DNA from: Melaminivora suipulveris
GTDB taxonomy: Bacteria > Pseudomonadota > Gammaproteobacteria > Burkholderiales > Burkholderiaceae_C
Assembly (NCBI RefSeq): GCF_003008575.1
Contig: NZ_CP027667.1
Coordinates: 2,690,001-2,754,000, forward strand
DNA length: 64,000 bases
Direction of reading: 5' to 3'
How positions within the stretch are numbered: the first letter of the stretch is position 1; every line of letters begins with the position of its first letter. This document shows positions 1 to 64,000 of the stretch, piece by piece. Position numbers and translations under genes: made by a program. The notes under the pieces were generated by a model, which saw nothing but the letters and a program-made list of their open reading frames with translations, ran no database searches and was not told the origin of the DNA.

Positions 1-466
1 ACAGGGCCAGCACGTGCATGCCGTGCTCGGGCGAGGCCTCGACCACGCTGTTGACCATGGCATCGATGCCCAGCGGGCGCAGGTAGTCGGCAAAGAAAGC
101 GGTGCGCCGCAACTCGCGCGTGGCGATGAGCTGCTGGCTGAGCGATCCGCCGCGCGCCAGCGCCTGCGTCTGCTGGCGCGCCAGCGCGTCGCTCCAGGCG
201 TCGCGCACCTGGATCAGCTCGGCGTAGCGCACCAGAAAATCCTCGGGCATGCCCCACTGGTGCGCCTGCGCTGCCGCGTCGTCGGACGGGTCCAGCCCCG
301 GCAGGGGGCAAAACAGCACCGCCTTGTGGCTGCCCAACGCCTGCGCGATGTGCGCCAGCAGCCGCGGCGCCATGTCGGCGTCGCCGAGCGCGTCCAGGCT
401 CTCCGTCACCAGCCGGTCGAGGCCGCGGATGCCTGCGAGAGAATCGGTGTCGCTGCTCGTGCTCAA
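1..466 (-). CDS. LuxR-type transcriptional regulator, N-terminal part (partial)
   Basis: About 155 codons are visible and the gene runs off the left edge of the window. The visible part (GSHKAVLFCPLPG, then PEDFLVRYAELIQVRDAWSD, then ELRRTAFFADYLRPLGI) looks like the sensory half of LuxR-type regulators common in Comamonadaceae, whose DNA-binding helix-turn-helix lies at the C terminus. That half is outside the window, so the family call is by resemblance only. I chose the TTG start at 466 because AGGAGC lies four bases upstream; an in-frame ATG at 499 has no such site. It is divergent from coaD across 194 bases. Ligand and targets cannot be read from the sequence. Confidence 0.6.
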   Translation of the reverse strand, partial: MSTSSDTDSLAGIRGLDRLVTESLDALGDADMAPRLLAHIAQALGSHKAVLFCPLPGLDPSDDAAAQAHQWGMPEDFLVRYAELIQVRDAWSDALARQQTQALARGGSLSQQLIATRELRRTAFFADYLRPLGIDAMVNSVVEASPEHGMHVLAL

Positions 467-660
467 TGCTGCTCCTGGCCGCTGGGTGCCGGGCGCCATG
501 GTAGGAGCGGCATCGCGGCGGCGGCATCATTCGTCTGGATGAGGGTGTGCGCCACTATGTTTCCATTTGCCACACGCTCGGCAGCGGCGATGGCAAGCGG
601 CTGATGGTGCGTGGCCTGGCCGCATAATCCCGCGCGCACTAGTTTCAGGAGGGTTGGTCC

Positions 661-1149
661 ATGCCGCACGTGCTCGCCGTCTATCCCGGCACTTTCGATC
701 CCATCACGCTCGGGCATGAGGATGTGGTGCAGCGCGCCGCCCTGCTGTTCGATGAGCTGATCGTGGCGGTGGCTGCGGGGCACCACAAGAAGACGCTGTT
801 CAGCCTGGACGAACGCATCGAGATGGTGCGTCATGCCGTGCGCGGTTATCCGCAGGTGCGGGTGGAGAGTTTTTCCGGGCTCATGCGCGACTTCATCGTG
901 GCGCGCGGCGCCAAGGCCATGGTGCGCGGCCTGCGGGCGGTGACCGACTTCGACTATGAATTCCAGCTCGCCGGCATGAACCGCCACCTGATGCCGGAGG
1001 TGGAGACGGTGTTCCTCACGCCCAGCGACAAGTTCCAGTTCATCAGCAGCACCTTCGTGCGCGAAATCGCCTCGCTGGGGGGCAAGGTGGACAAGTTCGT
1101 GTCACCCGAGGTTCAGGAACGCCTGCGCGTGCGGCTACAAAATCAATAG
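661..1149 (+). CDS. coaD: Phosphopantetheine adenylyltransferase
   Basis: CoaD transfers AMP from ATP to 4'-phosphopantetheine, giving dephospho-CoA in the fourth step of coenzyme A synthesis in the cytoplasm. The 162-residue length is normal. The nucleotidyltransferase signature GTFDPITLGH is at residues 10-19, with the (T/H)xGH motif at 16-19, and the second signature ISSTFVR is at 128-134. The ATG at 661 follows AGGAGGGTTGGTCC, a good ribosome site. The last codons (CTACAAAATCAATAG) coincide with the start of a dispersed intergenic repeat, so the final residues QNQ may be repeat-derived. Housekeeping gene, not visibly part of an operon. Confidence 0.97.
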   Translation: MPHVLAVYPGTFDPITLGHEDVVQRAALLFDELIVAVAAGHHKKTLFSLDERIEMVRHAVRGYPQVRVESFSGLMRDFIVARGAKAMVRGLRAVTDFDYEFQLAGMNRHLMPEVETVFLTPSDKFQFISSTFVREIASLGGKVDKFVSPEVQERLRVRLQNQ

Positions 1150-1190
1150 CGCAAAACCTAGATGGATCAACGGCCGAGGCCGCCATCGCT
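1134..1190 (+). repeat. Dispersed intergenic repeat, copy 1
   Basis: A degenerate copy of the nine-member repeat family found in this window. It begins CTACAAAATCAATAGCGC, which includes the coaD stop codon, and continues with GATGGATCAACGGCCGAGG, resembling GATGGACAAGCGGTGGCGG in copy 7. Confidence 0.55.
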
Positions 1191-1251
1191 TCCACTTGCC
1201 ACGGGGCGAGCGAAAGCGGTGGCGGCCTCGGCCGTCCGATGCCGAGTCAGC

Positions 1252-1566
1252 TTAAGGGCGCACGACGATGCTGTTGCGCACGTCGCGCACATTCTTGGTG
1301 TTGCGTGCGATGGCTTCGGCGCGGTCCTTTTCGGCCTGCGACTTGGCGAAGCCCGACAGTTGCACCGTGCCATTGAGCGTCTCCACGCTGATGGAGGTGG
1401 CGGCCACGGTCTTGTCCTCGGCCATCTTGGCCTTGACTGCGGTGGTGACGCCAGCGTCATCGACGTAGGAGCCGACAGTTTGCTGGTGGCGGGCCACCGA
1501 GCAGCCGGTGGTCACGATGGTGGCGCTGGCTACCAGCGCGAAGGCAAGGGCTCGGGCGTATTTCAT
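1252..1566 (-). CDS. BON-domain lipoprotein
   Basis: A 104-residue secreted protein. It opens with a lipoprotein signal peptide and lipobox ending TTGC, with the acylated Cys predicted at residue 22. The rest is one BON domain (roughly residues 33-103) with the typical GTVQLSGFAKSQAEKDRA and KNVRDVRNSIVV segments. BON proteins such as OsmY bind phospholipid surfaces and help cells withstand osmotic shock; this single-domain form is probably anchored in the periplasm or outer membrane. The ATG at 1566 follows AAGGAAGACACC. It is the last of four small minus-strand genes of stress-response character. A specific function is not known. Confidence 0.88.
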   Translation of the reverse strand: MKYARALAFALVASATIVTTGCSVARHQQTVGSYVDDAGVTTAVKAKMAEDKTVAATSISVETLNGTVQLSGFAKSQAEKDRAEAIARNTKNVRDVRNSIVVRP

Positions 1567-1625
1567 GGTGTCTTCCTTGTGGTGTTGCAAGTCGGTTGAG
1601 GGGAACGGGTATTGGGCAAATGCGG

Positions 1626-2201
1626 TCAGCGCTTGAGCCAGTCGCTGAGTTCGTCGGCGTGCTCTTCTTCCTCGGCGAGCACGCCTTCGAGCATGCGGCG
1701 GGTGGTCGGGTCCTTGTCTCCGATCAGCTCGACCATCTGGCGATAGGACTCGACCGCGATGCGCTCGGCCACCAGGTTGGCGCGCAGCATGCCCTTCAGG
1801 TCCGTGCATTCGTCATAGTCGGCGTGGCTGCGCTCCAGCAAGGACGAGGGGTTGAAGTTCGGAGACCCGCCCAACTGCACGATGCGCTCGGCGATCTTGT
1901 CGGCGTGCGCCGCCTCTTCGTGGGCGTGCTCCAGAAACTCGGCGGCAATGGCCGGAGACTCCAGGCCGTCGGCCGTGAAATAGTGCCGCTTGTAGCGCAG
2001 CACGCACACCAGCTCGGTGGCCAGCGCGTCGTTGAGCAGCTTGATGATGGCTTCGCGGTAGGGCCCGTAGCCCGGCGTCACCGCACCGTCGCCCAGATCG
2101 GCAGTACCGGCGCGGCGGATGGCTTCCTCATCGAGCGTGAGTGTTTTTTGCTCCCGCCCGGCGTCATTGCCGCTGCCTGGCTTGTGCGTGGACTTGTTCA
2201 T
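1626..2201 (-). CDS. Ferritin-like (bacterioferritin/Dps-type) protein
   Basis: A 191-residue four-helix-bundle protein. It carries paired metal-ligand patterns expected of diiron ferritin-like proteins: a Glu in NDALATELV followed by EEAAH in the second helix, then AERIAVESY and EEEEH in the last two helices. Such proteins oxidise and store Fe(II) or protect against peroxide. The first ~45 residues are polar and probably disordered. I start at the ATG at 2201 because GGAGGGAAGGTCA sits directly before it; an in-frame TTG seven codons upstream overlaps that site. Neighbours are stress-type genes, which fits oxidative or stationary-phase expression. Whether it forms a full ferritin cage cannot be told. 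Confidence 0.85.
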   Translation of the reverse strand: MNKSTHKPGSGNDAGREQKTLTLDEEAIRRAGTADLGDGAVTPGYGPYREAIIKLLNDALATELVCVLRYKRHYFTADGLESPAIAAEFLEHAHEEAAHADKIAERIVQLGGSPNFNPSSLLERSHADYDECTDLKGMLRANLVAERIAVESYRQMVELIGDKDPTTRRMLEGVLAEEEEHADELSDWLKR

Positions 2202-2252
2202 TGACCTTCCCTCCTGGTTCAATCGATTTCTTGTATGGCAGGCCGCTAGGAC

Positions 2253-2672
2253 TCATCGGTCGCTGCGGCGCGACATGAGCAGGGCGGTGGCCAGGGCGGC
2301 ACCAGCGGCCACAGCCATGAGCATCGACTTGCCAGGCTGGTCCGAGACATAGCGGCACGTGGCGTCGGCAGCGTCATTGAGCTGGCGGCGGGCACGCTCG
2401 CTGGTTTCGGCCGCGTAGTTGATGCTGCGGCTGGCGAACTCCTGGGCGCGTGCGGCCAGATCATCGATGACCGGGTCGACTTCTTCCTTCACCCGCTTGA
2501 CGCTGCTCTCGGCCTTGTCCAACGCCTCGTTGGCCATGCGGCGCGTGGACTGCACGGCGTCCTTGGCCTTGTCGCTGGCGCTGTCGGCCATGTCATGGGC
2601 AGTGTCGGCAGCTTTCTGGGTGCTGTCAGCGGCCTTCTGGGCAGTGTTCTGGGTGGTGTTCTGAACGTTCAT
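2253..2672 (-). CDS. YqjD/ElaB-like (DUF883) membrane-anchored protein
   Basis: A 139-residue protein with a long, charged, Ala-rich helical body (residues ~10-100, coiled-coil-like heptads around MANEALDKAESSVKRVKEEV) and a single C-terminal membrane helix near residues 115-133 (SMLMAVAAGAALATALLM), ending in Arg-rich SRRSDR. This is the architecture of YqjD/ElaB proteins, which in E. coli tether ribosomes to the inner membrane in stationary phase; that role here is by family analogy. The start is the ATG at 2672 with AAGGAG five to six bases upstream; a GTG two codons earlier lies too close to that site. It lies between the ferritin-like and DUF1328 genes. Confidence 0.82.
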   Translation of the reverse strand: MNVQNTTQNTAQKAADSTQKAADTAHDMADSASDKAKDAVQSTRRMANEALDKAESSVKRVKEEVDPVIDDLAARAQEFASRSINYAAETSERARRQLNDAADATCRYVSDQPGKSMLMAVAAGAALATALLMSRRSDR

Positions 2673-2737
2673 GGTCACTCCTTGTCGTGGGATTCAAACG
2701 GCGGCGCGCGTGGCGGTGGCGCCAAAAAAACGGGGCG

Positions 2738-2902
2738 TCAGCCTCTCTTGAGCAGACCCAGCACGAAGGTCACCACGGCCATGATCACGAAGATGAAGAA
2801 CAGGACCTTGGCGATGCCTACGGCACCGGCGGCGATGCCACCGAAGCCAAACACGGCGGCGATCAAAGCGATGACCAGAAAGACAACTGCGTAATGCAAC
2901 AT
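2738..2902 (-). CDS. DUF1328 small membrane protein (YtjA-like)
   Basis: A 54-residue protein made almost entirely of two membrane helices: [18 protein letters not shown], a Gly-rich turn ([14 protein letters not shown]), and a second helix, ending LLKRG. Length, Gly turn and basic end match the DUF1328 family, abundant in Proteobacteria and of unknown function. It has a textbook ribosome site, AAGGAGG, six bases before the ATG. It is the first of four consecutive minus-strand genes. Spacing to the next gene (65 bases) leaves room for either readthrough or a separate promoter. Confidence 0.9.
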
Positions 2903-3063
2903 GGTGGAAACCTCCTTGTGTAGGGATGGCGATCCAGGTGCCAGGACAGCGCCGGATCGCGTGGTTCCACTGTAGGAGCAGGCTCGTGCGGGTGCCTGCC
3001 GGTGGCTGGCGCGCAGCGCTGTAGGACGCTGCCGTTCAACCAGGAGGACGTGATAAACGAGAC

Positions 3064-3085
3064 GAAAAACGCCTGCGACTCAGGC
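3064..3085 (-). terminator. Terminator of the CHASE3 histidine kinase gene
   Basis: Read on the minus strand, GCCTG-AGTCG-CAGGC forms a 5-bp stem followed by GTTTTTCG. The stem overlaps the stop codon of the kinase gene. It is short, so moderate confidence. Confidence 0.5.
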
Positions 3086-4447
3086 TTTCGCGGGAGTTGA
3101 CGTGGTGGGCAAAACGGCCTCCACGGTGGTGCCGTGGCCTGGCAGCGAGGTCAGCACGATGCGCCCGCCCTCGGTTTCGACGCGGTGGCGCATGCCCAGC
3201 AGGCCATGCGCGTCGGCGGGCATGCGCGAGGTGTCGAAGCCCCGGCCGTCATCGCGCACCCGCAGCGTCGCCTGTCCTCCCTGGCTGGAGAGGGTGACCA
3301 CCACGTTGTGCGCGCCGGCATGCTTGTGGATGTTGGTCAGCGCCTCCTGCACCAGGCGGTAGACGGTGAGCTGGGCCGATTCGGACAGCCGCACGGGCTC
3401 AAGCCGTGTCTGCACCTCGATGCCGCTGCGTTGCGCGAACTCCGCGGTCAGGATCTCCAGCGCCGTGCCCAGGCCCAGATTGGCCAGGGACGACGGGCGC
3501 AGGTCCTCGATGATGCGGCGCTTGAGCGCGATGACGCTGTTGAGCGCATCGCTGAGATGCTGCAGGCGCTCGGCGCTCTCAGCATTGTCCGGCGCCAGCC
3601 GGCGCTTGAGCCGTGCGACGTCGAGCTTGGCGGCGGTGAGCAGTGCGCCCAGTTCGTCGTGCAGCTCGCGCGCCAGATGGGCGCGCTCTTCCTCGCGCAC
3701 CTGTTGCAGGTGGTGCGCCAGCTCCGACAGGGACGCCGTACGCTCGCGCACCAGCTGCTCCAGCCGGTCGCGCTCGCGCTCCAGCACCAGCTGCTCGCGC
3801 TGGTGCGCTGCCTGCAGCGCACGGTTGCCGCGCAGGAACAGGTAGAAAGCAACCAGGCCCAGCACACCGGCCAGCGCGATGCCGGCGCGCGACCAGGTCA
3901 GCGAGGACTGGATGGCCTCGGTGCGACGGTGAGCCTGCCCGGCGCTGGCGTCGATCATGCGCATCGCCAGTGCGCGGATGGCGTCCATCTCCTGCTGGCC
4001 CACGTCGGTGGACAGGACGAAGCGCCAGGCCTCGTCCTCGTTCTGGCGGCGCAGGCGCACGGTCAGCTCCATCTCCGAGAGCTTGCGGCCGATCAGCTGC
4101 GACAGCTGCTCGAAATCGCCCGCCTCATCCTCGTCGTAGGCGCTGCGCAGGGTCTCCAGGTGGGCGTGGATGGACGAGACCGCCTGCTCGTAAGGGCGCA
4201 GATAGCGCTCGTCGCGCGTCAGCAGATAGCCGCGCTGGCCGGTCTCGGCGTTCAGCATGGACTGCAGCATCTGGTCCAGCGCGGCACGCGTGGCGTGCGA
4301 TCGACCCAACGTCTCCAGCGCGTCCTGAGACTGCCGAAAGCCTGTCTCGTTCACGGCCAGCAGCAGGCCCACGGTCACCAGCGCCAGCAGCGCCAGCAGC
4401 CGCCGCATGCTGGGAAGGCGCAGGCGAGGGGGGCTCATGCGGGGCAT
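3080..4447 (-). CDS. CHASE3 sensor histidine kinase (NarX/DegS type)
   Basis: A 455-residue inner-membrane kinase. Membrane helices lie near residues 15-33 and 187-205, enclosing a periplasmic CHASE3 domain (~38-175; note GQRGYLLTRDERYL). A coiled coil (~209-250) leads to a HisKA_3 dimerisation domain with phospho-accepting His263 in ARELHDELGALL, then a HATPase domain (NIHKHAGA, DDGRGFD, GLLGMRHRVE). Kinases of this class pair with NarL-type regulators, and such a regulator is encoded divergently from 4577, so the two very likely form a pair. The signal is not predictable from CHASE3. The start may be the ATG at 4447 or at 4438; neither has a clearly better ribosome site. Confidence 0.9.
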   Translation of the reverse strand: MPRMSPPRLRLPSMRRLLALLALVTVGLLLAVNETGFRQSQDALETLGRSHATRAALDQMLQSMLNAETGQRGYLLTRDERYLRPYEQAVSSIHAHLETLRSAYDEDEAGDFEQLSQLIGRKLSEMELTVRLRRQNEDEAWRFVLSTDVGQQEMDAIRALAMRMIDASAGQAHRRTEAIQSSLTWSRAGIALAGVLGLVAFYLFLRGNRALQAAHQREQLVLERERDRLEQLVRERTASLSELAHHLQQVREEERAHLARELHDELGALLTAAKLDVARLKRRLAPDNAESAERLQHLSDALNSVIALKRRIIEDLRPSSLANLGLGTALEILTAEFAQRSGIEVQTRLEPVRLSESAQLTVYRLVQEALTNIHKHAGAHNVVVTLSSQGGQATLRVRDDGRGFDTSRMPADAHGLLGMRHRVETEGGRIVLTSLPGHGTTVEAVLPTTSTPAKA

Positions 4448-4576
4448 TCTCCAGATTCTGATGGGGCGGGGCGCGGAAAGTGCATATCATTGACCTGTAC
4501 CGCCCTGAGGCGGTGAGCGCATCGGAAACCATATGTCACGCGGGAAGGGCCTGCGTGCCTCATGAAAGAAGGCTCA

Positions 4577-5209
4577 ATGATCAATATCGGCATTGTGGAC
4601 GACCACGCCATCGTGCGGTCGGGTTTGCGGCAGTTCCTCTCGGAACATGTCGATCTGCGGGTGGTGGGAGAAGCATCCAACGGCCGCGAGGCCATCGATC
4701 TGGTGCGCACGCACGAGATCGACGTGCTGGTCATGGACCTGTCCATGCCCGGCCAGAGCGGGCTCGATGCGCTGGCCATGCTGCGCGCCAAGGCGCCGGA
4801 CATGGGCATCCTGATCCTGTCGGGCTATCCCGAGGAGCACTACGCCATCAGCCTGATCCGCCAGGGCGCCAGCGGCTACCTGAACAAGGAGTGCGAGCCC
4901 AAGGAAATCGTCGAGGCGATTCGCACCATTTCGCTGGGCCGGCGTTATCTGACGCCCGCCGTGGCCGACCTCCTGGCCCAACAGCTCAACCGCAAGGACG
5001 ACGCGCCGCCGCACGAGCAGCTCTCGGAGCGCGAGTTCCAGGTCTTCCTGAAGCTGGCCAAGGGCGAGACCGCCGGCGAGATCGCCAAGGCGCTGTCGCT
5101 GAGCGTCAAGACGGTGAGCACCTACCGCACCCGCCTGATGGAAAAGATGGGCCTGTCGTCCAACAGCGACCTGACCTACTACGCGCTGAAGAACAAGCTG
5201 ATCGATTGA
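4577..5209 (+). CDS. NarL/FixJ-family response regulator
   Basis: A 210-residue cytoplasmic regulator. The receiver domain (1-~120) has acidic DD at residues 8-9, the phospho-acceptor Asp in VLVMDLSMPG, and the conserved Lys in GYLNKECEP. The C terminus (~145-210) is a LuxR-type helix-turn-helix: LSEREFQVF, then GETAGEIAKALSLSVKTVST. I start at MINIGIVDDHA (ATG at 4577) because GAAGG lies four bases before it; an upstream in-frame ATG at 4562 would add five residues. It is divergent from the CHASE3 kinase, its presumed partner. A terminator follows the gene. Targets unknown; the neighbouring stress genes are candidates. Confidence 0.93.
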   Translation: MINIGIVDDHAIVRSGLRQFLSEHVDLRVVGEASNGREAIDLVRTHEIDVLVMDLSMPGQSGLDALAMLRAKAPDMGILILSGYPEEHYAISLIRQGASGYLNKECEPKEIVEAIRTISLGRRYLTPAVADLLAQQLNRKDDAPPHEQLSEREFQVFLKLAKGETAGEIAKALSLSVKTVSTYRTRLMEKMGLSSNSDLTYYALKNKLID

Positions 5210-5230
5210 TCGGGCGTGCGGACGCAGCGA

Positions 5231-5258
5231 AAAGGCCGGCAGGGATGCCGGCTTTTTC
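5231..5258 (+). terminator. Terminator after the NarL-type regulator gene
   Basis: GCCGGC-AGGGAT-GCCGGC (5235-5252) followed by TTTTT, with an A run before the stem. It sits 20 bases after the regulator's stop codon. The A run may let it work for the convergent gene too. Confidence 0.85.
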
Positions 5259-5277
5259 GTTTGCCGTGAACGAAGGC

Positions 5278-5682
5278 TCAGTTGGCCAGGCGGCTGGCCG
5301 CCGGCGCGCGGCCCGCGCTGTGCGCGATGCAGTAGTCCACCAGGGCTTCGATCTCGTTGGATTTGTCGAACACCGCGTCCACGCCCAGTTGCGCGCAGCG
5401 CATGCGCACGTCCGGCGTGGCGTAGTTGCTCAGCACCACCATCTTCTGGTTGGCCAGGCGGTTGCGGCACGCGGCCAGCACGCCCAGGCCGCTGCCCTGG
5501 CGCAGAAAGAGGTCGACGATGGCCAGATCCCATTGCGACGCGTGTTCGGCCAGCCAGGCCTTGCCTTCATCCTCCGTCTCGGCCATGCCTACGGCCTCGA
5601 TGTGCGCCAGCTCCTGCAGCGCGCCGATCAGGTTGTCGCGGATGGTGGCGTTGTCCTCGACGATATAAGTGCGCAATTTCAC
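5278..5682 (-). CDS. Single-domain response regulator (receiver only)
   Basis: A 134-residue protein with a receiver fold and no output domain. Visible are the acidic pocket in YIVEDN, the phospho-acceptor Asp in WDLAIVDLFLRQG and the conserved Lys in AVFDKSNE. Stand-alone receivers act as phosphate shuttles or bind partner proteins. I start at the GTG at 5682 (VKLRTYIVED), since AAGGAAGG is placed correctly before it; an ATG at 5703 would put that site inside the gene. It faces the NarL-type regulator gene tail to tail, so it might belong to the same signalling network, but no kinase is fused or adjacent on its strand. Confidence 0.85.
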   Translation of the reverse strand: MKLRTYIVEDNATIRDNLIGALQELAHIEAVGMAETEDEGKAWLAEHASQWDLAIVDLFLRQGSGLGVLAACRNRLANQKMVVLSNYATPDVRMRCAQLGVDAVFDKSNEIEALVDYCIAHSAGRAPAASRLAN

Positions 5683-5790
5683 AATCCTTCCTTGGCGCCC
5701 CATCTACCCGCAGGCGCGACTGCCCAGAAGGTAGGGAGGGCAGGCACGCAATGGTGCCAGCGGTAGGGCTCAGGCGCCGTAGGAAAGCGG

Positions 5791-6552
5791 CTAGTGGGCC
5801 TGGCCGTGTGGCGCCCCGCACACAGGGCATTGCGCATCGCGTGCAATGCGCATATGGCTCCATTGCATGTCGCGGCCGTCGAGCATCAGCAGACGTCCGG
5901 CCAGTGACTGGCCGCCCACGATGAGTTTGAGCGCTTCGGCCGCCTGCATGGTGCCGATGATGCCGACCATGGGCGCGAACACGCCCAGCGCCGAGCACTG
6001 CGTCTCCTCGAATTGCGCGTCCGGGGGAAACACGCAGGCGTAGCACGGCGCACCCGGCTGGCGCGTGTCGTATACCGCGATCTGGCCGTCAAAGCGGATG
6101 GCGGCCCCGGCCACCAGCGGCTTGCCCGCCGCCACGCAGGCGGCATTGATGGCATGGCGCGTGCGGTAGTTGTCGGTGCAGTCCAGCACCACGTCGGCCT
6201 GCGCCGCCAGCTCCTGCAGCGCCGCCTGATCCACGCGCTGCTGGATGCAGCGCACCCGCACCTCGGGATTGATGGCGCGCACGGCGGCGGCGGCGGACTC
6301 GACCTTGGGCTGATCCACCCGGTCGGTGGTGTGCGCGATCTGGCGTTGCAGGTTGGTCAGATCCACCACATCGTCGTCCACCAGCGTGAGCGTGCCGACG
6401 CCGGCCGAGCCCAGGAACAGCGCCGCCGGCGACCCCAGGCCGCCCGCGCCGACAATCAGCACATGGGCGGCCAGGACGCGCTCCTGCCCTTCGATGCCGA
6501 TCTCGTCGAGCAGGATGTGGCGCGAATAGCGAAGCAGTTGTTCGTCGGTCAT
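5791..6552 (-). CDS. moeB: MoeB/ThiF-family adenylyltransferase
   Basis: A 253-residue E1-like enzyme. MoeB adenylates the C-terminal Gly of MoaD for molybdopterin synthesis; ThiF does the same to ThiS for thiamine. The nucleotide loop GAGGLGSPAALF, the DDDVVDLTNLQRQ segment, TDNYRTRHAIN, a Cys in ETQCSALG, and two zinc CxxC pairs (CYAC and CPVC) are all present. No thiS or moaD neighbour settles MoeB versus ThiF; the MoeB name reflects common annotation in this gene order. The start is the ATG at 6552 (MTDEQLLRYSRHILL), a typical family N terminus, although the ribosome site is weak. A terminator separates it from ctpA. Confidence 0.88.
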   Translation of the reverse strand: MTDEQLLRYSRHILLDEIGIEGQERVLAAHVLIVGAGGLGSPAALFLGSAGVGTLTLVDDDVVDLTNLQRQIAHTTDRVDQPKVESAAAAVRAINPEVRVRCIQQRVDQAALQELAAQADVVLDCTDNYRTRHAINAACVAAGKPLVAGAAIRFDGQIAVYDTRQPGAPCYACVFPPDAQFEETQCSALGVFAPMVGIIGTMQAAEALKLIVGGQSLAGRLLMLDGRDMQWSHMRIARDAQCPVCGAPHGQAH

Positions 6553-6572
6553 GGGAGCTTGCGCTGGCGGCG

Positions 6573-6604
6573 CAAAAATAAAGGCCGGGGGCACGGCCCC
6601 GGCC
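6573..6604 (-). terminator. Terminator between ctpA and moeB
   Basis: On the minus strand GGCCGGGG-CCGTGC-CCCCGGCC (6583-6604) is followed by TTTATTTTTG. It lies between the ctpA stop and the moeB start, so moeB either has its own promoter or depends on readthrough. Confidence 0.8.
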
Positions 6605-6633
6605 TGGTGGCTGATGCCGCGCGCGGCGGGCGA

Positions 6634-8073
6634 TCAGTTCTCCTTGGGCTCTTCCTTGCGCTCGGTCAGCGTCTTGCTGGCCACCACGGTCTGGCCCTTG
6701 AGCTGGTTCAGCGCCTGCGCCAGCTGGAAGTCCTTGTCGGTGCCGAACTCGGGCAGACGGCGCTCGGCGATGGGCTTCTTCGCCTCTTCCTCGAGGCGCT
6801 TGCGCGCTTCCTCGCGGGCCTTCTCGCGCGCCGCGTCCTTGATCTCCTCGCCCTGGCCGCTGGACAGATGCTTTTCCAGGTCGGCCTCGCGCATGCGCAG
6901 CGAGGCGAACAGGTCGCCCTCGGCGGTCTCGTCGACCATCACGTCGGGCACGATGCCCTTGGCCTGAATGGATTTGCCGCTGGGCGTGTAGTAGCGCGCC
7001 GTGGTCAGCTTGATGCCTGTGTCCGGGCCCAGCGGGCGCACGGTCTGCACCGAGCCCTTGCCGAACGTCTGGCTGCCCATGATGGTGGCGCGCTTGTGGT
7101 CCTGCAGCGCGCCGGCGACGATCTCGCTGGCCGAGGCCGAGCCCTCGTTGACCAGCACCACCAGCGGCACGCGCTTGAGCGCCGCCGGCAGGCGCTTGAG
7201 CGGATCGCCCTGGCCGCTGCGGCGCAGGTAGAACTCGGGCGAGGCCTTGAAGGTCGCCTTGCTCTCGGCGAGCTGGCCGTCGGTGGAGACCACGGTGACG
7301 TCCTCGGGCAGAAAGGCGGCGGAAATCGCCACCGCCGCATCCAGAAGGCCACCGGGATCGTTGCGCAGGTCCAGCACCAGGCCCTTGAGGTTGGGCTCCT
7401 GCCTGTAGACCTCTTCGACCTTGCGCACGAAGTCGTCCACCGTGCGCTCCTGGAACTGCGACAGGCGGATCCAGGCGTAGCCGGGCTCGACGACCTTGCC
7501 CTTGACGGACTGGGTCTTGATCTCCTCGCGCGTGATGGTCACCGGGAAGGTGCGGCTCTCGTCCTTGCGGAAGATGGTCAGTGTGACTTTGGTATTGGGC
7601 TCGCCGCGCATACGCTTGACGGCGTCGTTCAGCGACAGACCCTTGACGGCGGTGTCGTCGATCTTCGTGATCAGGTCGTTGGTCTTGAGCCCGGCGCGGA
7701 ACGCCGGCGAGCCCTCGATGGGCGAGACGATCTTGATCAGCCCGTCCTCCTGCGTGATCTCGATGCCCACGCCGACGAAGCGCCCGGACGTGCCTTCGCG
7801 AAATTCCTTGAAGGATTTCTTGTCGAAGTACTGCGAATGCGGGTCGAGGCTTGCGACCATGCCCGAGATGGCATCGGTGATCAGTTTCTTGTCATCGACC
7901 GGCTCGACATAGTCGGTCTTGATCAGGCCGAAAACGGCCGACAGCTGCTGGATCTCCTCCAGCGGCAGCGGCGTCATGGCGCCGCGCGCCACGGTTTGCA
8001 GCGAGACGGTGGTCAGAACCCCGGCCAGGGCGCCTACCGAAATCCATCCCGCGATCTTGAGTTTCTGGCCCAT
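6634..8073 (-). CDS. ctpA: Carboxy-terminal processing protease, S41 family
   Basis: A 479-residue periplasmic serine protease anchored or exported by an N-terminal hydrophobic segment (residues ~5-28). A PDZ domain (~85-165, SGRFVGVGIEI) precedes the S41 catalytic core with nucleophile Ser in NEGSASASEIVAGAL and general-base Lys in FGKGSVQT. The ~90-residue C-terminal tail is highly charged (REKAREEARKRLEEEAKK). CtpA-type proteases trim C termini and degrade cell-wall hydrolases. I chose the ATG at 8073, preceded by AAAGGTGCTCG, over an upstream in-frame ATG that puts a non-hydrophobic leader first. It follows gpmA with an 80-base gap, a common order in Comamonadaceae. Confidence 0.93.
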   Translation of the reverse strand: MGQKLKIAGWISVGALAGVLTTVSLQTVARGAMTPLPLEEIQQLSAVFGLIKTDYVEPVDDKKLITDAISGMVASLDPHSQYFDKKSFKEFREGTSGRFVGVGIEITQEDGLIKIVSPIEGSPAFRAGLKTNDLITKIDDTAVKGLSLNDAVKRMRGEPNTKVTLTIFRKDESRTFPVTITREEIKTQSVKGKVVEPGYAWIRLSQFQERTVDDFVRKVEEVYRQEPNLKGLVLDLRNDPGGLLDAAVAISAAFLPEDVTVVSTDGQLAESKATFKASPEFYLRRSGQGDPLKRLPAALKRVPLVVLVNEGSASASEIVAGALQDHKRATIMGSQTFGKGSVQTVRPLGPDTGIKLTTARYYTPSGKSIQAKGIVPDVMVDETAEGDLFASLRMREADLEKHLSSGQGEEIKDAAREKAREEARKRLEEEAKKPIAERRLPEFGTDKDFQLAQALNQLKGQTVVASKTLTERKEEPKEN

Positions 8074-8155
8074 CGAGCACCTTTGAAGCGTCATTTCAAT
8101 ATACCGCTTGGACAAAGCCCCCAGCCGCCGGTTCCCGCGGCTTTTGCCCCGTTTT

Positions 8156-8899
8156 TCAGGCTTTTCCCTGCGCCGCCACGGAGGCTGCGGCGCGGGCGGC
8201 GGCCTGCGCGTCGCCCAGGTAGTAGTGGCGCAGCGGCTTCAGATCGGCGTCCAGCTCATAGACCAGCGGAATGCCGTTGGGAATGTTCAGGCCAACGATG
8301 TCCTCGTCGGAGATGCCATCCAGGTACTTGACCAGCGCGCGCATGGAGTTGCCGTGCGCGGCGATCAGCACGCGCTGGCCGGCGCGCAGCCGCGGCGCGA
8401 TAGCCTCGTGCCAATACGGCAGCACGCGCGCCACGGTGTCCTTCAGGCACTCGGTCAGCGGCACCTGGCCGGCTTCGAGCTTCGCGTAGCGAATGTCGCC
8501 GCGCTCGCTGCGCGGGTCTTGCGGCTCCAGCGCCGGCGGCGGCACGTCGTAGCTGCGGCGCCAGACCAGCACCTGCTCGTCGCCGTACTCCTTGGCCGTC
8601 TCGGCCTTGTTCAGGCCCTGCAGCGCGCCGTAGTGGCGCTCGTTCAGGCGCCAGCTGTGCGCGACCGGCAGCCAGGTACGCTCCATGGCGTCCAGGCAGT
8701 GCCACAGCGTGTGCGTGGCGCGCTTGAGCACGCTGGTGTGGCATTGGTCGAACTCGTAGCCCTCGGCGGCCAGCAGCCGCCCGGCAGTCCTCGCCTGCTC
8801 GATGCCCGTGGCGGTCAGCGCCACATCGGTCCAGCCGGTGAAGCGGTTTTCCAGGTTCCAGGTGGATTCGCCGTGGCGAATCAGGACGAGCTTGTGCAT
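8156..8899 (-). CDS. gpmA: 2,3-bisphosphoglycerate-dependent phosphoglycerate mutase
   Basis: A 247-residue glycolytic enzyme interconverting 3- and 2-phosphoglycerate. The phosphohistidine motif LIRHGEST (His9) opens the protein; the [24 protein letters not shown] and [14 protein letters not shown] signatures of dPGM follow in order. Length matches E. coli GpmA. The ATG at 8899 is preceded by GGGAGTCTC. It is divergent from the rhodanese gene, with 87 bases between starts. Confidence 0.97.
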
Positions 8900-8986
8900 G
8901 AGACTCCCAGTGTTTACAGGCTGTCGGCAACCGACCAAACCCGCCATTCTAAAATCGCCGGTCCGCTCTTGCCCTGGAACGCTTCT

Positions 8987-9394
8987 GTGAACTTCATTCT
9001 CGACAACTGGTATCTGATCTTTCTGGCGCTGGCCTCCGGCGCGCTGCTGCTGGTGCCCGCGCTCAAGGGCGGCATGTCCGGCGGCCTGACGGCGGCGCAG
9101 GCGGTGCAGCTCATCAACCGCGAAAAAGCCGTGGTCATCGACGTCTGCGAGCCGCAGGAATACGCCGCGGGCCACGTGAACGCCGCGAAAAACGTTCCTC
9201 TGGCGCAACTGCAGGAACGCCTGCCGCAGGTGGTCAAGAACAAGGCCGTGCCGGTCATCCTGGTGTGCGCCAAGGGCGCGCGCTCGGCGCGCGCCGCCGG
9301 CATCGCCCGCGGCCTGGGCTACGACAAGGCGCAGTCGCTGTCCGGTGGCCTGGCCGCGTGGCGCGAAGCCGGGCTGCCGGTTGAAAAGACCTGA
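8987..9394 (+). CDS. Membrane-anchored rhodanese-like protein (YibN type)
   Basis: A 135-residue protein: an N-terminal membrane helix ([17 protein letters not shown], residues ~7-23) followed by one rhodanese domain. The active-site loop reads [13 protein letters not shown] with its catalytic Cys, so it could carry persulfide sulfur. The start is the GTG at 8987, giving [10 protein letters not shown]; no better in-frame start lies between the divergent gpmA promoter and the membrane segment. It precedes grxC, secB and gpsA on the same strand, a conserved order in betaproteobacteria (yibN-grxC-secB-gpsA, as in E. coli). A role in sulfur transfer or redox quality control is inferred from that context. 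Confidence 0.9.
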
Positions 9395-9444
9395 GGCCGC
9401 CTGCAACTGTCCTTCTGCAGCCCATCAACCACCAAGGACACACC

Positions 9445-9705
9445 ATGCAAACCGTCAAGATGTACACCACCGCCGTCTGCCCCTACTGCATCCGCGCCAA
9501 GCAGCTGCTCAAGGCCAAGGGCGTGGAGCAGATCGAGGAGATCCGCATCGACTCCGACCCGCAGGCGCGCCAGCACATGATGGAGATCACCGGCCGGCGC
9601 ACCGTGCCGCAGATCTTCATCGGCGACACGCACGTTGGCGGCCACGACGACCTGGTGGCGCTCGATGGCCGAGGCGGCCTGATGCCGCTGCTGCAACAAG
9701 GCTGA
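9445..9705 (+). CDS. grxC: Glutaredoxin 3
   Basis: An 86-residue dithiol glutaredoxin that reduces protein and mixed disulfides with glutathione. The redox-active CPYC is at residues 12-15, the cis-Pro loop reads RRTVPQIF, and the glutathione-binding GGHDDL follows. Length and motif order are those of GrxC. It lies 50 bases after the rhodanese gene, probably co-transcribed, and a terminator-like hairpin separates it from secB. Confidence 0.96.
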   Translation: MQTVKMYTTAVCPYCIRAKQLLKAKGVEQIEEIRIDSDPQARQHMMEITGRRTVPQIFIGDTHVGGHDDLVALDGRGGLMPLLQQG

Positions 9706-9761
9706 AGCAGGCCCGCAGGCGGTTTTCGCCGCCATGCGCCATTGCATAATGGCGCCCCAGT

Positions 9762-9799
9762 GCCCGCTGCGGGATTGATTCCCCGGCGGGCTTTGTTTT
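9762..9799 (+). terminator. Terminator-like hairpin between grxC and secB
   Basis: GCCCGCTGCGGG and CCCCGGCGGGC (9762-9791) pair around ATTGATT and are followed by TTTGTTTT. A GCATAAT box just upstream (9744-9750) could be the -10 of a secB promoter, in which case the hairpin would lie in the secB leader and act as an attenuator. Confidence 0.55.
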
Positions 9800-9817
9800 G
9801 ACGATTGGATTTCCATC

Positions 9818-10276
9818 ATGGCCACCGAAGACGCAACCCCCGTATTCCAGATCCAGCGCGTGTATCTGAAGGATTTGTCGCTGGAGCAGCCCAACTCGCC
9901 CACCATCCTGATGGAGCAGGAGCAGCCCAGCGTGGACATCCAGCTCGGCGTCGAGGCCACGCCGGTGGTCGAGGGCATCTTCGAGGTCGCCGTCACCGCC
10001 ACCGTGCAGACCAAGATCCAGGACAAGACCGTGTTCCTGGTCGAGGCTAAGCAGGCCGGCATCTTTGAAATCCGCAATGTGCCCGAGGAGCAGATGGGCA
10101 TGGTCGTCGGCGTGGCCTGCCCGCAGATCGTCTACCCCTATCTGCGTGGCAACGTGGCCGACGTGATCACGCGCGCCGGCTTTCCGCCCGTGCACCTGGC
10201 CGAGATCAACTTCCAGGCCATGTACGAGCAGCAGCAGGCTGCGACCGCCGAAGCCGCCAACAACACGGCGCAATAA
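9818..10276 (+). CDS. secB: Protein-export chaperone SecB
   Basis: A 152-residue cytoplasmic chaperone that keeps preproteins unfolded and hands them to SecA. The family blocks [42 protein letters not shown] and [12 protein letters not shown] are all present in order. The C-terminal tail is Gln/Ala-rich, as usual. It forms a homotetramer. It sits between grxC and gpsA, its usual neighbours. Confidence 0.98.
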
Positions 10277-10307
10277 GCGGCCCACTGGCGGGGAATCGAC
10301 CGATATC

Positions 10308-10366
10308 TGAGTCTTTTTCCCCTTCAGTCGGCGTCAGACAAGCGCGAGCAGCTATGAAAATAGTAG
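10308..10366 (-). repeat. Dispersed intergenic repeat, copy 2 (contains the gpsA start)
   Basis: An inverted copy ending GCGCGAGCAGCTATGAAA, with CAGTCGGCGT in the middle matching ACGCCGACTG of copies 4 and 9. The gpsA start codon and its first codons lie inside it. Confidence 0.75.
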
Positions 10367-11355
10367 TGCTGGGCGCAGGCGCCTGGGGCACGGCGGTGGC
10401 CATCAGTGCCGCCTCGCATCCGGACGGCCACGAGGTGAGCCTGTGGGCGCGCGACGCGGCCCAGGCCAGCGCCATGCGGGCGGCGCGCGAGAACGCGCGC
10501 TACCTCGCCGGCGTGCCCCTGCCCGCAGCGCTGCGGGTGGCCGACGGCGAGATTGCGCCGGTGCTGGCGGGCGCCGATCTGGTCATCGTCGGCACGCCCA
10601 TGGCCGCGCTGCGCGGGTTTTTGCAGCAGCTGCGCGGCTGCCTTGCTCCCATGGCCTGGCTGTGCAAGGGCTTCGAGGCAGCCGAGCCCGGCGCCCCGTT
10701 TGGCCTGCTGGCCCACGAAATCCACGCCCGTGTCGCGCCGCAGGTGCCCGCCGGCGCCCTGAGTGGTCCCAGCTTCGCCCTGGAGGTGGCGCGCGGCCAG
10801 CCCACGGCGCTGGTGGCCGCCAGCCGCGACGCTGCCGTGCGCGAGGCGCTGGTGCAGGCGCTGCACAGCCCGCAGCTGCGTGTCTACGCCAACGACGACA
10901 TCGTGGGTGTCGAGGTGGGCGGCGCCGTCAAGAACGTGCTGGCGATCGCCACCGGCCTGTGCGACGGCCTGCAACTGGGCCTGAACGCGCGCGCCGCGCT
11001 GATCACGCGCGGCCTGGCGGAGATGACGCGCCTGGGGCTGGCGCTGGGCGCGCGCGCCGAGACCTTCATGGGCCTGTCGGGCCTGGGCGATCTGGTGCTC
11101 ACCGCCACGGGCGACCTGTCGCGCAACCGCAAGGTCGGCCTGCTGCTGGCGCAGGGCCTGTCGCTGCAGCAAGCCGTGCAGTCACTGGGCCATGTGGCCG
11201 AGGGCGTCTACACCGCCCGCACGGCGCTGGCGCGGGCGCGCCACGCCGGCGTCGAGATGCCGCTGGCCGAGACCGTGGTGGACCTGCTGGACGGCCGCCT
11301 GCAGGCCGACGCGGCGCTGCGCCGCCTGATGGAGCGCGACCCGCGCCAGGAGTGA
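10354..11355 (+). CDS. gpsA: Glycerol-3-phosphate dehydrogenase [NAD(P)+]
   Basis: A 333-residue cytoplasmic enzyme reducing dihydroxyacetone phosphate to sn-glycerol 3-phosphate for phospholipid synthesis. The dinucleotide loop GAGAWGTA is at residues 7-14. The substrate/catalytic segment [15 protein letters not shown] (catalytic Lys) and [14 protein letters not shown] follow. Length is standard. The first codons (ATGAAAATAGTA) belong to a dispersed repeat, so translation signals appear to be supplied by the repeat; only a weak GAGCAG lies before the ATG. Third gene of the grxC-secB-gpsA run. Confidence 0.97.
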
Positions 11356-11371
11356 GCCGCCGCGGCACGGC

Positions 11372-11399
11372 AAAAGAAAAGCCCGCAGGTCTTGCGGGC
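11372..11399 (-). terminator. Terminator for the 24-residue microprotein gene
   Basis: GCCCGCA-AGACC-TGCGGGC on the minus strand is followed by TTTTCTTTTG. It lies 30 bases after the microprotein stop and between two convergent genes; on the plus strand no T run follows, so it mainly serves the minus-strand transcript. Confidence 0.8.
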
Positions 11400-11428
11400 C
11401 TGCGGGCGGGTATGGGGCAAAGCACCGC

Positions 11429-11503
11429 TCAGATGACGCCGAACAGCAGCAACAGCAGCACGATGGACAGCGGTACGCCGAGTAGCCACAAGATGATGGG
11501 CAT
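11429..11503 (-). CDS. 24-residue hydrophobic microprotein
   Basis: A very short gene encoding one membrane-spanning helix, starting MPIILWLLGVP and ending LLLFGVI, with no charged residues. Three things argue it is real: AGGAGG stands five bases before the ATG, a strong terminator follows 30 bases after the stop, and the gene fills the gap between gpsA and the next minus-strand gene. Comparable tiny membrane proteins occur in related genomes to my recollection, but no function is known. It may bind and regulate a larger membrane protein, as many single-helix microproteins do; that is inference. Confidence 0.65.
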   Translation of the reverse strand: MPIILWLLGVPLSIVLLLLLFGVI

Positions 11504-11644
11504 GGAAACCTCCTGGTTGAGTCGTGGTTGGGATGGCTTCAAAGGTACGCAAGCCCTGGTGGCCGGCTTGTGCGCCTAGGGTCACGGCCGGCGTAGGCCC
11601 GCGTCGATTGACGGGTGGCGCATTGGCGCACGCGCGGCCGTGGA

Positions 11645-13102
11645 TCAGCCGGCCCAGGCCTCGCGCCGAAACAGGCGCGTGGCGTGCAGGCCGACGGGCG
11701 TCCAGTGCTCCGCCGGTGCCATGGCCGCCACCAGCGCGGCGCGGCGCGCGGCGCCTTGCAAGGTGCGCAGGCGCGCCTCGAAAGCCGGCACGTCCGGGTC
11801 CAGCGGCAGGGCGGACTCGGTGTCGCCCAGGGCGGGCTGCGCCGCGCCGCCGCGCCCGGCGCGCTGCAGGGCCCTGAAGCTGGGCCGGCGGCGCGCCTGG
11901 TTGGCCGCGCCGCGCTCGTTCCAGGCCTGGCCGTCGCTGGCGTCGTCGCCGCGCAGCCAGTCGTGCAGGACCTGCAGCTCATACGGGCTGAACACGCCGA
12001 ACATCTCCGCACGCTCGCCCTGCAGCAGCCGCCAGAAGCGACTTTGCTGCAGCGGCGCGCCAGGACGCACCCAGCCGGCGTCCGTCAGCGCCTGCAGGAA
12101 GGCCGGCATCTCCTCGGACTGAGCCAGCCAGTCGTTCACGCTGCGCCCCGCCACGCGGCAGTAGTTGGAGTGCGCGCCGTGACCGGCCGGGGCCTTGGCC
12201 TGGAAGATGCGCAGCACTTCGGCATGCAAATCGAAGCCGGCGATGACCTGCGTGGTGCCCACTCCCGCATCCGCCAGGCGCGCGCCGGCGCGCACCCGCT
12301 GCCAGAACACATCGGCATCGCCATGGCGCGGCAGCAGCGCCAACGCCGCGTCGCAGGCCTGGCGCGCATGGCCGCTGTGGCCGTTGTCCACGGTCACGTG
12401 CAGGGTGAAGTAGTAGGGGTCGATGCCCAGTTCGTTGAGCTCGTAGCTGGTGATGAGCAGGTGCAGCGGCAGCTGCTCGTAGGCCAGGTTGAAGCCGATG
12501 ACTTCGGGCAGGAAGTCGGCGGCGTTCCAGGCCAGGCATAGCTGGATCAGACCCTGCTCGTACAGGGCGTCGGGCAGGCTGTCGTCGTCCTCGGCGGCGA
12601 TGCCATGCGTGGCCAGCAGGCGCCGGTACAGCAGCACATGGTTCTTGTCGGGCGCGCCGTCGCCGAGCTCTTCCAGATAGGTGTGCACCAGCGGAGTCAG
12701 GCGCACATTGGCGGCGTGCTCGGTCAGGCCGTACAGCCAGGAGCCATCGACCAGCTTGGTCGGCGCCACGGCGCGCAGGAAGTGCAGCGCGTGCGCGCGC
12801 GTGCCGAAATACCGGCGCGGCGCGCCGGCGTGGCGCTCGGCCAGATAGGCGGCGTAACGCTCGGCCACGCTGGCGGCGCCGGCATCGCGCCAGGCGTGCA
12901 GCGCCTCGGGGGACTCGGGTAGATCGCCGGGCTGGTTGGCGGTCTCCAGCAGCTTGCGGCGCAGATGGTGCGCGGCGCGGGTGCGCGTGTCGGCGTCGGG
13001 CGCGCCTGCCTGCAGGGCATGGTAGAGCGCGCGCGACGCGCTGCGTCGTCGCGCTCGGGTGTCTGAGGTCGGGCGCGAGGCCAGGGCGGCAAAGGAGGGC
13101 AT
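11645..13102 (-). CDS. Iron-containing redox enzyme (haem-oxygenase-fold) family protein
   Basis: A 485-residue protein that appears to contain a haem-oxygenase-like metalloprotein domain (about residues 150-320). Its best feature is H235-VTV-D239-NG-H242 inside YFTLHVTVDNGHSGH; HxxxDxxH is the metal-binding pattern of the last core helix in haem-oxygenase-like diiron oxidases such as SznF. Acidic candidates for further ligands lie upstream in LAYEQLPLH and SYELNELGID. Such enzymes oxidise amines, fatty acids or amino acids with O2. The C-terminal ~130 residues are Arg/Ala-rich and unassigned. The start is the ATG at 13102. It is divergent from pabBC. Substrate unknown. Confidence 0.65.
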   Translation of the reverse strand: MPSFAALASRPTSDTRARRRSASRALYHALQAGAPDADTRTRAAHHLRRKLLETANQPGDLPESPEALHAWRDAGAASVAERYAAYLAERHAGAPRRYFGTRAHALHFLRAVAPTKLVDGSWLYGLTEHAANVRLTPLVHTYLEELGDGAPDKNHVLLYRRLLATHGIAAEDDDSLPDALYEQGLIQLCLAWNAADFLPEVIGFNLAYEQLPLHLLITSYELNELGIDPYYFTLHVTVDNGHSGHARQACDAALALLPRHGDADVFWQRVRAGARLADAGVGTTQVIAGFDLHAEVLRIFQAKAPAGHGAHSNYCRVAGRSVNDWLAQSEEMPAFLQALTDAGWVRPGAPLQQSRFWRLLQGERAEMFGVFSPYELQVLHDWLRGDDASDGQAWNERGAANQARRRPSFRALQRAGRGGAAQPALGDTESALPLDPDVPAFEARLRTLQGAARRAALVAAMAPAEHWTPVGLHATRLFRREAWAG

Positions 13103-13241
13103 GGTGGATGGGCGCGGTGCGCGTTGGGCTTGCAATGCGGCGATGCTCCGCGCGCCCCGCGCGCCTCTGTATCAATGCGCGCCGCGCTTGCGGGTGGGCG
13201 CTCTCCTACCCCTGTCGGCGCGCACGCGCACGGTCTTGCGG

Positions 13242-13265
13242 CCTGGGCGCGCGGCCGCGCCCAGG
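13242..13265. other. Perfect GC-rich hairpin in the divergent pabBC region
   Basis: CCTGGGCGCG-CGGC-CGCGCCCAGG gives a 10-bp stem with a 4-base loop. No T run follows on either strand, so it is not a normal terminator. It lies about 100 bases before the pabBC start, in a 259-base region between divergent genes that otherwise shows only strong GC richness. Confidence 0.6.
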
Positions 13266-13361
13266 CGCGGGTGGCGGCCGCCTTGCTATGCATTGCGTAG
13301 CGCGCGGCGCACGCTGCGCAGGCGCCGGGCGCGGGTTTTATGCCATATTCGCCCGCCTGCC

Positions 13362-15143
13362 ATGAACCCCGCTCTGATCGATTTCGCCGACCCACGCGCG
13401 CCGCAGGCGCCGCGCCTGCGTAGCGCCTTCGGTGCGCCGCGCCAGATCCTCGCCGCGCGCTCGCACGACGAGGTGCGGCCGGTACTTGACGCCGTTGAGG
13501 CGGCGGCGCGCGCCGGTCTGTGGTGCCTGGGCTGGCTGGCCTACGAGGCCGCGCCGGCGTTCGACGCCGCCATGCGGGTACACGCGGCGCAGGGCGATCT
13601 GGCCTGGTTTGCCGTGTACGACGCCCCGGCGCCCTGGCCGCAGGACGGTGCGCAAGAGATGGCCGCCGCGCGCATCACCTGGAGCGCGGGCCTGGCGCGC
13701 AGCGCGTTCGACGCGGCGCTGGAGCAGATCCACGCCCACATCGCCGCCGGGCGCTGCTACCAGGTCAATTTCACGGCCCCCATGTTCGGCCAGTTGGAGG
13801 GCGACGCGCGCGCCCTGTTCGCCGCGCTGCGGCGCGCCCAGCCGGGCGGCTACGCGGCGCACATCGATGCGGGCGACGGCAGGCAGGTCCTGTCCGTCTC
13901 GCCCGAGCTGTTTTTCGACTGGCGCGCCGCGCCGGACGGAAGCGGCGCCATCCTGACCCGCCCCATGAAAGGCACGGCGGCGCGCGGCGCGGGCGCCGCC
14001 GAGGACGCTGCGCGAGAGCGCCAGCTGCGCGAGTCGCCCAAGGAGCGCGCCGAGAACGTGATGATCGTCGACCTGCTGCGCAACGATCTCTCACGCATCG
14101 CCCAGCCGGGCAGTGTGCGCGTGCCGCGCCTCTTGCAGACGCAGGCGCTGGCGACGGTCTGGCAAATGACCTCGGACGTGCAGGCCGACACGCGCGCCGG
14201 CACGCGGCTGGCGGATGTCTTCGCGGCGCTGTTTCCCTGCGGCTCGGTCACCGGCGCACCCAAGATCGAGGCCATGCGCATCATCCACGCGCTGGAGGGC
14301 GGGCCGCGCGGCGTCTACTGCGGCGCGCTGGGGCTGGTGCAACCAGACCCGCAGTGCGGCGCCGGCGCCGTCGCCGCCACCTTCAACGTTCCCATCCGCA
14401 CCCTGCAATTGCAGGGCCGCCGCGTGCGCTGCGACGTCGGCAGCGGCATCGTCTGGGACGCGCAGCCGCAGGCCGAATGGCGTGAGTGGGCCGCCAAGCG
14501 CGCCTTCGCCGAGCGCGCCAGCGCGCCGTTCGAGCTGCTGGAAACGCTGGCGCTCCACGACGGCCGCCATCGCCATCTGCCGCAGCACCTGGCGCGCCTG
14601 CAGCGCTCGGCTGCGCACTTTGGCTACCCCTGCGATGCCCAGTCGCTGACCGACTGCCTGGAAGGCATTGCACGCGCCCACCCCACCGGCCTGTGGCGCA
14701 CGCGGCTGCTGCTGGATGTGCAGGGCCGCGCACGCGCCGAAGCTTTCGCGCTGGCGGCCACGCCAGTGCCGGTGCTGCTGGCCCTGGCTCCACGCCCTTT
14801 CGCCTTTGCATCCAGCGAGTTCGTGCGCCACAAGACCACCCGGCGCGAGCACTACGCCGCCTTCGCGCCCGAGCCGGACAGCGGCGTCTTCGACACGCTG
14901 CTCTACAACGACGACGGCGAGGTCACCGAGACCACCTTCGGCAACGTGGCGGCGCTGCTGGACGGCCGCTGGATCACGCCGCCCGAGGGCTGCGGCCTGC
15001 TGCCCGGCGTGGGCCGGGCCGTGCTGCTGCGCGAAGGCCGGCTGCGCGAAGGCGTGCTGCGTCTGGCCGACGTGCCGCGCGTGCAGGAATGGGCATTCGT
15101 CAACAGCCTGCGCGGCTGGCTGCCGGCACGGCTGCAGCGGTAG
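13362..15143 (+). CDS. pabB: Fused aminodeoxychorismate synthase component I / aminodeoxychorismate lyase
   Basis: A 593-residue bifunctional enzyme of p-aminobenzoate (folate) synthesis. Residues 1-~375 are the chorismate-binding PabB part, with the signatures LTRPMKGTAARG, VMIVDLLRNDLSRIA and CGSVTGAPKIEAMRI. Residues ~390-593 are a PabC-type PLP lyase (class IV aminotransferase fold), with VTETTFGNVAALLDG near the end. Together they convert chorismate plus ammonia into p-aminobenzoate and pyruvate; the glutaminase PabA is not in this window. The ATG at 13362 follows the divergent promoter region. Such fusions are common in betaproteobacteria. The neighbouring oxidase is divergent. Confidence 0.93.
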   Translation: MNPALIDFADPRAPQAPRLRSAFGAPRQILAARSHDEVRPVLDAVEAAARAGLWCLGWLAYEAAPAFDAAMRVHAAQGDLAWFAVYDAPAPWPQDGAQEMAAARITWSAGLARSAFDAALEQIHAHIAAGRCYQVNFTAPMFGQLEGDARALFAALRRAQPGGYAAHIDAGDGRQVLSVSPELFFDWRAAPDGSGAILTRPMKGTAARGAGAAEDAARERQLRESPKERAENVMIVDLLRNDLSRIAQPGSVRVPRLLQTQALATVWQMTSDVQADTRAGTRLADVFAALFPCGSVTGAPKIEAMRIIHALEGGPRGVYCGALGLVQPDPQCGAGAVAATFNVPIRTLQLQGRRVRCDVGSGIVWDAQPQAEWREWAAKRAFAERASAPFELLETLALHDGRHRHLPQHLARLQRSAAHFGYPCDAQSLTDCLEGIARAHPTGLWRTRLLLDVQGRARAEAFALAATPVPVLLALAPRPFAFASSEFVRHKTTRREHYAAFAPEPDSGVFDTLLYNDDGEVTETTFGNVAALLDGRWITPPEGCGLLPGVGRAVLLREGRLREGVLRLADVPRVQEWAFVNSLRGWLPARLQR

Positions 15144-15147
15144 TGTT

Positions 15148-15210
15148 GCTATGAAAAATATAGCTTGCTGCGCTTGATTGGCGCCGACTCAAGCCCAATT
15201 TTCCCTGAAA
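15148..15210 (+). repeat. Dispersed intergenic repeat, copy 3
   Basis: GCTATGAAAAATATAGCTTG, then CTGCGCTTGATTGGCGCCGA and CAAGCCCAATTTTCCCTGAA. It fills the gap between the convergent pabBC and isomerase genes. Confidence 0.75.
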
Positions 15211-15216
15211 TTCGGC

Positions 15217-15576
15217 CTACAGGCGCTCCTTGACATAGGACGGCCGGTCCATGTCCACGATCTCCACGCTGAGCTGCACTAGAACGCCCTCGGGGCGCGG
15301 CGTCAGGCGGCGCAGCACGCCGGCCACGCGCTCGGATAGATCAGCCTTGGCCTCGGGCGTGCGGCCCGACAGCAGGCGCAACTGCGCGTGCACGAAGGCG
15401 CGCTGCGCGGGCTGGGTGCCGATCTCGAAGGCGTCCACGCGCACCAGGCGCGTCTTGAGGTCGGCCTCGTCAGCGACCTCGGGGCTGGCGCAGACGGCGG
15501 CGTTGAGCTCGCGCAGCGCCTGTGGCGCGGGGAAGTCGGGCAGGTTGCATGAATATTCGACGGTCAGGTGTGGCAT
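15217..15576 (-). CDS. 5-carboxymethyl-2-hydroxymuconate isomerase-like protein
   Basis: A 119-residue tautomerase-superfamily protein. After removal of Met1 the N terminus is Pro (PHLTVEYSCNL), the catalytic base of this family. The pattern EYS, HAQLRLLSGR and VQLSVEIVDMDRPSYVKE matches CHMI (HpaF) of homoprotocatechuate degradation. No other hpa genes lie nearby, so the enzyme may act on a different enol/keto acid here. It is encoded between pabBC and scpA on the minus strand, with 53 bases to the scpA stop and a dispersed repeat immediately after its own stop. Confidence 0.85.
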   Translation of the reverse strand: MPHLTVEYSCNLPDFPAPQALRELNAAVCASPEVADEADLKTRLVRVDAFEIGTQPAQRAFVHAQLRLLSGRTPEAKADLSERVAGVLRRLTPRPEGVLVQLSVEIVDMDRPSYVKERL

Positions 15577-15629
15577 GGCGGTGCGGTGGGGTGAAGAAAG
15601 GGTTGAGGGAGGCGCGAAGGCGGCGGCGC

Positions 15630-16448
15630 TTACGCCGGTGTGTACGCCAGGCGCACGTAGATCGGCGCGAAGGCCTCGGCCTGGGTGATTTCGATCAGGG
15701 TTTCCTTGGCCAGCTCCAGCAGGGCGATGAAAGTCACCACCAGCACGGTACTGCCCTTTTGCGGATCGAACAGGTCCTCGAACGGCGTGAAGCGCCGGCC
15801 CTGCAAGGCTTTGAGCACGTGGCTCATGTATTCGCGCACCGACAGCTCCTCGCGCGTGATGCGGTGGTGCTGCACCAGCTTGGCGCGGCGCAGGATGTCG
15901 GCCCAGGCCTGCTGCAACTCGCCCGCCGTCACGTCGGGAAAGCGCAGGTGCAGGCTTTGCTCGATGTGCACCTGCGCGGCGAGCACGTCGCGCCCGTAGT
16001 GCGGCAGGGCGTTGATCCGCTGCGCGGCCAGCTTCATGCGTTCGTATTCCAGCAGCCGGCGCACCAGTTCGGCGCGCGGGTCCTCAGCTTCAGCCGCACC
16101 TTCCTGCCTGCGCGGCGGCAGCAGCATGCGCGACTTGATCTCGATCAGCATGGCCGCCATCAACAGGTACTCGGCGGCCAGCTCCAGGTTGCGGCCGCGG
16201 ATCTCGTCAACGTAGCCGAGGTACTGGCGCGTGACATCCACCATGGGGATGTCCAGTATGTTGAAGTTTTGCTTGCGGATCAGGTACAGCAGCAGGTCCA
16301 GCGGGCCTTCGAAGGCCTCCAGGAAGACCTCCAGCGCGTCCGGCGGGATGTACAGATCCTGCGGCAGCGCGAACAGCGGCTCGCCGTACAGGCGCGCCAG
16401 CGCCACCTGGTCCACCACCTCGGGCCGGGCGTCGGCGGTGTCCGTCAT
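15630..16448 (-). CDS. scpA: Segregation and condensation protein A
   Basis: A 272-residue kleisin that bridges SMC heads with ScpB and helps condense and segregate the chromosome. The N-terminal signature FEGPLDLLLYLIRKQNFNI and the following DIPMVDVTRQYLGYV are typical, as is AAEYLLMAAMLIEIKSRMLL. The winged-helix C terminus (TVLVVTFIALLELAK) is intact. It starts at the ATG at 16448. scpB and smc are not in this window. The DUF3460 gene lies upstream on the same strand, a frequent neighbour in Burkholderiales. Confidence 0.95.
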   Translation of the reverse strand: MTDTADARPEVVDQVALARLYGEPLFALPQDLYIPPDALEVFLEAFEGPLDLLLYLIRKQNFNILDIPMVDVTRQYLGYVDEIRGRNLELAAEYLLMAAMLIEIKSRMLLPPRRQEGAAEAEDPRAELVRRLLEYERMKLAAQRINALPHYGRDVLAAQVHIEQSLHLRFPDVTAGELQQAWADILRRAKLVQHHRITREELSVREYMSHVLKALQGRRFTPFEDLFDPQKGSTVLVVTFIALLELAKETLIEITQAEAFAPIYVRLAYTPA

Positions 16449-16551
16449 GGTGCTATTTATTCAGGAGCTGCGTGCGCAGCATTCACGCCGGCTGGGCCGC
16501 GATTTCATCAAGAAACCAGGTGGCCGGGCCGGCTGACGGCGGCCTGACCGG

Positions 16552-16755
16552 TCAGCCGTGCGTCTGGTAGACGTAGGGCTGCTGGGCCACGCGCCCGGCC
16601 TTGTACTCCTGCCACAGGTCGCGGTCCACCGGTTTGTCCCACAGCAGCGCGCGGCCGGCGCGTTGCTGGGCGTCAAGCTCGGGGCGCTGGGCCTTGAGCT
16701 GGTTGATGAATTGCGTGGTGTCGGACTGGTAGTCGGGGCGGCGGAAAAAGGACAT
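16552..16755 (-). CDS. DUF3460 family protein
   Basis: A 67-residue soluble protein, MSFFRRPDYQSDTTQFINQL at its start, followed by PELDAQQRAGRALLWDK and QEYKAGRVAQQPYVYQ. Length and sequence match DUF3460, a small family confined mainly to Burkholderiales, of unknown function. It lies about 100 bases before scpA on the same strand and divergent from the lipoprotein gene at 16898. Nothing in it suggests enzymatic activity. Confidence 0.9.
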   Translation of the reverse strand: MSFFRRPDYQSDTTQFINQLKAQRPELDAQQRAGRALLWDKPVDRDLWQEYKAGRVAQQPYVYQTHG

Positions 16756-16897
16756 GGCGTTGTGGTGTTGAAATGGCCCTGGCGCAGGCCCGCGCGGGCT
16801 GCGGGGACGCGAGCCGGTCAGGCTACATTCCCGGCAACCGGGCATTCTAGCCAGCGCACCCGCCGCGCCGGCGTCCGCAGCCGAAGGGAGCTCACAG

Positions 16898-17392
16898 ATG
16901 CAGCCAACACGATGGATCAAAAGCGTCGGCGCCGCGGCGCTGGCCCTGCTGGCGCTGGCCGGCTGCGACGAGCAGCGCATCCGCGAGCTGGAGGAGGGCG
17001 TGTCCACCGAGGCGCAGGTGCGCGAGCGCTTCGGCGAGCCCGACCGGATCTGGCCCGAGGACGGCGGCGCGCGCACGCTGGAGTACAACCGCCAGCCGGC
17101 CGGGCGGCGCAACTACATGATCACCATCGGCCCCGACGGGCGCATGAGGGCGCTGCAGCAGGTGCTGGCGCCGCACCACTTCGACAGGATCCAGCCGGGC
17201 ATGCACGAGGACCAGGTGCGCCGCCTGCTGGGCCGGCCGGGCAAACGCGCCACCTACGACCTGAAGCAGCAGACCGAATGGGACTGGTTCTGGAGCGACG
17301 GGACGCGCGAGATGATTTTCACGGTGGTCTTCGACGACGCCGGGCGCGTGATCCGCAGCGGCGGCAACGAGCGACTGCACGAGGGGCCCTGA
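16898..17392 (+). CDS. BamE/SmpA-like outer-membrane lipoprotein
   Basis: A 164-residue lipoprotein. The signal peptide ends LALAGC, placing the acylated Cys at residue 23. Two SmpA/OmlA-type repeats follow: EEGVSTEAQVRERFGEPDRI and IQPGMHEDQVRRLLGRPGK, each followed by short strands. BamE with this fold stabilises the BamABCD machine that inserts outer-membrane barrels, but here the domain occurs twice, so this is a paralogue rather than BamE itself. It is monocistronic and convergent with the ThDP enzyme gene. Function is inferred from fold only. Confidence 0.8.
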   Translation: MQPTRWIKSVGAAALALLALAGCDEQRIRELEEGVSTEAQVRERFGEPDRIWPEDGGARTLEYNRQPAGRRNYMITIGPDGRMRALQQVLAPHHFDRIQPGMHEDQVRRLLGRPGKRATYDLKQQTEWDWFWSDGTREMIFTVVFDDAGRVIRSGGNERLHEGP

Positions 17393-17393
17393 G

Positions 17394-17457
17394 GGTTGTG
17401 CGTTGTGCGTTGGGCGTGAACAGCCGCACAACGCGAAACGCCCCACGCACAACCTCC
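17394..17457. terminator. Inverted repeat between convergent genes, likely bidirectional terminator
   Basis: GGTTGTGCGT on the left and ACGCACAACC on the right are perfect complements around an inner region with partly complementary GTGCGTTG/GCACAACGC. It lies exactly between two convergent stops. No strong T run, so termination is inferred from position and pairing. Confidence 0.5.
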
Positions 17458-17460
17458 CCC

Positions 17461-19119
17461 CTACGGCGCGATGCCCCGCTTGAGGGCCTGCGCCAGCGGC
17501 TTCGGCAGGTGCTTGAGCGAGCCCAGCAGCCGCGGCAATATCCGCAGCTTGAGCCCGCCCAGCGTGGGCGGCACCACGGCCTCGATCAGGTGCGGGCCCG
17601 GCGTGGCAAGCGCGTGCGCCAGCGCCTCGATGAACTCGTCAGTGGTCATGGCGCGCCTGGCGGGCACGCCCATGCCGGCGGCCAGCTGCACGAAATCCAG
17701 CGCCGGCGTGCCGATGTCGAGCTGGCCGTGCGCCTTCTCGCCGGCGCCCACCGCGCCCACGCGCTGCAGCTCGACGTTCAGGATGGCGTAGGAGCGGTTG
17801 TTGAAGATGATGCTGACGACGTCGAGCTTCTCGCGCGCCATGGTCCACAGCGCCTGCAGGGTGTACATGGCCGAGCCGTCGCCTGAGAGCGCCAGCACCT
17901 TGCGATCCGGGCAGGCGATGGCCGCGCCCACGGCGCAGGGCAGGGCCTGGCCGATGGCGCCGCCCGTCAGCGTGAGCACGTCATGGCGCGGGCTGCCGGC
18001 GGTGAACATGGGCAGCATGATGCCGCTGGTCTGCGCCTCGTCCATGAGAACAGCCCGCTCGGGCAGCAGGTGGCCGATGGCCTTGCAGACCTTGTCGGCG
18101 GTGAACTTGCCTTGCGGGCGCTCGGGGCGCTTCGGACTTTGCAGCAGCGCCGGCGTGGCCTGCGCGCCGGTGGCGTCCAGCAGGCGCTGGATGCTGGCGG
18201 CCACGTCCTCATGCGGCGCGGCCAGGGTGTGCAGCTGGCAGCCGCGCGGCAGCAGGTCGCTTTCCTTGCCCGGATAGGCAAAGAACGACACGGGCGATTT
18301 GGCATCGACCAGGATCAGGTGCGAAAGGCCCGACAGCTGCACCGAGGCCAGCTCGGCCAGATAGGCGATGCGCTCCACGTGCGGCAGGCCGGCGCCGCGC
18401 TCCATGCGCGTGGGAAAGACCTCGGCGAACAGGCGCGCTCCCGTGTGCTGGGCGATGCGCGAGAGGTTTTGCAGGGTGCCACCCTGCAGCGCGCGGCCGC
18501 CCAGCAGCAGGGCGGTCTTCTTGCCGCTTGTGGCCAGCGCGCGGGCGATCTCCTGCACGCGCGCCTCGTCGGCTGCCGGAGCAGGCGGCAGCGGCGGGCA
18601 GGCTTGCGGCACGCCGCCCTCGCCCCAGGACACGTCGGCCGGCAGGATCAGCGTGGCCACGCTGCCGGGCGGGCCCATGCAGGCAGTGAGCGCCTCGGCG
18701 GCGTCGCGGCACAGCTCGGCCGTGCTCATGCTGGTGCGCACGAAGCCGGGCGAGACGTTGCGCGCCACGGTTTCGATGTCGGACTGCAGCTGCGCGTCGT
18801 AGCGCATGTGGTGCGTGGCGTGGTCGCCGACGATGTTCAGCACCGGCACCTTGCCCTTCCTCGCGTTGTGCAGGTTGGCCAGGCCGTTGCCCAGGCCGCA
18901 GCCCAGATGCAAGAGCGTGGCGGCGGGCTTGCCGGCCATGCGCGCGTAGCCGTCGGCCGCGCCGGTGGCCACGCCCTCGAACAGCGCCAGCACGGCGCGC
19001 ATGCGCGGCTCGGTATCGAGCGCGGCGACGAAGTGCATCTCGCTGGTGCCGGGGTTGGTGAAGCAGACTTCGACGCCGGCATCGGCCAGGGTCTTGATCA
19101 GGGCTTGCGCGCCGTTCAT
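17461..19119 (-). CDS. Thiamine-diphosphate enzyme, acetolactate synthase-like
   Basis: A 552-residue ThDP-dependent enzyme. The cofactor Glu is E48 in LALFEGVATGAADGYARM; LLHLGCGLGNGLANLHNA follows; the ThDP/Mg motif runs from GDGSAMYTLQ to IIFNNRSYAIL. It resembles 'acetolactate synthase' proteins related to benzoylformate decarboxylase rather than IlvB: no regulatory subunit gene is adjacent and the His in LLHLG lies where benzoylformate decarboxylase has its active-site His70. The neighbouring FMN 2-hydroxyacid dehydrogenase would make the 2-ketoacid substrate for decarboxylation. Exact substrate unknown. Starts at ATG 19119. Confidence 0.85.
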   Translation of the reverse strand: MNGAQALIKTLADAGVEVCFTNPGTSEMHFVAALDTEPRMRAVLALFEGVATGAADGYARMAGKPAATLLHLGCGLGNGLANLHNARKGKVPVLNIVGDHATHHMRYDAQLQSDIETVARNVSPGFVRTSMSTAELCRDAAEALTACMGPPGSVATLILPADVSWGEGGVPQACPPLPPAPAADEARVQEIARALATSGKKTALLLGGRALQGGTLQNLSRIAQHTGARLFAEVFPTRMERGAGLPHVERIAYLAELASVQLSGLSHLILVDAKSPVSFFAYPGKESDLLPRGCQLHTLAAPHEDVAASIQRLLDATGAQATPALLQSPKRPERPQGKFTADKVCKAIGHLLPERAVLMDEAQTSGIMLPMFTAGSPRHDVLTLTGGAIGQALPCAVGAAIACPDRKVLALSGDGSAMYTLQALWTMAREKLDVVSIIFNNRSYAILNVELQRVGAVGAGEKAHGQLDIGTPALDFVQLAAGMGVPARRAMTTDEFIEALAHALATPGPHLIEAVVPPTLGGLKLRILPRLLGSLKHLPKPLAQALKRGIAP

Positions 19120-19151
19120 GGCAGGTCCTCTCGATTACCCAAACTAATTTT

Positions 19152-19212
19152 GCTACGAAAATAATAGCAAACTCTCATTGATTTACGCCGACTGAAGGCC
19201 GTTTTTGCTCAT
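19152..19212 (+). repeat. Dispersed intergenic repeat, copy 4
   Basis: GCTACGAAAATAATAGCAAA, then ATTTACGCCGACTGAAGGCC and GTTTTTGCTCATA. It separates the ThDP gene from the FMN dehydrogenase gene and encodes that dehydrogenase's last codons on the other strand. Confidence 0.8.
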
Positions 19213-20392
19213 AATCAGGCTCCAGCTGGCCGCTGCCGACGTCCTGCACGCGCGTGCAGCCGGTCAGCATCATGGCCAGGCGCAGCTCGCGCTGCCAGGA
19301 GGCGAGCAGCTCGCGCACGGCGCCCTCGCCGCCACCGGCCAGCGCCCAGATCCAGGCGCGCCCGATCAGCACGCCGCGCGCGCCCAGGGCCAGGGCCTTG
19401 AAGACATCCGTGCCGCTTCTCACACCGCCGTCGAGCAGCACCTCGGTGCGCCCGCCCACGGCCTGCGCGATGGCCGGCAGCGCGGAGATGGTCGAGGCCA
19501 CGCCGTCGAGCTGGCGCCCGCCGTGGTTGGATACGACGATGCCGTCGGCGCCACAGTCCACCGAGGCGCGTGCGTCGTGCGCGTCCAGGATGCCCTTGAG
19601 CAGCAGGCGGCCGCGCCAGTGCTCGCGCAGCCAGGCGATGTCGCTCCAGGTCACGCTGGGGTCGAACTGCGCGTCCACCCAGGCCTTGAAGGCGTTCAGG
19701 TCGCGCCCGCCGGGCACCTGGTCGCTCAGGCAGCCGAAGGTGAGCGGCTTGCCGCGCAGCGCCACGTCCCAGATCCACCCTGGGTGCGCCAGCAGCTGCA
19801 TGGCGCGCAGCAGGCCGGCGCGCGTGCCGGCATGCGCCATGCCGTTGCGCACGTCGCGCTGGCGCATGCCGGTGGCCGGCAGGTCGACGGTGAAGACCAG
19901 CGTGCGGCAGCAGTGGTGCCAGGCCTTGTCCAGCAGGGCACGCACGGCGCCCCGGTCGCGCAGCATGTACAGCTGGAACCATGGCGGTGGGCTGCCCGCG
20001 GGCGCGGCGGCGCATACTTCATCAAGCGCGCAGATACCCACGGTGGACAGGGTGAACGGCACACCGGCGGCACTGGCTGCGCGCATGGCCTGTGCCTCGC
20101 CGCGGCGCGCCATCATTCCCGCCAGGCCCACCGGGGCCAGGGCCAGCGGCAGGGCGCAATCCTGGCCGGCCAGCTGGGTGCGCGTATCCACCGCGCTGAC
20201 GTCGACCAGCACGCGCTGGCGCACGCGGATGCGGTTGAAATCCTGCACGTTGGCGGCCAGAGTGCATTCGCCCCCGGCGCCGCCATCCAGATAGTCGAAC
20301 AGGAAACGTGGCAGACGGCGGCGCGCGCGGGCCTGCCAGTCGGCAGCCGTGGCCGGGTAGCGCAGCAGGCCGGATGATTCTTCAGGCCGCAT
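19175..20392 (-). CDS. FMN-dependent 2-hydroxyacid dehydrogenase/oxidase
   Basis: A 405-residue member of the lactate dehydrogenase (LldD)/glycolate oxidase/mandelate dehydrogenase family, oxidising a 2-hydroxyacid to a 2-ketoacid. Visible are the opening RLPRFLFDYLDGGAGGE, LPLALAPVGLAGMM for FMN, the catalytic His/Arg loop SNHGGRQLDG and the phosphate-binding LLDGGVRSGTDVFKALALGA. The start overlaps the end of the BASS transporter gene by 11 bases, implying translational coupling. The last eleven residues (EQKRPSVGVNQ) are encoded by a dispersed repeat, so the natural C terminus has probably been replaced. Substrate not determinable; mandelate- or lactate-like acids are candidates. Confidence 0.9.
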   Translation of the reverse strand: MRPEESSGLLRYPATAADWQARARRRLPRFLFDYLDGGAGGECTLAANVQDFNRIRVRQRVLVDVSAVDTRTQLAGQDCALPLALAPVGLAGMMARRGEAQAMRAASAAGVPFTLSTVGICALDEVCAAAPAGSPPPWFQLYMLRDRGAVRALLDKAWHHCCRTLVFTVDLPATGMRQRDVRNGMAHAGTRAGLLRAMQLLAHPGWIWDVALRGKPLTFGCLSDQVPGGRDLNAFKAWVDAQFDPSVTWSDIAWLREHWRGRLLLKGILDAHDARASVDCGADGIVVSNHGGRQLDGVASTISALPAIAQAVGGRTEVLLDGGVRSGTDVFKALALGARGVLIGRAWIWALAGGGEGAVRELLASWQRELRLAMMLTGCTRVQDVGSGQLEPDYEQKRPSVGVNQ

Positions 20393-21272
20393 GGGCGACC
20401 TCCGGCGCGCTGACGCGGCCCAGGCGCCGCATCAGCAGCGCAAACACCAGCCCGCCGGCATACATCAGCACGCCGTACACCGCGCCAGGGATGGCCATCG
20501 CGTCCTCCTTGAGCACGCTGCTGGCAATCACCAGCGCCAGCGCAGCGTTTTGCACGGCCGTCTCTATGCCCAGCGTGACCGATTGCCGGTACGGCAGCCG
20601 CGCAGCCCAGGCCATGGCAAAGCCCAGCGCCAGCATGCTCAGGTTCAGCACCAGCGCAAAAGGCGCCAGGGTGTTGAAGTTGGCCACCAGCAGCGCCCAG
20701 TTCTTGACCACGGCCAGCAGCACGATGAGCACGAACAGCACCGTGGCGATGCGCGTGGCGCGCGGCTCAAAACGCAGCGCCCAGGCCGGGCGCTGGCGGC
20801 GCGCCCACATGCCCAGGGCCACCGGCAGCCCCAGCACCAGCGCGACCTGGCCCATCATCAGCCCCACCGGCACGTTCACCGCGCGCGAGGCGCCGAGAAA
20901 ATGCGTCAGCGACCAGGTCACGACCAGCGGCAGCGTGAAGATGGTCAGCACGCTGGCCACGGCGGTGAAGCTCAGCGCCAGCGCCACGTCGCCGCGCGCG
21001 AGATAGGTCAGCAGGTTGGAGGTGCTGCCCGTCGGGCAGGCCGCGAGGATCATGAAGCCCACGGCGAACACGCCGGCCGTGCCCGTCAGCTTGAGCAGGA
21101 AGTAGCACGCCAGCGGCAGCAGCACGAAGTGGCACACCATGCCCACCAGCAGCGCGCGCGGCTGCGTCAGGATGCGCCGGAAATCCTGCGGCGTCAGGCC
21201 CAGGCCGAGCGAGAACATGATGAAAGCCAGGATGAGCGGCAAAAGCACGCCTGAAACAATATCGCCCTGCAT
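20382..21272 (-). CDS. Bile acid:sodium symporter (BASS) family transporter
   Basis: A 296-residue inner-membrane carrier with nine to ten hydrophobic helices. The family's core motif is clear: LAACPTGSTSNLLTYLARGD in the first repeat and IETAVQNAALALVIASSVL in the second, which line the sodium and substrate sites. BASS proteins import organic anions such as bile acids, pantoate or 2-ketoacids with Na+. Its gene lies between the KsdD-like flavoprotein gene (51 bases upstream) and the FMN dehydrogenase gene, overlapping the latter, so it likely imports that operon's substrate. The start is the ATG at 21272. Confidence 0.9.
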   Translation of the reverse strand: MQGDIVSGVLLPLILAFIMFSLGLGLTPQDFRRILTQPRALLVGMVCHFVLLPLACYFLLKLTGTAGVFAVGFMILAACPTGSTSNLLTYLARGDVALALSFTAVASVLTIFTLPLVVTWSLTHFLGASRAVNVPVGLMMGQVALVLGLPVALGMWARRQRPAWALRFEPRATRIATVLFVLIVLLAVVKNWALLVANFNTLAPFALVLNLSMLALGFAMAWAARLPYRQSVTLGIETAVQNAALALVIASSVLKEDAMAIPGAVYGVLMYAGGLVFALLMRRLGRVSAPEVAHAA

Positions 21273-21323
21273 GGTGCCGTCTCCTTCTTGGTTGCGGTTG
21301 CCGTGTCCCGTCGCGCGCGGCCG

Positions 21324-22946
21324 TCAGCCGCCTGCGGCGATGCTGGCCGCCGCGGCTTGGGCCGTCAGGATGCAGCCGGGCAGGAAGGTTCCCTCCAGCG
21401 AGCGCCGCCCACTGGCCCCACCGCCGCCAAAGCCCGCCGCCTCGCCCACGGCGTACAGCCCGGCGATGGGCGCACCTGCGGCGTTCAGCACGCGGCTTTG
21501 CAGATCGGTGGCCAGGCCGCCCAGGCTCTTGCGCGTGATGAGCTGCATGTGGATGGCGATGAAGGGGCCGGCGCCCTTGGCCTGCAGTGGCGCCGGCGCG
21601 CAGGTGCGCAGCTTGTCCGGGCCCCACTGGCGGGCGTGCAGGATGCGGCGGATCTGGTCGTCGTTGTGCAGCTTGAGCGTGCCGCCGGCGGCGAAGTTGG
21701 CGTCGAAGGTATCGGCCGTGGCCTGCAGCGTCTCGGGCCGCACATGCTGGCCACCCGTCAGTGCATTCATCTTCGCCGCCAGGCCGGCCAGGGTGTCATC
21801 CACCAGAAAGTGCGGGCTCTCGGCCTGCATCTGGCGCACCAGGCGGTGGTTGCCCAGCAGGGTTTCCTTGACGAACAGTGGAAACTGCATGTCGCGGATG
21901 CGCTGGTTGTGCTCGGCGCCGGAAATCGCGAATTCCTTGGCGGCGATCAGCCAGTTCAGCAGGTGCCAGGTCCAGGGCTGCTCCTGCTGCGCGACGCGCT
22001 GGCACAGCCAGTAGGTATCGAAGCCCGTGACCAGCGGCTCGGGCCCGATGCGCTCGCCGCGGTGATTCAGCCACAGCGCCGACTTGCATGGGATCGCCGA
22101 CAGACCATGGCCGTCGAAGTGCGGCTGCGGGTGGGGAAAGCCGGCGGCGTAGTTCCACATCTCGCCGGCGTTGCGGATGCTGGCGCCTAGCCCGGCAGCG
22201 GCGGCGTGGTGCAGAGCGCCATCGGCAAAGGGGTGCGCGCCGTTGAGCATGGTGCGCGGCAGGGGCCGCCCCTGCGGCCAGTTGGCGCGCGTTTGCTCAT
22301 GGCCGCCGTTGATGCCGCCCGTGGCCAGCACCACCACGTCGGCGCGCAGGCGCACTGCGCCGCCGCCGGCTTCGTCGATGGCCACGGCGCCCCGGATGCG
22401 CCCGCCCTCGTGGTCCAGCTGCGTGACGCGGTGGCGGTGCAGGATCGTCAGGCGCCCGCCGCCGCCGGCCTCCCGCAGCAGCTCGATCATGCGCTGCGTG
22501 AGCCGCCGTGAGGTGCCCCAGACGATGTGGTAGCGCGGCAGGCTGTTGCCGTCGCCGAAGCGCCCGCGCTCGACCCAATTGACGGCCGGCATGAACTTCA
22601 GGCCGTATGCCAGCAGCCAGTCGTAGACCTGCGCGCGCGAATGCTCGACGTAGTGGCGCGCCCAGGGCAGGGCGTGCGGGTTGTCCAGGTGGTCCAGCTC
22701 ACCGAAGCGCAGCCAGTCGGCCAGGGCGCGCTCGGGGCTGTCGGGGATTTTCATCTTGGCCTGCAGCGGCGTGCCGACCAGCGCCATGCCGCCGAAGGCC
22801 CACAGCGCCAGACCGCCCAGGCGCTCGGGCGTATCGCGGTCGACCAGCGCCACGCGCTGTCCAGCACACACGCACTGCAGGGCGGTGACGATGCCGGCCA
22901 GTCCGCCACCGACGACCAGCACGTCCGATTGCACGGTGGAATCCAT
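21324..22946 (-). CDS. FAD-binding dehydrogenase, 3-ketosteroid dehydrogenase-like
   Basis: A 540-residue flavoprotein. The FAD loop VLVVGGGLAGIVTALQC is at residues 9-25, the RLGGLALWAFGGM segment follows, and VVVLATGGINGG and GLYAVGEAAGFGGGGASGRR close the FAD site. It belongs to the fumarate reductase/KsdD superfamily, the subgroup usually annotated 'putative FAD-binding dehydrogenase', whose substrates are unproven. The ATG at 22946 has GGGAGA upstream. It heads a minus-strand operon with a BASS transporter, an FMN dehydrogenase and perhaps the ThDP enzyme, and is divergent from an AraC-type regulator. Reaction likely is dehydrogenation of a ketone or acid; steroid activity is only a possibility. 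Confidence 0.85.
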   Translation of the reverse strand: MDSTVQSDVLVVGGGLAGIVTALQCVCAGQRVALVDRDTPERLGGLALWAFGGMALVGTPLQAKMKIPDSPERALADWLRFGELDHLDNPHALPWARHYVEHSRAQVYDWLLAYGLKFMPAVNWVERGRFGDGNSLPRYHIVWGTSRRLTQRMIELLREAGGGGRLTILHRHRVTQLDHEGGRIRGAVAIDEAGGGAVRLRADVVVLATGGINGGHEQTRANWPQGRPLPRTMLNGAHPFADGALHHAAAAGLGASIRNAGEMWNYAAGFPHPQPHFDGHGLSAIPCKSALWLNHRGERIGPEPLVTGFDTYWLCQRVAQQEQPWTWHLLNWLIAAKEFAISGAEHNQRIRDMQFPLFVKETLLGNHRLVRQMQAESPHFLVDDTLAGLAAKMNALTGGQHVRPETLQATADTFDANFAAGGTLKLHNDDQIRRILHARQWGPDKLRTCAPAPLQAKGAGPFIAIHMQLITRKSLGGLATDLQSRVLNAAGAPIAGLYAVGEAAGFGGGGASGRRSLEGTFLPGCILTAQAAAASIAAGG

Positions 22947-23058
22947 GAGTCGCGTCTCCCGTTGTTGTTGCGTTCGGCGCAGCCGACGCGGCCCCGATGC
23001 GTGGGCGCCAGCGTACGGCCTATCATCGCGGCGCGGTTGACTTTGGAGGACAAGCGCG

Positions 23059-24090
23059 TTGACTTTGCAGGCCACGGTTTCCATGAACTGGGTGGACACG
23101 GTGCTGACCGCCGCCGAGCGCCAGGGCGTGCCGCGCGCCGCGCTGCTGGCGCATGCCGGCATCACCGAGGACGAGCTGGCGCGCGAGCGCTGGCCCATCG
23201 ACCACATCACCCGCCTGTGGCGCGCCGCGGCGCTGGCGACGCAGGACGCGGGCTTTGGCCTGAAGGCGGGGCAGCGCGTGGGGCCGCACAGCTTCGAGGC
23301 CATCAGCCGCCTGCTGGCGTCCTCGCCCACGTTGCGCCAGGCGATCGCCGCGGTGCAGCGCTACCAGCGCCTGATCAGCGACGGCGGGCGTTTTCAAGCG
23401 GTGGCCGGGGCCGAGGCGAGCTGGCTGGTCTACCACCCGCGCCAGGGCAGCCTGGCCTTCAGCCCGCACCAGATCGAGGCGGTGCTGGCGGCGGTGGTCA
23501 CCTTCGCCGGCTGGGTGCGCGCTGCGCCCGTGCGGCCCCTGGCGGTGCAGTTCAGCCAGCCGCGCCTGGGCCCGGTGGGGGGCTATCGCGTGGCGTTTGG
23601 TTGTGCGGTGCGTTTCGAGCAGGCCTTCAGCGGCGTGCTGCTGGACAACGCCGTGCTGGACGCTCCGCTGCCGCAGGCCAACGCCCGCGCCCAACGCTTG
23701 CACGGCCGCGACGCGGCGGCGCGCCTGGCGGCGTTGAGCCGCGGCAGCGCCCTGGCCCGCGAGCTGCGCGCCTGGCTGGCTGGCGAGCTGCAAGCGGGGC
23801 AGCTGCCCACGCGCGCCCACGCGGCGCAGATGCTGCTGATCAGTGAGCGCACGCTGGCGCGGCGCATGCAGGCCGAGGGGCTGCACTTTTCCGCGCTGCT
23901 GGACGAGGTGCGGCAAGGCATTGCGCTGGCCGCCGTCGCAGACACCGACAGGAGTCTGGCGGAAATCGGCCAGGCCCTGGGTTATGCCGAGCCCAGCGTG
24001 TTCTGGCGCGCGTTTCGGCGCTGGACGGGGGTGACGCCGGCGCAGTGGCGCGGGCGGGCGAGGCGGCCGACGCACGTCGAGCACCGCTGA
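23059..24090 (+). CDS. AraC-family transcriptional regulator
   Basis: A 343-residue regulator. The N-terminal half (~1-220) matches the arabinose-binding-like sensor of OruR/ArgR-type AraC proteins (LLAHAGITEDEL, FEAISRLLASSPTLRQAI); the C terminus (~245-335) is the double helix-turn-helix, with TRAHAAQMLLISERTLARRM and IGQALGYAEPSVFWRAFRRW. The start is a TTG at 23059 with TTGGAGGA nine bases upstream; an ATG at 23083 (MNWVDTVL) is an alternative. It is divergent from the KsdD-like operon by 112 bases, the classic placement for its regulator, so it probably activates that operon in response to the imported substrate. Confidence 0.9.
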   Translation: MTLQATVSMNWVDTVLTAAERQGVPRAALLAHAGITEDELARERWPIDHITRLWRAAALATQDAGFGLKAGQRVGPHSFEAISRLLASSPTLRQAIAAVQRYQRLISDGGRFQAVAGAEASWLVYHPRQGSLAFSPHQIEAVLAAVVTFAGWVRAAPVRPLAVQFSQPRLGPVGGYRVAFGCAVRFEQAFSGVLLDNAVLDAPLPQANARAQRLHGRDAAARLAALSRGSALARELRAWLAGELQAGQLPTRAHAAQMLLISERTLARRMQAEGLHFSALLDEVRQGIALAAVADTDRSLAEIGQALGYAEPSVFWRAFRRWTGVTPAQWRGRARRPTHVEHR

Positions 24091-24105
24091 CGGGCGTTGT
24101 CTGGG

Positions 24106-24753
24106 CTATCTCCGCTCCGCGCCGTGCCCCAGGCGCCCGAGTTTGTGCGCCAGCTCGATGGCCGACTCGGCGCCCAGTTTCTCGAAGATGTTGGCACGGT
24201 GAAACTCCACCGTGCGCGCGGTGATGCCCAGGCGCTCGGCGATGTTCTTGTTGTAGTGCCCGCGGATCAGCTCATCGAGCACCTCGCGCTCGCGCGGGCT
24301 CAAAGACGCCAGCGCCTGGCGCAGGCGCTGGTCTTCGCGCTCGGCGTCGGTCTGTGCCAGGGCGGCATGCATGGCCTGCTCGACGCGGTCGACCAGCATG
24401 TTGTCCTGAAAAGGCTTTTCCAGGAAATCCCAGGCGCCGTTCTTGACAGCTTCCACGGCGGTGCCGACGTCGCCGTGCCCGGTCAGGAACAGCACCGGCC
24501 AGGGGCAGCCCAGGCTTTTCAGCTGCTCGAAGGTCACCGGGCCGGACAGCGGCTGCATGCGCACGTCCAGCAGCACCACCGCCAAGCCCCAGTCGCCGCG
24601 CAGCTTGCGCGCCGCGGCCAGCAGCGCGTCACCGCCGGCCCAGGTGCGCGCCTGCCAGCCGCGCGAGTCGAACAGCCAGGCCAGGCCGTCGCGCACGTCG
24701 GCGTCGTCATCGACGATGTGGATGTCCACGTCGCGCAGGATTTTGTGGGTCAT
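24106..24753 (-). CDS. FixJ/DctR-type response regulator
   Basis: A 215-residue two-domain regulator. The receiver has the acidic DDD in IHIVDDDADVRD, the phospho-acceptor Asp in VVLLDVRMQPLSGP and Lys in FLEKPF. The C-terminal LuxR-type helix-turn-helix reads LSPREREVLDELIRGHYNKN then GITARTVEFHRANIFEKLG. This is the FixJ/TtrR/DctR layout. The ATG at 24753 overlaps the kinase stop by four bases (ATGA), so both are made from one mRNA. With the divergent TRAP genes it most likely controls dicarboxylate uptake; palindromes at 27903-27931 are candidate sites. Confidence 0.92.
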   Translation of the reverse strand: MTHKILRDVDIHIVDDDADVRDGLAWLFDSRGWQARTWAGGDALLAAARKLRGDWGLAVVLLDVRMQPLSGPVTFEQLKSLGCPWPVLFLTGHGDVGTAVEAVKNGAWDFLEKPFQDNMLVDRVEQAMHAALAQTDAEREDQRLRQALASLSPREREVLDELIRGHYNKNIAERLGITARTVEFHRANIFEKLGAESAIELAHKLGRLGHGAERR

Positions 24754-26804
24754 GGCGTGGCAACGATGTGGGGACCGGCCAGCGGCAGCTCGGCGATGAA
24801 CAACGCGCCGCCCAGCGCGGCATCGGCCTGCACCAGGATACGCCCGTGGTGCGCTTCGGCGATGGAGCGGCAGATGGCCAGGCCCATCCCCATGCCGCCC
24901 TCCTTGGTGCTGTAGAAGGCGTCGAAGATGCGTCCACGCGCGTCCTGCGCCACACCGGGGCCGTTGTCGGCGACCTCCAGGCAGACCTGCTGCGCGTCGT
25001 GCGCAGAGGGTTCCAGGCGCACCTGCACCTGTGGTGGCCGCTCGCCGCGCCGCGCCCAGTCCAGCGCATTGCTGCACAGGTTGTGCACCAGATGCTCCAG
25101 CAGCAGCTCGTCGCCCTGCACCCACACGGGGCCGGGTGGCAGCGACAGCTGTAGCGTGGCCGGGCCGGCGTCCTGCGCGGAGTGCGCTGCGCGGCGCACC
25201 AGCGGCACCAGATCCAGGCGCTGGAGGTTCAGCTCGCGCCGCCGAGCAAAGGCGTTCACACGCTGGGTCACGCCGCCGGCGCGTTCGGCCAGGCGCGCCA
25301 TGCGCTGGGCCACGGCGGCGAGCTCGCCTTGCGAGACGCTGCCGCGCTGCAGGCGGTTGACCAGGCCGTTGGCAAAGCTGGCCAGCGCGCCCAGCGGCTG
25401 GTTCAGTTCGTGCGCAAGGGTCGAGGCCACCTCGCCCACCGCCACCAGGCGCGCCGAGGCCTCGAGCTTTTCCTGCTGCGAGGCGGCCAGGCGCTGGGCG
25501 CGCTTGCGCTCGCTGATGTCCAGGACGGAGCTCATCCAGCCGATTTGCGTGCCGTCGGCCGCAGTGAGCGGCGCCTCGTGGATCAGCACGTCCACCAGAT
25601 GGCCGTCCCGGTGGCGAAACTGCGCCTCCGTGCCCTGTGGCTGCGTGCCCTGGCGCATGACGGAGGCGTGCAGCGCGGACAGCTGCGCCGCCTGCTCGGC
25701 CGGCCAGTAGGGCATGGGCGCGCGCGCGCCGCGCAACTCCTCGCCGGCATAGCCCAGCATGCTGCAGAAGGCGTTGTTGACGTACAGGATGCGGCCGTCC
25801 ATGTCCCAGGCGCGCATGCCGATGCTGACCGAGCGCTCCATGGCCGTGCGCAGCGCCACCTCGGCCTCCAGGCGCTGCTGCACCTGCTGGCGCTTGGCGA
25901 AGTCGCGTCGCAGCGCGGCCAGGGCGGCCAGCATGCCGAGCAGAAACATCAGCGCCACCAGAAAGAACACGCGCGGCACGGCCGGCGCCTGCGGCCCTTG
26001 CGGCACCACCTCCAGCAGCAGGTCGGCGCCGGGCAGGTTCATGACGGTGCGGTATGGCGCGGGCTGACGCGGGGCGGCGGCGGGCGATGTCTGGTCGCCA
26101 TCGACCACCAGGCGCACGCCCTGCTTGCGCGCGAACCATGGCGGCAGCAGCGCGTCGACGGCAGCGCGCATGGCCAGCTGCACCACGTACACGCCGGCCA
26201 TGTGCGTGCCGTCGAAGTAGGGCACGGCCAGCCACAGCCGGTCGGTGCTTGCGCCGTCTGCGCGCTGCATGGGGCCGGCGTAGCTGGCGCGGCGCAGGCC
26301 GCGGGCGACGTCCTCCAGGGTCTGCAGCGCTTGCTGATTGGCGTCGCCGCCCATGGCGTCGGCCTGCCAGACGGCCACGTCGCCACTGCTGCTGCCTTCT
26401 TCGGCCAGCCAGGCGCGCGCCGTGACGACGCCTGGCGCACGCAGCAGCAGGCCGGCGGAGGATTCGTCCGCGAGCGGATCGGAGTGGTCGCCGACGGCGT
26501 CGCCCCCGCTGGCGGCCCTGCCCAGCGCCGCCTGGCGCGCCAACTGGGCCACGTCGCTTTCCAGCCGGCGGAAGTGGAACTGCACGCTTTGCTCCAGCCA
26601 CTGCGCGTCCGCCCCCTGGCGGCGTTCCTCCTCTTCGCTCTCGTAACGGTTCAGATACCAGCCCAGCGCCACCACGGCCGAGACGATCAGCACCGCCAGG
26701 CCCATCATCCACAACACCGTCCAGCGGCTGCGGTCGGGCGCATGGCGCGTGCTGGCGTGCAGCAGTGCGAAGTCGTCGGCGGGCGGGGGGCTGCTCAGGG
26801 GCAC
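24750..26804 (-). CDS. DctS-like sensor histidine kinase
   Basis: A 684-residue membrane kinase. A first helix (residues ~28-50) and a second (~282-305, VFFLVALMFLLGMLAALAAL) flank a large periplasmic domain of double-Cache size. A PAS domain follows (~330-455, SMLGYAGEELRGARAPM, SVLDISERKRAQ), then a His kinase core with AHELNQPLGALASF carrying the phospho-accepting His, and the ATP-binding motifs NLCSNALDWARRG, ADNGPGVAQ and GGMGMGLAICRSI. This is the layout of DctS/DctB sensors for C4-dicarboxylates. It is coupled to the downstream regulator and divergent from a DctP-type gene, supporting a dicarboxylate sensing role. Confidence 0.92.
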   Translation of the reverse strand: MPLSSPPPADDFALLHASTRHAPDRSRWTVLWMMGLAVLIVSAVVALGWYLNRYESEEEERRQGADAQWLEQSVQFHFRRLESDVAQLARQAALGRAASGGDAVGDHSDPLADESSAGLLLRAPGVVTARAWLAEEGSSSGDVAVWQADAMGGDANQQALQTLEDVARGLRRASYAGPMQRADGASTDRLWLAVPYFDGTHMAGVYVVQLAMRAAVDALLPPWFARKQGVRLVVDGDQTSPAAAPRQPAPYRTVMNLPGADLLLEVVPQGPQAPAVPRVFFLVALMFLLGMLAALAALRRDFAKRQQVQQRLEAEVALRTAMERSVSIGMRAWDMDGRILYVNNAFCSMLGYAGEELRGARAPMPYWPAEQAAQLSALHASVMRQGTQPQGTEAQFRHRDGHLVDVLIHEAPLTAADGTQIGWMSSVLDISERKRAQRLAASQQEKLEASARLVAVGEVASTLAHELNQPLGALASFANGLVNRLQRGSVSQGELAAVAQRMARLAERAGGVTQRVNAFARRRELNLQRLDLVPLVRRAAHSAQDAGPATLQLSLPPGPVWVQGDELLLEHLVHNLCSNALDWARRGERPPQVQVRLEPSAHDAQQVCLEVADNGPGVAQDARGRIFDAFYSTKEGGMGMGLAICRSIAEAHHGRILVQADAALGGALFIAELPLAGPHIVATP

Positions 26805-26857
26805 GGCGGTAAGGGGCGCTGCGGCGGCGCGCGATGGGCGGCAAGATAATACCGGCC

Positions 26858-27883
26858 ATGCGCTCTCGCTCCACCCGACGCACTTTGGTTCAGGCCCTGG
26901 GCCTGACGGCGCTGCCGCGCCTGGCGGGTGCTGCAGCCCCGGCGGCCGGTCGCGCGCGGGTGACCCTGCGGCTGTCGCACGTCGTCGCGCGCGAAACCCC
27001 CAAGGGCCTGGCCCTGGAGAATTTTCGCGAGCGTGTGCAGGCCGCCAGCGATGGCGCCATCCAGGTCGTGATCCACCCCAACTCGCTGCTGTACGGCGAC
27101 GAGGACGAGATGCAGGCGCTGCAGCTGGGCGCGGTGGACATGCTGGCGCCCTCGCTGTCCAAGTTCGGGCCCATCGGGTTTCCGGAGTTCGAACTGTTCG
27201 ACCTGCCCTTCCTGTTCGACGACACGCAGCAGGTGCAGCGCGTCAAGCAGGGTCCGGTAGGCCAGGAGCTGCTGGCGCTGCTGGCGCGTCAGCGCCTGGT
27301 GGGCCTGGGCTACCTGGACAACGGCTTCAAGCACATGAGCGCCAACCGGCCTCTGCTGGCGCCCGAGGATTTCGTCGGCCTGCGCGCGCGCATCCAGGCC
27401 TCGCGCGTGATCGCGCACCAGATGCGCGCTCTGGGCGCGCGGCCGGTGGTGCTGTCCTTCGGCGAGACGCGGCGCGCGCTGGCCGCGCGCGTGGTCGACG
27501 GGACGGAAAACCCGGTCTCCAACTTCTGGACCCAGGGCATGCACAGAGTGCAGACCGATCTGAGCCTGACCCGCCACGGTTACCTGGGCTACTGCATCGT
27601 GGTGCACGAGCGCTTCTGGAGCCATCTGGCACCCACCGACCGCGCGCTGATCCAGCAGGCGCTGGCCGAGTCCCTGGCCTGGGGCAACACCATCGCGCAG
27701 CGGGCCAACGATCAGGACCTGGATGCGCTGCGTGCCAGCGGCGCCACCCGGGTGCACGCGCTGGATGCCGTGCAGCGCCAGCGCCTGCGCCATGCCACGC
27801 GCGGCGTGCACGAAGGGCTGGCGGCACGCATCGGTGAGGAGTGGATCCGCCGTATGCGCGGTGCGGCCCTCTCACCGATCTGA
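26858..27883 (+). CDS. DctP-type TRAP solute-binding protein, first paralogue
   Basis: A 341-residue periplasmic protein. The signal sequence carries twin arginine (RSRSTRRTLVQALGLTALP), so export may be by Tat. Family landmarks are present: LSHVVARETPKGLALE, FDLPFLFDDTQQVQR, LRARIQASRVIAHQMRALGA (carboxylate-binding Arg) and VDGTENPVSNFWTQ. It is a clear paralogue of the DctP encoded 115 bases downstream. Being between the sensor kinase and the full dctPQM set, it might serve as a second importer protein or as a sensory co-receptor for the kinase. An in-frame ATG at 26834 is also possible; I prefer 26858, which begins the basic signal region. Confidence 0.85.
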   Translation: MRSRSTRRTLVQALGLTALPRLAGAAAPAAGRARVTLRLSHVVARETPKGLALENFRERVQAASDGAIQVVIHPNSLLYGDEDEMQALQLGAVDMLAPSLSKFGPIGFPEFELFDLPFLFDDTQQVQRVKQGPVGQELLALLARQRLVGLGYLDNGFKHMSANRPLLAPEDFVGLRARIQASRVIAHQMRALGARPVVLSFGETRRALAARVVDGTENPVSNFWTQGMHRVQTDLSLTRHGYLGYCIVVHERFWSHLAPTDRALIQQALAESLAWGNTIAQRANDQDLDALRASGATRVHALDAVQRQRLRHATRGVHEGLAARIGEEWIRRMRGAALSPI

Positions 27884-27902
27884 CGCTGGCCGTCATCGTT
27901 AC

Positions 27903-27931
27903 GGGTTAACCCTAGCTGTGGAACGCCACAG
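27903..27931. promoter_or_regulatory. Paired palindromes upstream of dctPQM, candidate operator
   Basis: GGGTTAACCC (27903-27912, perfect palindrome) is followed three bases later by CTGTGG-AACG-CCACAG (27916-27931). A GTTAC pentamer flanks the block on both sides. They lie in the 114-base gap between the two dctP genes, where a regulator of the TRAP operon would bind. The DctR-like protein is the obvious candidate. Confidence 0.5.
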
Positions 27932-27997
27932 TTACCTCGGCCGGACGGTTTCCCTAAAGTGCGCGGCGTCATGAACCATTTCGCACAGGAGACCGCC

Positions 27998-29002
27998 ATG
28001 CGTTTTTCCATCAACAGCATCCTGGCCTGCGCCCTGCTGGCCGCCGGCGCCACCGTCGCCCACGCGCAGACGGTGATCAAGTTCAGCCACGTCGTGGCGC
28101 AGGACACGCCCAAGGGCAAGGCCGCCGAGTTCTTCGCCAAGAAGGCCGGAGAGCTGACCCAGGGCAAGGTCAAGGTCGAGGTCTATGCCAACAGCGCCTT
28201 GTACAAGGACAAGGAAGAGATGGAGGCGCTGCAGCTGGGTTCGGTGCAGATGCTGGCGCCATCGCTGGCCAAGTTCGGCCCGCTGGGCGTGAAGGAGTTC
28301 GAGGTCTTCGACCTGCCCTTCATCTTCGACAACCGCGACGAGCTGCACAAGATCACCACCGGCCCGGTGGGCGCGGGGCTGATGAAGAAGCTGCAGTCGC
28401 GCGGCATCACCGGCCTGGCCTTCTGGGACAACGGCTTCAAGGACTTCTCGGCCAACCGGCCGCTGCACGCCGTGGCCGACTACAAGGGCCTCAAATACCG
28501 CATCCAGTCGTCCAAGGTGCTGGAGGAAGAAATCCGCGCCCTGGGCGGCATCCCGCAGGTCATCGCCTTCGGCGAGACCTACCAGGCGCTGCAGACCGGC
28601 GTGGTGGACGCGACCGAGAACCCGCCGTCCAACTTCTACACGCAGAAGATGCACGAGGTGCAAAAGCACGTCAGCCTGACCAAGCACGGCTACCTGGGCT
28701 ACGCGGTCATCGTGAACAAGAAGTTCTGGGATGGCCTGCCCGCCGATGTGCGGGGCCAGCTGGAAGACGCCATGCGCCAGGCCACGGCCTACGCCAACCA
28801 GATCGCCCAGGACGAGAACGACCAGGCCATGGAAGCGGTGAGAAAGAGCGGCAAGACCACCATCTACACGCCCACCGCCGAAGAGCGCGCGGCGCTGAAG
28901 AAGGCCCTGGTGCCGGTGCACGACAAGATGTCCGGCCGCATCGGCAAGGACATCATCCAGGAGGTCTACAAGGCCACCGGCTTCGATCCCAAGAAGCTCT
29001 GA
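27998..29002 (+). CDS. dctP: TRAP dicarboxylate transporter substrate-binding protein
   Basis: A 334-residue periplasmic binding protein with a Sec signal peptide cleaved after AHAQ (residues 1-~23). It has FSHVVAQDTPKGKAAEFF, FDLPFIFDNRDELHK, GLKYRIQSSKV (substrate-binding Arg) and VDATENPPSNFYTQKMHEVQ, as in DctP proteins for succinate, fumarate and malate. The ATG at 27998 follows AGGAGACCGCC, so the upstream in-frame ATGs are not used. It delivers substrate to DctQM, encoded next. A strong hairpin after the gene probably lets the binding protein be made in excess. Confidence 0.95.
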   Translation: MRFSINSILACALLAAGATVAHAQTVIKFSHVVAQDTPKGKAAEFFAKKAGELTQGKVKVEVYANSALYKDKEEMEALQLGSVQMLAPSLAKFGPLGVKEFEVFDLPFIFDNRDELHKITTGPVGAGLMKKLQSRGITGLAFWDNGFKDFSANRPLHAVADYKGLKYRIQSSKVLEEEIRALGGIPQVIAFGETYQALQTGVVDATENPPSNFYTQKMHEVQKHVSLTKHGYLGYAVIVNKKFWDGLPADVRGQLEDAMRQATAYANQIAQDENDQAMEAVRKSGKTTIYTPTAEERAALKKALVPVHDKMSGRIGKDIIQEVYKATGFDPKKL

Positions 29003-29053
29003 TCTGATCGTGTAATCCACCGCCGGGGCGCAGCGCAGCGCTCCGGCGCACCT

Positions 29054-29077
29054 GAAGGCGCCCGGCCGGGCGCCTTC
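29054..29077 (+). other. Perfect 24-base palindrome between dctP and dctQ
   Basis: GAAGGCGCCCGG and its exact complement CCGGGCGCCTTC form one stem-loop in the 124-base dctP-dctQ gap, with no T run after it. Such intercistronic hairpins commonly protect the 3' end of the binding-protein mRNA or reduce readthrough into the membrane genes. Confidence 0.7.
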
Positions 29078-29126
29078 GCCGTGCACCCCGCACCGCGCAC
29101 CGACCTTCTCCGCGGAGAAACACCTC

Positions 29127-29828
29127 ATGATGAAAATCCTCGATCACCTGGAAGAGTGGCTGATCACCTTCCTGATGGGCGCCGCCACGCTCATCGTCTT
29201 CGTCGCGGTGCTGCACCGCTACACCGCGGGCTACCCGATACCGGGCCTGCAGGACTGGCTGCTGTCCATCAACATGACCTGGGCGCAGGAGCTGACCATC
29301 ATCATGTTCGTGTGGATGGCCAAGTTCGGCGCGGCCTACGGCGTGCGCACCGGCATCCACGTGGGCGTGGACGTGTTCATCAACCGCCTGGGCAAGAGCG
29401 CACGCGGCAAGTTCATCATCATCGGCATGGGCGCGGGCGCGCTGTTCACCGGCATCGTGGCCGTGATGGGCGCGACCTTCGTCTGGGACAACGGCGCGCA
29501 CTACGCCTTCTTCAAACTCGCCGGCATGAACGTCGAGGAGCTGATCGAGGGCCCGACCACCCCTGACCTGGAATGGCCCACCTGGATCGTCTACAGCGCC
29601 ATTCCCCTGGGCAGCGGGCTGATGTGTTTTCGCTTCCTGCAGGTGCTGGTGGGCTTCATCCGCACCGGCGATCTGCCGCACCACGACCACGGCCACGTCG
29701 ATGGGCTGGAGGAAACCCCCGAGGAGGACGCGGCGCAGAACACCTTGTTCTACAGCATGCAGGACAACCTGCACCCCGACGAAGACCGCCCCGGCGCGGA
29801 TGACAAAAAGCCAGGAGAGCGCAAGTGA
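29127..29828 (+). CDS. dctQ: TRAP transporter small membrane subunit
   Basis: A 233-residue inner-membrane protein with four hydrophobic helices (first: WLITFLMGAATLIVFVAVL; then TWAQELTIIMFVWMAKFG, FIIIGMGAGALFTGIVAV and WIVYSAIPLGSGLMCFRF). The conserved WAQELT...W..GAAYGVRTG block is typical of DctQ. The C-terminal ~50 residues are acidic and His-rich (HHDHGHVD) and cytosolic, longer than in most DctQ proteins. It pairs with DctM to import dicarboxylates with Na+. Its stop overlaps the dctM start by three to four bases. Confidence 0.94.
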   Translation: MMKILDHLEEWLITFLMGAATLIVFVAVLHRYTAGYPIPGLQDWLLSINMTWAQELTIIMFVWMAKFGAAYGVRTGIHVGVDVFINRLGKSARGKFIIIGMGAGALFTGIVAVMGATFVWDNGAHYAFFKLAGMNVEELIEGPTTPDLEWPTWIVYSAIPLGSGLMCFRFLQVLVGFIRTGDLPHHDHGHVDGLEETPEEDAAQNTLFYSMQDNLHPDEDRPGADDKKPGERK

Positions 29829-31108
29829 ACGCCGCCATCATCTTTCTGATCCTCGCGGCGCTGATGCTCACCGGCATGCCGGTGTCCATCTCGCTGGGCC
29901 TCACCGTCCTCACCTTCCTGTTCGGCTTCACCGACGTGCCGCTGGAGTCGGTGGCGCTCAAGCTGTTCACCGGCATCGAGAAGTTCGAGATCATGGCGAT
30001 CCCCTTCTTCATCCTGGCCGGCAACTTTTTGACGCACGGCGGCGTGGCGCGGCGCATGATCAACTTCGCCACCGCCATGGTCGGCCACTGGTATGGCGGC
30101 CTGGGCCTGGGCGGCGTGCTGGCCTGCGCGCTGTTCGCGGCGGTGTCGGGCTCAAGCCCCGCCACCGTGGTGGCGATCGGCTCCATCTTGCTGCCGGCCA
30201 TGGTCAAGGCGGGCTTTCCCAACCGCTTTGGCGCGGGCGTGATCACCACTTCGGGGGCGCTAGGCATTCTGATCCCGCCGTCCATCGTCATGGTGATGTA
30301 CGCCGTGGCCACCAACACCTCGGTAGGCGCGCTGTTCATGGCCGGTGTGGTGCCGGGTCTGGTGCTGGCGCTGGTGCTGGGCGGCGTGACCTACTGGCGC
30401 GCGCGCAAGTACGACTACCCGCGCCTGCCAAAAGCCTCGTGGGGCGAGCGCTGGACGGCGTTTCGCAAGTCGGCCTGGGGGTTGTTTTTGATCATCGTGG
30501 TCATGGGCGGCATCTACGCCGGCATCTTCACGCCCACCGAGGCGGCAGCGATGAGCGCGGTCTACGCCTTCATCGTGGCCGTGTTCATCTACAAGGACCT
30601 GACGCTCAAGGACGTGCCGCGCGTGCTGCTGTCCTCGGCCAACATGAGCGCGATGCTGCTGTACATCATCACCAACGCGGTGCTGTTCAGCTTCATCATG
30701 ACCAACGAGAACATCCCGCAGGCGCTCGCTGACTGGATGCTGGGCAACGGCCTGGGCGTGATCGCCTTCCTGCTGGCGGTGAACGTGATATTGCTGCTGG
30801 CGGGCAACTTCATGGAGCCGTCGTCCATCATGCTGATCTTCGCGCCCATCCTGTTCCCGGTGGCCATGAAGCTGGGGATCGATCCGATCCACTTCGGCAT
30901 CATCATGGTGGTGAACATGGAGGTCGGCATGTGCCACCCGCCGGTGGGGCTGAACCTGTATGTGGCTTCAGGGATCACCAAGATGGGCATCACCGAGCTC
31001 ACCGTGGCGGTGTGGCCGTGGCTGCTGGCGATGCTGGGCTTCCTGGTCGTCGTGACCTACGTGCCCGAGCTGAGCCTGTGGTTCCCGCGCATGCTGGGCA
31101 TGCTGTGA
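29825..31108 (+). CDS. dctM: TRAP transporter large membrane subunit
   Basis: A 427-residue membrane protein with about 12 helices, the transport subunit of the TRAP system. Family motifs seen: FEIMAIPFFILAGNFLTHGG, SGSSPATVVAIGSILLPAM, TTSGALGILIPPSIVMV and EVGMCHPPVGLNLYVA. The start is the GTG at 29825, overlapping the dctQ stop, so translation is coupled. It completes dctPQM for C4-dicarboxylate-type acids. A strong terminator follows. Confidence 0.96.
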   Translation: MNAAIIFLILAALMLTGMPVSISLGLTVLTFLFGFTDVPLESVALKLFTGIEKFEIMAIPFFILAGNFLTHGGVARRMINFATAMVGHWYGGLGLGGVLACALFAAVSGSSPATVVAIGSILLPAMVKAGFPNRFGAGVITTSGALGILIPPSIVMVMYAVATNTSVGALFMAGVVPGLVLALVLGGVTYWRARKYDYPRLPKASWGERWTAFRKSAWGLFLIIVVMGGIYAGIFTPTEAAAMSAVYAFIVAVFIYKDLTLKDVPRVLLSSANMSAMLLYIITNAVLFSFIMTNENIPQALADWMLGNGLGVIAFLLAVNVILLLAGNFMEPSSIMLIFAPILFPVAMKLGIDPIHFGIIMVVNMEVGMCHPPVGLNLYVASGITKMGITELTVAVWPWLLAMLGFLVVVTYVPELSLWFPRMLGML

Positions 31109-31158
31109 CGGGCGCGCCCTGCTGCGCCAGGGCGGGCGCTGCAGCCCATTGAAAGAAG

Positions 31159-31198
31159 AACTGCCAGCGCTGGTTGCACCAGGGCTGGCAGTTTTTTT
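31159..31198 (+). terminator. Terminator of the dctPQM operon
   Basis: AACTGCCAGC (31159-31168) pairs perfectly with GCTGGCAGTT (31184-31193), followed by TTTTTT. It is 50 bases after the dctM stop. The clearest terminator in the window. Confidence 0.92.
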
Positions 31199-31267
31199 GC
31201 GGGGTCGGCCGGCGGGCAAAAACCGGCTGGGGGTCCGCCGACCGCGGCCGCTGCGCTACAGGCCGGG

Positions 31268-31340
31268 TAGCTAAAAAATACGCGAAATCGGCCTCCAGCC
31301 CTTGTCCACCAACGGCGTATAGCTATCGATAGAATAGCAA
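31268..31340 (-). repeat. Dispersed intergenic repeat, copy 5
   Basis: On the minus strand it reads GCTATTCTATCGATAGCTAT, later GGTGGACAAGGGCTGGAGG and CCGATTTCGCG. It ends directly after the metG stop codon. Longest copy, with GTGGACAAG as in copy 7. Confidence 0.8.
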
Positions 31341-33410
31341 TCAGCTGATGCGCATGCCCGGCTGCGCGCCTGGGAAGGGCTCCAGCACGTATAGGCCCGG
31401 CTGCGCCTGCTCGTCCGCGTGGCTGGCGGCCAGCACCATGCCCTCGCTCAAGCCGAACTTCATCTTGCGCGGCGCCAGGTTGGCCACCAGCACCGTGAGC
31501 TTGCCGGCGAGCTGCTCGGGCGCGTACATGCTGGCGATGCCCGAGAACACGTTGCGCAGGCGGCCCTCGCCCGCGTCCAGGGTCAGCTGTAGCAGCTTGG
31601 TCGAGCCCTCCACCGCCTTGCACTCGACGATTTTTGCGATGCGCAGATCGACCTTGGCGAAGTCGTCGATGGTGATGGTCGGCGCGATCTCCTCGCCGCC
31701 GGGCAGGGGCGGTTCCTCGGCTGGAAGCTCGGGCAGGGCAAACAGGGCGTCCAGTTGCTCCACCGTCACGCGCTGCATCAGATGCTGGTACTGGCCGATG
31801 GCGTGATCCGCGCCCAGCGGTTTTTGCGCGTCGGCAAAAGCCAGCGGCGGCACGATCAGAAAGTTTTCCACCTGCGCGGCAAGCGCCGGCAGCATGGGCT
31901 TGAGATAGATCGTCAGCAGATAAAACGCCTCGATGCAGGTGCTGCACACGTCGTGCAGGCGCGCCTCCATGCCCTCCTGCTTCGCCAGCTCCCAGGGCTT
32001 GTTGGCGTCCACATAGGCGTTCACGCGGTCGCACAGCTGCATGATGTCGCGCGCGGCGCGGGCGGTGTCGCGCGCCTCATAGGCGGCGGCGATCGCCTCG
32101 GCCTGCGCACGCAGCGCGGCCAGCAGCTCCTGGCCGTCGCTGCTCACCACACCCAGCTTTCCACCAAAACGCTTGGCGATGAAGCCGGCCGCGCGCGAGG
32201 CGATGTTCACGTACTTGCCGATCAAGTCGGCGTTGACGCGCGCCATGAAGTCCTCGGGGTTGAAGTCGATGTCCTCGTTGCGGCCGTTGAGCTTGGCGCC
32301 CAGGTAGTAGCGCAGCCACTCGGGGTTCATGCCAAGGCTGAGGTACTTGAGCGGGTCCAGGCCCGTGCCGCGGCTCTTGCTCATCTTCTCGCCGTTGTTC
32401 ACGGTCATGAAGCCGTGCACGCAGATCTTGGTCGGCGTCTTCCTGCCGCTGAACTTCAGCATGGCCGGCCAGAAAAGCGTGTGGAAAGTGATGATGTCCT
32501 TGCCGATGAAGTGCACCTGCTCAAGCTGCGGGTCGGCCATGTAGGCGTCGTAGTCCTCGCCGCGCCGCTCAAGCAGGTTCTTCAGCGACGCCAGGTAGCC
32601 CACCGGCGCGTCCAGCCAGACGTAGAAGTATTTGCCCGGCGCATCCGGGATCTCGATGCCGAAGTAGGGTGCATCGCGCGAGATGTCCCAGTCGTCCAGG
32701 CCGGTGGAGGTGCTGCCGTCCGGGTTGGTGCGCGTGCCGAACCATTCGCGGATCTTGGCGGCCACCTCGGGCTGCACATGCTCGCCGTTTTGCGTCCACT
32801 CCTGCAAAAACTCCACGCAGCGCGGGTCGGACAGCTTGAAAAAGAAATGCTCCGAAGTCTTCAGCACCGGCTTGGCGCCCGACAGCGCCGAGTAGGGGTT
32901 GATCAGGTCGGTGGGCGCGTAGACCGAGCTGCAGACCTCGCAGTTGTCGCCGTACTGGTCCTTGGCATGGCAGCGCGGGCACTCGCCCTTGATGAAGCGG
33001 TCGGGCAGGAACATGTTCTTCTCGGGGTCGAAGAACTGCTCGATGGTGCGCGTCTCGATCAGGCCGGCGGCCTTCAGATCCAGGTAGATCTGCTGCGCCA
33101 GCTGGTGGTTTTCCGGCGCGTCGGTGCTGTGCCAGTTGTCAAAGGCGATGTGAAAGCCTTCCAGGTACTGCGCCCGGCCGGCGGCGATGCCCGCCACGAA
33201 CTCCTGCGGCGTCACGCCGGCCTTTTCGGCGGCGATCATGATGGGCGCGCCGTGCGCGTCGTCGGCGCCGACGAAATTCACCTGCGCGCCCTGCATTCGC
33301 TGGTACCGCACCCAGGTGTCGGCCTGGATGTATTCCATGATGTGGCCGATGTGGAAGTTGCCGTTGGCGTACGGCAGGGCGGTGGTGACGAAGATCTTGC
33401 GGGCGGTCAT
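31341..33410 (-). CDS. metG: Methionyl-tRNA synthetase
   Basis: A 689-residue class I aminoacyl-tRNA synthetase charging tRNA-Met. The HIGH motif is at residues 20-23 ([11 protein letters not shown]), the zinc knuckle reads [17 protein letters not shown], and KMSKS occurs in [13 protein letters not shown]. The C-terminal ~110 residues form a Trbp111-like dimerisation and tRNA-binding domain ([20 protein letters not shown]). Full length. The ATG at 33410 starts [17 protein letters not shown]. Monocistronic; the dispersed repeat begins at its stop. Confidence 0.98.
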
Positions 33411-33494
33411 GGCGGAGCGGTCGGGGCTTTCAGAGGTTTGCGCGAAAAACCCGCCATTTTAGGAACAGCGGCCTGCGTCCGCGCCCGCCGCCGC

Positions 33495-34790
33495 TCATGC
33501 CCCTGCCAGCCCGCCCGCCCCGCTGCCCTGTGCGGCGGGGGGCCCGCCGTGCCAGCCGAAGAATTCGCACAGCTCGGCCTGTCGGGCCAGCGCGTCGGCC
33601 CGCCCCAGGGCGATCAGCTCGCGCGTGTAGCCATGCTCGAACAGCAGGTAGCTGGCCAGCGCCGCGTCGCGCGCGCCGGCACGGCCGCCCGCCGCGCTGG
33701 TGTCGATGCCCAGGGTGCTCAGCAGCGCCCGCACGGTCGCCGGCAGGCGCGCCAGGTGCCGCGCGGCGATGTCGTCCAGGGGTTCGCTGGGCGAGATGAA
33801 CAGCAGCTGGATCGGGCGCAGCGGGCTGTCCTGGAGCGCCGCCTGCGGAATCAGCGACAGCGTGGTGTTGATGCGCAGCAGCCGCTCGACGTCCACCGGT
33901 AGCGCGTCCAGGAAGATGCTGGACAGCGCGTGCCCGGCGATCTGCCCCAGCGCCGGGTAGTGCGCCGCGCTGCGTGGCAGCGGGGGCGGGCGCGCACGCG
34001 CCGGGGCGCCGTTCACGGTGTCCGCCTGCCGCCCGGCACCCACCACCAGCAGGCGCTCGGCGCCCAGGTGGATGGCCGGCGCGATCGGCGCCGTCTGGCG
34101 CATCGAGCCGTCGCCGAAATACTCCCGGTGCCCTTCGATGTCCACGGCCTGCGCCGGGAAGATGAAGGGGATGGCCGAGGAGGCCAGCAGGTGCGCGTGC
34201 GTGATGCGCGCACGCAGGGCGCGCCGCTGCGAGCGCACCCAGGGCTGGAAATCCTCGTGCGCGTCGAAGAAGGTGATGTGCTCGCCCGAGCTGTAGCTGG
34301 ACGCGGTCACCGCCAGCGCGCGCAGGTGCCCGTCCTGGAACAGGCCGGGCAGGCGCTCCAGCGGCACCATCTCGCGCAGCAGCCGGCCCAGCGGGGCGTT
34401 GTCCAGCAGCGAGCGCGGCCGCGTGTAGCGCCAGCGCGCCAGCATCCAGCCCAGCGACATCAGGGTGAGCCAGCGCGCGCCGCTGCGCAGCATGTGGATG
34501 GCGTCCGCGTGGTAGACCTGCTGCGCCTCGAAGCGGCTCCAGACGTGGACGATGCGCCGCACCCCGTGGTCGAAATCGTCCGCCGCGCAGGCCAGCGCGG
34601 CAGCGTTGATGGCGCCGGCCGAGGTGCCGGTGAGGATGGGAAAGGGGTTGGGCGCGTGCCGCCCGCCGTGCTCCAGCCGCAGGTCGGCGATGGCCTGCAG
34701 GATGCCCACCTGGTAGGCGGCGCGGGCGCCGCCGCCGGTCAGCACCAGGCCGGTGGCCGGTGCGGCAGGCGGAGCGTGCAGGTGGCGCAT
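33495..34790 (-). CDS. Patatin-like phospholipase
   Basis: A 431-residue predicted acyl hydrolase with a Ser-Asp dyad. The oxyanion loop GGGARAAYQVG (residues ~19-29), the nucleophile elbow GTSAG, and the Asp in EYFGDGSMRQ are all intact, in the order of bacterial patatins such as RssA/YchK-type proteins. No signal peptide is seen, so it is probably cytoplasmic or membrane-associated. It would hydrolyse phospholipids or release fatty acids. It is 49 bases after the Mrr-like gene on the same strand. Substrate unproven. Confidence 0.88.
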   Translation of the reverse strand: MRHLHAPPAAPATGLVLTGGGARAAYQVGILQAIADLRLEHGGRHAPNPFPILTGTSAGAINAAALACAADDFDHGVRRIVHVWSRFEAQQVYHADAIHMLRSGARWLTLMSLGWMLARWRYTRPRSLLDNAPLGRLLREMVPLERLPGLFQDGHLRALAVTASSYSSGEHITFFDAHEDFQPWVRSQRRALRARITHAHLLASSAIPFIFPAQAVDIEGHREYFGDGSMRQTAPIAPAIHLGAERLLVVGAGRQADTVNGAPARARPPPLPRSAAHYPALGQIAGHALSSIFLDALPVDVERLLRINTTLSLIPQAALQDSPLRPIQLLFISPSEPLDDIAARHLARLPATVRALLSTLGIDTSAAGGRAGARDAALASYLLFEHGYTRELIALGRADALARQAELCEFFGWHGGPPAAQGSGAGGLAGA

Positions 34791-34839
34791 GGCGCGTTTC
34801 TAGCCGAAATGCCGCCCGCCGGGCCAACTCCTTGCGGCC

Positions 34840-35427
34840 TCAGCCGGCCAGCAGCAGGGCGTCCAGCGCGGGCCCTTCGAGGATGGTCAGGGCATGCGCC
34901 GCGGCGAACTGGCGCGCGGCGTCGCTCACGCTGCCCTGCAGCACCACGTAGGTGCCGGCCTGTGCTCCCAGCCGCTGCACCTGGGCGTGCAACGCGCGCA
35001 GCGGCTCCAGCCCGTGGCTGGCGGCCTTGTAGCGGCGCGCGGCGATCAATACGGACTGCTCGGCGTCGCCCCGGCGCAGCAAGCGCAGGTCGGCGGGCTG
35101 GCTGGCGGGCGCGAGCGGCTCCACGGCGTGGCCCTCGGCGGTCCAGGCGCGTGTCAGGAGCGCCGCGAAATCGCGCCACGGCATGGCCGCCGCGGCCGCG
35201 CGCGCGGCATCGACCCGCGCCCGGCTGGGCGCGCGCCACTGGCGCCAGGCGGCGATGCAGCCGATCACCGCGATTGGCAACGCACCGGCGGCGGCGAACG
35301 GCACCAGGTGCGCCGGCAGCAGCGCCGCGCAGGCCAGCACGATGGCGCCGGCGATCGCAAAACTCACCCACCAGGGCGAGCGCAGCAGCATGGCAAAGCC
35401 CGAGTTGGGGGCCATCTTGAATTTCAT
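34840..35427 (-). CDS. Membrane-anchored Mrr-like restriction-fold protein, degenerate
   Basis: A 195-residue protein with two N-terminal membrane helices (~15-55: FAMLLRSPWWVSFAIAG and LVPFAAAGALPIAVIGCIAA) and a C-terminal domain resembling Mrr_cat (PD-(D/E)xK nuclease fold): MPWRDFAALLTRAW, ADLRLLRRGD, then IAARRYKAASHG. In active Mrr domains the last segment reads about (V/I)QCKRYK; here Gln and Lys of the QxK motif appear as Ala and Arg, so nuclease activity is doubtful. The domain may only bind DNA or an effector. The start is the ATG at 35427; an upstream GTG is in frame. No methylase gene nearby. Confidence 0.6.
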   Translation of the reverse strand: MKFKMAPNSGFAMLLRSPWWVSFAIAGAIVLACAALLPAHLVPFAAAGALPIAVIGCIAAWRQWRAPSRARVDAARAAAAAMPWRDFAALLTRAWTAEGHAVEPLAPASQPADLRLLRRGDAEQSVLIAARRYKAASHGLEPLRALHAQVQRLGAQAGTYVVLQGSVSDAARQFAAAHALTILEGPALDALLLAG

Positions 35428-35472
35428 GGGAAGGATCACCGGGCGTGAGGGGTGGAAGATGAGAGCGTGGAT

Positions 35473-35536
35473 GCTACTGAAATAATAGCTAACTGTTGTT
35501 TATCCATGCCGACATAAGCCGTTTTTTGCTTGAAAA
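35473..35536 (+). repeat. Dispersed intergenic repeat, copy 6
   Basis: GCTACTGAAATAATAGCTAA, then TTTATCCATGCCGACATAAG and CCGTTTTTTGCTTGAAAA. It lies between the mnmH stop and the start of the Mrr-like gene, both on the minus strand. Confidence 0.8.
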
Positions 35537-35538
35537 CG

Positions 35539-36588
35539 TCACTCTGGGTCATGCAGGGCACGCGCCAGCGCGGCTATGCCGGCAGGCGACAGGTCAGGCG
35601 CCGCCACGCGCCGGCGCTCATCCCAGCACGCGAAGTTGCGCTGCTGCGAGCGGCCGTAGTGCGGGTCGTAGTGCAGGCGCATCAGCTCGTCGAACAGCGC
35701 CGGCAGGTCGCCCGCCTGCGCCCAGGCCTGCCAGCGCTGCACGGTGGCGTGGCCGTGCAGCTCGGTGAGCTGCGCCAGGCGCTGCGCCAGCGCGGTGCGG
35801 TCGTCGCCCAGGTAGGCGTAGTCGCGCAGCAGGTAGGCCAGGCGCTCGGCGGGCGGCGCCTCGATGTCGATGCAGGCGGCCGCGCGCAGGCGCTGCACCA
35901 GCGGCACCGGCACCGACAGGCGGCCGATGCGCGCGCTCTCGCCCTCCACGTACACCGGCCGGCCCAGGTCGAAGCCTTCCAGCGCCGTGGCGATCTGCGT
36001 CTCGAAGTGTTTTTGCGAGGGCTGGGCCACGCCCGGCAGCGCGCCCAGCAGCGAGCCCTTGTGCCGCGCCAGGCCTTCCAGGTCCAGTACCTGCGCGCCC
36101 TGCGCTTCCAGGGCGTGCAGCACACGCGTCTTGGCGCTGCCCGTGGCCCCAACGACCACGCGCAAATCCAGCTGCGGCGCCAGCGCCTCGATCTGCCCGA
36201 TGACGTGGCGGCGAAACGCCTTGTAGCCGCCGGCGAGCTGCTGCGCGTCCCAGCCCACCAGGCGCAGCCACTGCACCATGGAGCCACTCCGCATGCCGCC
36301 GCGCCAGCAATAGACCAGCGGGCGCCAGGTGATGGGCTTGTCGGCCAGCGGCCCGGCCAGGTGGCGCGCCAGGTTGGCCGCCACCAGCCCGCCGCCCACC
36401 CGGCGCGCCTCGAAGGCGCTTCGCTGCACATAGAGGGTGCCGACGGTGGCGCGCTCCTCGTCGCTGAGCACCGGGCAGTTGATGGCGCCGGGCAGATGGT
36501 CCTCGGCGAACTCGGCCGGGGTGCGCGCGTCGATGATGGCGTCGAAGCCGTGGCGGTCCTGCGGGCGGATGGGGCGGTGGTGGGACAC
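35539..36588 (-). CDS. mnmH: tRNA 2-selenouridine/geranyl-2-thiouridine synthase
   Basis: A 349-residue enzyme (SelU/YbbB) that replaces sulfur by selenium at wobble uridine 34 of Lys, Glu and Gln tRNAs, using selenophosphate from SelD. An N-terminal rhodanese domain carries the catalytic Cys in VYCWRGGMRSGSM; the C-terminal P-loop domain has GATGSAKTRVLHAL. The start is the GTG at 36588 (VSHHRPIRP); no ATG is near the rhodanese fold. It is divergent from selD across 124 bases, so both selenium genes may share regulation. Its stop lies beside a dispersed repeat. Confidence 0.94.
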   Translation of the reverse strand: MSHHRPIRPQDRHGFDAIIDARTPAEFAEDHLPGAINCPVLSDEERATVGTLYVQRSAFEARRVGGGLVAANLARHLAGPLADKPITWRPLVYCWRGGMRSGSMVQWLRLVGWDAQQLAGGYKAFRRHVIGQIEALAPQLDLRVVVGATGSAKTRVLHALEAQGAQVLDLEGLARHKGSLLGALPGVAQPSQKHFETQIATALEGFDLGRPVYVEGESARIGRLSVPVPLVQRLRAAACIDIEAPPAERLAYLLRDYAYLGDDRTALAQRLAQLTELHGHATVQRWQAWAQAGDLPALFDELMRLHYDPHYGRSQQRNFACWDERRRVAAPDLSPAGIAALARALHDPE

Positions 36589-36712
36589 GGGAGGAGGGGC
36601 CGGGCGCGCGGGCGGCGCGGGGTGAATCTGGGATGATCCGGCGCTCTGTGCTCGTCGCGCTGCCGCGCCGGACGGGCGATTGTCCGTGAACCCGCAATGT
36701 CCGCCTGCCATG

Positions 36713-37780
36713 AATGCCTCTGCGCCCTCCAACCCCTCCGCCGCCCCGCGCCTGACCTCGCTTTCGCACGGCGGGGGCTGCGGCTGCAAGATCGCGCCGG
36801 GCGTGCTGTCGCAGATCCTGGCGCAAAGCGGCGCCGCGGCCCTGGTGCCGCCCGAGCTGCTGGTGGGGCTGGAGACGGCCGATGACGCCGCCGTCTACCG
36901 CCTGAACGACAGCCAGGCGCTGGTGGCGACCACGGATTTCTTCATGCCCATCGTGGACGACCCGTATGAGTTCGGCCGCATCGCCGCCACCAACGCGCTC
37001 TCGGACGTCTATGCCATGGGCGGCAAGCCCATCATGGCGCTGGCGCTGGTGGCCATGCCGGTGAACCAGCTGCCGCTGGAGACCATCGGCGCCATCCTGC
37101 GCGGCGGCCAGGACGTGTGCCGCGCCGCCGGCATTCCGGTGGCCGGCGGGCACACCATCGACTCGGTCGAGCCCATCTACGGCCTGGTGGCGCTGGGCCT
37201 GGTGCATCCCGACCGCGTGCGCCGCAACGCCGGCGCCCGGCCGGGCGACGTGCTGATCCTGGGCAAGCCGCTGGGCGTGGGGGTGTACTCGGCGGCGCTG
37301 AAAAAGGAGCAGCTGGACGAGGCGCACTACCGCGAACTGATCGCCAGCACCACGCGGCTGAACACGCCCGGCCCGCTGCTGGCCGAACTGGATGGCATGC
37401 ACGCCATCACCGACGTGACCGGTTTCGGCCTGGCCGGGCATGCGCTGGAGATGGCGCGCGGCGCGGGCGTGGCCGTGCATATCGATTGGGCGCGCGTGCC
37501 CCTGCTGCCGGGCGTGGAGCAGCTGGCGGCGCAGGGCTTCGTCACCGGCGCCAGCGCGCGCAACTGGGCCGGCTACGGGGCGGACGTGCAGCTTGCGGCT
37601 GGCCTGCCGGCCACGGCGCAGGCGCTGGTGAGCGATCCGCAAACCTCGGGCGGCCTGCTGGTGGCCTGTGCCAGCGAAGCGGTGGGCGATGTGCTGGCGG
37701 TGTTTGAACGCGAAGGTTTCGAACACGCGGCCGTGGTGGGCAGCGTGCAGGCCGGGCCGGCGCATCTCGCGCTGCGCTGA
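36713..37780 (+). CDS. selD: Selenide, water dikinase (selenophosphate synthetase)
   Basis: A 355-residue ATP-dependent enzyme making selenophosphate, the selenium donor for both selenocysteine and tRNA 2-selenouridine. The catalytic loop reads LSHGGGCGCKIAP: a Cys, not selenocysteine, is used, as in E. coli. TTDFFMPIVDDPYEFGRIAA, ALSDVYAMGG and SDPQTSGGLLVACA complete the family signature. The ATG at 36713 is chosen over an upstream in-frame TTG. It is divergent from mnmH, and the TehA-type transporter gene starts three bases after its stop. Works with selA/selB/selC at 60-63.6 kb. Confidence 0.97.
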   Translation, partial: NASAPSNPSAAPRLTSLSHGGGCGCKIAPGVLSQILAQSGAAALVPPELLVGLETADDAAVYRLNDSQALVATTDFFMPIVDDPYEFGRIAATNALSDVYAMGGKPIMALALVAMPVNQLPLETIGAILRGGQDVCRAAGIPVAGGHTIDSVEPIYGLVALGLVHPDRVRRNAGARPGDVLILGKPLGVGVYSAALKKEQLDEAHYRELIASTTRLNTPGPLLAELDGMHAITDVTGFGLAGHALEMARGAGVAVHIDWARVPLLPGVEQLAAQGFVTGASARNWAGYGADVQLAAGLPATAQALVSDPQTSGGLLVACASEAVGDVLAVFEREGFEHAAVVGSVQAGPAHLALR

Positions 37781-37783
37781 GGC

Positions 37784-38848
37784 ATGCGGGTCGGCGCGCC
37801 ACCGCAGCGTGATGCGCCGGTGCCGGCAGGCGGGCTGCGCGACCTCTCGCCCGCCTACTTCGGCCTGGTCATGGCTACGGGCATCGTGTCCCTGGCTGCT
37901 GACATGCTGGGCTGGCCGGCTCTGGCGCGCGCGCTGCTGGCGCTGAATACGGTGCAGTACGTGCTGCTTTGGGGATTGTTCCTGCTGCGCGCCTGGCGCC
38001 ATCCGCGCCGCTTCTTCGGCGACATGGTGGACCACGCCACAGGCATGGGCTACTTCACCGTGGTGGCGGGCACGGGCATCGTCGCCAGCCAGTACATCGT
38101 GTTGCTGGACAACGTGTCGGTGGGCTTTGCCCTGTGGTCATTGGCGGCGCTGCTGTGGCTGGCGCTGACCTACACCATCTTCACCGCCTTCACCATCCGC
38201 CGCACCAAGCCCGCGCTGGACCGGGGCATCAGCGGCGCCTGGCTGCTGGCGGTGGTCTCCACCCAGGCGCTGGCAGTGTCCAGCGCGCTGCTGGCCGCGC
38301 GCATCGGCCAGCCGCTGCGGCTGGAGCTGAACCTGCTGGCACTGTCGATGTGGCTGTGGGGCGGCATGCTCTACATCTGGATGATGGCGCTGATCTTCTA
38401 CCGCTACCTGTTCTTCCGCTTCGCGCCGGGCGACCTGGCGCCGCCGTACTGGATCAACATGGGCGCGATGGCGATCTCCACACTGGCCGGCTCGCTCTTG
38501 ATCCAGAACGCCCCGCATGCGCCCTTCCTGACGGCGCTGCTGCCCTTCCTCAAGGGCTTCACGGTGTTCTATTGGGCGGCAGGCACCTGGTGGATTCCGA
38601 TGCTGGTGTTGCTGGGCGTGTGGCGCTATGGCGTGCGGCGCTTTCCGCTCGCCTACGACCCGCTGTACTGGGGCGCGGTGTTCCCGCTGGGCATGTACGC
38701 GGCCTGTACCTGGCAGATGGACCGGGCGATGGAGGTCGGCTTCTTGCACACGCTGCCGCGGCTGTTCTTCGCCGTGGCGCTGGTGGCCTGGCTGCTGGCG
38801 TTCGTCGGCATGCTGCGCAGCGCGCTGCGCCACCTGCGCGCGCTATAG
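37784..38848 (+). CDS. TDT/TehA-family membrane transporter
   Basis: A 354-residue inner-membrane protein with about ten helices, starting YFGLVMATGIVSLAADMLGW, the hallmark opening of tellurite-resistance/dicarboxylate (TDT) carriers such as TehA and Mae1. Later helices include FLHTLPRLFFAVALVAWLLA. These proteins conduct small anions (sulfite, malate, tellurite-linked). It begins only three bases after selD, so it is almost certainly co-transcribed with it. A role in transport of selenite or a related oxyanion is tempting from that linkage but is inference only. Confidence 0.85.
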   Translation: MRVGAPPQRDAPVPAGGLRDLSPAYFGLVMATGIVSLAADMLGWPALARALLALNTVQYVLLWGLFLLRAWRHPRRFFGDMVDHATGMGYFTVVAGTGIVASQYIVLLDNVSVGFALWSLAALLWLALTYTIFTAFTIRRTKPALDRGISGAWLLAVVSTQALAVSSALLAARIGQPLRLELNLLALSMWLWGGMLYIWMMALIFYRYLFFRFAPGDLAPPYWINMGAMAISTLAGSLLIQNAPHAPFLTALLPFLKGFTVFYWAAGTWWIPMLVLLGVWRYGVRRFPLAYDPLYWGAVFPLGMYAACTWQMDRAMEVGFLHTLPRLFFAVALVAWLLAFVGMLRSALRHLRAL

Positions 38849-38927
38849 GCCCAGCGCCGGGAGTGCCAACTCCCCCTTGGCTAGACTCCCGGCACCTGGA
38901 AAAAAGCGATCAACGGACAACACAGCC

Positions 38928-40019
38928 ATGGCATTCACAGAGCAGGATCTGCTGGCGGCGCTCGCCAGCGTGCAGGACCCTCACACCGGTAAAGATTTCG
39001 TCAGCACGCGCGCCGTGCGCAACGTGCAAGTCGAAGGCGGCGACGTCGCCTTCGACGTCGAGCTGGGCTACCCCGCCAAAAGCCTGATCCCCGAGCTGCG
39101 CAGCCAGCTCATCGCCGCCGCGCGCACGCTGCCGGGCGTGCAGAACGTCTCGGTCAACATCACGAGCAAGATCATCGCCCACGCCGTGCAGCGCGGCGTG
39201 CAGCTGCTGCCGGGCGTGAAGAACATCATCGCCGTGGCCTCGGGCAAGGGCGGCGTGGGCAAGAGCACCACCGCCGTGAACCTGGCGCTGGCGCTGTCCG
39301 CCGAAGGCGCGCGCGTGGGCCTGCTGGACGCCGACGTCTACGGCCCCAGCATGCCGACCATGACGCGCACTTCCGGCAAACCCGACAGCGTGGACGGCAA
39401 GCTGATGGAGCCCAAGGTTTCGATGGGCCTGCAGATCAACTCCATCGGCTTCCTCGTGGACGAGGCGCAGGCCATGATCTGGCGCGGCCCCATGGCCAGC
39501 CAGGCGCTGGAGCAGCTCATCATGCAAACGCGCTGGGACAACCTGGACTACCTGGTCGTGGACATGCCGCCCGGCACCGGCGACATCCAGCTGACCATGG
39601 CGCAAAAGGTGCCGCTCACCGGCGCCGTCATCGTCACCACGCCGCAGGACATCGCCCTCATCGATGCCAAGAAGGGCATCACCATGTTCCAGAAGGTGAG
39701 TGTGCCCATCCTGGGCCTGGTAGAGAACATGGCGGTGCACGTGTGCAGCAACTGCGGCCATGCCGAGCACATCTTCGGCGCCGAGGGCGGCAAGAGGATG
39801 GCCGAGAGCTACGACATGGACTACCTGGGCGCGCTGCCGCTGAAGATGTCGATCCGCGAGCAGGCCGACAGCGGCCAGCCGACCGTCGCGGCCGAGCCCG
39901 ACAGCGAGGTGTCGCGCATCTACAAGGACATCGCCCGCAAGGTGGCGGTGAAGGTCGCGCAGCAGTCCAAGGATTTTTCCAGCAAATTCCCGACCATCAC
40001 GATCAGCAAGAAGAGCTGA
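38928..40019 (+). CDS. apbC: Iron-sulfur cluster carrier protein, Mrp/NBP35 family
   Basis: A 363-residue P-loop ATPase that carries Fe-S clusters to apoproteins. Residues 1-~90 are an MIP18-type (DUF59) domain (LLAALASVQDPHTGKDF); then the deviant Walker A loop SGKGGVGKSTTAVNLALAL, LLDADVYGPSMP, DMPPGTGDIQL and the cluster-binding CSNCGH (CxxC). Length is standard. It has a good terminator after it, shared with the convergent ABC operon. Clients are unknown; the window's many Fe-S and Mo enzymes could use it. Confidence 0.95.
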   Translation: MAFTEQDLLAALASVQDPHTGKDFVSTRAVRNVQVEGGDVAFDVELGYPAKSLIPELRSQLIAAARTLPGVQNVSVNITSKIIAHAVQRGVQLLPGVKNIIAVASGKGGVGKSTTAVNLALALSAEGARVGLLDADVYGPSMPTMTRTSGKPDSVDGKLMEPKVSMGLQINSIGFLVDEAQAMIWRGPMASQALEQLIMQTRWDNLDYLVVDMPPGTGDIQLTMAQKVPLTGAVIVTTPQDIALIDAKKGITMFQKVSVPILGLVENMAVHVCSNCGHAEHIFGAEGGKRMAESYDMDYLGALPLKMSIREQADSGQPTVAAEPDSEVSRIYKDIARKVAVKVAQQSKDFSSKFPTITISKKS

Positions 40020-40028
40020 GGCGCCCAT

Positions 40029-40070
40029 GAAAAAAGGCGCGGCGGCATTCAAGCCAGCCGCGCTTTTTTT
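40029..40070. terminator. Bidirectional terminator between apbC and the ABC permease gene
   Basis: AAAAAA, then GCGCGGC (40037-40043), loop, GCCGCGC (40057-40063), then TTTTTTT. The A and T runs on either side make it able to stop both convergent transcripts. Confidence 0.9.
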
Positions 40071-40080
40071 GTGCCTGCGC

Positions 40081-40878
40081 TCAAGCCGCCTGCGAGCCCC
40101 GGTGCGCCCAGGCCGTGGTGTGCTTTTCCACCAGGCTGAACAGCTCGTACATGAGCATCGCCATCACGCCCACCACCAGCAGCCCGGCAAAGGCCAGCGC
40201 CATCTGCATCGACGCGCCGGCGGAGACCAGCATGTAGCCGATGCCCTCATTGGCGGCCATCATCTCCGAGACCGTGGTGCCGACGAAGGCCAGCGTGATG
40301 GCGACCTTCAGCGATGCGAAAAAGTAGGGCATCGAGCGCGGCAGGCCGACCTTGATCAGCACGTCCCAGCGCCGCGCGCCCAGCACGCGCAGCACGTCCT
40401 CCAGCTCCGGCTCCAGCGTCGCAAGGCCCGTGGCGATGTTCACCGTGATCGGAAAGAACGAGATCAGGAATGCCGTCAGCACCGCCGGCCCGGCGCCGAT
40501 GCCGAACCACACCACCAAAATGGGCACGAAAGCCGCCTTGGGCAGTGCGTTGAAGGCCGTCATCAGCGGATACATGGCGGTATAGGCCAGGCGCGAGGAG
40601 CCGATGATGAAGCCCAGCAGCACGCCGATGACGATGGCCAGCGCAAAGCCCAGCATCGTCACCCAGAAAGTGCGCCAGGCATGCGCGGCGATCTGCGGAT
40701 AGAACTCGACCAGCTTGGCCCAGATGGCCGAGGGCGCGGGGAAGATGAACTCCGAGACGTTGAAGACGCGGCAGATCAGCTCCCAGACGACGACGATGAG
40801 CGCCATCAGGATGAAGGGCGAGGCGCGCTCCAGCATGCGGCGGCGCTGCATGGCGCTGCTGCTGCTGCTGCTCGTCAT
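40081..40878 (-). CDS. ABC transporter permease (nitrate/sulfonate/NMT1 type)
   Basis: A 265-residue permease of the SsuC/TauC/ThiX class with about six helices. The EAA loop that contacts the ATPase is EPELEDVLRVLGARRWDVLI. The N terminus is Ser-rich because the start is followed by tandem AGC codons. The ATG at 40878 overlaps the stop of the ATPase gene by four bases. With the ATPase and binding protein it forms a complete importer for a small organic compound, possibly a sulfonate, nitrile or thiamine precursor; the sequence does not say which. Confidence 0.92.
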   Translation of the reverse strand: MTSSSSSSAMQRRRMLERASPFILMALIVVVWELICRVFNVSEFIFPAPSAIWAKLVEFYPQIAAHAWRTFWVTMLGFALAIVIGVLLGFIIGSSRLAYTAMYPLMTAFNALPKAAFVPILVVWFGIGAGPAVLTAFLISFFPITVNIATGLATLEPELEDVLRVLGARRWDVLIKVGLPRSMPYFFASLKVAITLAFVGTTVSEMMAANEGIGYMLVSAGASMQMALAFAGLLVVGVMAMLMYELFSLVEKHTTAWAHRGSQAA

Positions 40879-41726
40879 TGCGGCACCTCGGCGTCGGCGC
40901 GGCGCAGGGCGCCTATGTGGCCGCGCAGCTCGTGCACGATGTCCGTGAATTGCGGGGTGTAGGTCAGCTCCAGCTCGCGTGGGCGCGGCAATTCGACTTC
41001 GCGGCGCACGACGAAGCGGCCTGGGCTTTTGCTCATGACATAGACCGTGTCGGCCAGGAAGACGCTCTCGCGCAGGTCGTGCGTGACCAGGATGACGTTG
41101 AAGCGCTGCGCCTGCCACAGGTCGCGCAGCGTGCACCAGAGCTCCTCGCGCGTGAAGGCGTCCAGCGCGCCGAAGGGCTCGTCCAGCAGCAGCATCTTGG
41201 GCTCGTGGATGAGGGCCCGGCACAGGCTGGCGCGCTGCTGCATGCCGCCCGACAGCTGCCAGGGGAATTTATCCTCGTAGCCGCCCAGGCCGACCTGACG
41301 CAGCAGGGCGCGGGCGCGCTCGACGTACTCGCCGCGCCGGGCGCGCAATTGCGAGCGGTGCGGCTCGACGATTTCTAGCGGCAGCAGCACGTTGTCCAGC
41401 GTGGTGCGCCAGGGCAAGAGCGACGGCGCCTGGAACGACATGCCGGAGATTTTCAAAGGCCCGGTCACCGGCGCGCCGTCGATCAGGATGCGCCCACGCG
41501 AGGGCCGGCGCAGGCCCGTTGCCAGCTTCATGAAGGTCGATTTGCCGCAGCCCGAGGGGCCGACGATGGCGATGAATTCGCCCTCCTGCACCTTCAGGTC
41601 GATGGCCTCGACGGCGTACACGCCTTGCGCCAGCAGGTCCTCGTTATAGGCCAGCCAGACGTCGTCGAAGTCGATGAAGGCCGGGCCGGCGGCAGTGGGT
41701 GCCGCAGCATGAAGCGCGCTGCTCAC
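40875..41726 (-). CDS. ABC transporter ATP-binding protein (SsuB/TauB type)
   Basis: A 283-residue ATPase. Walker A reads GPSGCGKST, the Q loop is in FQAPSLLPWRTTLDNVLLPL, the signature LSGGMQQR, Walker B LLLDEPFGALD and the H loop VTHDL. LLPWRT followed by NV is typical for nitrate/sulfonate/taurine importers. The start is the GTG at 41726, overlapping the TGA of the binding-protein gene (GTGA); its end overlaps the permease start. It powers the importer of the flanking genes. Confidence 0.94.
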   Translation of the reverse strand: MSSALHAAAPTAAGPAFIDFDDVWLAYNEDLLAQGVYAVEAIDLKVQEGEFIAIVGPSGCGKSTFMKLATGLRRPSRGRILIDGAPVTGPLKISGMSFQAPSLLPWRTTLDNVLLPLEIVEPHRSQLRARRGEYVERARALLRQVGLGGYEDKFPWQLSGGMQQRASLCRALIHEPKMLLLDEPFGALDAFTREELWCTLRDLWQAQRFNVILVTHDLRESVFLADTVYVMSKSPGRFVVRREVELPRPRELELTYTPQFTDIVHELRGHIGALRRADAEVPQ

Positions 41727-42766
41727 TTCTTCGCCGCGGGCAGCACGTTCAGCTCGGCTTTGGAAGGCAAGAAGCTGCCGTCCCACACGGCGTTCGGATC
41801 GACGCGCGTCTTGGTGCCGAACACGTCGGAGACCTGCGAGGCCATCAGCGACAGCCGCCCCGGCTCGACCTGGCCAAAGCCCTCACGCCGCGCGTCTGGG
41901 CTGGCGATCACGGTCTGGATGGCCAGCTCCAGCCGGCGGGTCTCCAGCGGCACGTTGATCATGCCGTCGCGCGCTTTGACCGACTCCAGCGCCGCGGGCG
42001 GATTGGCCATGACCTCCTTGGCGCCCTGCGTGAAGGCGCGCAGGAAGGCCTTGACGGCGGCCGGGTTCTCCCTGGCGAACTTCTGGCTGGCGATGATCAC
42101 GTTGCCGTACAGCTTCACGCCGTTGTCGGCAAAGGGGATCATGGTCAGGTCGCCGGCCTTGACGCCGCGCGCCTCCAGGTTCAAAAGCGATGTGAAGCCA
42201 AAGCCGGTGATGGCATCCACATCGCCACGCACCAGCATGGTCTCGCGCAGTGGCGGGTCCATCGAGGTCCATTGCACCTGTCCGACGTTGTTGGCCTTCT
42301 GGAACAGCGAAAAGCTGCGTCGCCCGCCGTCGAAGGCCGGCGCGCCCAGCTTCTTGCCGGTGAGGTCCGCAGCTTTCTGGATGCCCGATTTCTTCAGCGC
42401 GAACACCGTTGCCGGCGTGTTGTTGTAGACCATCATCACAGCTACCGGCTTGTTGGGTGCGTCCGGGTTGTTGGCGTGGAATTCCATCAGCGCCGCCAGG
42501 TCGGCAAAGCCCATGTCGTAGCTGCCCGAGGCCACGCGCGTCACCGCGCCGCCCGAGCCGCTGCCGGTGTCCACGGTGACGTCCAGCCCGGCCTGCTTGA
42601 AGTAGCCTTTGGAGACAGGCAACAGAAAGAACGCCGCCGGCCCCTCGAAGCGCCAGTCGAGCTGGAACTTGACGGGAGTAAGCGGCTGGGCCAGCGCGGG
42701 CAGCGCGGCCGTGCTGGCAAAAAGAGCGGTGGCAAGCGCCAGGCTGTGGCGGCGTGTGAGCGTCAT
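41723..42766 (-). CDS. NMT1/THI5-like ABC substrate-binding protein
   Basis: A 347-residue periplasmic protein with signal peptide (MTLTRRHSLALATALFAS, cleaved near ALAQP). KFQLDWRFEGPAAFFLLPVS, GYFKQAGLDVTVDTGSG and GFADLAALMEF match the NMT1/SsuA-like fold, which binds sulfonates, pyrimidine precursors or nitrate. No riboswitch or thi gene is adjacent, so a thiamine link is unsupported. First gene of a three-gene importer operon with 4-base overlaps throughout. Confidence 0.92.
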   Translation of the reverse strand: MTLTRRHSLALATALFASTAALPALAQPLTPVKFQLDWRFEGPAAFFLLPVSKGYFKQAGLDVTVDTGSGSGGAVTRVASGSYDMGFADLAALMEFHANNPDAPNKPVAVMMVYNNTPATVFALKKSGIQKAADLTGKKLGAPAFDGGRRSFSLFQKANNVGQVQWTSMDPPLRETMLVRGDVDAITGFGFTSLLNLEARGVKAGDLTMIPFADNGVKLYGNVIIASQKFARENPAAVKAFLRAFTQGAKEVMANPPAALESVKARDGMINVPLETRRLELAIQTVIASPDARREGFGQVEPGRLSLMASQVSDVFGTKTRVDPNAVWDGSFLPSKAELNVLPAAKK

Positions 42767-42989
42767 GGCAGGTCCTCGTGGCGGGGAAGGGCGGGCGCGG
42801 TCGCCGCAGGCACAGCGCGCGCGGCCGAAAGGGGCCGGGCAGGTGTGGCGGTGCGGAGGAATATAAGCAAACGTTACGGCGGCGGGGTATGCATCGCCTT
42901 AGGTGTTTTCCTCAGCAGCCAGGCCCGCCGCTGCGCCGGGCGATGCGTGCACCTGCGGCGGATCCGGTATCGCCACGGTCAGTGATGCT

Positions 42990-43045
42990 CACGAAAGGAT
43001 AGCTGCTTGCGCTTGATGGACAAGCGGTGGCGGCCTGTTTGACTA
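42990..43045 (+). repeat. Dispersed intergenic repeat, copy 7 (least degenerate)
   Basis: GGATAGCTGCTTGCGCTTGA, then TGGACAAGCGGTGGCGGCC and TGTTTGAC. I take this as the closest to the family consensus. It lies just past the stop of the small membrane protein gene (43051-43290), before the ABC operon. The rest of 42767-43050 shows no gene. Confidence 0.85.
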
Positions 43046-43050
43046 CCAGC

Positions 43051-43290
43051 CTAGCGTGCCGGTGGTACCGGAATCGCCGGCGCTGCCGCTCCAGTGGCCG
43101 TGCGGCTCTCCGGCAGATAGGGGTCGTCGCCCGTGGCGAACAGACGCCCCAGGCCGGCGACGACCAGCACCAGCGCCAGCACCACGGCGATGACGCCGAC
43201 GGCGCGGCGCAGGTCCACGATGGCGGGCACCTTGCGCGGGTGGATGGGTGGGTCGGAGGATTCGATTTTCGCGTCGGGGATGCGGGCCAT
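43051..43290 (-). CDS. Small single-pass membrane protein, unknown function
   Basis: A 79-residue protein I do not recognise. It has a polar N terminus (MARIPDAKIESSDPPIHPRK), one membrane helix near residues 31-50 (AVGVIAVVLALVLVVAGLG), and a Pro/Ala-rich tail ending IPVPPAR, which by the positive-inside rule (RKVP, DLRR) probably faces the periplasm. No clear strong ribosome site precedes the ATG at 43290 (GGAGCCCTGCC is a weak match). It stands alone between the ABC importer and the EamA gene. Supported by length, helix and absence of an overlapping gene. Confidence 0.6.
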   Translation of the reverse strand: MARIPDAKIESSDPPIHPRKVPAIVDLRRAVGVIAVVLALVLVVAGLGRLFATGDDPYLPESRTATGAAAPAIPVPPAR

Positions 43291-43513
43291 GGCAGGGCTC
43301 CAGGTGAACCAGGAAAGGGGCGGATGCACGCGCTGCTGCGCTGCGGCCAGCGCCGGCGCGGGTACAGCCCTTTTGTAGGCAAAGCATGCGGCGCGCGCCG
43401 TCGGACGGCGCCGCGCCGCTCGCCTTGCCGGGGCCGACAAGCTGCTGCGGGCGGCGTGGGCGCGGCACGGCGTGCCGGCCGCAGGGCCGGCCGGCATGTG
43501 GCCCTGGCGCCGT

Positions 43514-44452
43514 TCAGGCGCGCAGCAGGCGCAGCACGCGCAGCGGCTGCCGCCACCACCCCTGGTTGACCACCAGTCCGCCCAGCACCGCCGCCGTGCC
43601 CCACCACTGCGCCGGCGTGGGCCGCTCGCCCAGCAGGGTGATGGCGGCCAGCAGGCCGACCACCGGCACCAGCAGCGAGAACGGTGTGATGCGTCCGGCC
43701 GCATGGCGCTGCAACAGGCGCGTCCACAGGCTGTAGGCCAGCACGGTGGCCAGCCAGCCCAGGTAGGCGACGGCGAACAGCGCCCGGCCATCGATGGCGC
43801 GCAGCTGCTCGCCCAGCGCGGCCGGTCCCTCGCTCCACCACGCCAGCAGCCAGAACGGCACGATGGGCACCAGGCTGCTCCAGACCACGAAGGGCAGCGG
43901 CCGGTAGCCCGGCGCGACCTGCGCGGCGCGACGCGCCACCAGGTTGGAGACGGCCCACATGAAGGCCGCGGCAAGCGTCAGCACGAAGCCCGCCAGCGTC
44001 ATTTGCAATGCCCCTTCGCCCCGGCCGGCGGCGATGGCCAGCAGCCCGGCCAGCGCCAGCGACAGGCCGGCCCACTGCGCGCGCCGCGTGCCCTCGCCCA
44101 GCCACGCCGCCGCCATGAACAGCGTGAAGAACGCCTGCACCTGCATGACCACCGAAGCCATGCCCGCCGTCATGCCCAGGCGCAGGCCCAGGAACAGAAA
44201 GCCGAACTGACCCAGCCCCTGCGCCAGCCCGTAAGCCAGCACATAGCGCGCCGGCAGCGCCGGCGCACGCACGAACAGCAGCAGCGGCAGCGACGCGACC
44301 ATGAAGCGCAGCGCGCCCAGCAGCATCGGGCTGAGCGATTGCAGGCCCAGCTTCATGACGACGAAGTTCAGCCCCCAGATGACGATGACCGCCAGCGCGC
44401 AGGCCAGGTCGGCGGGCGACAGCGGCGCCTCCCCGGATGCCGGGCCGCTCAT
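43514..44452 (-). CDS. EamA/DMT-family membrane transporter (RhaT/YdcZ type)
   Basis: A 312-residue inner-membrane protein with ten helices and the two-repeat EamA layout: ALAVIVIWGLNFVVMKLGLQ in repeat one, TLAAAFMWAVSNLVARRAAQ in repeat two. Drug/metabolite exporters of this class expel amino acids, metabolites or solvents. The start ATG at 44452 overlaps the stop of the epimerase gene by four bases, so it is the last gene of a five-gene operon of dehydrogenase, monooxygenase, BASS carrier and epimerase. It may export a product or intermediate of that pathway. Confidence 0.92.
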   Translation of the reverse strand: MSGPASGEAPLSPADLACALAVIVIWGLNFVVMKLGLQSLSPMLLGALRFMVASLPLLLFVRAPALPARYVLAYGLAQGLGQFGFLFLGLRLGMTAGMASVVMQVQAFFTLFMAAAWLGEGTRRAQWAGLSLALAGLLAIAAGRGEGALQMTLAGFVLTLAAAFMWAVSNLVARRAAQVAPGYRPLPFVVWSSLVPIVPFWLLAWWSEGPAALGEQLRAIDGRALFAVAYLGWLATVLAYSLWTRLLQRHAAGRITPFSLLVPVVGLLAAITLLGERPTPAQWWGTAAVLGGLVVNQGWWRQPLRVLRLLRA

Positions 44453-45450
44453 GCGCGCGCCGCCCGCACCGGCCGCCCCTGTGCGTCGCGCGCGGCGACG
44501 AAGGCATCGAACGCCTGGGCGCTGGTCTTGCGCGGCACATAGCCCCAGGCCTTCAGGGCGGTGTTCAGCAGCACCGGGCGGTAGCGCAGGAAGTCCAGTT
44601 GCTCCGGCCCGTAGCGGCTCACGCCCAGCGCGTGGCCCAGGCGCAGCGCCGTGCGCAGCACGCTGGCGGGCAGCTCCAGCGTCGGCTTGCCCAGGCGGGC
44701 GGCGATGTCGCGCAGCGCCAGCGCGCCGTCGCCGGCCAGGTTGTAGCAACCGGGCGCTGCGCCCTCCAGTGCGTGCAGCAGGGCGCCGGTCACGTCCTCG
44801 TCCCAGATGAAGACGAAGGGGCTGGCGCTGCCGCGTATGGCCAGCAGGCGGGGCTTGTCGAACAGGGCGGTGATCTGGTTGTCCACGCGCTCGCCCAGGA
44901 TGGTGCCGATGCGCAGCACCGTCTGCGCCAGCTGCGGCTGCCCGGCGCGCGCCTGCGCGAGCATTTCCTCGACCAGCCGCTTGTGGTCGGCATAGGCAAA
45001 CGCCGGGTTGCCGCGCAGCGGCTGATCCTCGGTGATCCAGTCCGGGTTGTCGGCGTGGTAGCCGTAGGCTGCGCCGCTGGAGGAGACGACCAAGTGACGC
45101 ACGCCGGCGGCCAGGCAGGCTTGCAGCACGTTGCGCGTGCCGTTGACGTCCACGTCGTACTCCAGCGCGCGGCTCGAATCCTTGCCCGGCGTGACGATGG
45201 AGGCCAGGTGCACCACGGTGTCGATGGCGTGCGTGCGCAGCGTGCGCGCCAGCTGGGGGTCGCGCACGTCCCGCGTCTGGTAGTGGATGCCGGGCAGTTG
45301 CTGCTCGGGCGGCACATCGCGCACGTCCAGCGCCACGGCGGTGGTCGCCGGGCGGCGCGCCAGTGCGGCGACGACGCTGCGGCCCAGAAAGCCCCCTGCG
45401 CCGGTGACCAGCACACGCTGCGCGCGGGCTGCGGGGAGCTGCGCGCTCAT
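44449..45450 (-). CDS. NAD-dependent epimerase/3beta-hydroxysteroid dehydrogenase-like enzyme
   Basis: A 333-residue extended short-chain dehydrogenase. The Rossmann loop VTGAGGFLGRSV is at residues 15-26 and the catalytic YxxxK is seen in FAYADHKRLVEE; SSSGAAYGYHADN gives the Ser. The family covers sugar epimerases and 3beta-hydroxysteroid dehydrogenases. The substrate-binding half (FVFIWDEDVTGALLHALEG) fits the latter as well as the former. It overlaps its neighbours by four bases on each side (ATGA), strong evidence for coupled expression with a BASS carrier and EamA exporter. Confidence 0.9.
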   Translation of the reverse strand: MSAQLPAARAQRVLVTGAGGFLGRSVVAALARRPATTAVALDVRDVPPEQQLPGIHYQTRDVRDPQLARTLRTHAIDTVVHLASIVTPGKDSSRALEYDVDVNGTRNVLQACLAAGVRHLVVSSSGAAYGYHADNPDWITEDQPLRGNPAFAYADHKRLVEEMLAQARAGQPQLAQTVLRIGTILGERVDNQITALFDKPRLLAIRGSASPFVFIWDEDVTGALLHALEGAAPGCYNLAGDGALALRDIAARLGKPTLELPASVLRTALRLGHALGVSRYGPEQLDFLRYRPVLLNTALKAWGYVPRKTSAQAFDAFVAARDAQGRPVRAARA

Positions 45451-46376
45451 GCGCCCGCTGCCTGCGCCAGCGGCGCGCCCGCGGGTGCCTTGCGGCCCCA
45501 CAGCGAGGCCAGCGCCAGGCCTGCGATGATGTCCCAGAACCCCCAGACGCCGGCCACCACGGCCATGCCGCCCAGGCCGCCGAAGAAGCTGAAGATCAGC
45601 ACCAGGCCCAGGCCCGCGTTGCGGATGCCGACTTCGATGGCGACGGCGCGCCGCTCGTAGTCGGCCAGCCCGGTCAGCCGCGCGCACAGGTAGCCGGTGG
45701 CAAAGGCCAGCGCATCGTGCAGCGCCACCGCCAGCAGCACCAGGCCCACGTAGTCGAGAAAGAAGCGCCAGTTGCCGGCGATGGCGCCGACGATGAAGCC
45801 GACCAGCGCCAGGAAGCTGGCGATGCGCGCGGGCTTTTTCAGGCGCGCCGTGGCCCGCGGAAAGCGGTGCGCGCACCACAGGCCCAGGACGAAGGGCACG
45901 CCGATGATGGCGACGATGTGGCCCACCATCTCCAGCGGATCGAGCGCGATGGTCTTGAGCAGACCCGAGGCTGCCGGATGCAGCGCGCCCCAGAAGGCGA
46001 AGTTCAGCGGCATCACGACGATGGAGATCGCATTCGAGATCGCCGTCATCGACACCGACAGCGCCACGTTGCCGCGCGCGCGGTGCGTGAGGATGTTGGA
46101 GATGTTGCCCGGCGGGCAGCAGGCCACCAGGATCATCCCGAGGGCGATGCTCGGCCCCACCTGGAGCGCCAGCGTGAGCACGAAGGTCACCGCCGGCAGC
46201 ACGATGAACTGCGCGGCGATACCCACTGCCATGGCCCAGGGCATGCGCGCCACGCGGCGGAAGTCCTCCAGGCGCGTGTCCAGCGCGATGCCGAACATCA
46301 AAAATGCGAGCACCCAATTGAGCAGCATCAGCGACGCGGGGCTGAAATTCAGGCGGATCTCGTCCACGGGCAGCAT
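45447..46376 (-). CDS. Bile acid:sodium symporter (BASS) family transporter, second copy
   Basis: A 309-residue membrane carrier with nine to ten helices. Its core motif is LVACCPPGNISNILTHRARG in the first half and VAIEVGIRNAGLGLVLIFSF in the second, as in Na+-coupled BASS importers. It differs clearly from the copy at 20382 (CPTGSTSN there). It sits between the monooxygenase and epimerase genes, 12 bases from one and overlapping the other, so it likely imports the operon's substrate, perhaps a steroid, bile acid or other cyclic carboxylate. Start ATG 46376. Confidence 0.9.
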   Translation of the reverse strand: MLPVDEIRLNFSPASLMLLNWVLAFLMFGIALDTRLEDFRRVARMPWAMAVGIAAQFIVLPAVTFVLTLALQVGPSIALGMILVACCPPGNISNILTHRARGNVALSVSMTAISNAISIVVMPLNFAFWGALHPAASGLLKTIALDPLEMVGHIVAIIGVPFVLGLWCAHRFPRATARLKKPARIASFLALVGFIVGAIAGNWRFFLDYVGLVLLAVALHDALAFATGYLCARLTGLADYERRAVAIEVGIRNAGLGLVLIFSFFGGLGGMAVVAGVWGFWDIIAGLALASLWGRKAPAGAPLAQAAGA

Positions 46377-46388
46377 GCAGGCTCCTTG

Positions 46389-47798
46389 TCAGGCCAGGCG
46401 GGCCGAGGCGCTGCGCACGGCGGCGCGGTAGGTGTCCTTGTGGACGTAAAAAGCCATGCGCTCCAGTTGCAGGTAGCGGTAGCCGCCGGACAGATCGGGC
46501 GCCGGGCCGGCGATGGCGCTCTGCAATTGCCGCGCGGCGGGCGTGTCCCGGCGCAGGCCGTCCAGATAGCGCGCCACCAGCTCGGCCTGCTCGTAGCGGC
46601 CCTGCCAGCCCAGGCCGCTGGCCTCCACCATGCCCAGCACGGCCAGGCGCCGGTAGCGCGGCGCGAAGATGTTCAGGTACAGCCTGGGCGCCATGCCCTG
46701 CCAGTTCAGCAGTTGCGCGTCGATGAACGGGTAGTGCAGCCGGTAGCCGGTGGCCAGGAGCACCATGTCGTAGTCCTGCTGCGTGCCATCCTTGAAATGC
46801 ACCCTGTGGCCGTCCAGGCGCTCGATGTCGGCCTTGACCTGGATGTCGCCGTGGCCCAGGTGGTGCAGGACGAGCGAGTTCACCACGGGGTGCGACTCGT
46901 ACATCTTGTAGTCTGGCCGGGGAAAGCCGAAGCGCGTCGGGTCGCCCGTGAACCACTTGAGCACCAGGCTGTCCACGCGCTGCTTGAGCCAGCGCGGCAG
47001 CGGGCGCTTGCCGCCCAGGGTGTCGGCGGGCTTGCCGAAGATGTACTTGGGTACGAAGTAGTAGCCGCGGCGCACGGACAGATCGACGCTGCGCGCATGG
47101 TGCACGGCATCGACGGCCACGTCGCAGCCCGAGTTGCCCGCGCCCACGATCAGCACCCGCCTGCCCTGGAACTGGCTGGCGCGCTTGTACTGGCTGGTGT
47201 GCAGCAGCTCGCCGTCGAAGTGGCCGGGCAGGCGCGGCACATTGGGCTCGGCCAGGATGCCGTTGGCGATCACCACGCCCTGGTATTCGGCGCTATCCTC
47301 CAGGCCATCGGCGAGGCGCTGCGTGGTCACGCGCCACAGCGTGTCGGCATCGTTTGCATCCACGGGTTCTACGCGCAGCACGCGCACGCCAAAGCGGTAG
47401 TGCCGGCGCAGATCGAAGTGGTCGGCAAAGTCGGCGAAGTAACGCCGCAGCTCGCGGTGGCTGGGATAGTCGGCCACCGCATCGCGCATCGGGAACTCGG
47501 CAAATTCGGTGGTGCGCTTGCTGGAGATCAGGTGCGCGGACTCATACACCGTGGAGCGCGGGTTGTCGATGTCCCACAGCCCGCCCACGTCGGTATGCGC
47601 CTCGAAGCCCTGGAACGCGATGCCGCGCTTTTGCAGGTTGCGCGCGCCCGCAAGGCCCGAGGGGCCGGCGCCGATCAACGCGATCATCTCGCGCGTGTCC
47701 GAGGGGTCGGCGTGCGTGCGCGCGGCTGGCGCTGCGGCGGCAAGCGGCGTGGGGGCGATATGGGCGTCGTGGCGCATGGCGGTGGCCTGTTGGGTCAT
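46389..47798 (-). CDS. Flavin-containing/Baeyer-Villiger-type monooxygenase
   Basis: A 469-residue class B flavoprotein monooxygenase using NADPH and O2. The FAD loop GAGPSGLAGA is at residues 43-52, the NADPH loop GAGNSGCDVAVD at ~219-230, and the class signature FxGxxxHxxxY is F194-DGELLHTSQ-Y204. That last motif marks the FMO/Baeyer-Villiger group that inserts oxygen next to ketones or oxygenates N/S atoms; which is not decidable. The ATG at 47798 overlaps the stop of the SDR gene (ATGA). Next to an SDR that could make a ketone, ring cleavage by Baeyer-Villiger oxidation is a reasonable inference. Confidence 0.9.
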   Translation of the reverse strand: MTQQATAMRHDAHIAPTPLAAAAPAARTHADPSDTREMIALIGAGPSGLAGARNLQKRGIAFQGFEAHTDVGGLWDIDNPRSTVYESAHLISSKRTTEFAEFPMRDAVADYPSHRELRRYFADFADHFDLRRHYRFGVRVLRVEPVDANDADTLWRVTTQRLADGLEDSAEYQGVVIANGILAEPNVPRLPGHFDGELLHTSQYKRASQFQGRRVLIVGAGNSGCDVAVDAVHHARSVDLSVRRGYYFVPKYIFGKPADTLGGKRPLPRWLKQRVDSLVLKWFTGDPTRFGFPRPDYKMYESHPVVNSLVLHHLGHGDIQVKADIERLDGHRVHFKDGTQQDYDMVLLATGYRLHYPFIDAQLLNWQGMAPRLYLNIFAPRYRRLAVLGMVEASGLGWQGRYEQAELVARYLDGLRRDTPAARQLQSAIAGPAPDLSGGYRYLQLERMAFYVHKDTYRAAVRSASARLA

Positions 47799-48721
47799 GG
47801 TGCAGGGGCCTGGGCAGGCTCTTGGCGGGTGTCCCGGGCGGCGGGCCGGGCGCTGTCTCGTGTGGGGTGGGGCGCAAGACCGGGGATGACCGTGGCCCCG
47901 GCCTGCCCGACGCGCGGCTTGCGCGGCTGGCGCGTCAGCACGCGGTCGTGCAGGGCGTCGGGCAGGCAGCCCAGCAGGCGCGCCAGCCAGCCGGTGCGCC
48001 GCGGCAGGACGATGTGGGCGCGCCCGCGGGCGACGGCGGCCAGCAGGGCCTCGGCGGCCGCCTGCGGCTCCATCAGGCCTGGCATTGAGAAACGGTTGCC
48101 GGCGGTCAGCGCCGTGCGCAGATAGCCGGGGCATACCGTGTGCACGCTGATGCGGCTGCCGCGCAGTTCGGCGCGCAGGCTTTGCAGATAGCGGATCAGC
48201 CCGCCCTTGCTGGCGCAGTAGGCGCCGTTGCCCGGCAAGCCGCGCCAGCCGGCGATGCTGGCGACGCCCACCAGGGCGCAGCGCTGCCCAGGCGCATGGC
48301 GCAGGGCCTGCACGAAAGGCTGGAAGGTGGTGGCCGGGCCCAGCAGGTTGATCTCCAGCATGCGGCGCATGACGGGCAGGTCGTCGGCCTCCGCGGTGTC
48401 GAAGCCCCCGGCCACGCCGGCGTTGGCGATCACCAGATCGGGCAGGCCCGCGTGCGCCAGCCAGTCCTGCGCCGCACGCTGCATGGCCTGTGCATCGGAC
48501 ACATCCAGCACGTACACGCGGCAGCGGCCCGGCGCCTGTGCCGCCAGGGCGTCCAGCACGCTGCGGTCCAGCCCCAGCAGCGCCACCTGCGCGCCTTGGG
48601 CCAGCAGGGTGCGCGCCAGCGCCTGGCCCAGGCCGCCGCAGGCGCCCGTCAGCACGGCATTGCGATAGCCGCAGCGCGCGCCGGCGGCGGGGGCAGGGGG
48701 TGCGATGGAACTGGGCGGCAT
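47795..48721 (-). CDS. Short-chain dehydrogenase/reductase
   Basis: A 308-residue NAD(P)-dependent enzyme. TGACGGLGQALA (residues 25-36) is the cofactor loop (TGxxxGxG), NAG in VIANAGVAGG follows, and the catalytic Tyr/Lys are in GAYCASKGGLI, preceded by the Ser in VGVASIAGW. Residues past ~255 form a Pro/Arg-rich tail not typical of SDRs. First gene of the five-gene operon, next to the divergent IclR gene. It would interconvert an alcohol and ketone, plausibly feeding the monooxygenase. Confidence 0.92.
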   Translation of the reverse strand: MPPSSIAPPAPAAGARCGYRNAVLTGACGGLGQALARTLLAQGAQVALLGLDRSVLDALAAQAPGRCRVYVLDVSDAQAMQRAAQDWLAHAGLPDLVIANAGVAGGFDTAEADDLPVMRRMLEINLLGPATTFQPFVQALRHAPGQRCALVGVASIAGWRGLPGNGAYCASKGGLIRYLQSLRAELRGSRISVHTVCPGYLRTALTAGNRFSMPGLMEPQAAAEALLAAVARGRAHIVLPRRTGWLARLLGCLPDALHDRVLTRQPRKPRVGQAGATVIPGLAPHPTRDSARPAARDTRQEPAQAPAP

Positions 48722-48791
48722 GTGGTGCAGGCGACGAAAGGGCTTTGCGGCACTCTAGAGGCGATGGATAAAATCTCGGAAAATTTTGTTG

Positions 48792-48804
48792 TTTCGTCTC
48801 GAAA
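48792..48804. promoter_or_regulatory. Palindrome TTTCG-TCT-CGAAA, candidate IclR operator
   Basis: A perfect inverted repeat in an AT-rich block (48768-48812) between the SDR operon and the IclR gene, which also holds AAAATTTT at 48780-48787 and TAAAAT at 48768-48773. IclR regulators commonly bind such palindromes in the divergent promoter they control. Confidence 0.5.
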
Positions 48805-48814
48805 TGTGAGATTC

Positions 48815-49576
48815 ATGCCGGATTCTGCTGCCACTGCGCCGGGCTTGCGCCTGTTCGATCTGCTGGAAATCCTGGTGCGCGAGGCGCGCCCGCTGAGCCT
48901 GGCGGAGGCGGTCGCCGCCAGCGGCTGGCCCAAGCCGAGCGTGCATCGCCAGTTGGCACAGCTGGAATCCGCCGGCCTGCTGGCGCGCGAGCCCGATGGC
49001 CGCCGCTACGCGCTGGCCCCGCGCACGCGCCGCCTGGCCGAGGACGTGCTGGCCGCCTGCACCCAGCAGGGCGTGCGCCACGCCGTGCTGCGCCAACTGG
49101 TGACCGACATCGGCGAGAGCTGCAACTTCACCGCGCTGTCGGGCGCCGAGGTGGTGTACCTGGACCGCATCGAGTCGGCCTTTCCCCTGCAGCTCAATCT
49201 GCGGCCGGGCACGCGCGTGCCGCTGCACTGTTCGGCCAGCGGCAAGCTGATCCTGGCGCACCTGCCCGCCGCGCAGCGCCGCAGCCTGCTGGAAGGTCTG
49301 CCACTGGCGCGCCACACCGCTGCCACGCTGACCGGCCGCGCCGCGCTGGAAGAAGAGCTGGCGCGCATCCGCCGCCAGGGCTGGGCCGTGGATGCCGAGG
49401 AGTTTGTCGAAGGCCTGGTGTGCGTGGCCGTGCCGGTGCGCGCCGGCCCCGCGCGCCCGGTGCGCTGCGCGGTGGCCTTGCAGGCGCCGGTGGCGCGCAT
49501 GGCCCTGGCGCAGGCGCTGGAGCAACTGCCGCGCCTGCACGAAGCGGCGCGCGCTCTGGCGCGGACGCTGGATTGA
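48815..49576 (+). CDS. IclR-family transcriptional regulator
   Basis: A 253-residue regulator. An N-terminal winged helix (LRLFDLLEILVREARPLSLA, then WPKPSVHRQLAQLESAGLL) is followed by the effector domain with VVYLDRIES, PLHCSASGKLILAHLP and GLVCVAVPV. I start at the ATG at 48815 (MPDSAATAPGL) because the upstream in-frame ATG at 48764 would include an AT-rich palindrome that looks like operator DNA. It is divergent from the SDR-monooxygenase-BASS operon and is its likely repressor or activator, binding an aromatic or cyclic acid. Confidence 0.9.
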   Translation: MPDSAATAPGLRLFDLLEILVREARPLSLAEAVAASGWPKPSVHRQLAQLESAGLLAREPDGRRYALAPRTRRLAEDVLAACTQQGVRHAVLRQLVTDIGESCNFTALSGAEVVYLDRIESAFPLQLNLRPGTRVPLHCSASGKLILAHLPAAQRRSLLEGLPLARHTAATLTGRAALEEELARIRRQGWAVDAEEFVEGLVCVAVPVRAGPARPVRCAVALQAPVARMALAQALEQLPRLHEAARALARTLD

Positions 49577-49630
49577 CGGCGCCGGCAGGCACGCCGCAAC
49601 AGGTTTGACAGCCCCCGCCATTCGGCCAAG

Positions 49631-51937
49631 ATGCGCGTCATGTCCTCCGAGCAAAAAATCAATCTGTATGCTGGCCCGGCGGGCGGCTGGGGCGCGCTGA
49701 ACAGCGTCAAGAACACGCTGCTGCACCACGGCATTCCCGTCAAAGGCGCGAAGACGCTGCTGTCGGCCAACCAGCCCGACGGCTTCGACTGCCCCGGCTG
49801 CGCCTGGCCGGACCGCAACCATCATTCGACCTTCGAGTTCTGCGAGAACGGCGCCAAGGCCGTCGCCGCCGAGGCCACGGCGCGGCGCGCGACGCCTGAA
49901 TTCTTCGCCCGCCACAGCGTCGCCGAACTGGCCGCGCAAAGCGACTTCTGGCTGGAGGAGCAAGGGCGCCTCACGCACCCCATGGTGTACGACGCCGCCA
50001 GCGACCATTACGTGCCCATCGCCTGGGACGAGGCCTTTGCCCTCATCGCCCGGCACCTGAACGCGCTGGCCGACCCGAACCAGGCCATCTTCTACACCTC
50101 GGGGCGCACCAGCAACGAGGCGGCGTTCCTCTACCAGTTGTTCGTGCGCCAGTTCGGCACGAACAATTTCCCCGACTGCTCCAACATGTGCCACGAGGCC
50201 AGCGGCGCGGCCATGCGCGCGCAGATCGGCACCGGCAAGGGCACGGTGCAGCTTGCCGACTTCGAGCAGGCCGATGCCATCTTCATCTTCGGCCAGAACC
50301 CCGGCACGAATCATCCGCGCATGCTCGGCGAGCTGCGCGCGGCGCACCAGCGCGGCGCGCGCATCGTGAGCTTCAACCCCCTGCGCGAGCGCGGCCTGGA
50401 GCGCTTTGCCGATCCGCAGGACAAGCTGCAGATGGCCACGCTGGGCTCCTCGCCCATCAGCACGCACTACTTTCAACTGCGCATCGGCGGCGATCTGGCG
50501 GCGGTGCAGGGCATGGCCAAGCATGTGCTGGAGCTGCACGCGCGCGGGCACCGGGTGCTGGATGAGGACTTCATCGCCCAGCACACCAGCGGCCTGCACG
50601 ACTGGGCGGCGCTGCTGGCGTCCACGCCGTGGCAGCGGCTGGAGGAAGCCTCGGGCCTCAGCGAAACGCAGATGCGCGCGGCCGGCGACGTGTATGCCAA
50701 TGCCGGCAGCGTCATCGCCTGCTGGGGCATGGGCATCACCCAGCACCAGCACGCGGTGGCGACCATCGGCGCAATCGTCAACCTGCTGCTCTTGCGCGGC
50801 AACATCGGCCGCGCAGGGGCCGGGCCATGCCCGGTGCGCGGGCACAGCAACGTGCAGGGCGACCGCACCATGGGCATCTGGGAGGCGCCGCGCGCCGCGC
50901 TGCTCGACCGGCTTGCCGCGGTCTATCAGTTCAGGCCCCCGCGCGCGCCGGGTGTGGATACGGTCGGCGCCATCGAGCTGATGCGCCGCGGCGGCTGCAA
51001 GGTGTTCTTCGCCATGGGCGGCAACTTCGCCGCCGCCACGCCCGACACACTGCAAACCTGGGCCGGCCTGCGGCAGTGCGACCTGACGGTGCACGTGGCC
51101 ACCAAGCTCAACCGCAGCCATGTGGTGCACGGCCGCGCCGCGCTGATCCTGCCGTGCCTGGGCCGCACCGAGATCGACGTGCAGGCCAGCGGCGCGCAAG
51201 GCGTGACGGTGGAGGATTCGATGAGCATGGTGCACATCAGCGCCGGCATCAACGCGCCGGCGTCGCCGCACCTGTTATCGGAGCCGGCCATCGTCGCGCG
51301 GCTGGCCGAGGCGACGCTGGGCGCGCGCTCGGCCGTGCCCTGGGGCTGGCTGGTCGAGGACTACGCGCGCATCCGGGACGAGATCGAAAAAGTCTTCCCC
51401 GACTTCCACGACTTCAACGCCCGCGTGGCCGTGCCGGGCGGGTTTCGGCTGCGCAACCCCGCCGCCGAGCGGCAGTGGGCCACGCCCGGCGGCAAAGCTG
51501 CCTTCAGCGTCCGGGCGCTGGCGCAGGACACGCCCACGCAGCGCGCGCAAGAGCGCCTAGGCGGCGACGCGCGCGTGTTCACGCTGCTGTCCACACGCTC
51601 GCACGACCAGTACAACACCACCATCTACGGCCTGAACGACCGCTACCGCGGCGTGCGCGGCCGGCGCGACGTGGTCTTCATCCACCCCGAGGACATCCGC
51701 GGGCTGGGCTTGAGCGCGGGCGACCGCGTGGACATCCACACCGCCTGGGACGACGGACAGGAGCGCACCGTGCGCGCCTTTGCCCTGGTGCCCTACGACA
51801 TCCCGCGCGGCAACCTGGCGGCCTACTACCCCGAGACGAATCCGCTGGTGCCCCTGTCGGCCGTGGCCGAGGGCGCAGGCACGCCGACCTCCAAATCCAT
51901 CCCCGTGCTGCTGGTGGCCGCAGGCGCCACGCCGTGA
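49631..51937 (+). CDS. FdhF/YdeP-family molybdopterin oxidoreductase
   Basis: A 768-residue molybdopterin guanine dinucleotide enzyme like E. coli YdeP. An N-terminal DCPGCAWP lies where an iron-sulfur cluster is bound in relatives. The Mo-ligand segment reads FPDCSNMCHEASG, with Cys and no in-frame UGA, so it is not a selenoprotein. Later: VIACWGMGITQH, LLRGNIGRAGAGPCPVRGHS and the C-terminal cofactor cap (HDQYNTTIYGLND). YdeP is linked to acid resistance, but its reaction is unknown. The ATG at 49631 or 49640 may be used; neither has a strong ribosome site. It is coupled to a small downstream gene. Confidence 0.92.
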   Translation: MRVMSSEQKINLYAGPAGGWGALNSVKNTLLHHGIPVKGAKTLLSANQPDGFDCPGCAWPDRNHHSTFEFCENGAKAVAAEATARRATPEFFARHSVAELAAQSDFWLEEQGRLTHPMVYDAASDHYVPIAWDEAFALIARHLNALADPNQAIFYTSGRTSNEAAFLYQLFVRQFGTNNFPDCSNMCHEASGAAMRAQIGTGKGTVQLADFEQADAIFIFGQNPGTNHPRMLGELRAAHQRGARIVSFNPLRERGLERFADPQDKLQMATLGSSPISTHYFQLRIGGDLAAVQGMAKHVLELHARGHRVLDEDFIAQHTSGLHDWAALLASTPWQRLEEASGLSETQMRAAGDVYANAGSVIACWGMGITQHQHAVATIGAIVNLLLLRGNIGRAGAGPCPVRGHSNVQGDRTMGIWEAPRAALLDRLAAVYQFRPPRAPGVDTVGAIELMRRGGCKVFFAMGGNFAAATPDTLQTWAGLRQCDLTVHVATKLNRSHVVHGRAALILPCLGRTEIDVQASGAQGVTVEDSMSMVHISAGINAPASPHLLSEPAIVARLAEATLGARSAVPWGWLVEDYARIRDEIEKVFPDFHDFNARVAVPGGFRLRNPAAERQWATPGGKAAFSVRALAQDTPTQRAQERLGGDARVFTLLSTRSHDQYNTTIYGLNDRYRGVRGRRDVVFIHPEDIRGLGLSAGDRVDIHTAWDDGQERTVRAFALVPYDIPRGNLAAYYPETNPLVPLSAVAEGAGTPTSKSIPVLLVAAGATP

Positions 51938-52212
51938 CGCAAGGCGCCCCCAGCCCGCTGGCGCTGGCCATCGTGCAGGCACTGGCGCAGGAGGAGGGCG
52001 CGGCCGCTCCCGTGTCGCTGCCGCGCCTGGCCAAGCGGCTGGGCGCCAGCGCCAGCCGGCTGCTGCGCGAGCTGGCGTCCATGGGCGAAGCGCCCCTGGG
52101 CGGCCAGCCGGGGCCTGGCTGGGTGCAGGTCAGCCAGCAGGACGGGCGCTGGCTGGTGGCGCTGACGGCGCGCGGCAGGGCCCTGCTGCCACCCGATCAT
52201 CAAAAACAATAG
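51934..52212 (+). CDS. Small winged-helix-like protein coupled to the molybdoenzyme gene
   Basis: A 92-residue protein I do not recognise by name. Its GTG start overlaps the molybdoenzyme stop (GTGA), so it is translationally coupled. It looks like a winged helix: VSLPRLAKRLGASASRLLRE is a plausible helix-turn-helix, followed by WVQVSQQDGRWLVALTARG as the wing. It could be a regulator, or an accessory factor for cofactor insertion. The last codons and the stop (CATCAAAAACAATAG) are shared with a dispersed repeat. Confidence 0.7.
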   Translation: MTQGAPSPLALAIVQALAQEEGAAAPVSLPRLAKRLGASASRLLRELASMGEAPLGGQPGPGWVQVSQQDGRWLVALTARGRALLPPDHQKQ

Positions 52213-52261
52213 CGCATCACGCTTGAAGGACGCCGGCTGAGGCCGGTTTTGATGCAAAAAG
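52199..52261 (+). repeat. Dispersed intergenic repeat, copy 8
   Basis: CAAAAACAATAGCGCATCAC, then GCTTGAAGGACGCCGGCTGA and GGCCGGTTTTGATGC. It includes the stop of the preceding small gene and precedes the broken metallo-beta-lactamase-fold gene. Confidence 0.75.
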
Positions 52262-52362
52262 GTCGCGCAGACCCGCCCGCAGCGGCCACGTCGCAACGGG
52301 CACAGCCAGCCCCCATCCCCTGCCGCACAATGCCGCGTCCGCGCCACTGCATCCCCCAAGCC

Positions 52363-53408
52363 ATGCCCGCCAACGCCCCCGAACTGACCTACCCCTTCCA
52401 GCCTCCCGAGGCGCGCCAGAGCCTCGAAGTCGCCCCCGGCGTGCGCTGGATCCGCCTGCCGTTGCCGTTCAGGCTGGACCACATCAACGTCTGGGCCATC
52501 GACGACGGCGACGGCTGGGTGCTGGTGGACACCGGCCTGAACAGCCCGCAGACCGTCGCCGACTGGCTGGCGCTCACGGCCGAGGGGCCGCTGGCGCGCC
52601 CGCTCAAGGGCGTCTATGCCACGCACATGCACCCGGACCACCTGGGCCTGGCCGGCTGGTTCACGCGCCGCGCCGGCGTGCCGCTGTCCATGAGCCGCAT
52701 CGAATACCTGACCTGCCGCGTGCTGCACGCCGACACCAACCGCGAGGCGCCGCCCGACGGCGTGCGCTTCTATCAGCGCGCCGGCTGGCCCGAAGCCGCC
52801 ATCGAAACCTACCGCAGCCGCTTCGGCGGCTTCGGCAAGTTCATCCACGCCCTGCCCGACAGCTTCCGGCGCTGCACGACGGCCAGGAGCTGCGCTGGGG
52901 CGGGCGCGCGTGGCGCGTGATCACCACCGCCGGCCACTCGCCCGAGCACGTCAGCCTGTACTGCGCCGAGCTGCAGGTGCTGATCGCCGGCGACCAGGTG
53001 CTGCCGCGCATCTCGTCCAACGTCTCGGTCCACGCCAACGAGCCGCAGGCCAATCCGCTGCAGGACTGGTTCGACTCGCTGGACAAGATGCAGCGCGAGG
53101 TGCCCGACACGGCCCTGGTGCTGCCGGCGCACAACGAGCCCTTTTACGGCCTGCACGCGCGGCTGGCCCACCTGCGGCGCAGCCAGGAGCGCGCGCTGCA
53201 GCGGCTGCTGGAGCAACTGGCCGAGCGCCCGCTGCGCATCGTGGACAGCTTCGAAGCCTTGTTTGGCCGGCCCATCAGCACAGACGACGCCAGCCAGCTG
53301 GGCCTGGCCACGGGGGAGGCGGTGGCGTGCATGAACTACCTGATGGCGCAGGGGGAGGTGCGGCGGGAGGTGGATGGGGTGGGGGTGGCGTGGTACGCGG
53401 CCGGATAA
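52363..53408 (+). pseudogene. Metallo-beta-lactamase-fold hydrolase, frameshifted
   Basis: The gene starts at the ATG at 52363 and reads well through THMHPDHLGLAGW, the zinc-binding HxHxDH motif, to ALPDSFRR. Near 52869-52872 one base is missing, so the first frame ends at 52920 after a nonsense tail. The other frame continues seamlessly (LHDGQELRWGGRAWRVITT, then AGHSPEHVSLYC with the next zinc His) to 53408. Restoring one base would give a 348-residue protein of the glyoxalase II-like family, with a C-terminal winged-helix-like extension (PLRIVDSFEALFG). Either a recent pseudogene or a sequencing error; the rest is intact. Confidence 0.85.
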
Positions 53409-53623
53409 TGGGCTGGCGACGCCTGGCGCTTGAGGGCCGCGGCCTTTTTTCTCAGCGAGGCTGCGGAACTCGCATGACCTTCACCGAAAGAATCCAAAAC
53501 CACCGGAGAGCGGCGCAGGTCTGATCAAGGCGATGGCTTTCCCATTTCTGGTTATGTTTCCAGGCTGAGCGAACCCATCGCCTCCTTCCCGTGCTAACCC
53601 GGCTTTGACGTGAGAGGAGAAAC

Positions 53624-53914
53624 ATGAAGCCCTCTGAAGCCCTGGCCTCCAACCGCGCCGCGATCCGGCGGATCGTGGAAGCCTACCGCGCACGCAACGC
53701 TCGGGTTTTCGGCTCCGTGCTACGCGGCCAGGACACCGACAGCAGCGATCTGGACATCCTCATCGACCCGACGCCTGAAACGACGCTGATGGACGTAGCC
53801 GCGATTCAAGTGGAGCTGCAACGCCTGCTGGGGGTGTCGGTCGACGTGCTGACGCCCAAGTCTTTGCCCGACGCTTTCCGCAGCCGGGTTCTCGCCGAGG
53901 CGGTGCCGGTGTGA
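53624..53914 (+). CDS. mntA: MNT-domain nucleotidyltransferase antitoxin (MntA)
   Basis: A 96-residue minimal nucleotidyltransferase. The signature GSx10DxD is G30-S31 with D42 and D44 (FGSVLRG then SSDLDILIDP). MntA proteins silence the HepT toxin by transferring AMP to a Tyr near the toxin active site. The ATG follows AGAGGAGAAAC. The stop overlaps the GTG start of hepT (GTGTGA), giving fixed stoichiometry. The pair is followed by an attC-like integron site. A likely stand-alone toxin-antitoxin or phage-defence module. Confidence 0.9.
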   Translation: MKPSEALASNRAAIRRIVEAYRARNARVFGSVLRGQDTDSSDLDILIDPTPETTLMDVAAIQVELQRLLGVSVDVLTPKSLPDAFRSRVLAEAVPV

Positions 53915-54267
53915 GCAAGGCGCTGCGAGTGACCGATTACTTGGGTCACATGCTTGAGGCCATGGAGCGAATCGACCGCTATACGGCGGATATGGACGAG
54001 GCGGCGTTCCTGGAGAGCGAGTTGGTGCAAGACGCCGTGATTCGCAACATCGAGGTCATCGGCGAAGCGTCGAACAATATCCTGCGCACTGATCCAGCAT
54101 TCGCCGCGCAACACGAGGACGTTCCTTGGCTGGTCATGTACACCATGCGCAATCGCGTCGCGCATGGCTATGACAAGGTGGATCTGGAAATTGTCTGGAG
54201 AACGATTGCGAGGGACTTGCCGGGACTGTACCGGCAGGTGCGGGCCCTGCTCGGCGCATCGACTTGA
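53911..54267 (+). CDS. hepT: HepT-like RNase toxin (DUF86)
   Basis: A 118-residue helical HEPN ribonuclease. The catalytic RX4HXY motif is R80-NRVAG region: R80, H85 and Tyr87 in MRNRVAHGYDKVD, where the Tyr is the residue AMPylated by MntA. The GTG start overlaps mntA. HepT cleaves tRNA or other RNA when free of antitoxin. Complete, with all key residues, so probably active. An attC-like site starts eight bases past the stop, so the pair may have arrived as an integron cassette. Confidence 0.9.
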   Translation: MSKALRVTDYLGHMLEAMERIDRYTADMDEAAFLESELVQDAVIRNIEVIGEASNNILRTDPAFAAQHEDVPWLVMYTMRNRVAHGYDKVDLEIVWRTIARDLPGLYRQVRALLGAST

Positions 54268-54274
54268 TCCTGGC

Positions 54275-54345
54275 CTCTAACGCCTGAGGTAAGCCGACGC
54301 GAACCCGCGCAGCGGCTTGCGGTCGGCTTGACCGAAATGTTAGAC
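54275..54345 (+). other. attC-like integron recombination site
   Basis: About 71 bases between CTCTAAC (54275-54281) and GTTAGAC (54339-54345), the latter matching the core GTTRRRY. Inside, GGTAAGCCGAC (54288-54298) pairs with GTCGGCTTGACC, except for one unpaired base, the extrahelical position attC sites need for recognition by the integrase. The central segment is variable, as in real sites. It directly follows the MntA/HepT genes. No integrase gene is in the window. Confidence 0.65.
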
Positions 54346-54379
54346 CCGAAGGCCAAAAGGAAGCGCTGTAGCAGAAAAC

Positions 54380-54610
54380 TCACAGCCCGTGTTCTTTGAA
54401 TATGGCTTTGAGCTGTTGAACGGCCTCCGGGGTAAGCCGAATGCTTTGACTTTTCTTGCCTCGAAATTCACGAGAGGCTGAACCGTAGGTATCCAGTTGA
54501 AGGCATTTGCGACCGTCAGAGCCTGTAACAACGGCAAATGTGCAAGCAGCTTCGGTGTGCTTCGACTCCCGCTCGAGTGCCTGATATTCGATGTTATTCA
54601 CTATAGCCAC
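54380..54610 (-). CDS. Small protein of unknown function
   Basis: A 76-residue soluble protein I do not recognise: it starts MAIVNNIEYQALE and contains CTFAVVTGSDGRKCLQLDTY and SQSIRLTPEAVQQLKAIF. The start is a GTG at 54610 with GGGAGAACTCC upstream. Base composition is more AT-rich than the surroundings, and it lies just past the attC-like site in the reverse direction, so it is likely of foreign origin or a reversed cassette gene. Helix at the C terminus. Function unknown. Confidence 0.6.
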   Translation of the reverse strand: MAIVNNIEYQALERESKHTEAACTFAVVTGSDGRKCLQLDTYGSASREFRGKKSQSIRLTPEAVQQLKAIFKEHGL

Positions 54611-54948
54611 GGAGTTCTCCCAATGAACGGACTAACTACGTTTAGATGACTGCGAGAGCAGCACGGCGAGGTCGGCTAACACAACCTTGTCCGCCTTCTG
54701 CCGCCTGCGATCTGCTCTCCAGGAAGATTTAGGCAAACCTAAATTTTTCCGGATGAGGTGCCTACCATCCACCACGCTCGCATATGCCCCCGTCTCGCGC
54801 ACCGCAAACGTCTTGATGACCGGCACCAAACGATTAGTTGCGTTTTGTATCACACCCCCGTCTTCGGTCTCTCAGGGTTTGTAGCGTTCCGGCGTCGCCC
54901 GTTGACCGAGCGCAGAAGCCCCTCCGCTGGGCGGCACGCATAGCCCGT
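54611..54948. other. AT-richer gap of 338 bases without a confident gene
   Basis: Composition differs from neighbouring DNA (many A/T runs, e.g. AGATTTAGGCAAACCTAAAT near 54724-54743, which holds the short palindrome TTTAGG-CAAA-CCTAAA). One minus-strand frame, 54632-54853 (GTG start, 73 residues, basic), is possible but has a weak ribosome site and no recognisable features. I see no RNA gene and no second attC site. Probably decayed accessory DNA. Confidence 0.5.
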
Positions 54949-55668
54949 CTATGGCGACGAAACATCTCTACCCGGCGGCGTCTCAATTTCCTGCCGCGCC
55001 CGGCTCGCTCCCAGGCCCATGGCGCCGCCCGTCGCGATGCCGCCACCACCCATACCTCCACCGCCCCCGCCGCCCTTCCCGCCAGGGCCACCGCTTCCCC
55101 CGCGCCCGCCGCTCCCACCAGTGCGCAGCGGCCCCTGCGGCGGCACGGTCAGGTGGGCCGGAACAGGCTCCAGCTCCAGCACTTCGCGGATGAAGTTGCG
55201 CAGCGAGACCACCAGCGCCGCAGTTTCGACACGGCGCCCGGCCACCATGTCGCCCGCCGCCTGCACCGCCAGCGCGACCTGCTCGGCCGTGCCCAGCAGG
55301 ATCACGTCGGAGAGCGCGGCCTGCACGGCGTCGCGCGTGCGGCGGCGGCGCTCGGATGTGGGCTGGGCGGTGTCGCCGGCTTCTCCTGCCTCCTGCCCGG
55401 ATTCGGTGGTGGCCTGCAGGGCGCGCAATTTGCGCATGTGCCAGGGGTCGACCGAAAGATCACCGGTGAACGAGCCGCCCAGCGTCTTGTAGGCGGCGAT
55501 CAGGGTTTTCAGGCGCTCGTTGATCTGGCGGTTCTGCCGCTCGCGGCGTTGCTGCACGCGCTGCATGACCAGCAGTCGCACGCCCACTGCCACCAGGGTG
55601 AACAGCACCAGACCGAACAGCGTGGTCAGCAGGCCTTGCCAGGAGCTGAAGTCGAGGATGTTGCGCAT
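54949..55668 (-). CDS. Membrane protein with Gly-rich tail, unknown function
   Basis: A 239-residue protein. One membrane helix (residues ~10-35, GLLTTLFGLVLFTLVAVGV) is followed by a basic coiled stretch (QRVQQRRERQNRQINERLKT) and a helical cytosolic domain with SDVILLGTAEQVALAVQAAG. The last ~60 residues are Gly-rich (GGSGGRGGSGG, then GGGGGGGMGGGG), low complexity and probably disordered. No domain is recognised. It begins 58 bases after the P450 stop on the same strand, so co-transcription is possible. It ends at the edge of the AT-richer accessory segment, and the Gly-rich tail might be affected by repeat slippage. Confidence 0.75.
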   Translation of the reverse strand: MRNILDFSSWQGLLTTLFGLVLFTLVAVGVRLLVMQRVQQRRERQNRQINERLKTLIAAYKTLGGSFTGDLSVDPWHMRKLRALQATTESGQEAGEAGDTAQPTSERRRRTRDAVQAALSDVILLGTAEQVALAVQAAGDMVAGRRVETAALVVSLRNFIREVLELEPVPAHLTVPPQGPLRTGGSGGRGGSGGPGGKGGGGGGGMGGGGIATGGAMGLGASRARQEIETPPGRDVSSP

Positions 55669-55725
55669 GTCCTCGACCGTAGTGGGGAGCGGGGAGCGCA
55701 GCGGTCGGACGATGCCGCCGCGCGG

Positions 55726-58068
55726 CTACAGGTCCAGCACCAGCCGCCCGCCGTCCTTGGCCCGCGAGCAGCAGGCCATCATGCGGTCCTGCCGCGCGCG
55801 CTCGGCGGGCGTCAGCACCCGGTCGCGGTGGTCGATCTCGCCCGCCAGCACGCCCACCTCGCACGATCCGCACAGCCCCTCGCGGCAATCGCACTGCACG
55901 TCGATGTTGGCGCCCTGCAGGGCGGCCAGCACGGTCTGGTCGGCGCGCACCGCAAGCGTGATGCCTGAGTCGCGCAGCTCGACCTCGAAGGCCTGCTCGC
56001 GCGACGGGTCCAGCGTCGTCGGCTCGGCCTCGAAGTGTTCGACGCGCAGCGCGCCCTCGGGCCAGTGCGCGGTGGCCTGCTGCAGCGCCTGCAGCATGCG
56101 CGCCGGGCCGCAGGCATAAATGAGCGTGTCGGCACCTGGCTGCGCCAGCAGCGCGGGCAGATCGGCGCGCCGGCCCTCGTTCGACGCATGGACCTGCATG
56201 CGCTCGCCATGCTCGGCGGCCAGCTTCTGCAGCAGCGCCATGTGGCCGCGGCTCCTGCCGCAGTAGTGCAGCGCGTAGTCCATGCCCAGCTCGCGCGCGC
56301 GCCGGGCCATGGCGGCAATCGGCGTGATGCCGATGCCGCCGGCGATGAACATGGCGCGGCGGCCCTGCTCGTCCAGGCGAAAGTGGTTGCGCGGGCCGCG
56401 TACGCGCACGCGCTGGCCCACGGCCAACTGCTCGTGTACCCAGGCCGAGCCGCCACGGCTGGCCGCGTCGCGCAGCACGGCGATTTCGTAGGCCGTGGCG
56501 TCATCCGGGCGCCCGCACAGCGAGTACTGGCGCGACAGGTCGGCATTGCCGCATTCGATGTCGATGTGCGCGCCCGGCGCCCAGCGCGGCAGCGGCTTGC
56601 CGTCGGTCGCAGCCAGGCGCAGCAGCAGCACGCCCTCGGCGGCGCGGGTGATGCGCTCGACGACCAGCGTGCGCGCAATCGCCTGGCGCGAGGGCTCGCC
56701 CAGGCGCACCGGCTCGCGCGATTGCAGCAGGGCGGGATTGGCGCGCTCGGGGTTCAGGGCCGGGTTCCACTCCACGCGCAGATGCTTGGGGCCGCGGAAC
56801 GAGGTATTCGGCAGGTACTCGAAGCGCTGCGGCGCCAGCTGCATGTGCGGCAGGCGCTTGGTGAATTCCTCCAGAAAGATCTGCAGCTCCATGCGCGCCA
56901 GGTTCTTGCCCATGCACTGGTGCGAGCCGTAGCCGAAGGTCAACTGGTCGCTGGCGTTGTCGCGGCGGATGTCCAGCGCATCCGGGTCGGCGAAGTGGCG
57001 CTCATCGCGATTGGCCGAGGCCATGACGATCAGCAGGCGCGAGCCGGCCGGAATGGGCACGCCGCCGACCACCGCGTCGCGCGTGGACAGGCGCCGCCAA
57101 GCAGCCACCGAGCCGTTGTGGCGCAGGCATTCCTCCACCGCGCCGGGGATCAGGCTGGGGTCGTCGCACAGCTCCTGCCACACGGCGCGGTTGGACAGCA
57201 GGAGCTTGAGCGCATTGGCGATGCCGTGCGAGGTCGTCTCGTGCGCGGCGACGATCACGGCCATCATCATCGAGTGCAGGTAAGAGTCCGTGACCACGTC
57301 CGGGTGCTCTTTTTGCATGCGGATGGTGTAGCGCATCCAGCCCGGCCCGTCGGGCGTGGCGCGCATCTTGTCGACGATGCGGCCCGACAGTTGCCAGAAA
57401 TTGCCCACCGCGTGCGCCACGGCGATCTGCTCCTCGGGGCTGGGCCGGCCCCAGGTGTTGACGGTGTGGGCGATGGAGTAGCGGCGCAGCTGCTCCATGT
57501 CCTCCTCGTCCACGCCGAGAAAGTGCAGGCCCACCGTGAGCGGCGCCTCCCACAGCATCTGCTCGACCAGGTCGGCGTGGCCGTCGTCGATGAAGCGGTC
57601 CACGTACTGGCGCGTCACGCGGCGCACCATGGGCTCGTGCTCCTTCAGCGCCTCGGGCGTGAAGGGCTCGATCAGCACGCGCCGGCGCGCCATGTGCGCC
57701 GGCTCCTCCTCGTTGACCAGGGTGCGTTTCATGGCGTAGTCGTAGCTTTTCAGCACGGCATCGGCCTCGGGCACGGTGGGAGTGATCTTTTCCAGCGCCA
57801 CGGTGGCGTTGAAGGTCTCGTGGTCGCGGAACACCGCCTTCACGTCGTCATAGCGCGTGACTACCCAGTAGCCCAGGCGCGGGCTGTAGAACACCGGCTC
57901 CTGCGCGCGCGCCCAGCGCAGGTATTCGGCCGGGTCCTGCTGGTAGCCGTCGCCAAAGGGGTCGAACTGCGCCGCCTGCTGGCTGACCGGGCAGCCCGTG
58001 GGCGTCTTCAGCGCGCTGTGGTCGATGGGGCAGCCGGCGGCGGCGGGGAGGGATTGCGGGGCGTTCAT
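55726..58068 (-). CDS. Self-sufficient cytochrome P450 (CYP116B/P450RhF-like)
   Basis: A 780-residue class VII P450: heme domain (1-~440), FMN/NAD(P)H reductase (~460-690) and plant-type 2Fe-2S domain (~695-780). The heme-binding FGYGSHQCMG places the Cys ligand at 385; the oxygen-activating AAHETTSH is at 274-281 and ExxR is E313-R316. RQYSLCGRP, GGIGITPI and YACGPARM build the reductase; CDCREGLCGSCEVG with a final CC holds the cluster. One chain therefore carries electrons from NAD(P)H to O2, hydroxylating a small organic substrate. The ATG at 58068 is chosen over a TTG. Its substrate is unknown; a terminator separates it from the upstream transporter gene. Confidence 0.95.
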   Translation of the reverse strand: MNAPQSLPAAAGCPIDHSALKTPTGCPVSQQAAQFDPFGDGYQQDPAEYLRWARAQEPVFYSPRLGYWVVTRYDDVKAVFRDHETFNATVALEKITPTVPEADAVLKSYDYAMKRTLVNEEEPAHMARRRVLIEPFTPEALKEHEPMVRRVTRQYVDRFIDDGHADLVEQMLWEAPLTVGLHFLGVDEEDMEQLRRYSIAHTVNTWGRPSPEEQIAVAHAVGNFWQLSGRIVDKMRATPDGPGWMRYTIRMQKEHPDVVTDSYLHSMMMAVIVAAHETTSHGIANALKLLLSNRAVWQELCDDPSLIPGAVEECLRHNGSVAAWRRLSTRDAVVGGVPIPAGSRLLIVMASANRDERHFADPDALDIRRDNASDQLTFGYGSHQCMGKNLARMELQIFLEEFTKRLPHMQLAPQRFEYLPNTSFRGPKHLRVEWNPALNPERANPALLQSREPVRLGEPSRQAIARTLVVERITRAAEGVLLLRLAATDGKPLPRWAPGAHIDIECGNADLSRQYSLCGRPDDATAYEIAVLRDAASRGGSAWVHEQLAVGQRVRVRGPRNHFRLDEQGRRAMFIAGGIGITPIAAMARRARELGMDYALHYCGRSRGHMALLQKLAAEHGERMQVHASNEGRRADLPALLAQPGADTLIYACGPARMLQALQQATAHWPEGALRVEHFEAEPTTLDPSREQAFEVELRDSGITLAVRADQTVLAALQGANIDVQCDCREGLCGSCEVGVLAGEIDHRDRVLTPAERARQDRMMACCSRAKDGGRLVLDL

Positions 58069-58085
58069 GGCGATGGGCTCGGGCA

Positions 58086-58114
58086 AAAGTCAAAACCCCC
58101 GCGGGGAGCGGGGG
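58086..58114 (-). terminator. Terminator of the Bug-type binding protein gene
   Basis: CCCCCGC-TCCCC-GCGGGGG on the minus strand, followed by TTTTGACTTTTG. It lies between the binding-protein stop and the P450 start, so the P450 probably has its own promoter or is expressed at reduced level. Confidence 0.7.
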
Positions 58115-58138
58115 CGGGAGCGGTGCGTATGGGGCCGG

Positions 58139-59116
58139 TTAGTCCAGCGTGATGTTCAGATCCTTGATCAGCTTGTGCCAGCGGGTGATCTCGCGCTCCA
58201 GCAGCGCGCTGTACTCGGCCGGGCTGTCGCCCACCGGCTCGACGCCGAACTCGATCAGCTTTTGCTTCACCGCCGGCTCGTTGATGGCGGCCACCACGCG
58301 CTTGTTCAGCGATTCGATGATGGCCGGCGGCGTGCCGGCGGGCACCACCATGCCGACCAGCGCGGCGGCCTCGACATTCTTGATGCCCAGCTCGGCAAAC
58401 GTCGGCACGTCGGGCAGCTGCGGCAGGCGCTTGGCGTTGGCCACGGCCAGCGGGCGCACCTTGCCGCCCTTGATGAAGCCGGCGCCCGCGGCCATGTCCA
58501 CCATCATCGCCGGCACCTGGCCGCCGGCCACGTCGGTCAGCGCCGGGGCGGCGCCCTTGTAGGGCACGTGGGTCATCTTCAGGCCGGCCTCGGTTTTGAG
58601 CAGCTCCATGGCCAGGTGGTGCGGGCTGCCGGCGCCGGCCGATGCGAAGTCCGTGCCCTTGTCCTTGTTCGCCCTGGCCTGGGCGATGAACTCGCGCGCG
58701 TCCTTGGCCGGGTTGGACGGGGTGACGACCAGAATCATCGGGAAGCGCCCCATCAGCGTGACCGGCGCCAGGTCCTTGGTGGGGCTGTAGGTCAGGCTCT
58801 TGTACAGCGCGCCGTTGAAGATCAGCGTGCCGTTGTCGGCCGAGAGCACGGTGTAGCCATCGGGCGCGGAGCGCGCCAGTTCGGTGGCGCCGATGGCGGT
58901 GTTGCCGCCGGGCTTGTTCTCCACCAGCACCGGCTGGCCGGTCTGCTGCGACAGCGTCTGGCCGATGGTGCGCGCCAGGAAGTCCGAGCCACCGCCGGCC
59001 GGGTAGGGCACGATCCAGCGGATGGGCTTGGAGGGGAAGGCGGCGATCTGGGCCTGGGCCGGGGCGACGGCCAGCACGGGCAGGGTGAACAGGCAGGCAA
59101 GCAGGATTTTGCGCAT
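58139..59116 (-). CDS. Bug-family tripartite tricarboxylate transporter binding protein
   Basis: A 325-residue periplasmic receptor with signal peptide (LLACLFTLPVLAVAPAQAQ). The Bug/TctC pattern is clear: FPSKPIRWIVPYPAGGGSDF, VENKPGGNTAIGATELAR, HVPYKGAAPALTDVAGGQV and VPAGTPPAIIESLNKRV. Such proteins bind carboxylates, often without adjacent TctAB genes in Burkholderiales, and some act as sensors. None of the transporter subunits is in this window. Lies between the hydrolase gene and the P450. Confidence 0.94.
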   Translation of the reverse strand: MRKILLACLFTLPVLAVAPAQAQIAAFPSKPIRWIVPYPAGGGSDFLARTIGQTLSQQTGQPVLVENKPGGNTAIGATELARSAPDGYTVLSADNGTLIFNGALYKSLTYSPTKDLAPVTLMGRFPMILVVTPSNPAKDAREFIAQARANKDKGTDFASAGAGSPHHLAMELLKTEAGLKMTHVPYKGAAPALTDVAGGQVPAMMVDMAAGAGFIKGGKVRPLAVANAKRLPQLPDVPTFAELGIKNVEAAALVGMVVPAGTPPAIIESLNKRVVAAINEPAVKQKLIEFGVEPVGDSPAEYSALLEREITRWHKLIKDLNITLD

Positions 59117-59224
59117 GGGGTTTTGTCTTCGGACAAGGATTAATCGACTGAGCGGTCGATTTTTCTGCTTTGGGCGCCGTTTGGGCTCCCGTACTTTCCC
59201 GTAAACCCGGCCCGCCGGCGCAGT

Positions 59225-60004
59225 TCAATGCTCGCGCAAAAAGGCCTCGATGGCACTGGCCAACGCCACCGGCGTCTCGTTCATGGGGTAGTGGCCGGCG
59301 TTGTCCATGCACTGCAGCGTGGCCTGCGGGTAGTGCTGCAGCCAGGTGGCGCGGCAGGTGTCCATGCCCAGCGCAGGGTCGTGCTCGCCGGCGATGACCA
59401 GCACCGGCAGGTCCAGGCCCTGGATGCGCTCGGCAAGCGAGGTCCTGGCCCAGGCCTCCAGATAGGCGGCGAAGGCTTCCCTGTCGGAATGTGCGAGCGA
59501 GCTTTGCACCATGGCGTCCAGCCAGGTGCCGGTCAGGCGGTTGCCGGTGGTCAGGTCGATGATGGCGCGGCGCGCGCCGGCGTCCTGCGCGGCGCTGGAG
59601 AACAGGCCCCAGCCGGCTTCGTCGAACGGCACGCCGCTGGCCGGCACCGGGCACACGCCGACCAGCGCGCGCACGCGCTCGGGCGCTTCGGCCAGCACCT
59701 GCTGCACGGCCATGCCGCCCATGGAGTGGCCGATCAGCGAGAAATCCTCCCAGCCCAGCTCGTCGGCCGCGGCCAGCGCGTCGGCGGCGATCTCGGCCAT
59801 GCTGTAGTCGCCGCCGCTGCCGCGCCTGCGGCCATAGCCGCGGTAGTCCATGAAGGCGTAGGTGAAGGCTTTCGTGTCCAGGCTGTCGGTCCACGGGCCC
59901 CAGTCGCCGGCGTGGCCGAACCAGCCGTTCAGGCACAACACCCTGTGCGCGCCCTGGCCCAGGATCAGGCAGGTGTCGGTGCTGCGGGAAAACTCGCGGG
60001 TCAT
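59225..60004 (-). CDS. Alpha/beta-fold hydrolase
   Basis: A 259-residue hydrolase. The nucleophile elbow GHSMGGMAVQ carries the catalytic Ser, Asp is in VIAGEHDPALG and His in DNAGHYPMNE. The oxyanion/cap region is short, like esterases or C-C hydrolases. The ATG at 60004 follows CAGGAGACGCC, 41 bases after tRNA-Sec on the same strand, so it might share the sel transcript. Substrate not predictable; next to a Bug protein and P450 it could hydrolyse an ester or ring-cleavage product. Confidence 0.85.
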   Translation of the reverse strand: MTREFSRSTDTCLILGQGAHRVLCLNGWFGHAGDWGPWTDSLDTKAFTYAFMDYRGYGRRRGSGGDYSMAEIAADALAAADELGWEDFSLIGHSMGGMAVQQVLAEAPERVRALVGVCPVPASGVPFDEAGWGLFSSAAQDAGARRAIIDLTTGNRLTGTWLDAMVQSSLAHSDREAFAAYLEAWARTSLAERIQGLDLPVLVIAGEHDPALGMDTCRATWLQHYPQATLQCMDNAGHYPMNETPVALASAIEAFLREH

Positions 60005-60044
60005 GGCGTCTCCTGTGCGGGCGGGGTGCTCCCGGATCAAGGGG

Positions 60045-60136
60045 CGGAAAGGAGAAGGAGTCGAACCTTCCGACCGCGCGTGGCGCAATCCGCCGGGTTT
60101 GAAGCCCGGGCGCCCCACCAGGGACGCTTCCCTTCC
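60045..60136 (-). tRNA. selC: Selenocysteine tRNA (UCA anticodon)
   Basis: 92 bases without encoded CCA. An 8-bp acceptor stem (GGAAGGGA with TCCTTTCC, one G-U), a 6-bp D stem (CGTCCC-TGGT-GGGGCG), anticodon arm CCGGG-CTTCAAA-CCCGG with anticodon TCA, a long variable arm, and T arm GAAGG-TTCGACT-CCTTC are visible. The 8-bp acceptor and extended D stem are diagnostic of tRNA-Sec. It lies seven bases after the selB stop, completing the selenocysteine machinery. Confidence 0.96.
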
Positions 60137-60143
60137 AAAAAAT

Positions 60144-62099
60144 TCAGTCGCTGCCGCCGTGCTGCGCGAACAGCGCCGCGCCGGGGCGCAGCAGGTGGGC
60201 ATCTCTGACGCGGCGCGTGAAGCCGACCCGGTCGAAGAACTCCAGCACCTGGATGGCGCGCTTGCGGCCCAGGCCCGAGGCGTCGCGAAAGGCCGCGGCC
60301 TGCAGGCCTCCGGGCGACGTCTCGCAGGTGCGCGCGATGGCGGCGAGGCGTTCGAGTGTAGCCGTTGGGTAGTACAAATCCTTGACCACCTGGAAGGCCT
60401 CGCCGCGCCGCGCCAGGCTGGCCAGCGTCTGGCGCACCAGGGCTTCGGGCTCGCGCAGGTCGGCGGCCAGGGTTCGCACCCAGGGCGGGTCGAAAGCACC
60501 CTCCAGCAGATGCGGGCGCAGGCGCTGGGCCAGCGCTTCCTCGGCGGCGGAGAGGCGTGCGGCGTGGTCGGGCAGGTGCAGCCACTGGGCCGTGCGGGCC
60601 ACGGCGCCGCTGGCGGCCAGTTGGTCGATGGCGTGCTGCCACAGGGCATCGCTGGCGCGCGGCGCGGCCAGGCGCTTCAGCCGCCGCGCGTCCGGGCCGA
60701 TCTCGTCCGGGCTGCGGGTGTGGAAGGCCTGCAGCTGCGCCAGTGCCTGCGCCTGCAGGGCTTGCAACGCGGCCGGCGCCATGGCCAGAGCGCTGCCGTC
60801 GATGAGCACCGTATCCGCCGGCAACGGCAGCTCGGCCGCGCTGGCCAGGCCCTCGGCGCGGGCGGCCTGCGCCAGCGGCAGGCCCAGCGGCGAATGCGCA
60901 AGCACGGCGGCGATGCGCTCGGCCCGGCCGGGCAGCGCCAGCGCGGCAAGCTGCGCCAGGCGCTCGGCCGTCTTGCGCCAGCGCTGCGGCGCGAACGGAT
61001 CGAGCACGCGCACGCCCGCCAGGGTGCGCGTGGCCGAGGCGTCGCGCAGCACGCCGCGGCTGCCGTGCCAGGCGGCCACGTTGCCGCGCAGCACCAGCTG
61101 CGCCAGCGCGGTTTGCCCAGGGGTCAGCGCCGCGCGGTCGAGCAGCACCAGCGAGGCGACGACGTCGCTCGTGCCCAGGTGGAGGTGTACGGGAGTGCCC
61201 GAGCGCAGCTCGCGCGCCTCATCCAGCCACAGCCGGACTTCCACGTCGATGCGATGGCTGGCCAGGGCGATGGCGGGCGCGCAGGCCTGGTCGCCGCGGT
61301 GCACCTCATCGCGCGCGACGCCGGCCAGCGCCAGCGCGCAGCGCTGGCCGGCATGGGCCATTGGCGCCGGCTGGCTTTGCGCGTGGATGCCGCGCACGCG
61401 CACCCGGCGCGACGCGCCATCCGGGCCGGGGGCGATGGCCAGCTCGTCACCCACCTGCACCTGGCCGCTGGCGACGGTGCCCGTGATGACCGTGCCGACA
61501 CCGGCCAGCGAGAAGGCGCGGTCGACGGGCATGTGGAAGGCCTGGGCGGCGTCGGGGGCGGATCGGCCTTCCGCTGGCCCCGCGTCCAGCGCCCGCGCGG
61601 CGGCCAGCAGGTGCTCGCGCAACGCGGGAATGCCCGCGCCCGTGGCAGCCGAGACTTCGAAGATGGGCGCATCGGCCATGGGCGTGGGCGCCAGCAGCGC
61701 CTGCACGTCGCGGCGCACCTGCGCCAGCCGTTCGCCCCGCGTGGCGGCGTCCAGGCGATCGACCTTGGTGATGGCGACGCTGGCGCGTGCCACGCCCAGC
61801 AGTGCCAGCACCGCCAGGTGTTCGCGCGTCTGCGGCATCACGCCGTCGTCGGCGGCGACGATCAAGAGCGCATGGGCGACGCCGGTGGCGCCGGCCACCA
61901 TGGTGTGCAGCAGACGCTCGTGGCCCGGCACATCGACGAAGCCCAGCGAAGCGTCGCCATCCTGCAGGTAGGCGTAGCCCAGCTCGATGGAGATGCCGCG
62001 GCGCTTTTCCTCGGGCAGGCGGTCGGTTTCAACGCCGGTCAGGGCGCGCACCAGCGTGGTCTTGCCGTGGTCGATATGGCCGGCGGTGCCGATGATCAT
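60144..62099 (-). CDS. selB: Selenocysteine-specific elongation factor
   Basis: A 651-residue GTPase that brings Sec-tRNA to UGA codons with a SECIS hairpin. The G1 loop [17 protein letters not shown] is at residues 4-20, DVPGHERLL and ITKVDRLDA follow (G3 and G4), then EF-Tu-like domains. The C-terminal ~250 residues are the winged-helix domains that bind SECIS RNA. The ATG at 62099 begins [13 protein letters not shown]. selA lies upstream with a dispersed repeat in the 76-base gap; selC is directly downstream. Confidence 0.97.
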
Positions 62100-62106
62100 C
62101 TTCTTA

Positions 62107-62172
62107 TGCTTCTGTTTTGATAGCTGACTGCGCTTTATCCACGCCGACTGAGGGCCGATTTGGCTTGAAACT
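62107..62172 (+). repeat. Dispersed intergenic repeat, copy 9
   Basis: TGCTTCTGTTTTGATAGCTG, then GCTTTATCCACGCCGACTGA and GGCCGATTTGGCTTGAAAC. It fills the selA-selB gap within an otherwise continuous operon. Confidence 0.8.
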
Positions 62173-62175
62173 GCC

Positions 62176-63612
62176 TCAAATCTGCGCCAGCGCCTTGCCC
62201 AGCAGCGGCAGCTGTGCCTGGAAGGCTGGCAGCTCGTGCGCCTCCAGGCAGCGCAGGTCCAGCCACAGCGCGCCGGATTCGATGCGGCCGATGACCGGGC
62301 GAGGCAGGGCGCGCAGGGCGGCTTCCAGCCGGGCCAGCGCGCTTCCCGCGCCCTTGGATTGCACCGGCTGCAGCGCCAGACCCCAGCTGGGCAGGGTGTT
62401 CACGGGCAGGGCGCCGCTGCCGATCTGGCTGGAGCACGCTGCGCTGCACACGGCGTAGCCGGCGCCGACCGCGCTTTGCACATCAGGCAGCAGCTGTGCG
62501 ACTTGCGCCTGCATGTCGGCCTGCGGGCGGGTGAACAGGCGCAGCGTGGTCAGGCGCTCGGGCAGGCGTTCGGGCGTCAGGTACAGGCGCAGCACCGGCT
62601 CCAGCGCCGCCAGGGTCAGCTTGCCCACGCGCAGGGCGCGCTTGAGCGGGTTCTTCTTGATGGCGGCGATCAAGTCCTTGCGGCCCACGATCAGCCCGGC
62701 CTGCGGCCCGCCCAGCAGCTTGTCGCCGCTGAAGGTGACCAGATCGGCGCCGGCGGCGATGACGTCGCGCACCGTGGGCTCGTGCGGCAGGCCCCATTGC
62801 GCCAGGTCCACCAGCGTGCCGCTGCCCAGGTCGACCACCAGCGGCAGACCGTGCGCGTGGGCTATGGCAGCGACCTCGGCCTCGGCCACGCTCTTGGTGA
62901 AGCCGGTGATGGCGTAGTTGCTGCAATGCACCTTCATCAGCGCGGCGGTCTGCGCTCCGATGGCGCCCGCGTAGTCGTGCGCGTGCGTGCGGTTGGTGGT
63001 GCCGACCTCGACCAGCGTGCTGCCGGCGCGGGCCATGACGTCGGGAATGCGAAAGGCGCCGCCGATCTCCACCAGCTCGCCGCGCGAGACGATGGCCTCG
63101 CGGCCCAGCGCCAGGGTGTTCAGCGCCAGCAGCACGGCGGCGGCGTTGTTGTTGACCACCGTGGCAGCCTCGGCGCCGGTCAGCTCGCACAGCAAGTCCT
63201 CGACCAGGTCGTCGCGATCGCCGCGCCCGCCGGTGGCCAGGTCGTATTCCAGATTGGCCGGTGCCGTCAAAGCCTGCACCACGGCCTGCACGGCCGCATC
63301 GGGCAGCAGCGCGCGGCCCAGGTTGGTGTGCAGCACCGTGCCGGTGAGGTTGAACACGGTCTTGAAACGCGGCGCCAGGCGATCGGCCAGGCGCCGGGCG
63401 GCATGGTGGGCGATGGCCTCGGGCGCCAGCGCTTCGCCGTCCAGCTCACCGGCCAGCGCCGCCGGCCGCAGCGCGTCGATGGCCGCGCGCACGGCGGCGG
63501 TGGTGCTGCTGGCGCCGTGCTCGGCGCTCAATTGCCGCGCCAGCGGCGTGGACAGCACCCGGTCCACGCCGGGCAGGCGCGCGGCGGGCGCGGCACCGCT
63601 GGCGCTGCTCAT
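62176..63612 (-). CDS. selA: L-seryl-tRNA(Sec) selenium transferase
   Basis: A 478-residue PLP enzyme that turns seryl-tRNA(Sec) into selenocysteyl-tRNA with selenophosphate. The PLP-binding Lys is K298 in [33 protein letters not shown] (residues 87-103) and GGRGDRDD are typical. It is decameric in relatives. The ATG at 63612 overlaps the fdhE stop by four bases (ATGA). It works with SelD and SelB; it is encoded in the same operon as selB and selC, followed by a dispersed repeat. Confidence 0.97.
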
Positions 63613-64000
63613 GCCTCCGGGCCGGGCACGGCGGGGCCGGGGTCGGCGTCGGACATGGGCAGCAGCGGGTTCATGCTGGCGCGGGCGAAGTCGGTCTCGC
63701 CCATCAGCAGGTCCAGCAGCAGGGTCGCCAGGTCGTCGGCCAGCGGCTCGGCCAGGGGGTCTTTTTCCTGGTTCACCAGCTTGCGGTAGGTGTGGCAGCC
63801 ATCGCAGGTCTCGGCCAGCACCGTCTGGTCGGCCTGGGCGCTGCCGGGCTGCAGCTGCTCCAGGCCCTGGTACCGGATGCCGCGCGTGGACTCGCAGTGG
63901 CTGCACTTGACGCGCACCATGTGCCACTCGGTGGCGCAGGTGCCGCAGTGCAGGTAGCGCAGGCCGGCGGACTGCCCGCCGATGCGCAGCACGCTGGCCA
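63609..64000 (-). CDS. fdhE: Formate dehydrogenase accessory protein (partial, 5' end outside)
   Basis: The C-terminal ~130 residues of FdhE, a redox chaperone needed for membrane-bound, selenocysteine-containing formate dehydrogenase. Four zinc-ribbon-like CxxC pairs should be present; three are visible: CGTC, CSHC and CDGC, with WHMVRVKC between. The reading frame stays open to the right edge ([16 protein letters not shown]), so the start is beyond the window. Its stop overlaps selA. The enzyme it serves is probably encoded further right. Confidence 0.93.

Follow-up and report, generated by a model that had tools for sequence, protein, structure and literature searches.

The DNA analysed here, a window of 64 kb (G000:C1:2690001-2754000, from a genome of 3.75 Mb), very probably holds the worn stump of a chromosomal integron. 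The integrase gene of this integron, intI, would have been lost before the lineage split from that of a genome of the same genus, called G004 here, and one attC recombination site is left. As read from the letters, the locus is an attI-attC platform without an integrase, with one cassette remaining. Beside it stands a toxin-antitoxin (TA) pair, mntA-hepT, which the original prediction described as ending in the attC. That description is recast here: the integron is eroded, and the pair is its back-to-front neighbour.

The locus is an ordinary integron stump with a TA neighbour, if a well-documented one. Its value lies in what it says about method. A single attC can be placed correctly by using its orientation, the remnants of attI and of the intI promoter, and one related genome.

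Read along the plus strand, the proposed order would run from a left-flank gene through a spacer, mntA-hepT, the attC, a first cassette, an attI-like core, and a palindrome with a start remnant, to a right-flank gene. The features are these:

52249..53408, plus strand: hydrolase-like gene of the left flank, with synteny in G004 and in G001 (same genus)
53403..53623, no strand: spacer from the left-flank gene to mntA, with no attC and few matches
53624..53914, plus strand: mntA, putative antitoxin-like adenylyltransferase of 96 aa (ORF, family matches; GSx10DxD intact)
53911..54267, plus strand: hepT, putative HEPN ribonuclease toxin of 118 aa (GTG start; RX4HXY intact)
54275..54345, minus strand (canonical top strand): attC, from covariance model, box layout and fold
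54281..54635, minus strand: cassette 1, 355 bp, bounded by the G/TTAGTC junction on the attI side and by the cleavage point of the attC
54380..54610, minus strand: ORF of cassette 1, 76 aa, GTG start
54630..54647, minus strand: attI-like core, GACTAACTACGTTTAGAT on the plus strand, which lines up with GCTAACTAGAATTAGAC of the genus integrons
54728..54743, no strand: palindrome TTTAGGCAAACCTAAA, seen in several genus integrons 9 bp ahead of what is presumed to be the start codon of intI
54744..54765, plus strand: intI start remnant TTTTTCCGGATGAGGTGCCTAC, with its ATG at 54753, from comparison with the genus integrons
54949..55668, minus strand: right flank, hypothetical gene, with similar DNA in G004 and partly in G003 (same genus)

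A genuine attC site

The attC begins 7 nt past the hepT stop. Its R'' box (GTCTAAC) lies at 54345-54339 and its R' box (GTTAGAG) at 54281-54275, with the expected cleavage point between 54281 and 54280. The hallmarks that had been claimed for the DNA after hepT are present. One R heptamer ends in AAC and the other starts with GTT, and the two pair at six of seven positions; the L'' and L' boxes form 8 of 8 pairs around a single extra base bulged from L'', with spacers of 5 and 6.

A script that looks for paired R boxes together with paired L boxes containing one bulge picks up the site. The covariance-model check that the original prediction proposed was run with a model built from 28 aligned attCs of this genome and of G001, G003 and G004, with the window attC left out. 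The model matches 54275-54345 on the plus strand at 58.2 bits (E=2.9e-13). At E<=10, the only other match anywhere in the 64 kb is to the same element on the opposite strand, at 17.1 bits. A scan of the whole genome, in which 150 of 5671 first-look candidates were scored, gives the window attC E=1.7e-11 and makes it one of seven matches, the other six of which lie beside intI genes. In dinucleotide shuffles of the window, a strict form of the attC motif occurs 0 times in 100 shuffles, and a loose form has 261 matches across 100.

Folding was also proposed as a check, and here the outcome is mixed. As single-stranded DNA, the plus strand, which is the one expected to recombine, folds at -17.4 kcal/mol (z -2.96), a value matched by 2 of 200 shuffles. 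For the minus strand, the figures are -19.6 kcal/mol and z -4.30, matched by 0 of 200. The minus strand thus folds better than the plus, and on folding energy alone the plus strand has no advantage.

A lone site in a window without an integrase might suggest a chance hairpin or an unrelated inverted repeat, but that reading is scarcely credible, since the model scores (in the window and genome-wide), the shuffles and the fold are all contrary to it, remnants of attI and of an intI start adjoin the site, and an array occupies the same locus in G004. The element at 54275-54345 is, on its sequence, a genuine attC and a predicted recombination site.

Orientation of the attC and the cassette that it closes

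Sites of this type are asymmetric. The L'' box carries the extra base, and it is the bottom strand that recombines (PMC2727003). Taking the minus strand as top strand puts the extra base of the present site in L''. This unpaired base, together with the 58.2 against 17.1 bits on the two strands, means that the attC reads on the minus strand.

Orientation also has a consequence for where the integrase stood. At 19 intI loci outside the model, 15 of which gave matches, all 28 matches share the strand of intI and lie upstream of it. The same holds for 219 of 220 matches in 34 stretches taken from the DNA upstream of intI genes, 30 of which gave matches, a count that was read from a list and in which several stretches overlap the 19 loci and one (L200) holds one training site. 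By this rule, the intI side of the platform lies to the right of 54345. The sole exception to the rule, at L196 2727-2822, is the lone match of the 220 that lies opposite its intI strand; a 75-bp part of it is 91% identical to the G004 array (L077 5984-6058).

The extra base in L'' (on the minus reading) and the strand-specific score make the attC the 3' end of a cassette on its right, and not of the TA pair. The original prediction, that the pair ends in the attC, does not survive this. The site is oriented for the other side, so that 54275-54345 does not close mntA-hepT in the orientation of the array, and none was found left of mntA. The attC as the end of an mntA-hepT cassette is therefore ruled out by orientation.

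What lies to the right does look like a gene cassette. At 54281-54635, a G/TT boundary, an ORF and its own attC in the same orientation can be recognized, with the boundaries of the cassette taken from the G/TT cores. Cassette 1 would read on the minus strand and away from attI, the usual direction for a cassette, with the attC as its 3' end. The 76-aa ORF has no match in Pfam, NCBIfam or PADLOC, and its own copy is its sole match in 199 genomes.

Remnants of attI and of the missing integrase

The attI-like core of the window differs from the genus core at several positions. Beyond it stands a perfect palindrome of 16 bp (TTTAGG-CAAA-CCTAAA), directly followed in the window by CCGGATGAGG. In two integron loci, L023 and L083, the palindrome is followed at a distance of 9 bp by an ATG in frame with intI. 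It also precedes intI in L080, in L082, and in L180 from another genus, and variants of it occur in L025/L026 and L009 (positions are L023 19312, L082 11509, L083 7490, L080 10351 on the minus strand, L026 774 on the minus strand, and L180 19503). It occurs 0 times in 1.52 Mb of control DNA made up of TA-family loci, with both strands counted. Among the integron loci, the class 1-type locus and L081 of the same genus lack it, as do most of the intI loci scanned in other genera. The palindrome is possibly an operator or promoter element of intI. LexA boxes have the form CTGT-N8-ACAG, which the palindrome does not have.

Nothing resembling intI follows the start remnant; the integrase is gone directly past its start. 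The claim that the window lacks an integrase stands, as no IntI match, whole or fragmentary, is better than E=0.5 there.

Integrases are found elsewhere in the genome. Among the matches listed are an uninterrupted IntI of the genus type at 1272396-1273361, a class 1-type IntI at 3572570-3573514, and a partial IntI at 113948-114691. The class 1-type intI has next to it a pair of near-identical attCs, spaced 639 bp apart (G000:C1:3571105-3571815; L021 18106-18816), in what looks like a duplicated cassette.

The same locus in related genomes

In G004, the sequences that flank the locus in the window, 52388-53402 (90%) and 54668-55682 (83%), are split by about 5.1 kb. This stretch contains six attC matches at E<=4.5e-7, all in the orientation of the window attC; five of the six are training sites of the model, and the sixth (36.8 bits) is not. 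By eye, one further attC-like pair can be seen in the array, and both the attI core and the palindrome are present. There is no intI at this locus: in L077, the G004 stretch, nothing matches IntI at better than E=0.05.

Because the right-hand segment is common to the window and G004, the loss of intI predates the split of the two lineages. Thereafter, G004 would have retained an array of several cassettes, and erosion in the window lineage would have reduced the array to one. No cassette is common to the two, so no cassette proves descent.

Two other genomes of the genus preserve parts of the setting. In G001, the left-flank gene lies about 190 bp from the next ORF, which from its sequence we take to be selB, and no array stands between them. 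In G003, only part of the right flank is present. With one flank each, these genomes offer no clean empty site that has both. G004 and G001 each have the left-flank gene as a single frame; in the window it is split into two overlapping frames, and thus looks frameshifted here.

With no intI in the window, the attC is presumably immobile from here; the intact IntI at 1.27 Mb, acting in trans, might move it. The improbable extension of this thought is a live platform that needs no integrase of its own, its attI and attC being served in trans by the IntI at 1.27 Mb, and mntA-hepT being inverted cargo that protects the stump. Such a platform is compatible with the fact that the cassettes of the window and of G004 are wholly different after a common loss of intI. 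Against it, the G004 array has no near-identical cassette in common with the other fetched arrays. The best long stretch is 91% over 136 bp, and only pieces of attC length (35-57 bp) reach 94-97%. Recent exchange of cassettes between the G004 array and the others was considered and rejected, the 136 bp belonging mostly to a repeated cassette family of about 320 bp.

Members of that family recur across arrays at about 66-88% identity (L077 2972-3300, 4345-4668 and 6381-6704; L084 3521-3859; several places in L082). In L077, their ORFs run through the attC to give products with ...SNISVKPTR..., which are probably spurious proteins. Also in L084, at 3801-5614 (G004:C2:1321800-1323613), four consecutive attC matches have no intI nearby among the matches listed, and are perhaps a separate CALIN (cluster of attC sites lacking an integron integrase).

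A probable eroded chromosomal integron

The worn stump of a chromosomal integron remains the best explanation of the locus. The original prediction spoke of a single leftover cassette, a CALIN. The window does contain a leftover piece of an integron, an attC without intI nearby, but its cassette is the 76-aa ORF on the right and not the TA pair. Neither the remnants of attI and of the intI start nor the array in G004 figured in that prediction. CALINs are attCs without an adjoining intI, with loss of intI named as one route to them (PMC8618304). The stump differs in that it has one attC only and in that the attI core and the intI promoter/start remnant persist. Because these are still present, an origin by loss of intI can be read directly. 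By default, IntegronFinder requires two attCs to call a CALIN (PMC12444791); the window has one and its G004 counterpart six. CALIN calling at this threshold would miss the window locus.

The nearest parallel is in Xanthomonas, whose chromosomal integrons are described in the same source as decayed, with most intI genes inactivated or deleted (PMC12444791). There as here, the integrase is lost and the arrays differ between lineages at one locus. The bacterial group and the locus are different, however, and the window is truncated directly after the intI start.

Some observations do count against a stump. There is only one attC; the 76-aa ORF has no relative; the attI core deviates from that of the genus; the palindrome is not found at every intI locus; and it is the minus strand of the attC that folds better.

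The toxin-antitoxin pair

The pair itself is what it had been said to be, a complete MntA/HepT pair with intact motifs and an overlapping start and stop. Both ORFs are open, and the hepT start overlaps the mntA stop by 4 nt. MntA matches PF01909/PF18765 and HepT matches PF01934 above the curated Pfam cut-offs. The GSx10DxD motif (G30 S31 ... D42 x D44) is invariant in all 11 rows of the MntA alignment, and RX4HXY (R80, H85, Y87) is kept in all 14 rows of the HepT alignment. By neighbouring PF01909 and PF01934 genes that carry these motifs, the pair would belong to type VII; the NCBIfam models MntA_antitoxin and HepT_toxin score it at 38 and 43.6 bits, both below the equivalog cut-off of 60 bits. 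MntA matches PDC-S09 of PADLOC, and a PADLOC search with HepT gave no match.

HepT cuts RNA, and MntA silences it by placing AMPs on the tyrosine of its motif, as PMC7641770 describes. In the window, HepT would likewise be an RNase, kept silent by the AMP that MntA puts on the RX4HXY tyrosine, with toxin and antitoxin action predicted from the motifs. Most likely, mntA-hepT works as an ordinary type VII TA module, independent of the integron. It resembles the SO_3165/SO_3166 pair of Shewanella oneidensis, as presented in the same source (PMC7641770), in its PF01909/PF01934 composition, in both motifs and in having mntA upstream of hepT. It differs in scoring below the NCBIfam equivalog cut-offs and in adjoining an attC.

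How the pair came to lie beside the attC

The pair runs antiparallel to the array and would fill the next slot after cassette 1; 13 nt separate its stop from the point where the attC is expected to be cleaved. Two routes to this arrangement are close to even.

By the first, whose chances are only just short of even, mntA-hepT is an ordinary chromosomal TA pair that an unrelated insertion or deletion joined to the stump. Here, the close spacing is either chance, or reflects the survival of those junctions that spare the TA pair. In Pseudomonas aeruginosa, HEPN/MNT pairs are listed that have outlasted the partial loss of their genomic island (PMC5481352).

This route fits the wider distribution of the family, in which the scanned relatives have no attCs nearby. 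Around the best 80 of at least 574 HepT stretches (760 kb, flanks up to 6 kb), none has an attC at E<=0.1; these come from one-genome-per-species contigs, and both 6-kb flanks are complete for 33 of them. Nor is there a significant attC at any of 29 loci of relatives, each scanned with at most 1.5 kb of flanking DNA, where one match reaches E=0.81; these loci, from genomes of the same genus, family or order, were drawn outside the window from HepT matches in 66 of 199 genomes. HepT relatives also occur in 1487 plasmid records and at two viral-contig loci, outside these scans. As the model comes from this and three other genomes of the genus and found attCs at 15 of 19 other-genus intI loci, it could overlook strongly divergent attCs beside distant relatives of the TA pair. 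From the other direction, 65 integron-associated loci (927.7 kb with the window; partly overlapping, and including intI-downstream stretches) contain no HepT besides that of the window at E<=0.01. A single gene, which is present in both L080 and L200, matches the MntA profile at 18 bits, with no HepT match there.

Thus, the TA family is not a usual cassette, and the idea that MntA/HepT is a regular cargo of this or related integrons was dropped after these 80, 29 and 65 loci. The search for the same pair next to an attC in relatives, which had been suggested as a check, came back negative. The accompanying remark, that MntA/HepT is not commonly described as a cassette, agrees both with these counts and with the literature: no report of it as an integron cassette was found in the open-licence literature, within the parts of articles available. 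In the portions accessible of PMC8230891, PMC7157771 and PMC5481352, integrons and HEPN/MNT or HepT/MntA are mentioned separately, and not as cassettes.

An unrelated join also agrees with the left side of the pair, where no trace of an attC is seen. With filters off, the best score in the spacer is 4.8 bits (E=2.3). In 148 other genomes, the spacer has only matches of 25 and 31 bp, in 2 of them, and its final ~30 bp look like the leader that precedes some other mntA genes. A CTAAC...TTTGACGTGAG stretch before mntA was considered as an attC remnant and rejected, given its 4.8 bits and the mntA-type leader of the last ~30 bp. What tells against an unrelated join is geometry: with just 7 nt between the attC end and hepT, both of them undamaged, a random junction would have had a small target.

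By the second route, which falls somewhat short of an even chance, mntA-hepT is a true cassette, inserted in inverted orientation in the second slot. Its own attC, left of mntA, would have been deleted later, and the TA pair would have stabilised the stump. The position of the pair suits this well, since it sits in a cassette slot, its stop a mere 13 nt away from the predicted cut in the attC, and G004 has other cassettes in the same slot. So does its composition, with a GC of 0.62, while the flanks have 0.71. TA pairs rank among the functions often reported for cassettes (PMC8618304), and the V. cholerae integron is credited with 19 TA cassettes that have their own promoters (PMC11023631). 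HEPN-domain cassettes, too, are in print (PMC3710099). These last tie a HEPN fold to integrons as well, but the family of PDB 3jrt is listed there as its own, whereas the HEPN protein of the window is of the HepT/MNT kind and its cassette status is putative. Weighing against an inverted cassette are the 4.8 bits (E=2.3) left of mntA, the scans of 80, 29 and 65 loci given above, and an mntA leader that resembles that of relatives away from attCs.

Genomic setting

The stump with its back-to-front TA neighbour lies where base composition changes. The observation that the DNA beyond the site is richer in AT is borne out, as GC drops from about 0.72 to 0.53-0.57. A scan for promoters over 53350-54800 found none.

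The genus has full and truncated copies of intI, and it has an attI locus without an integrase. This combination is suited to testing whether such a locus can be refilled in trans.

A search of the whole window with Rfam at gathering thresholds returned tRNA-Sec only. The tRNA-Sec gene lies at 60043-60137, about 5 kb from the integron stump.
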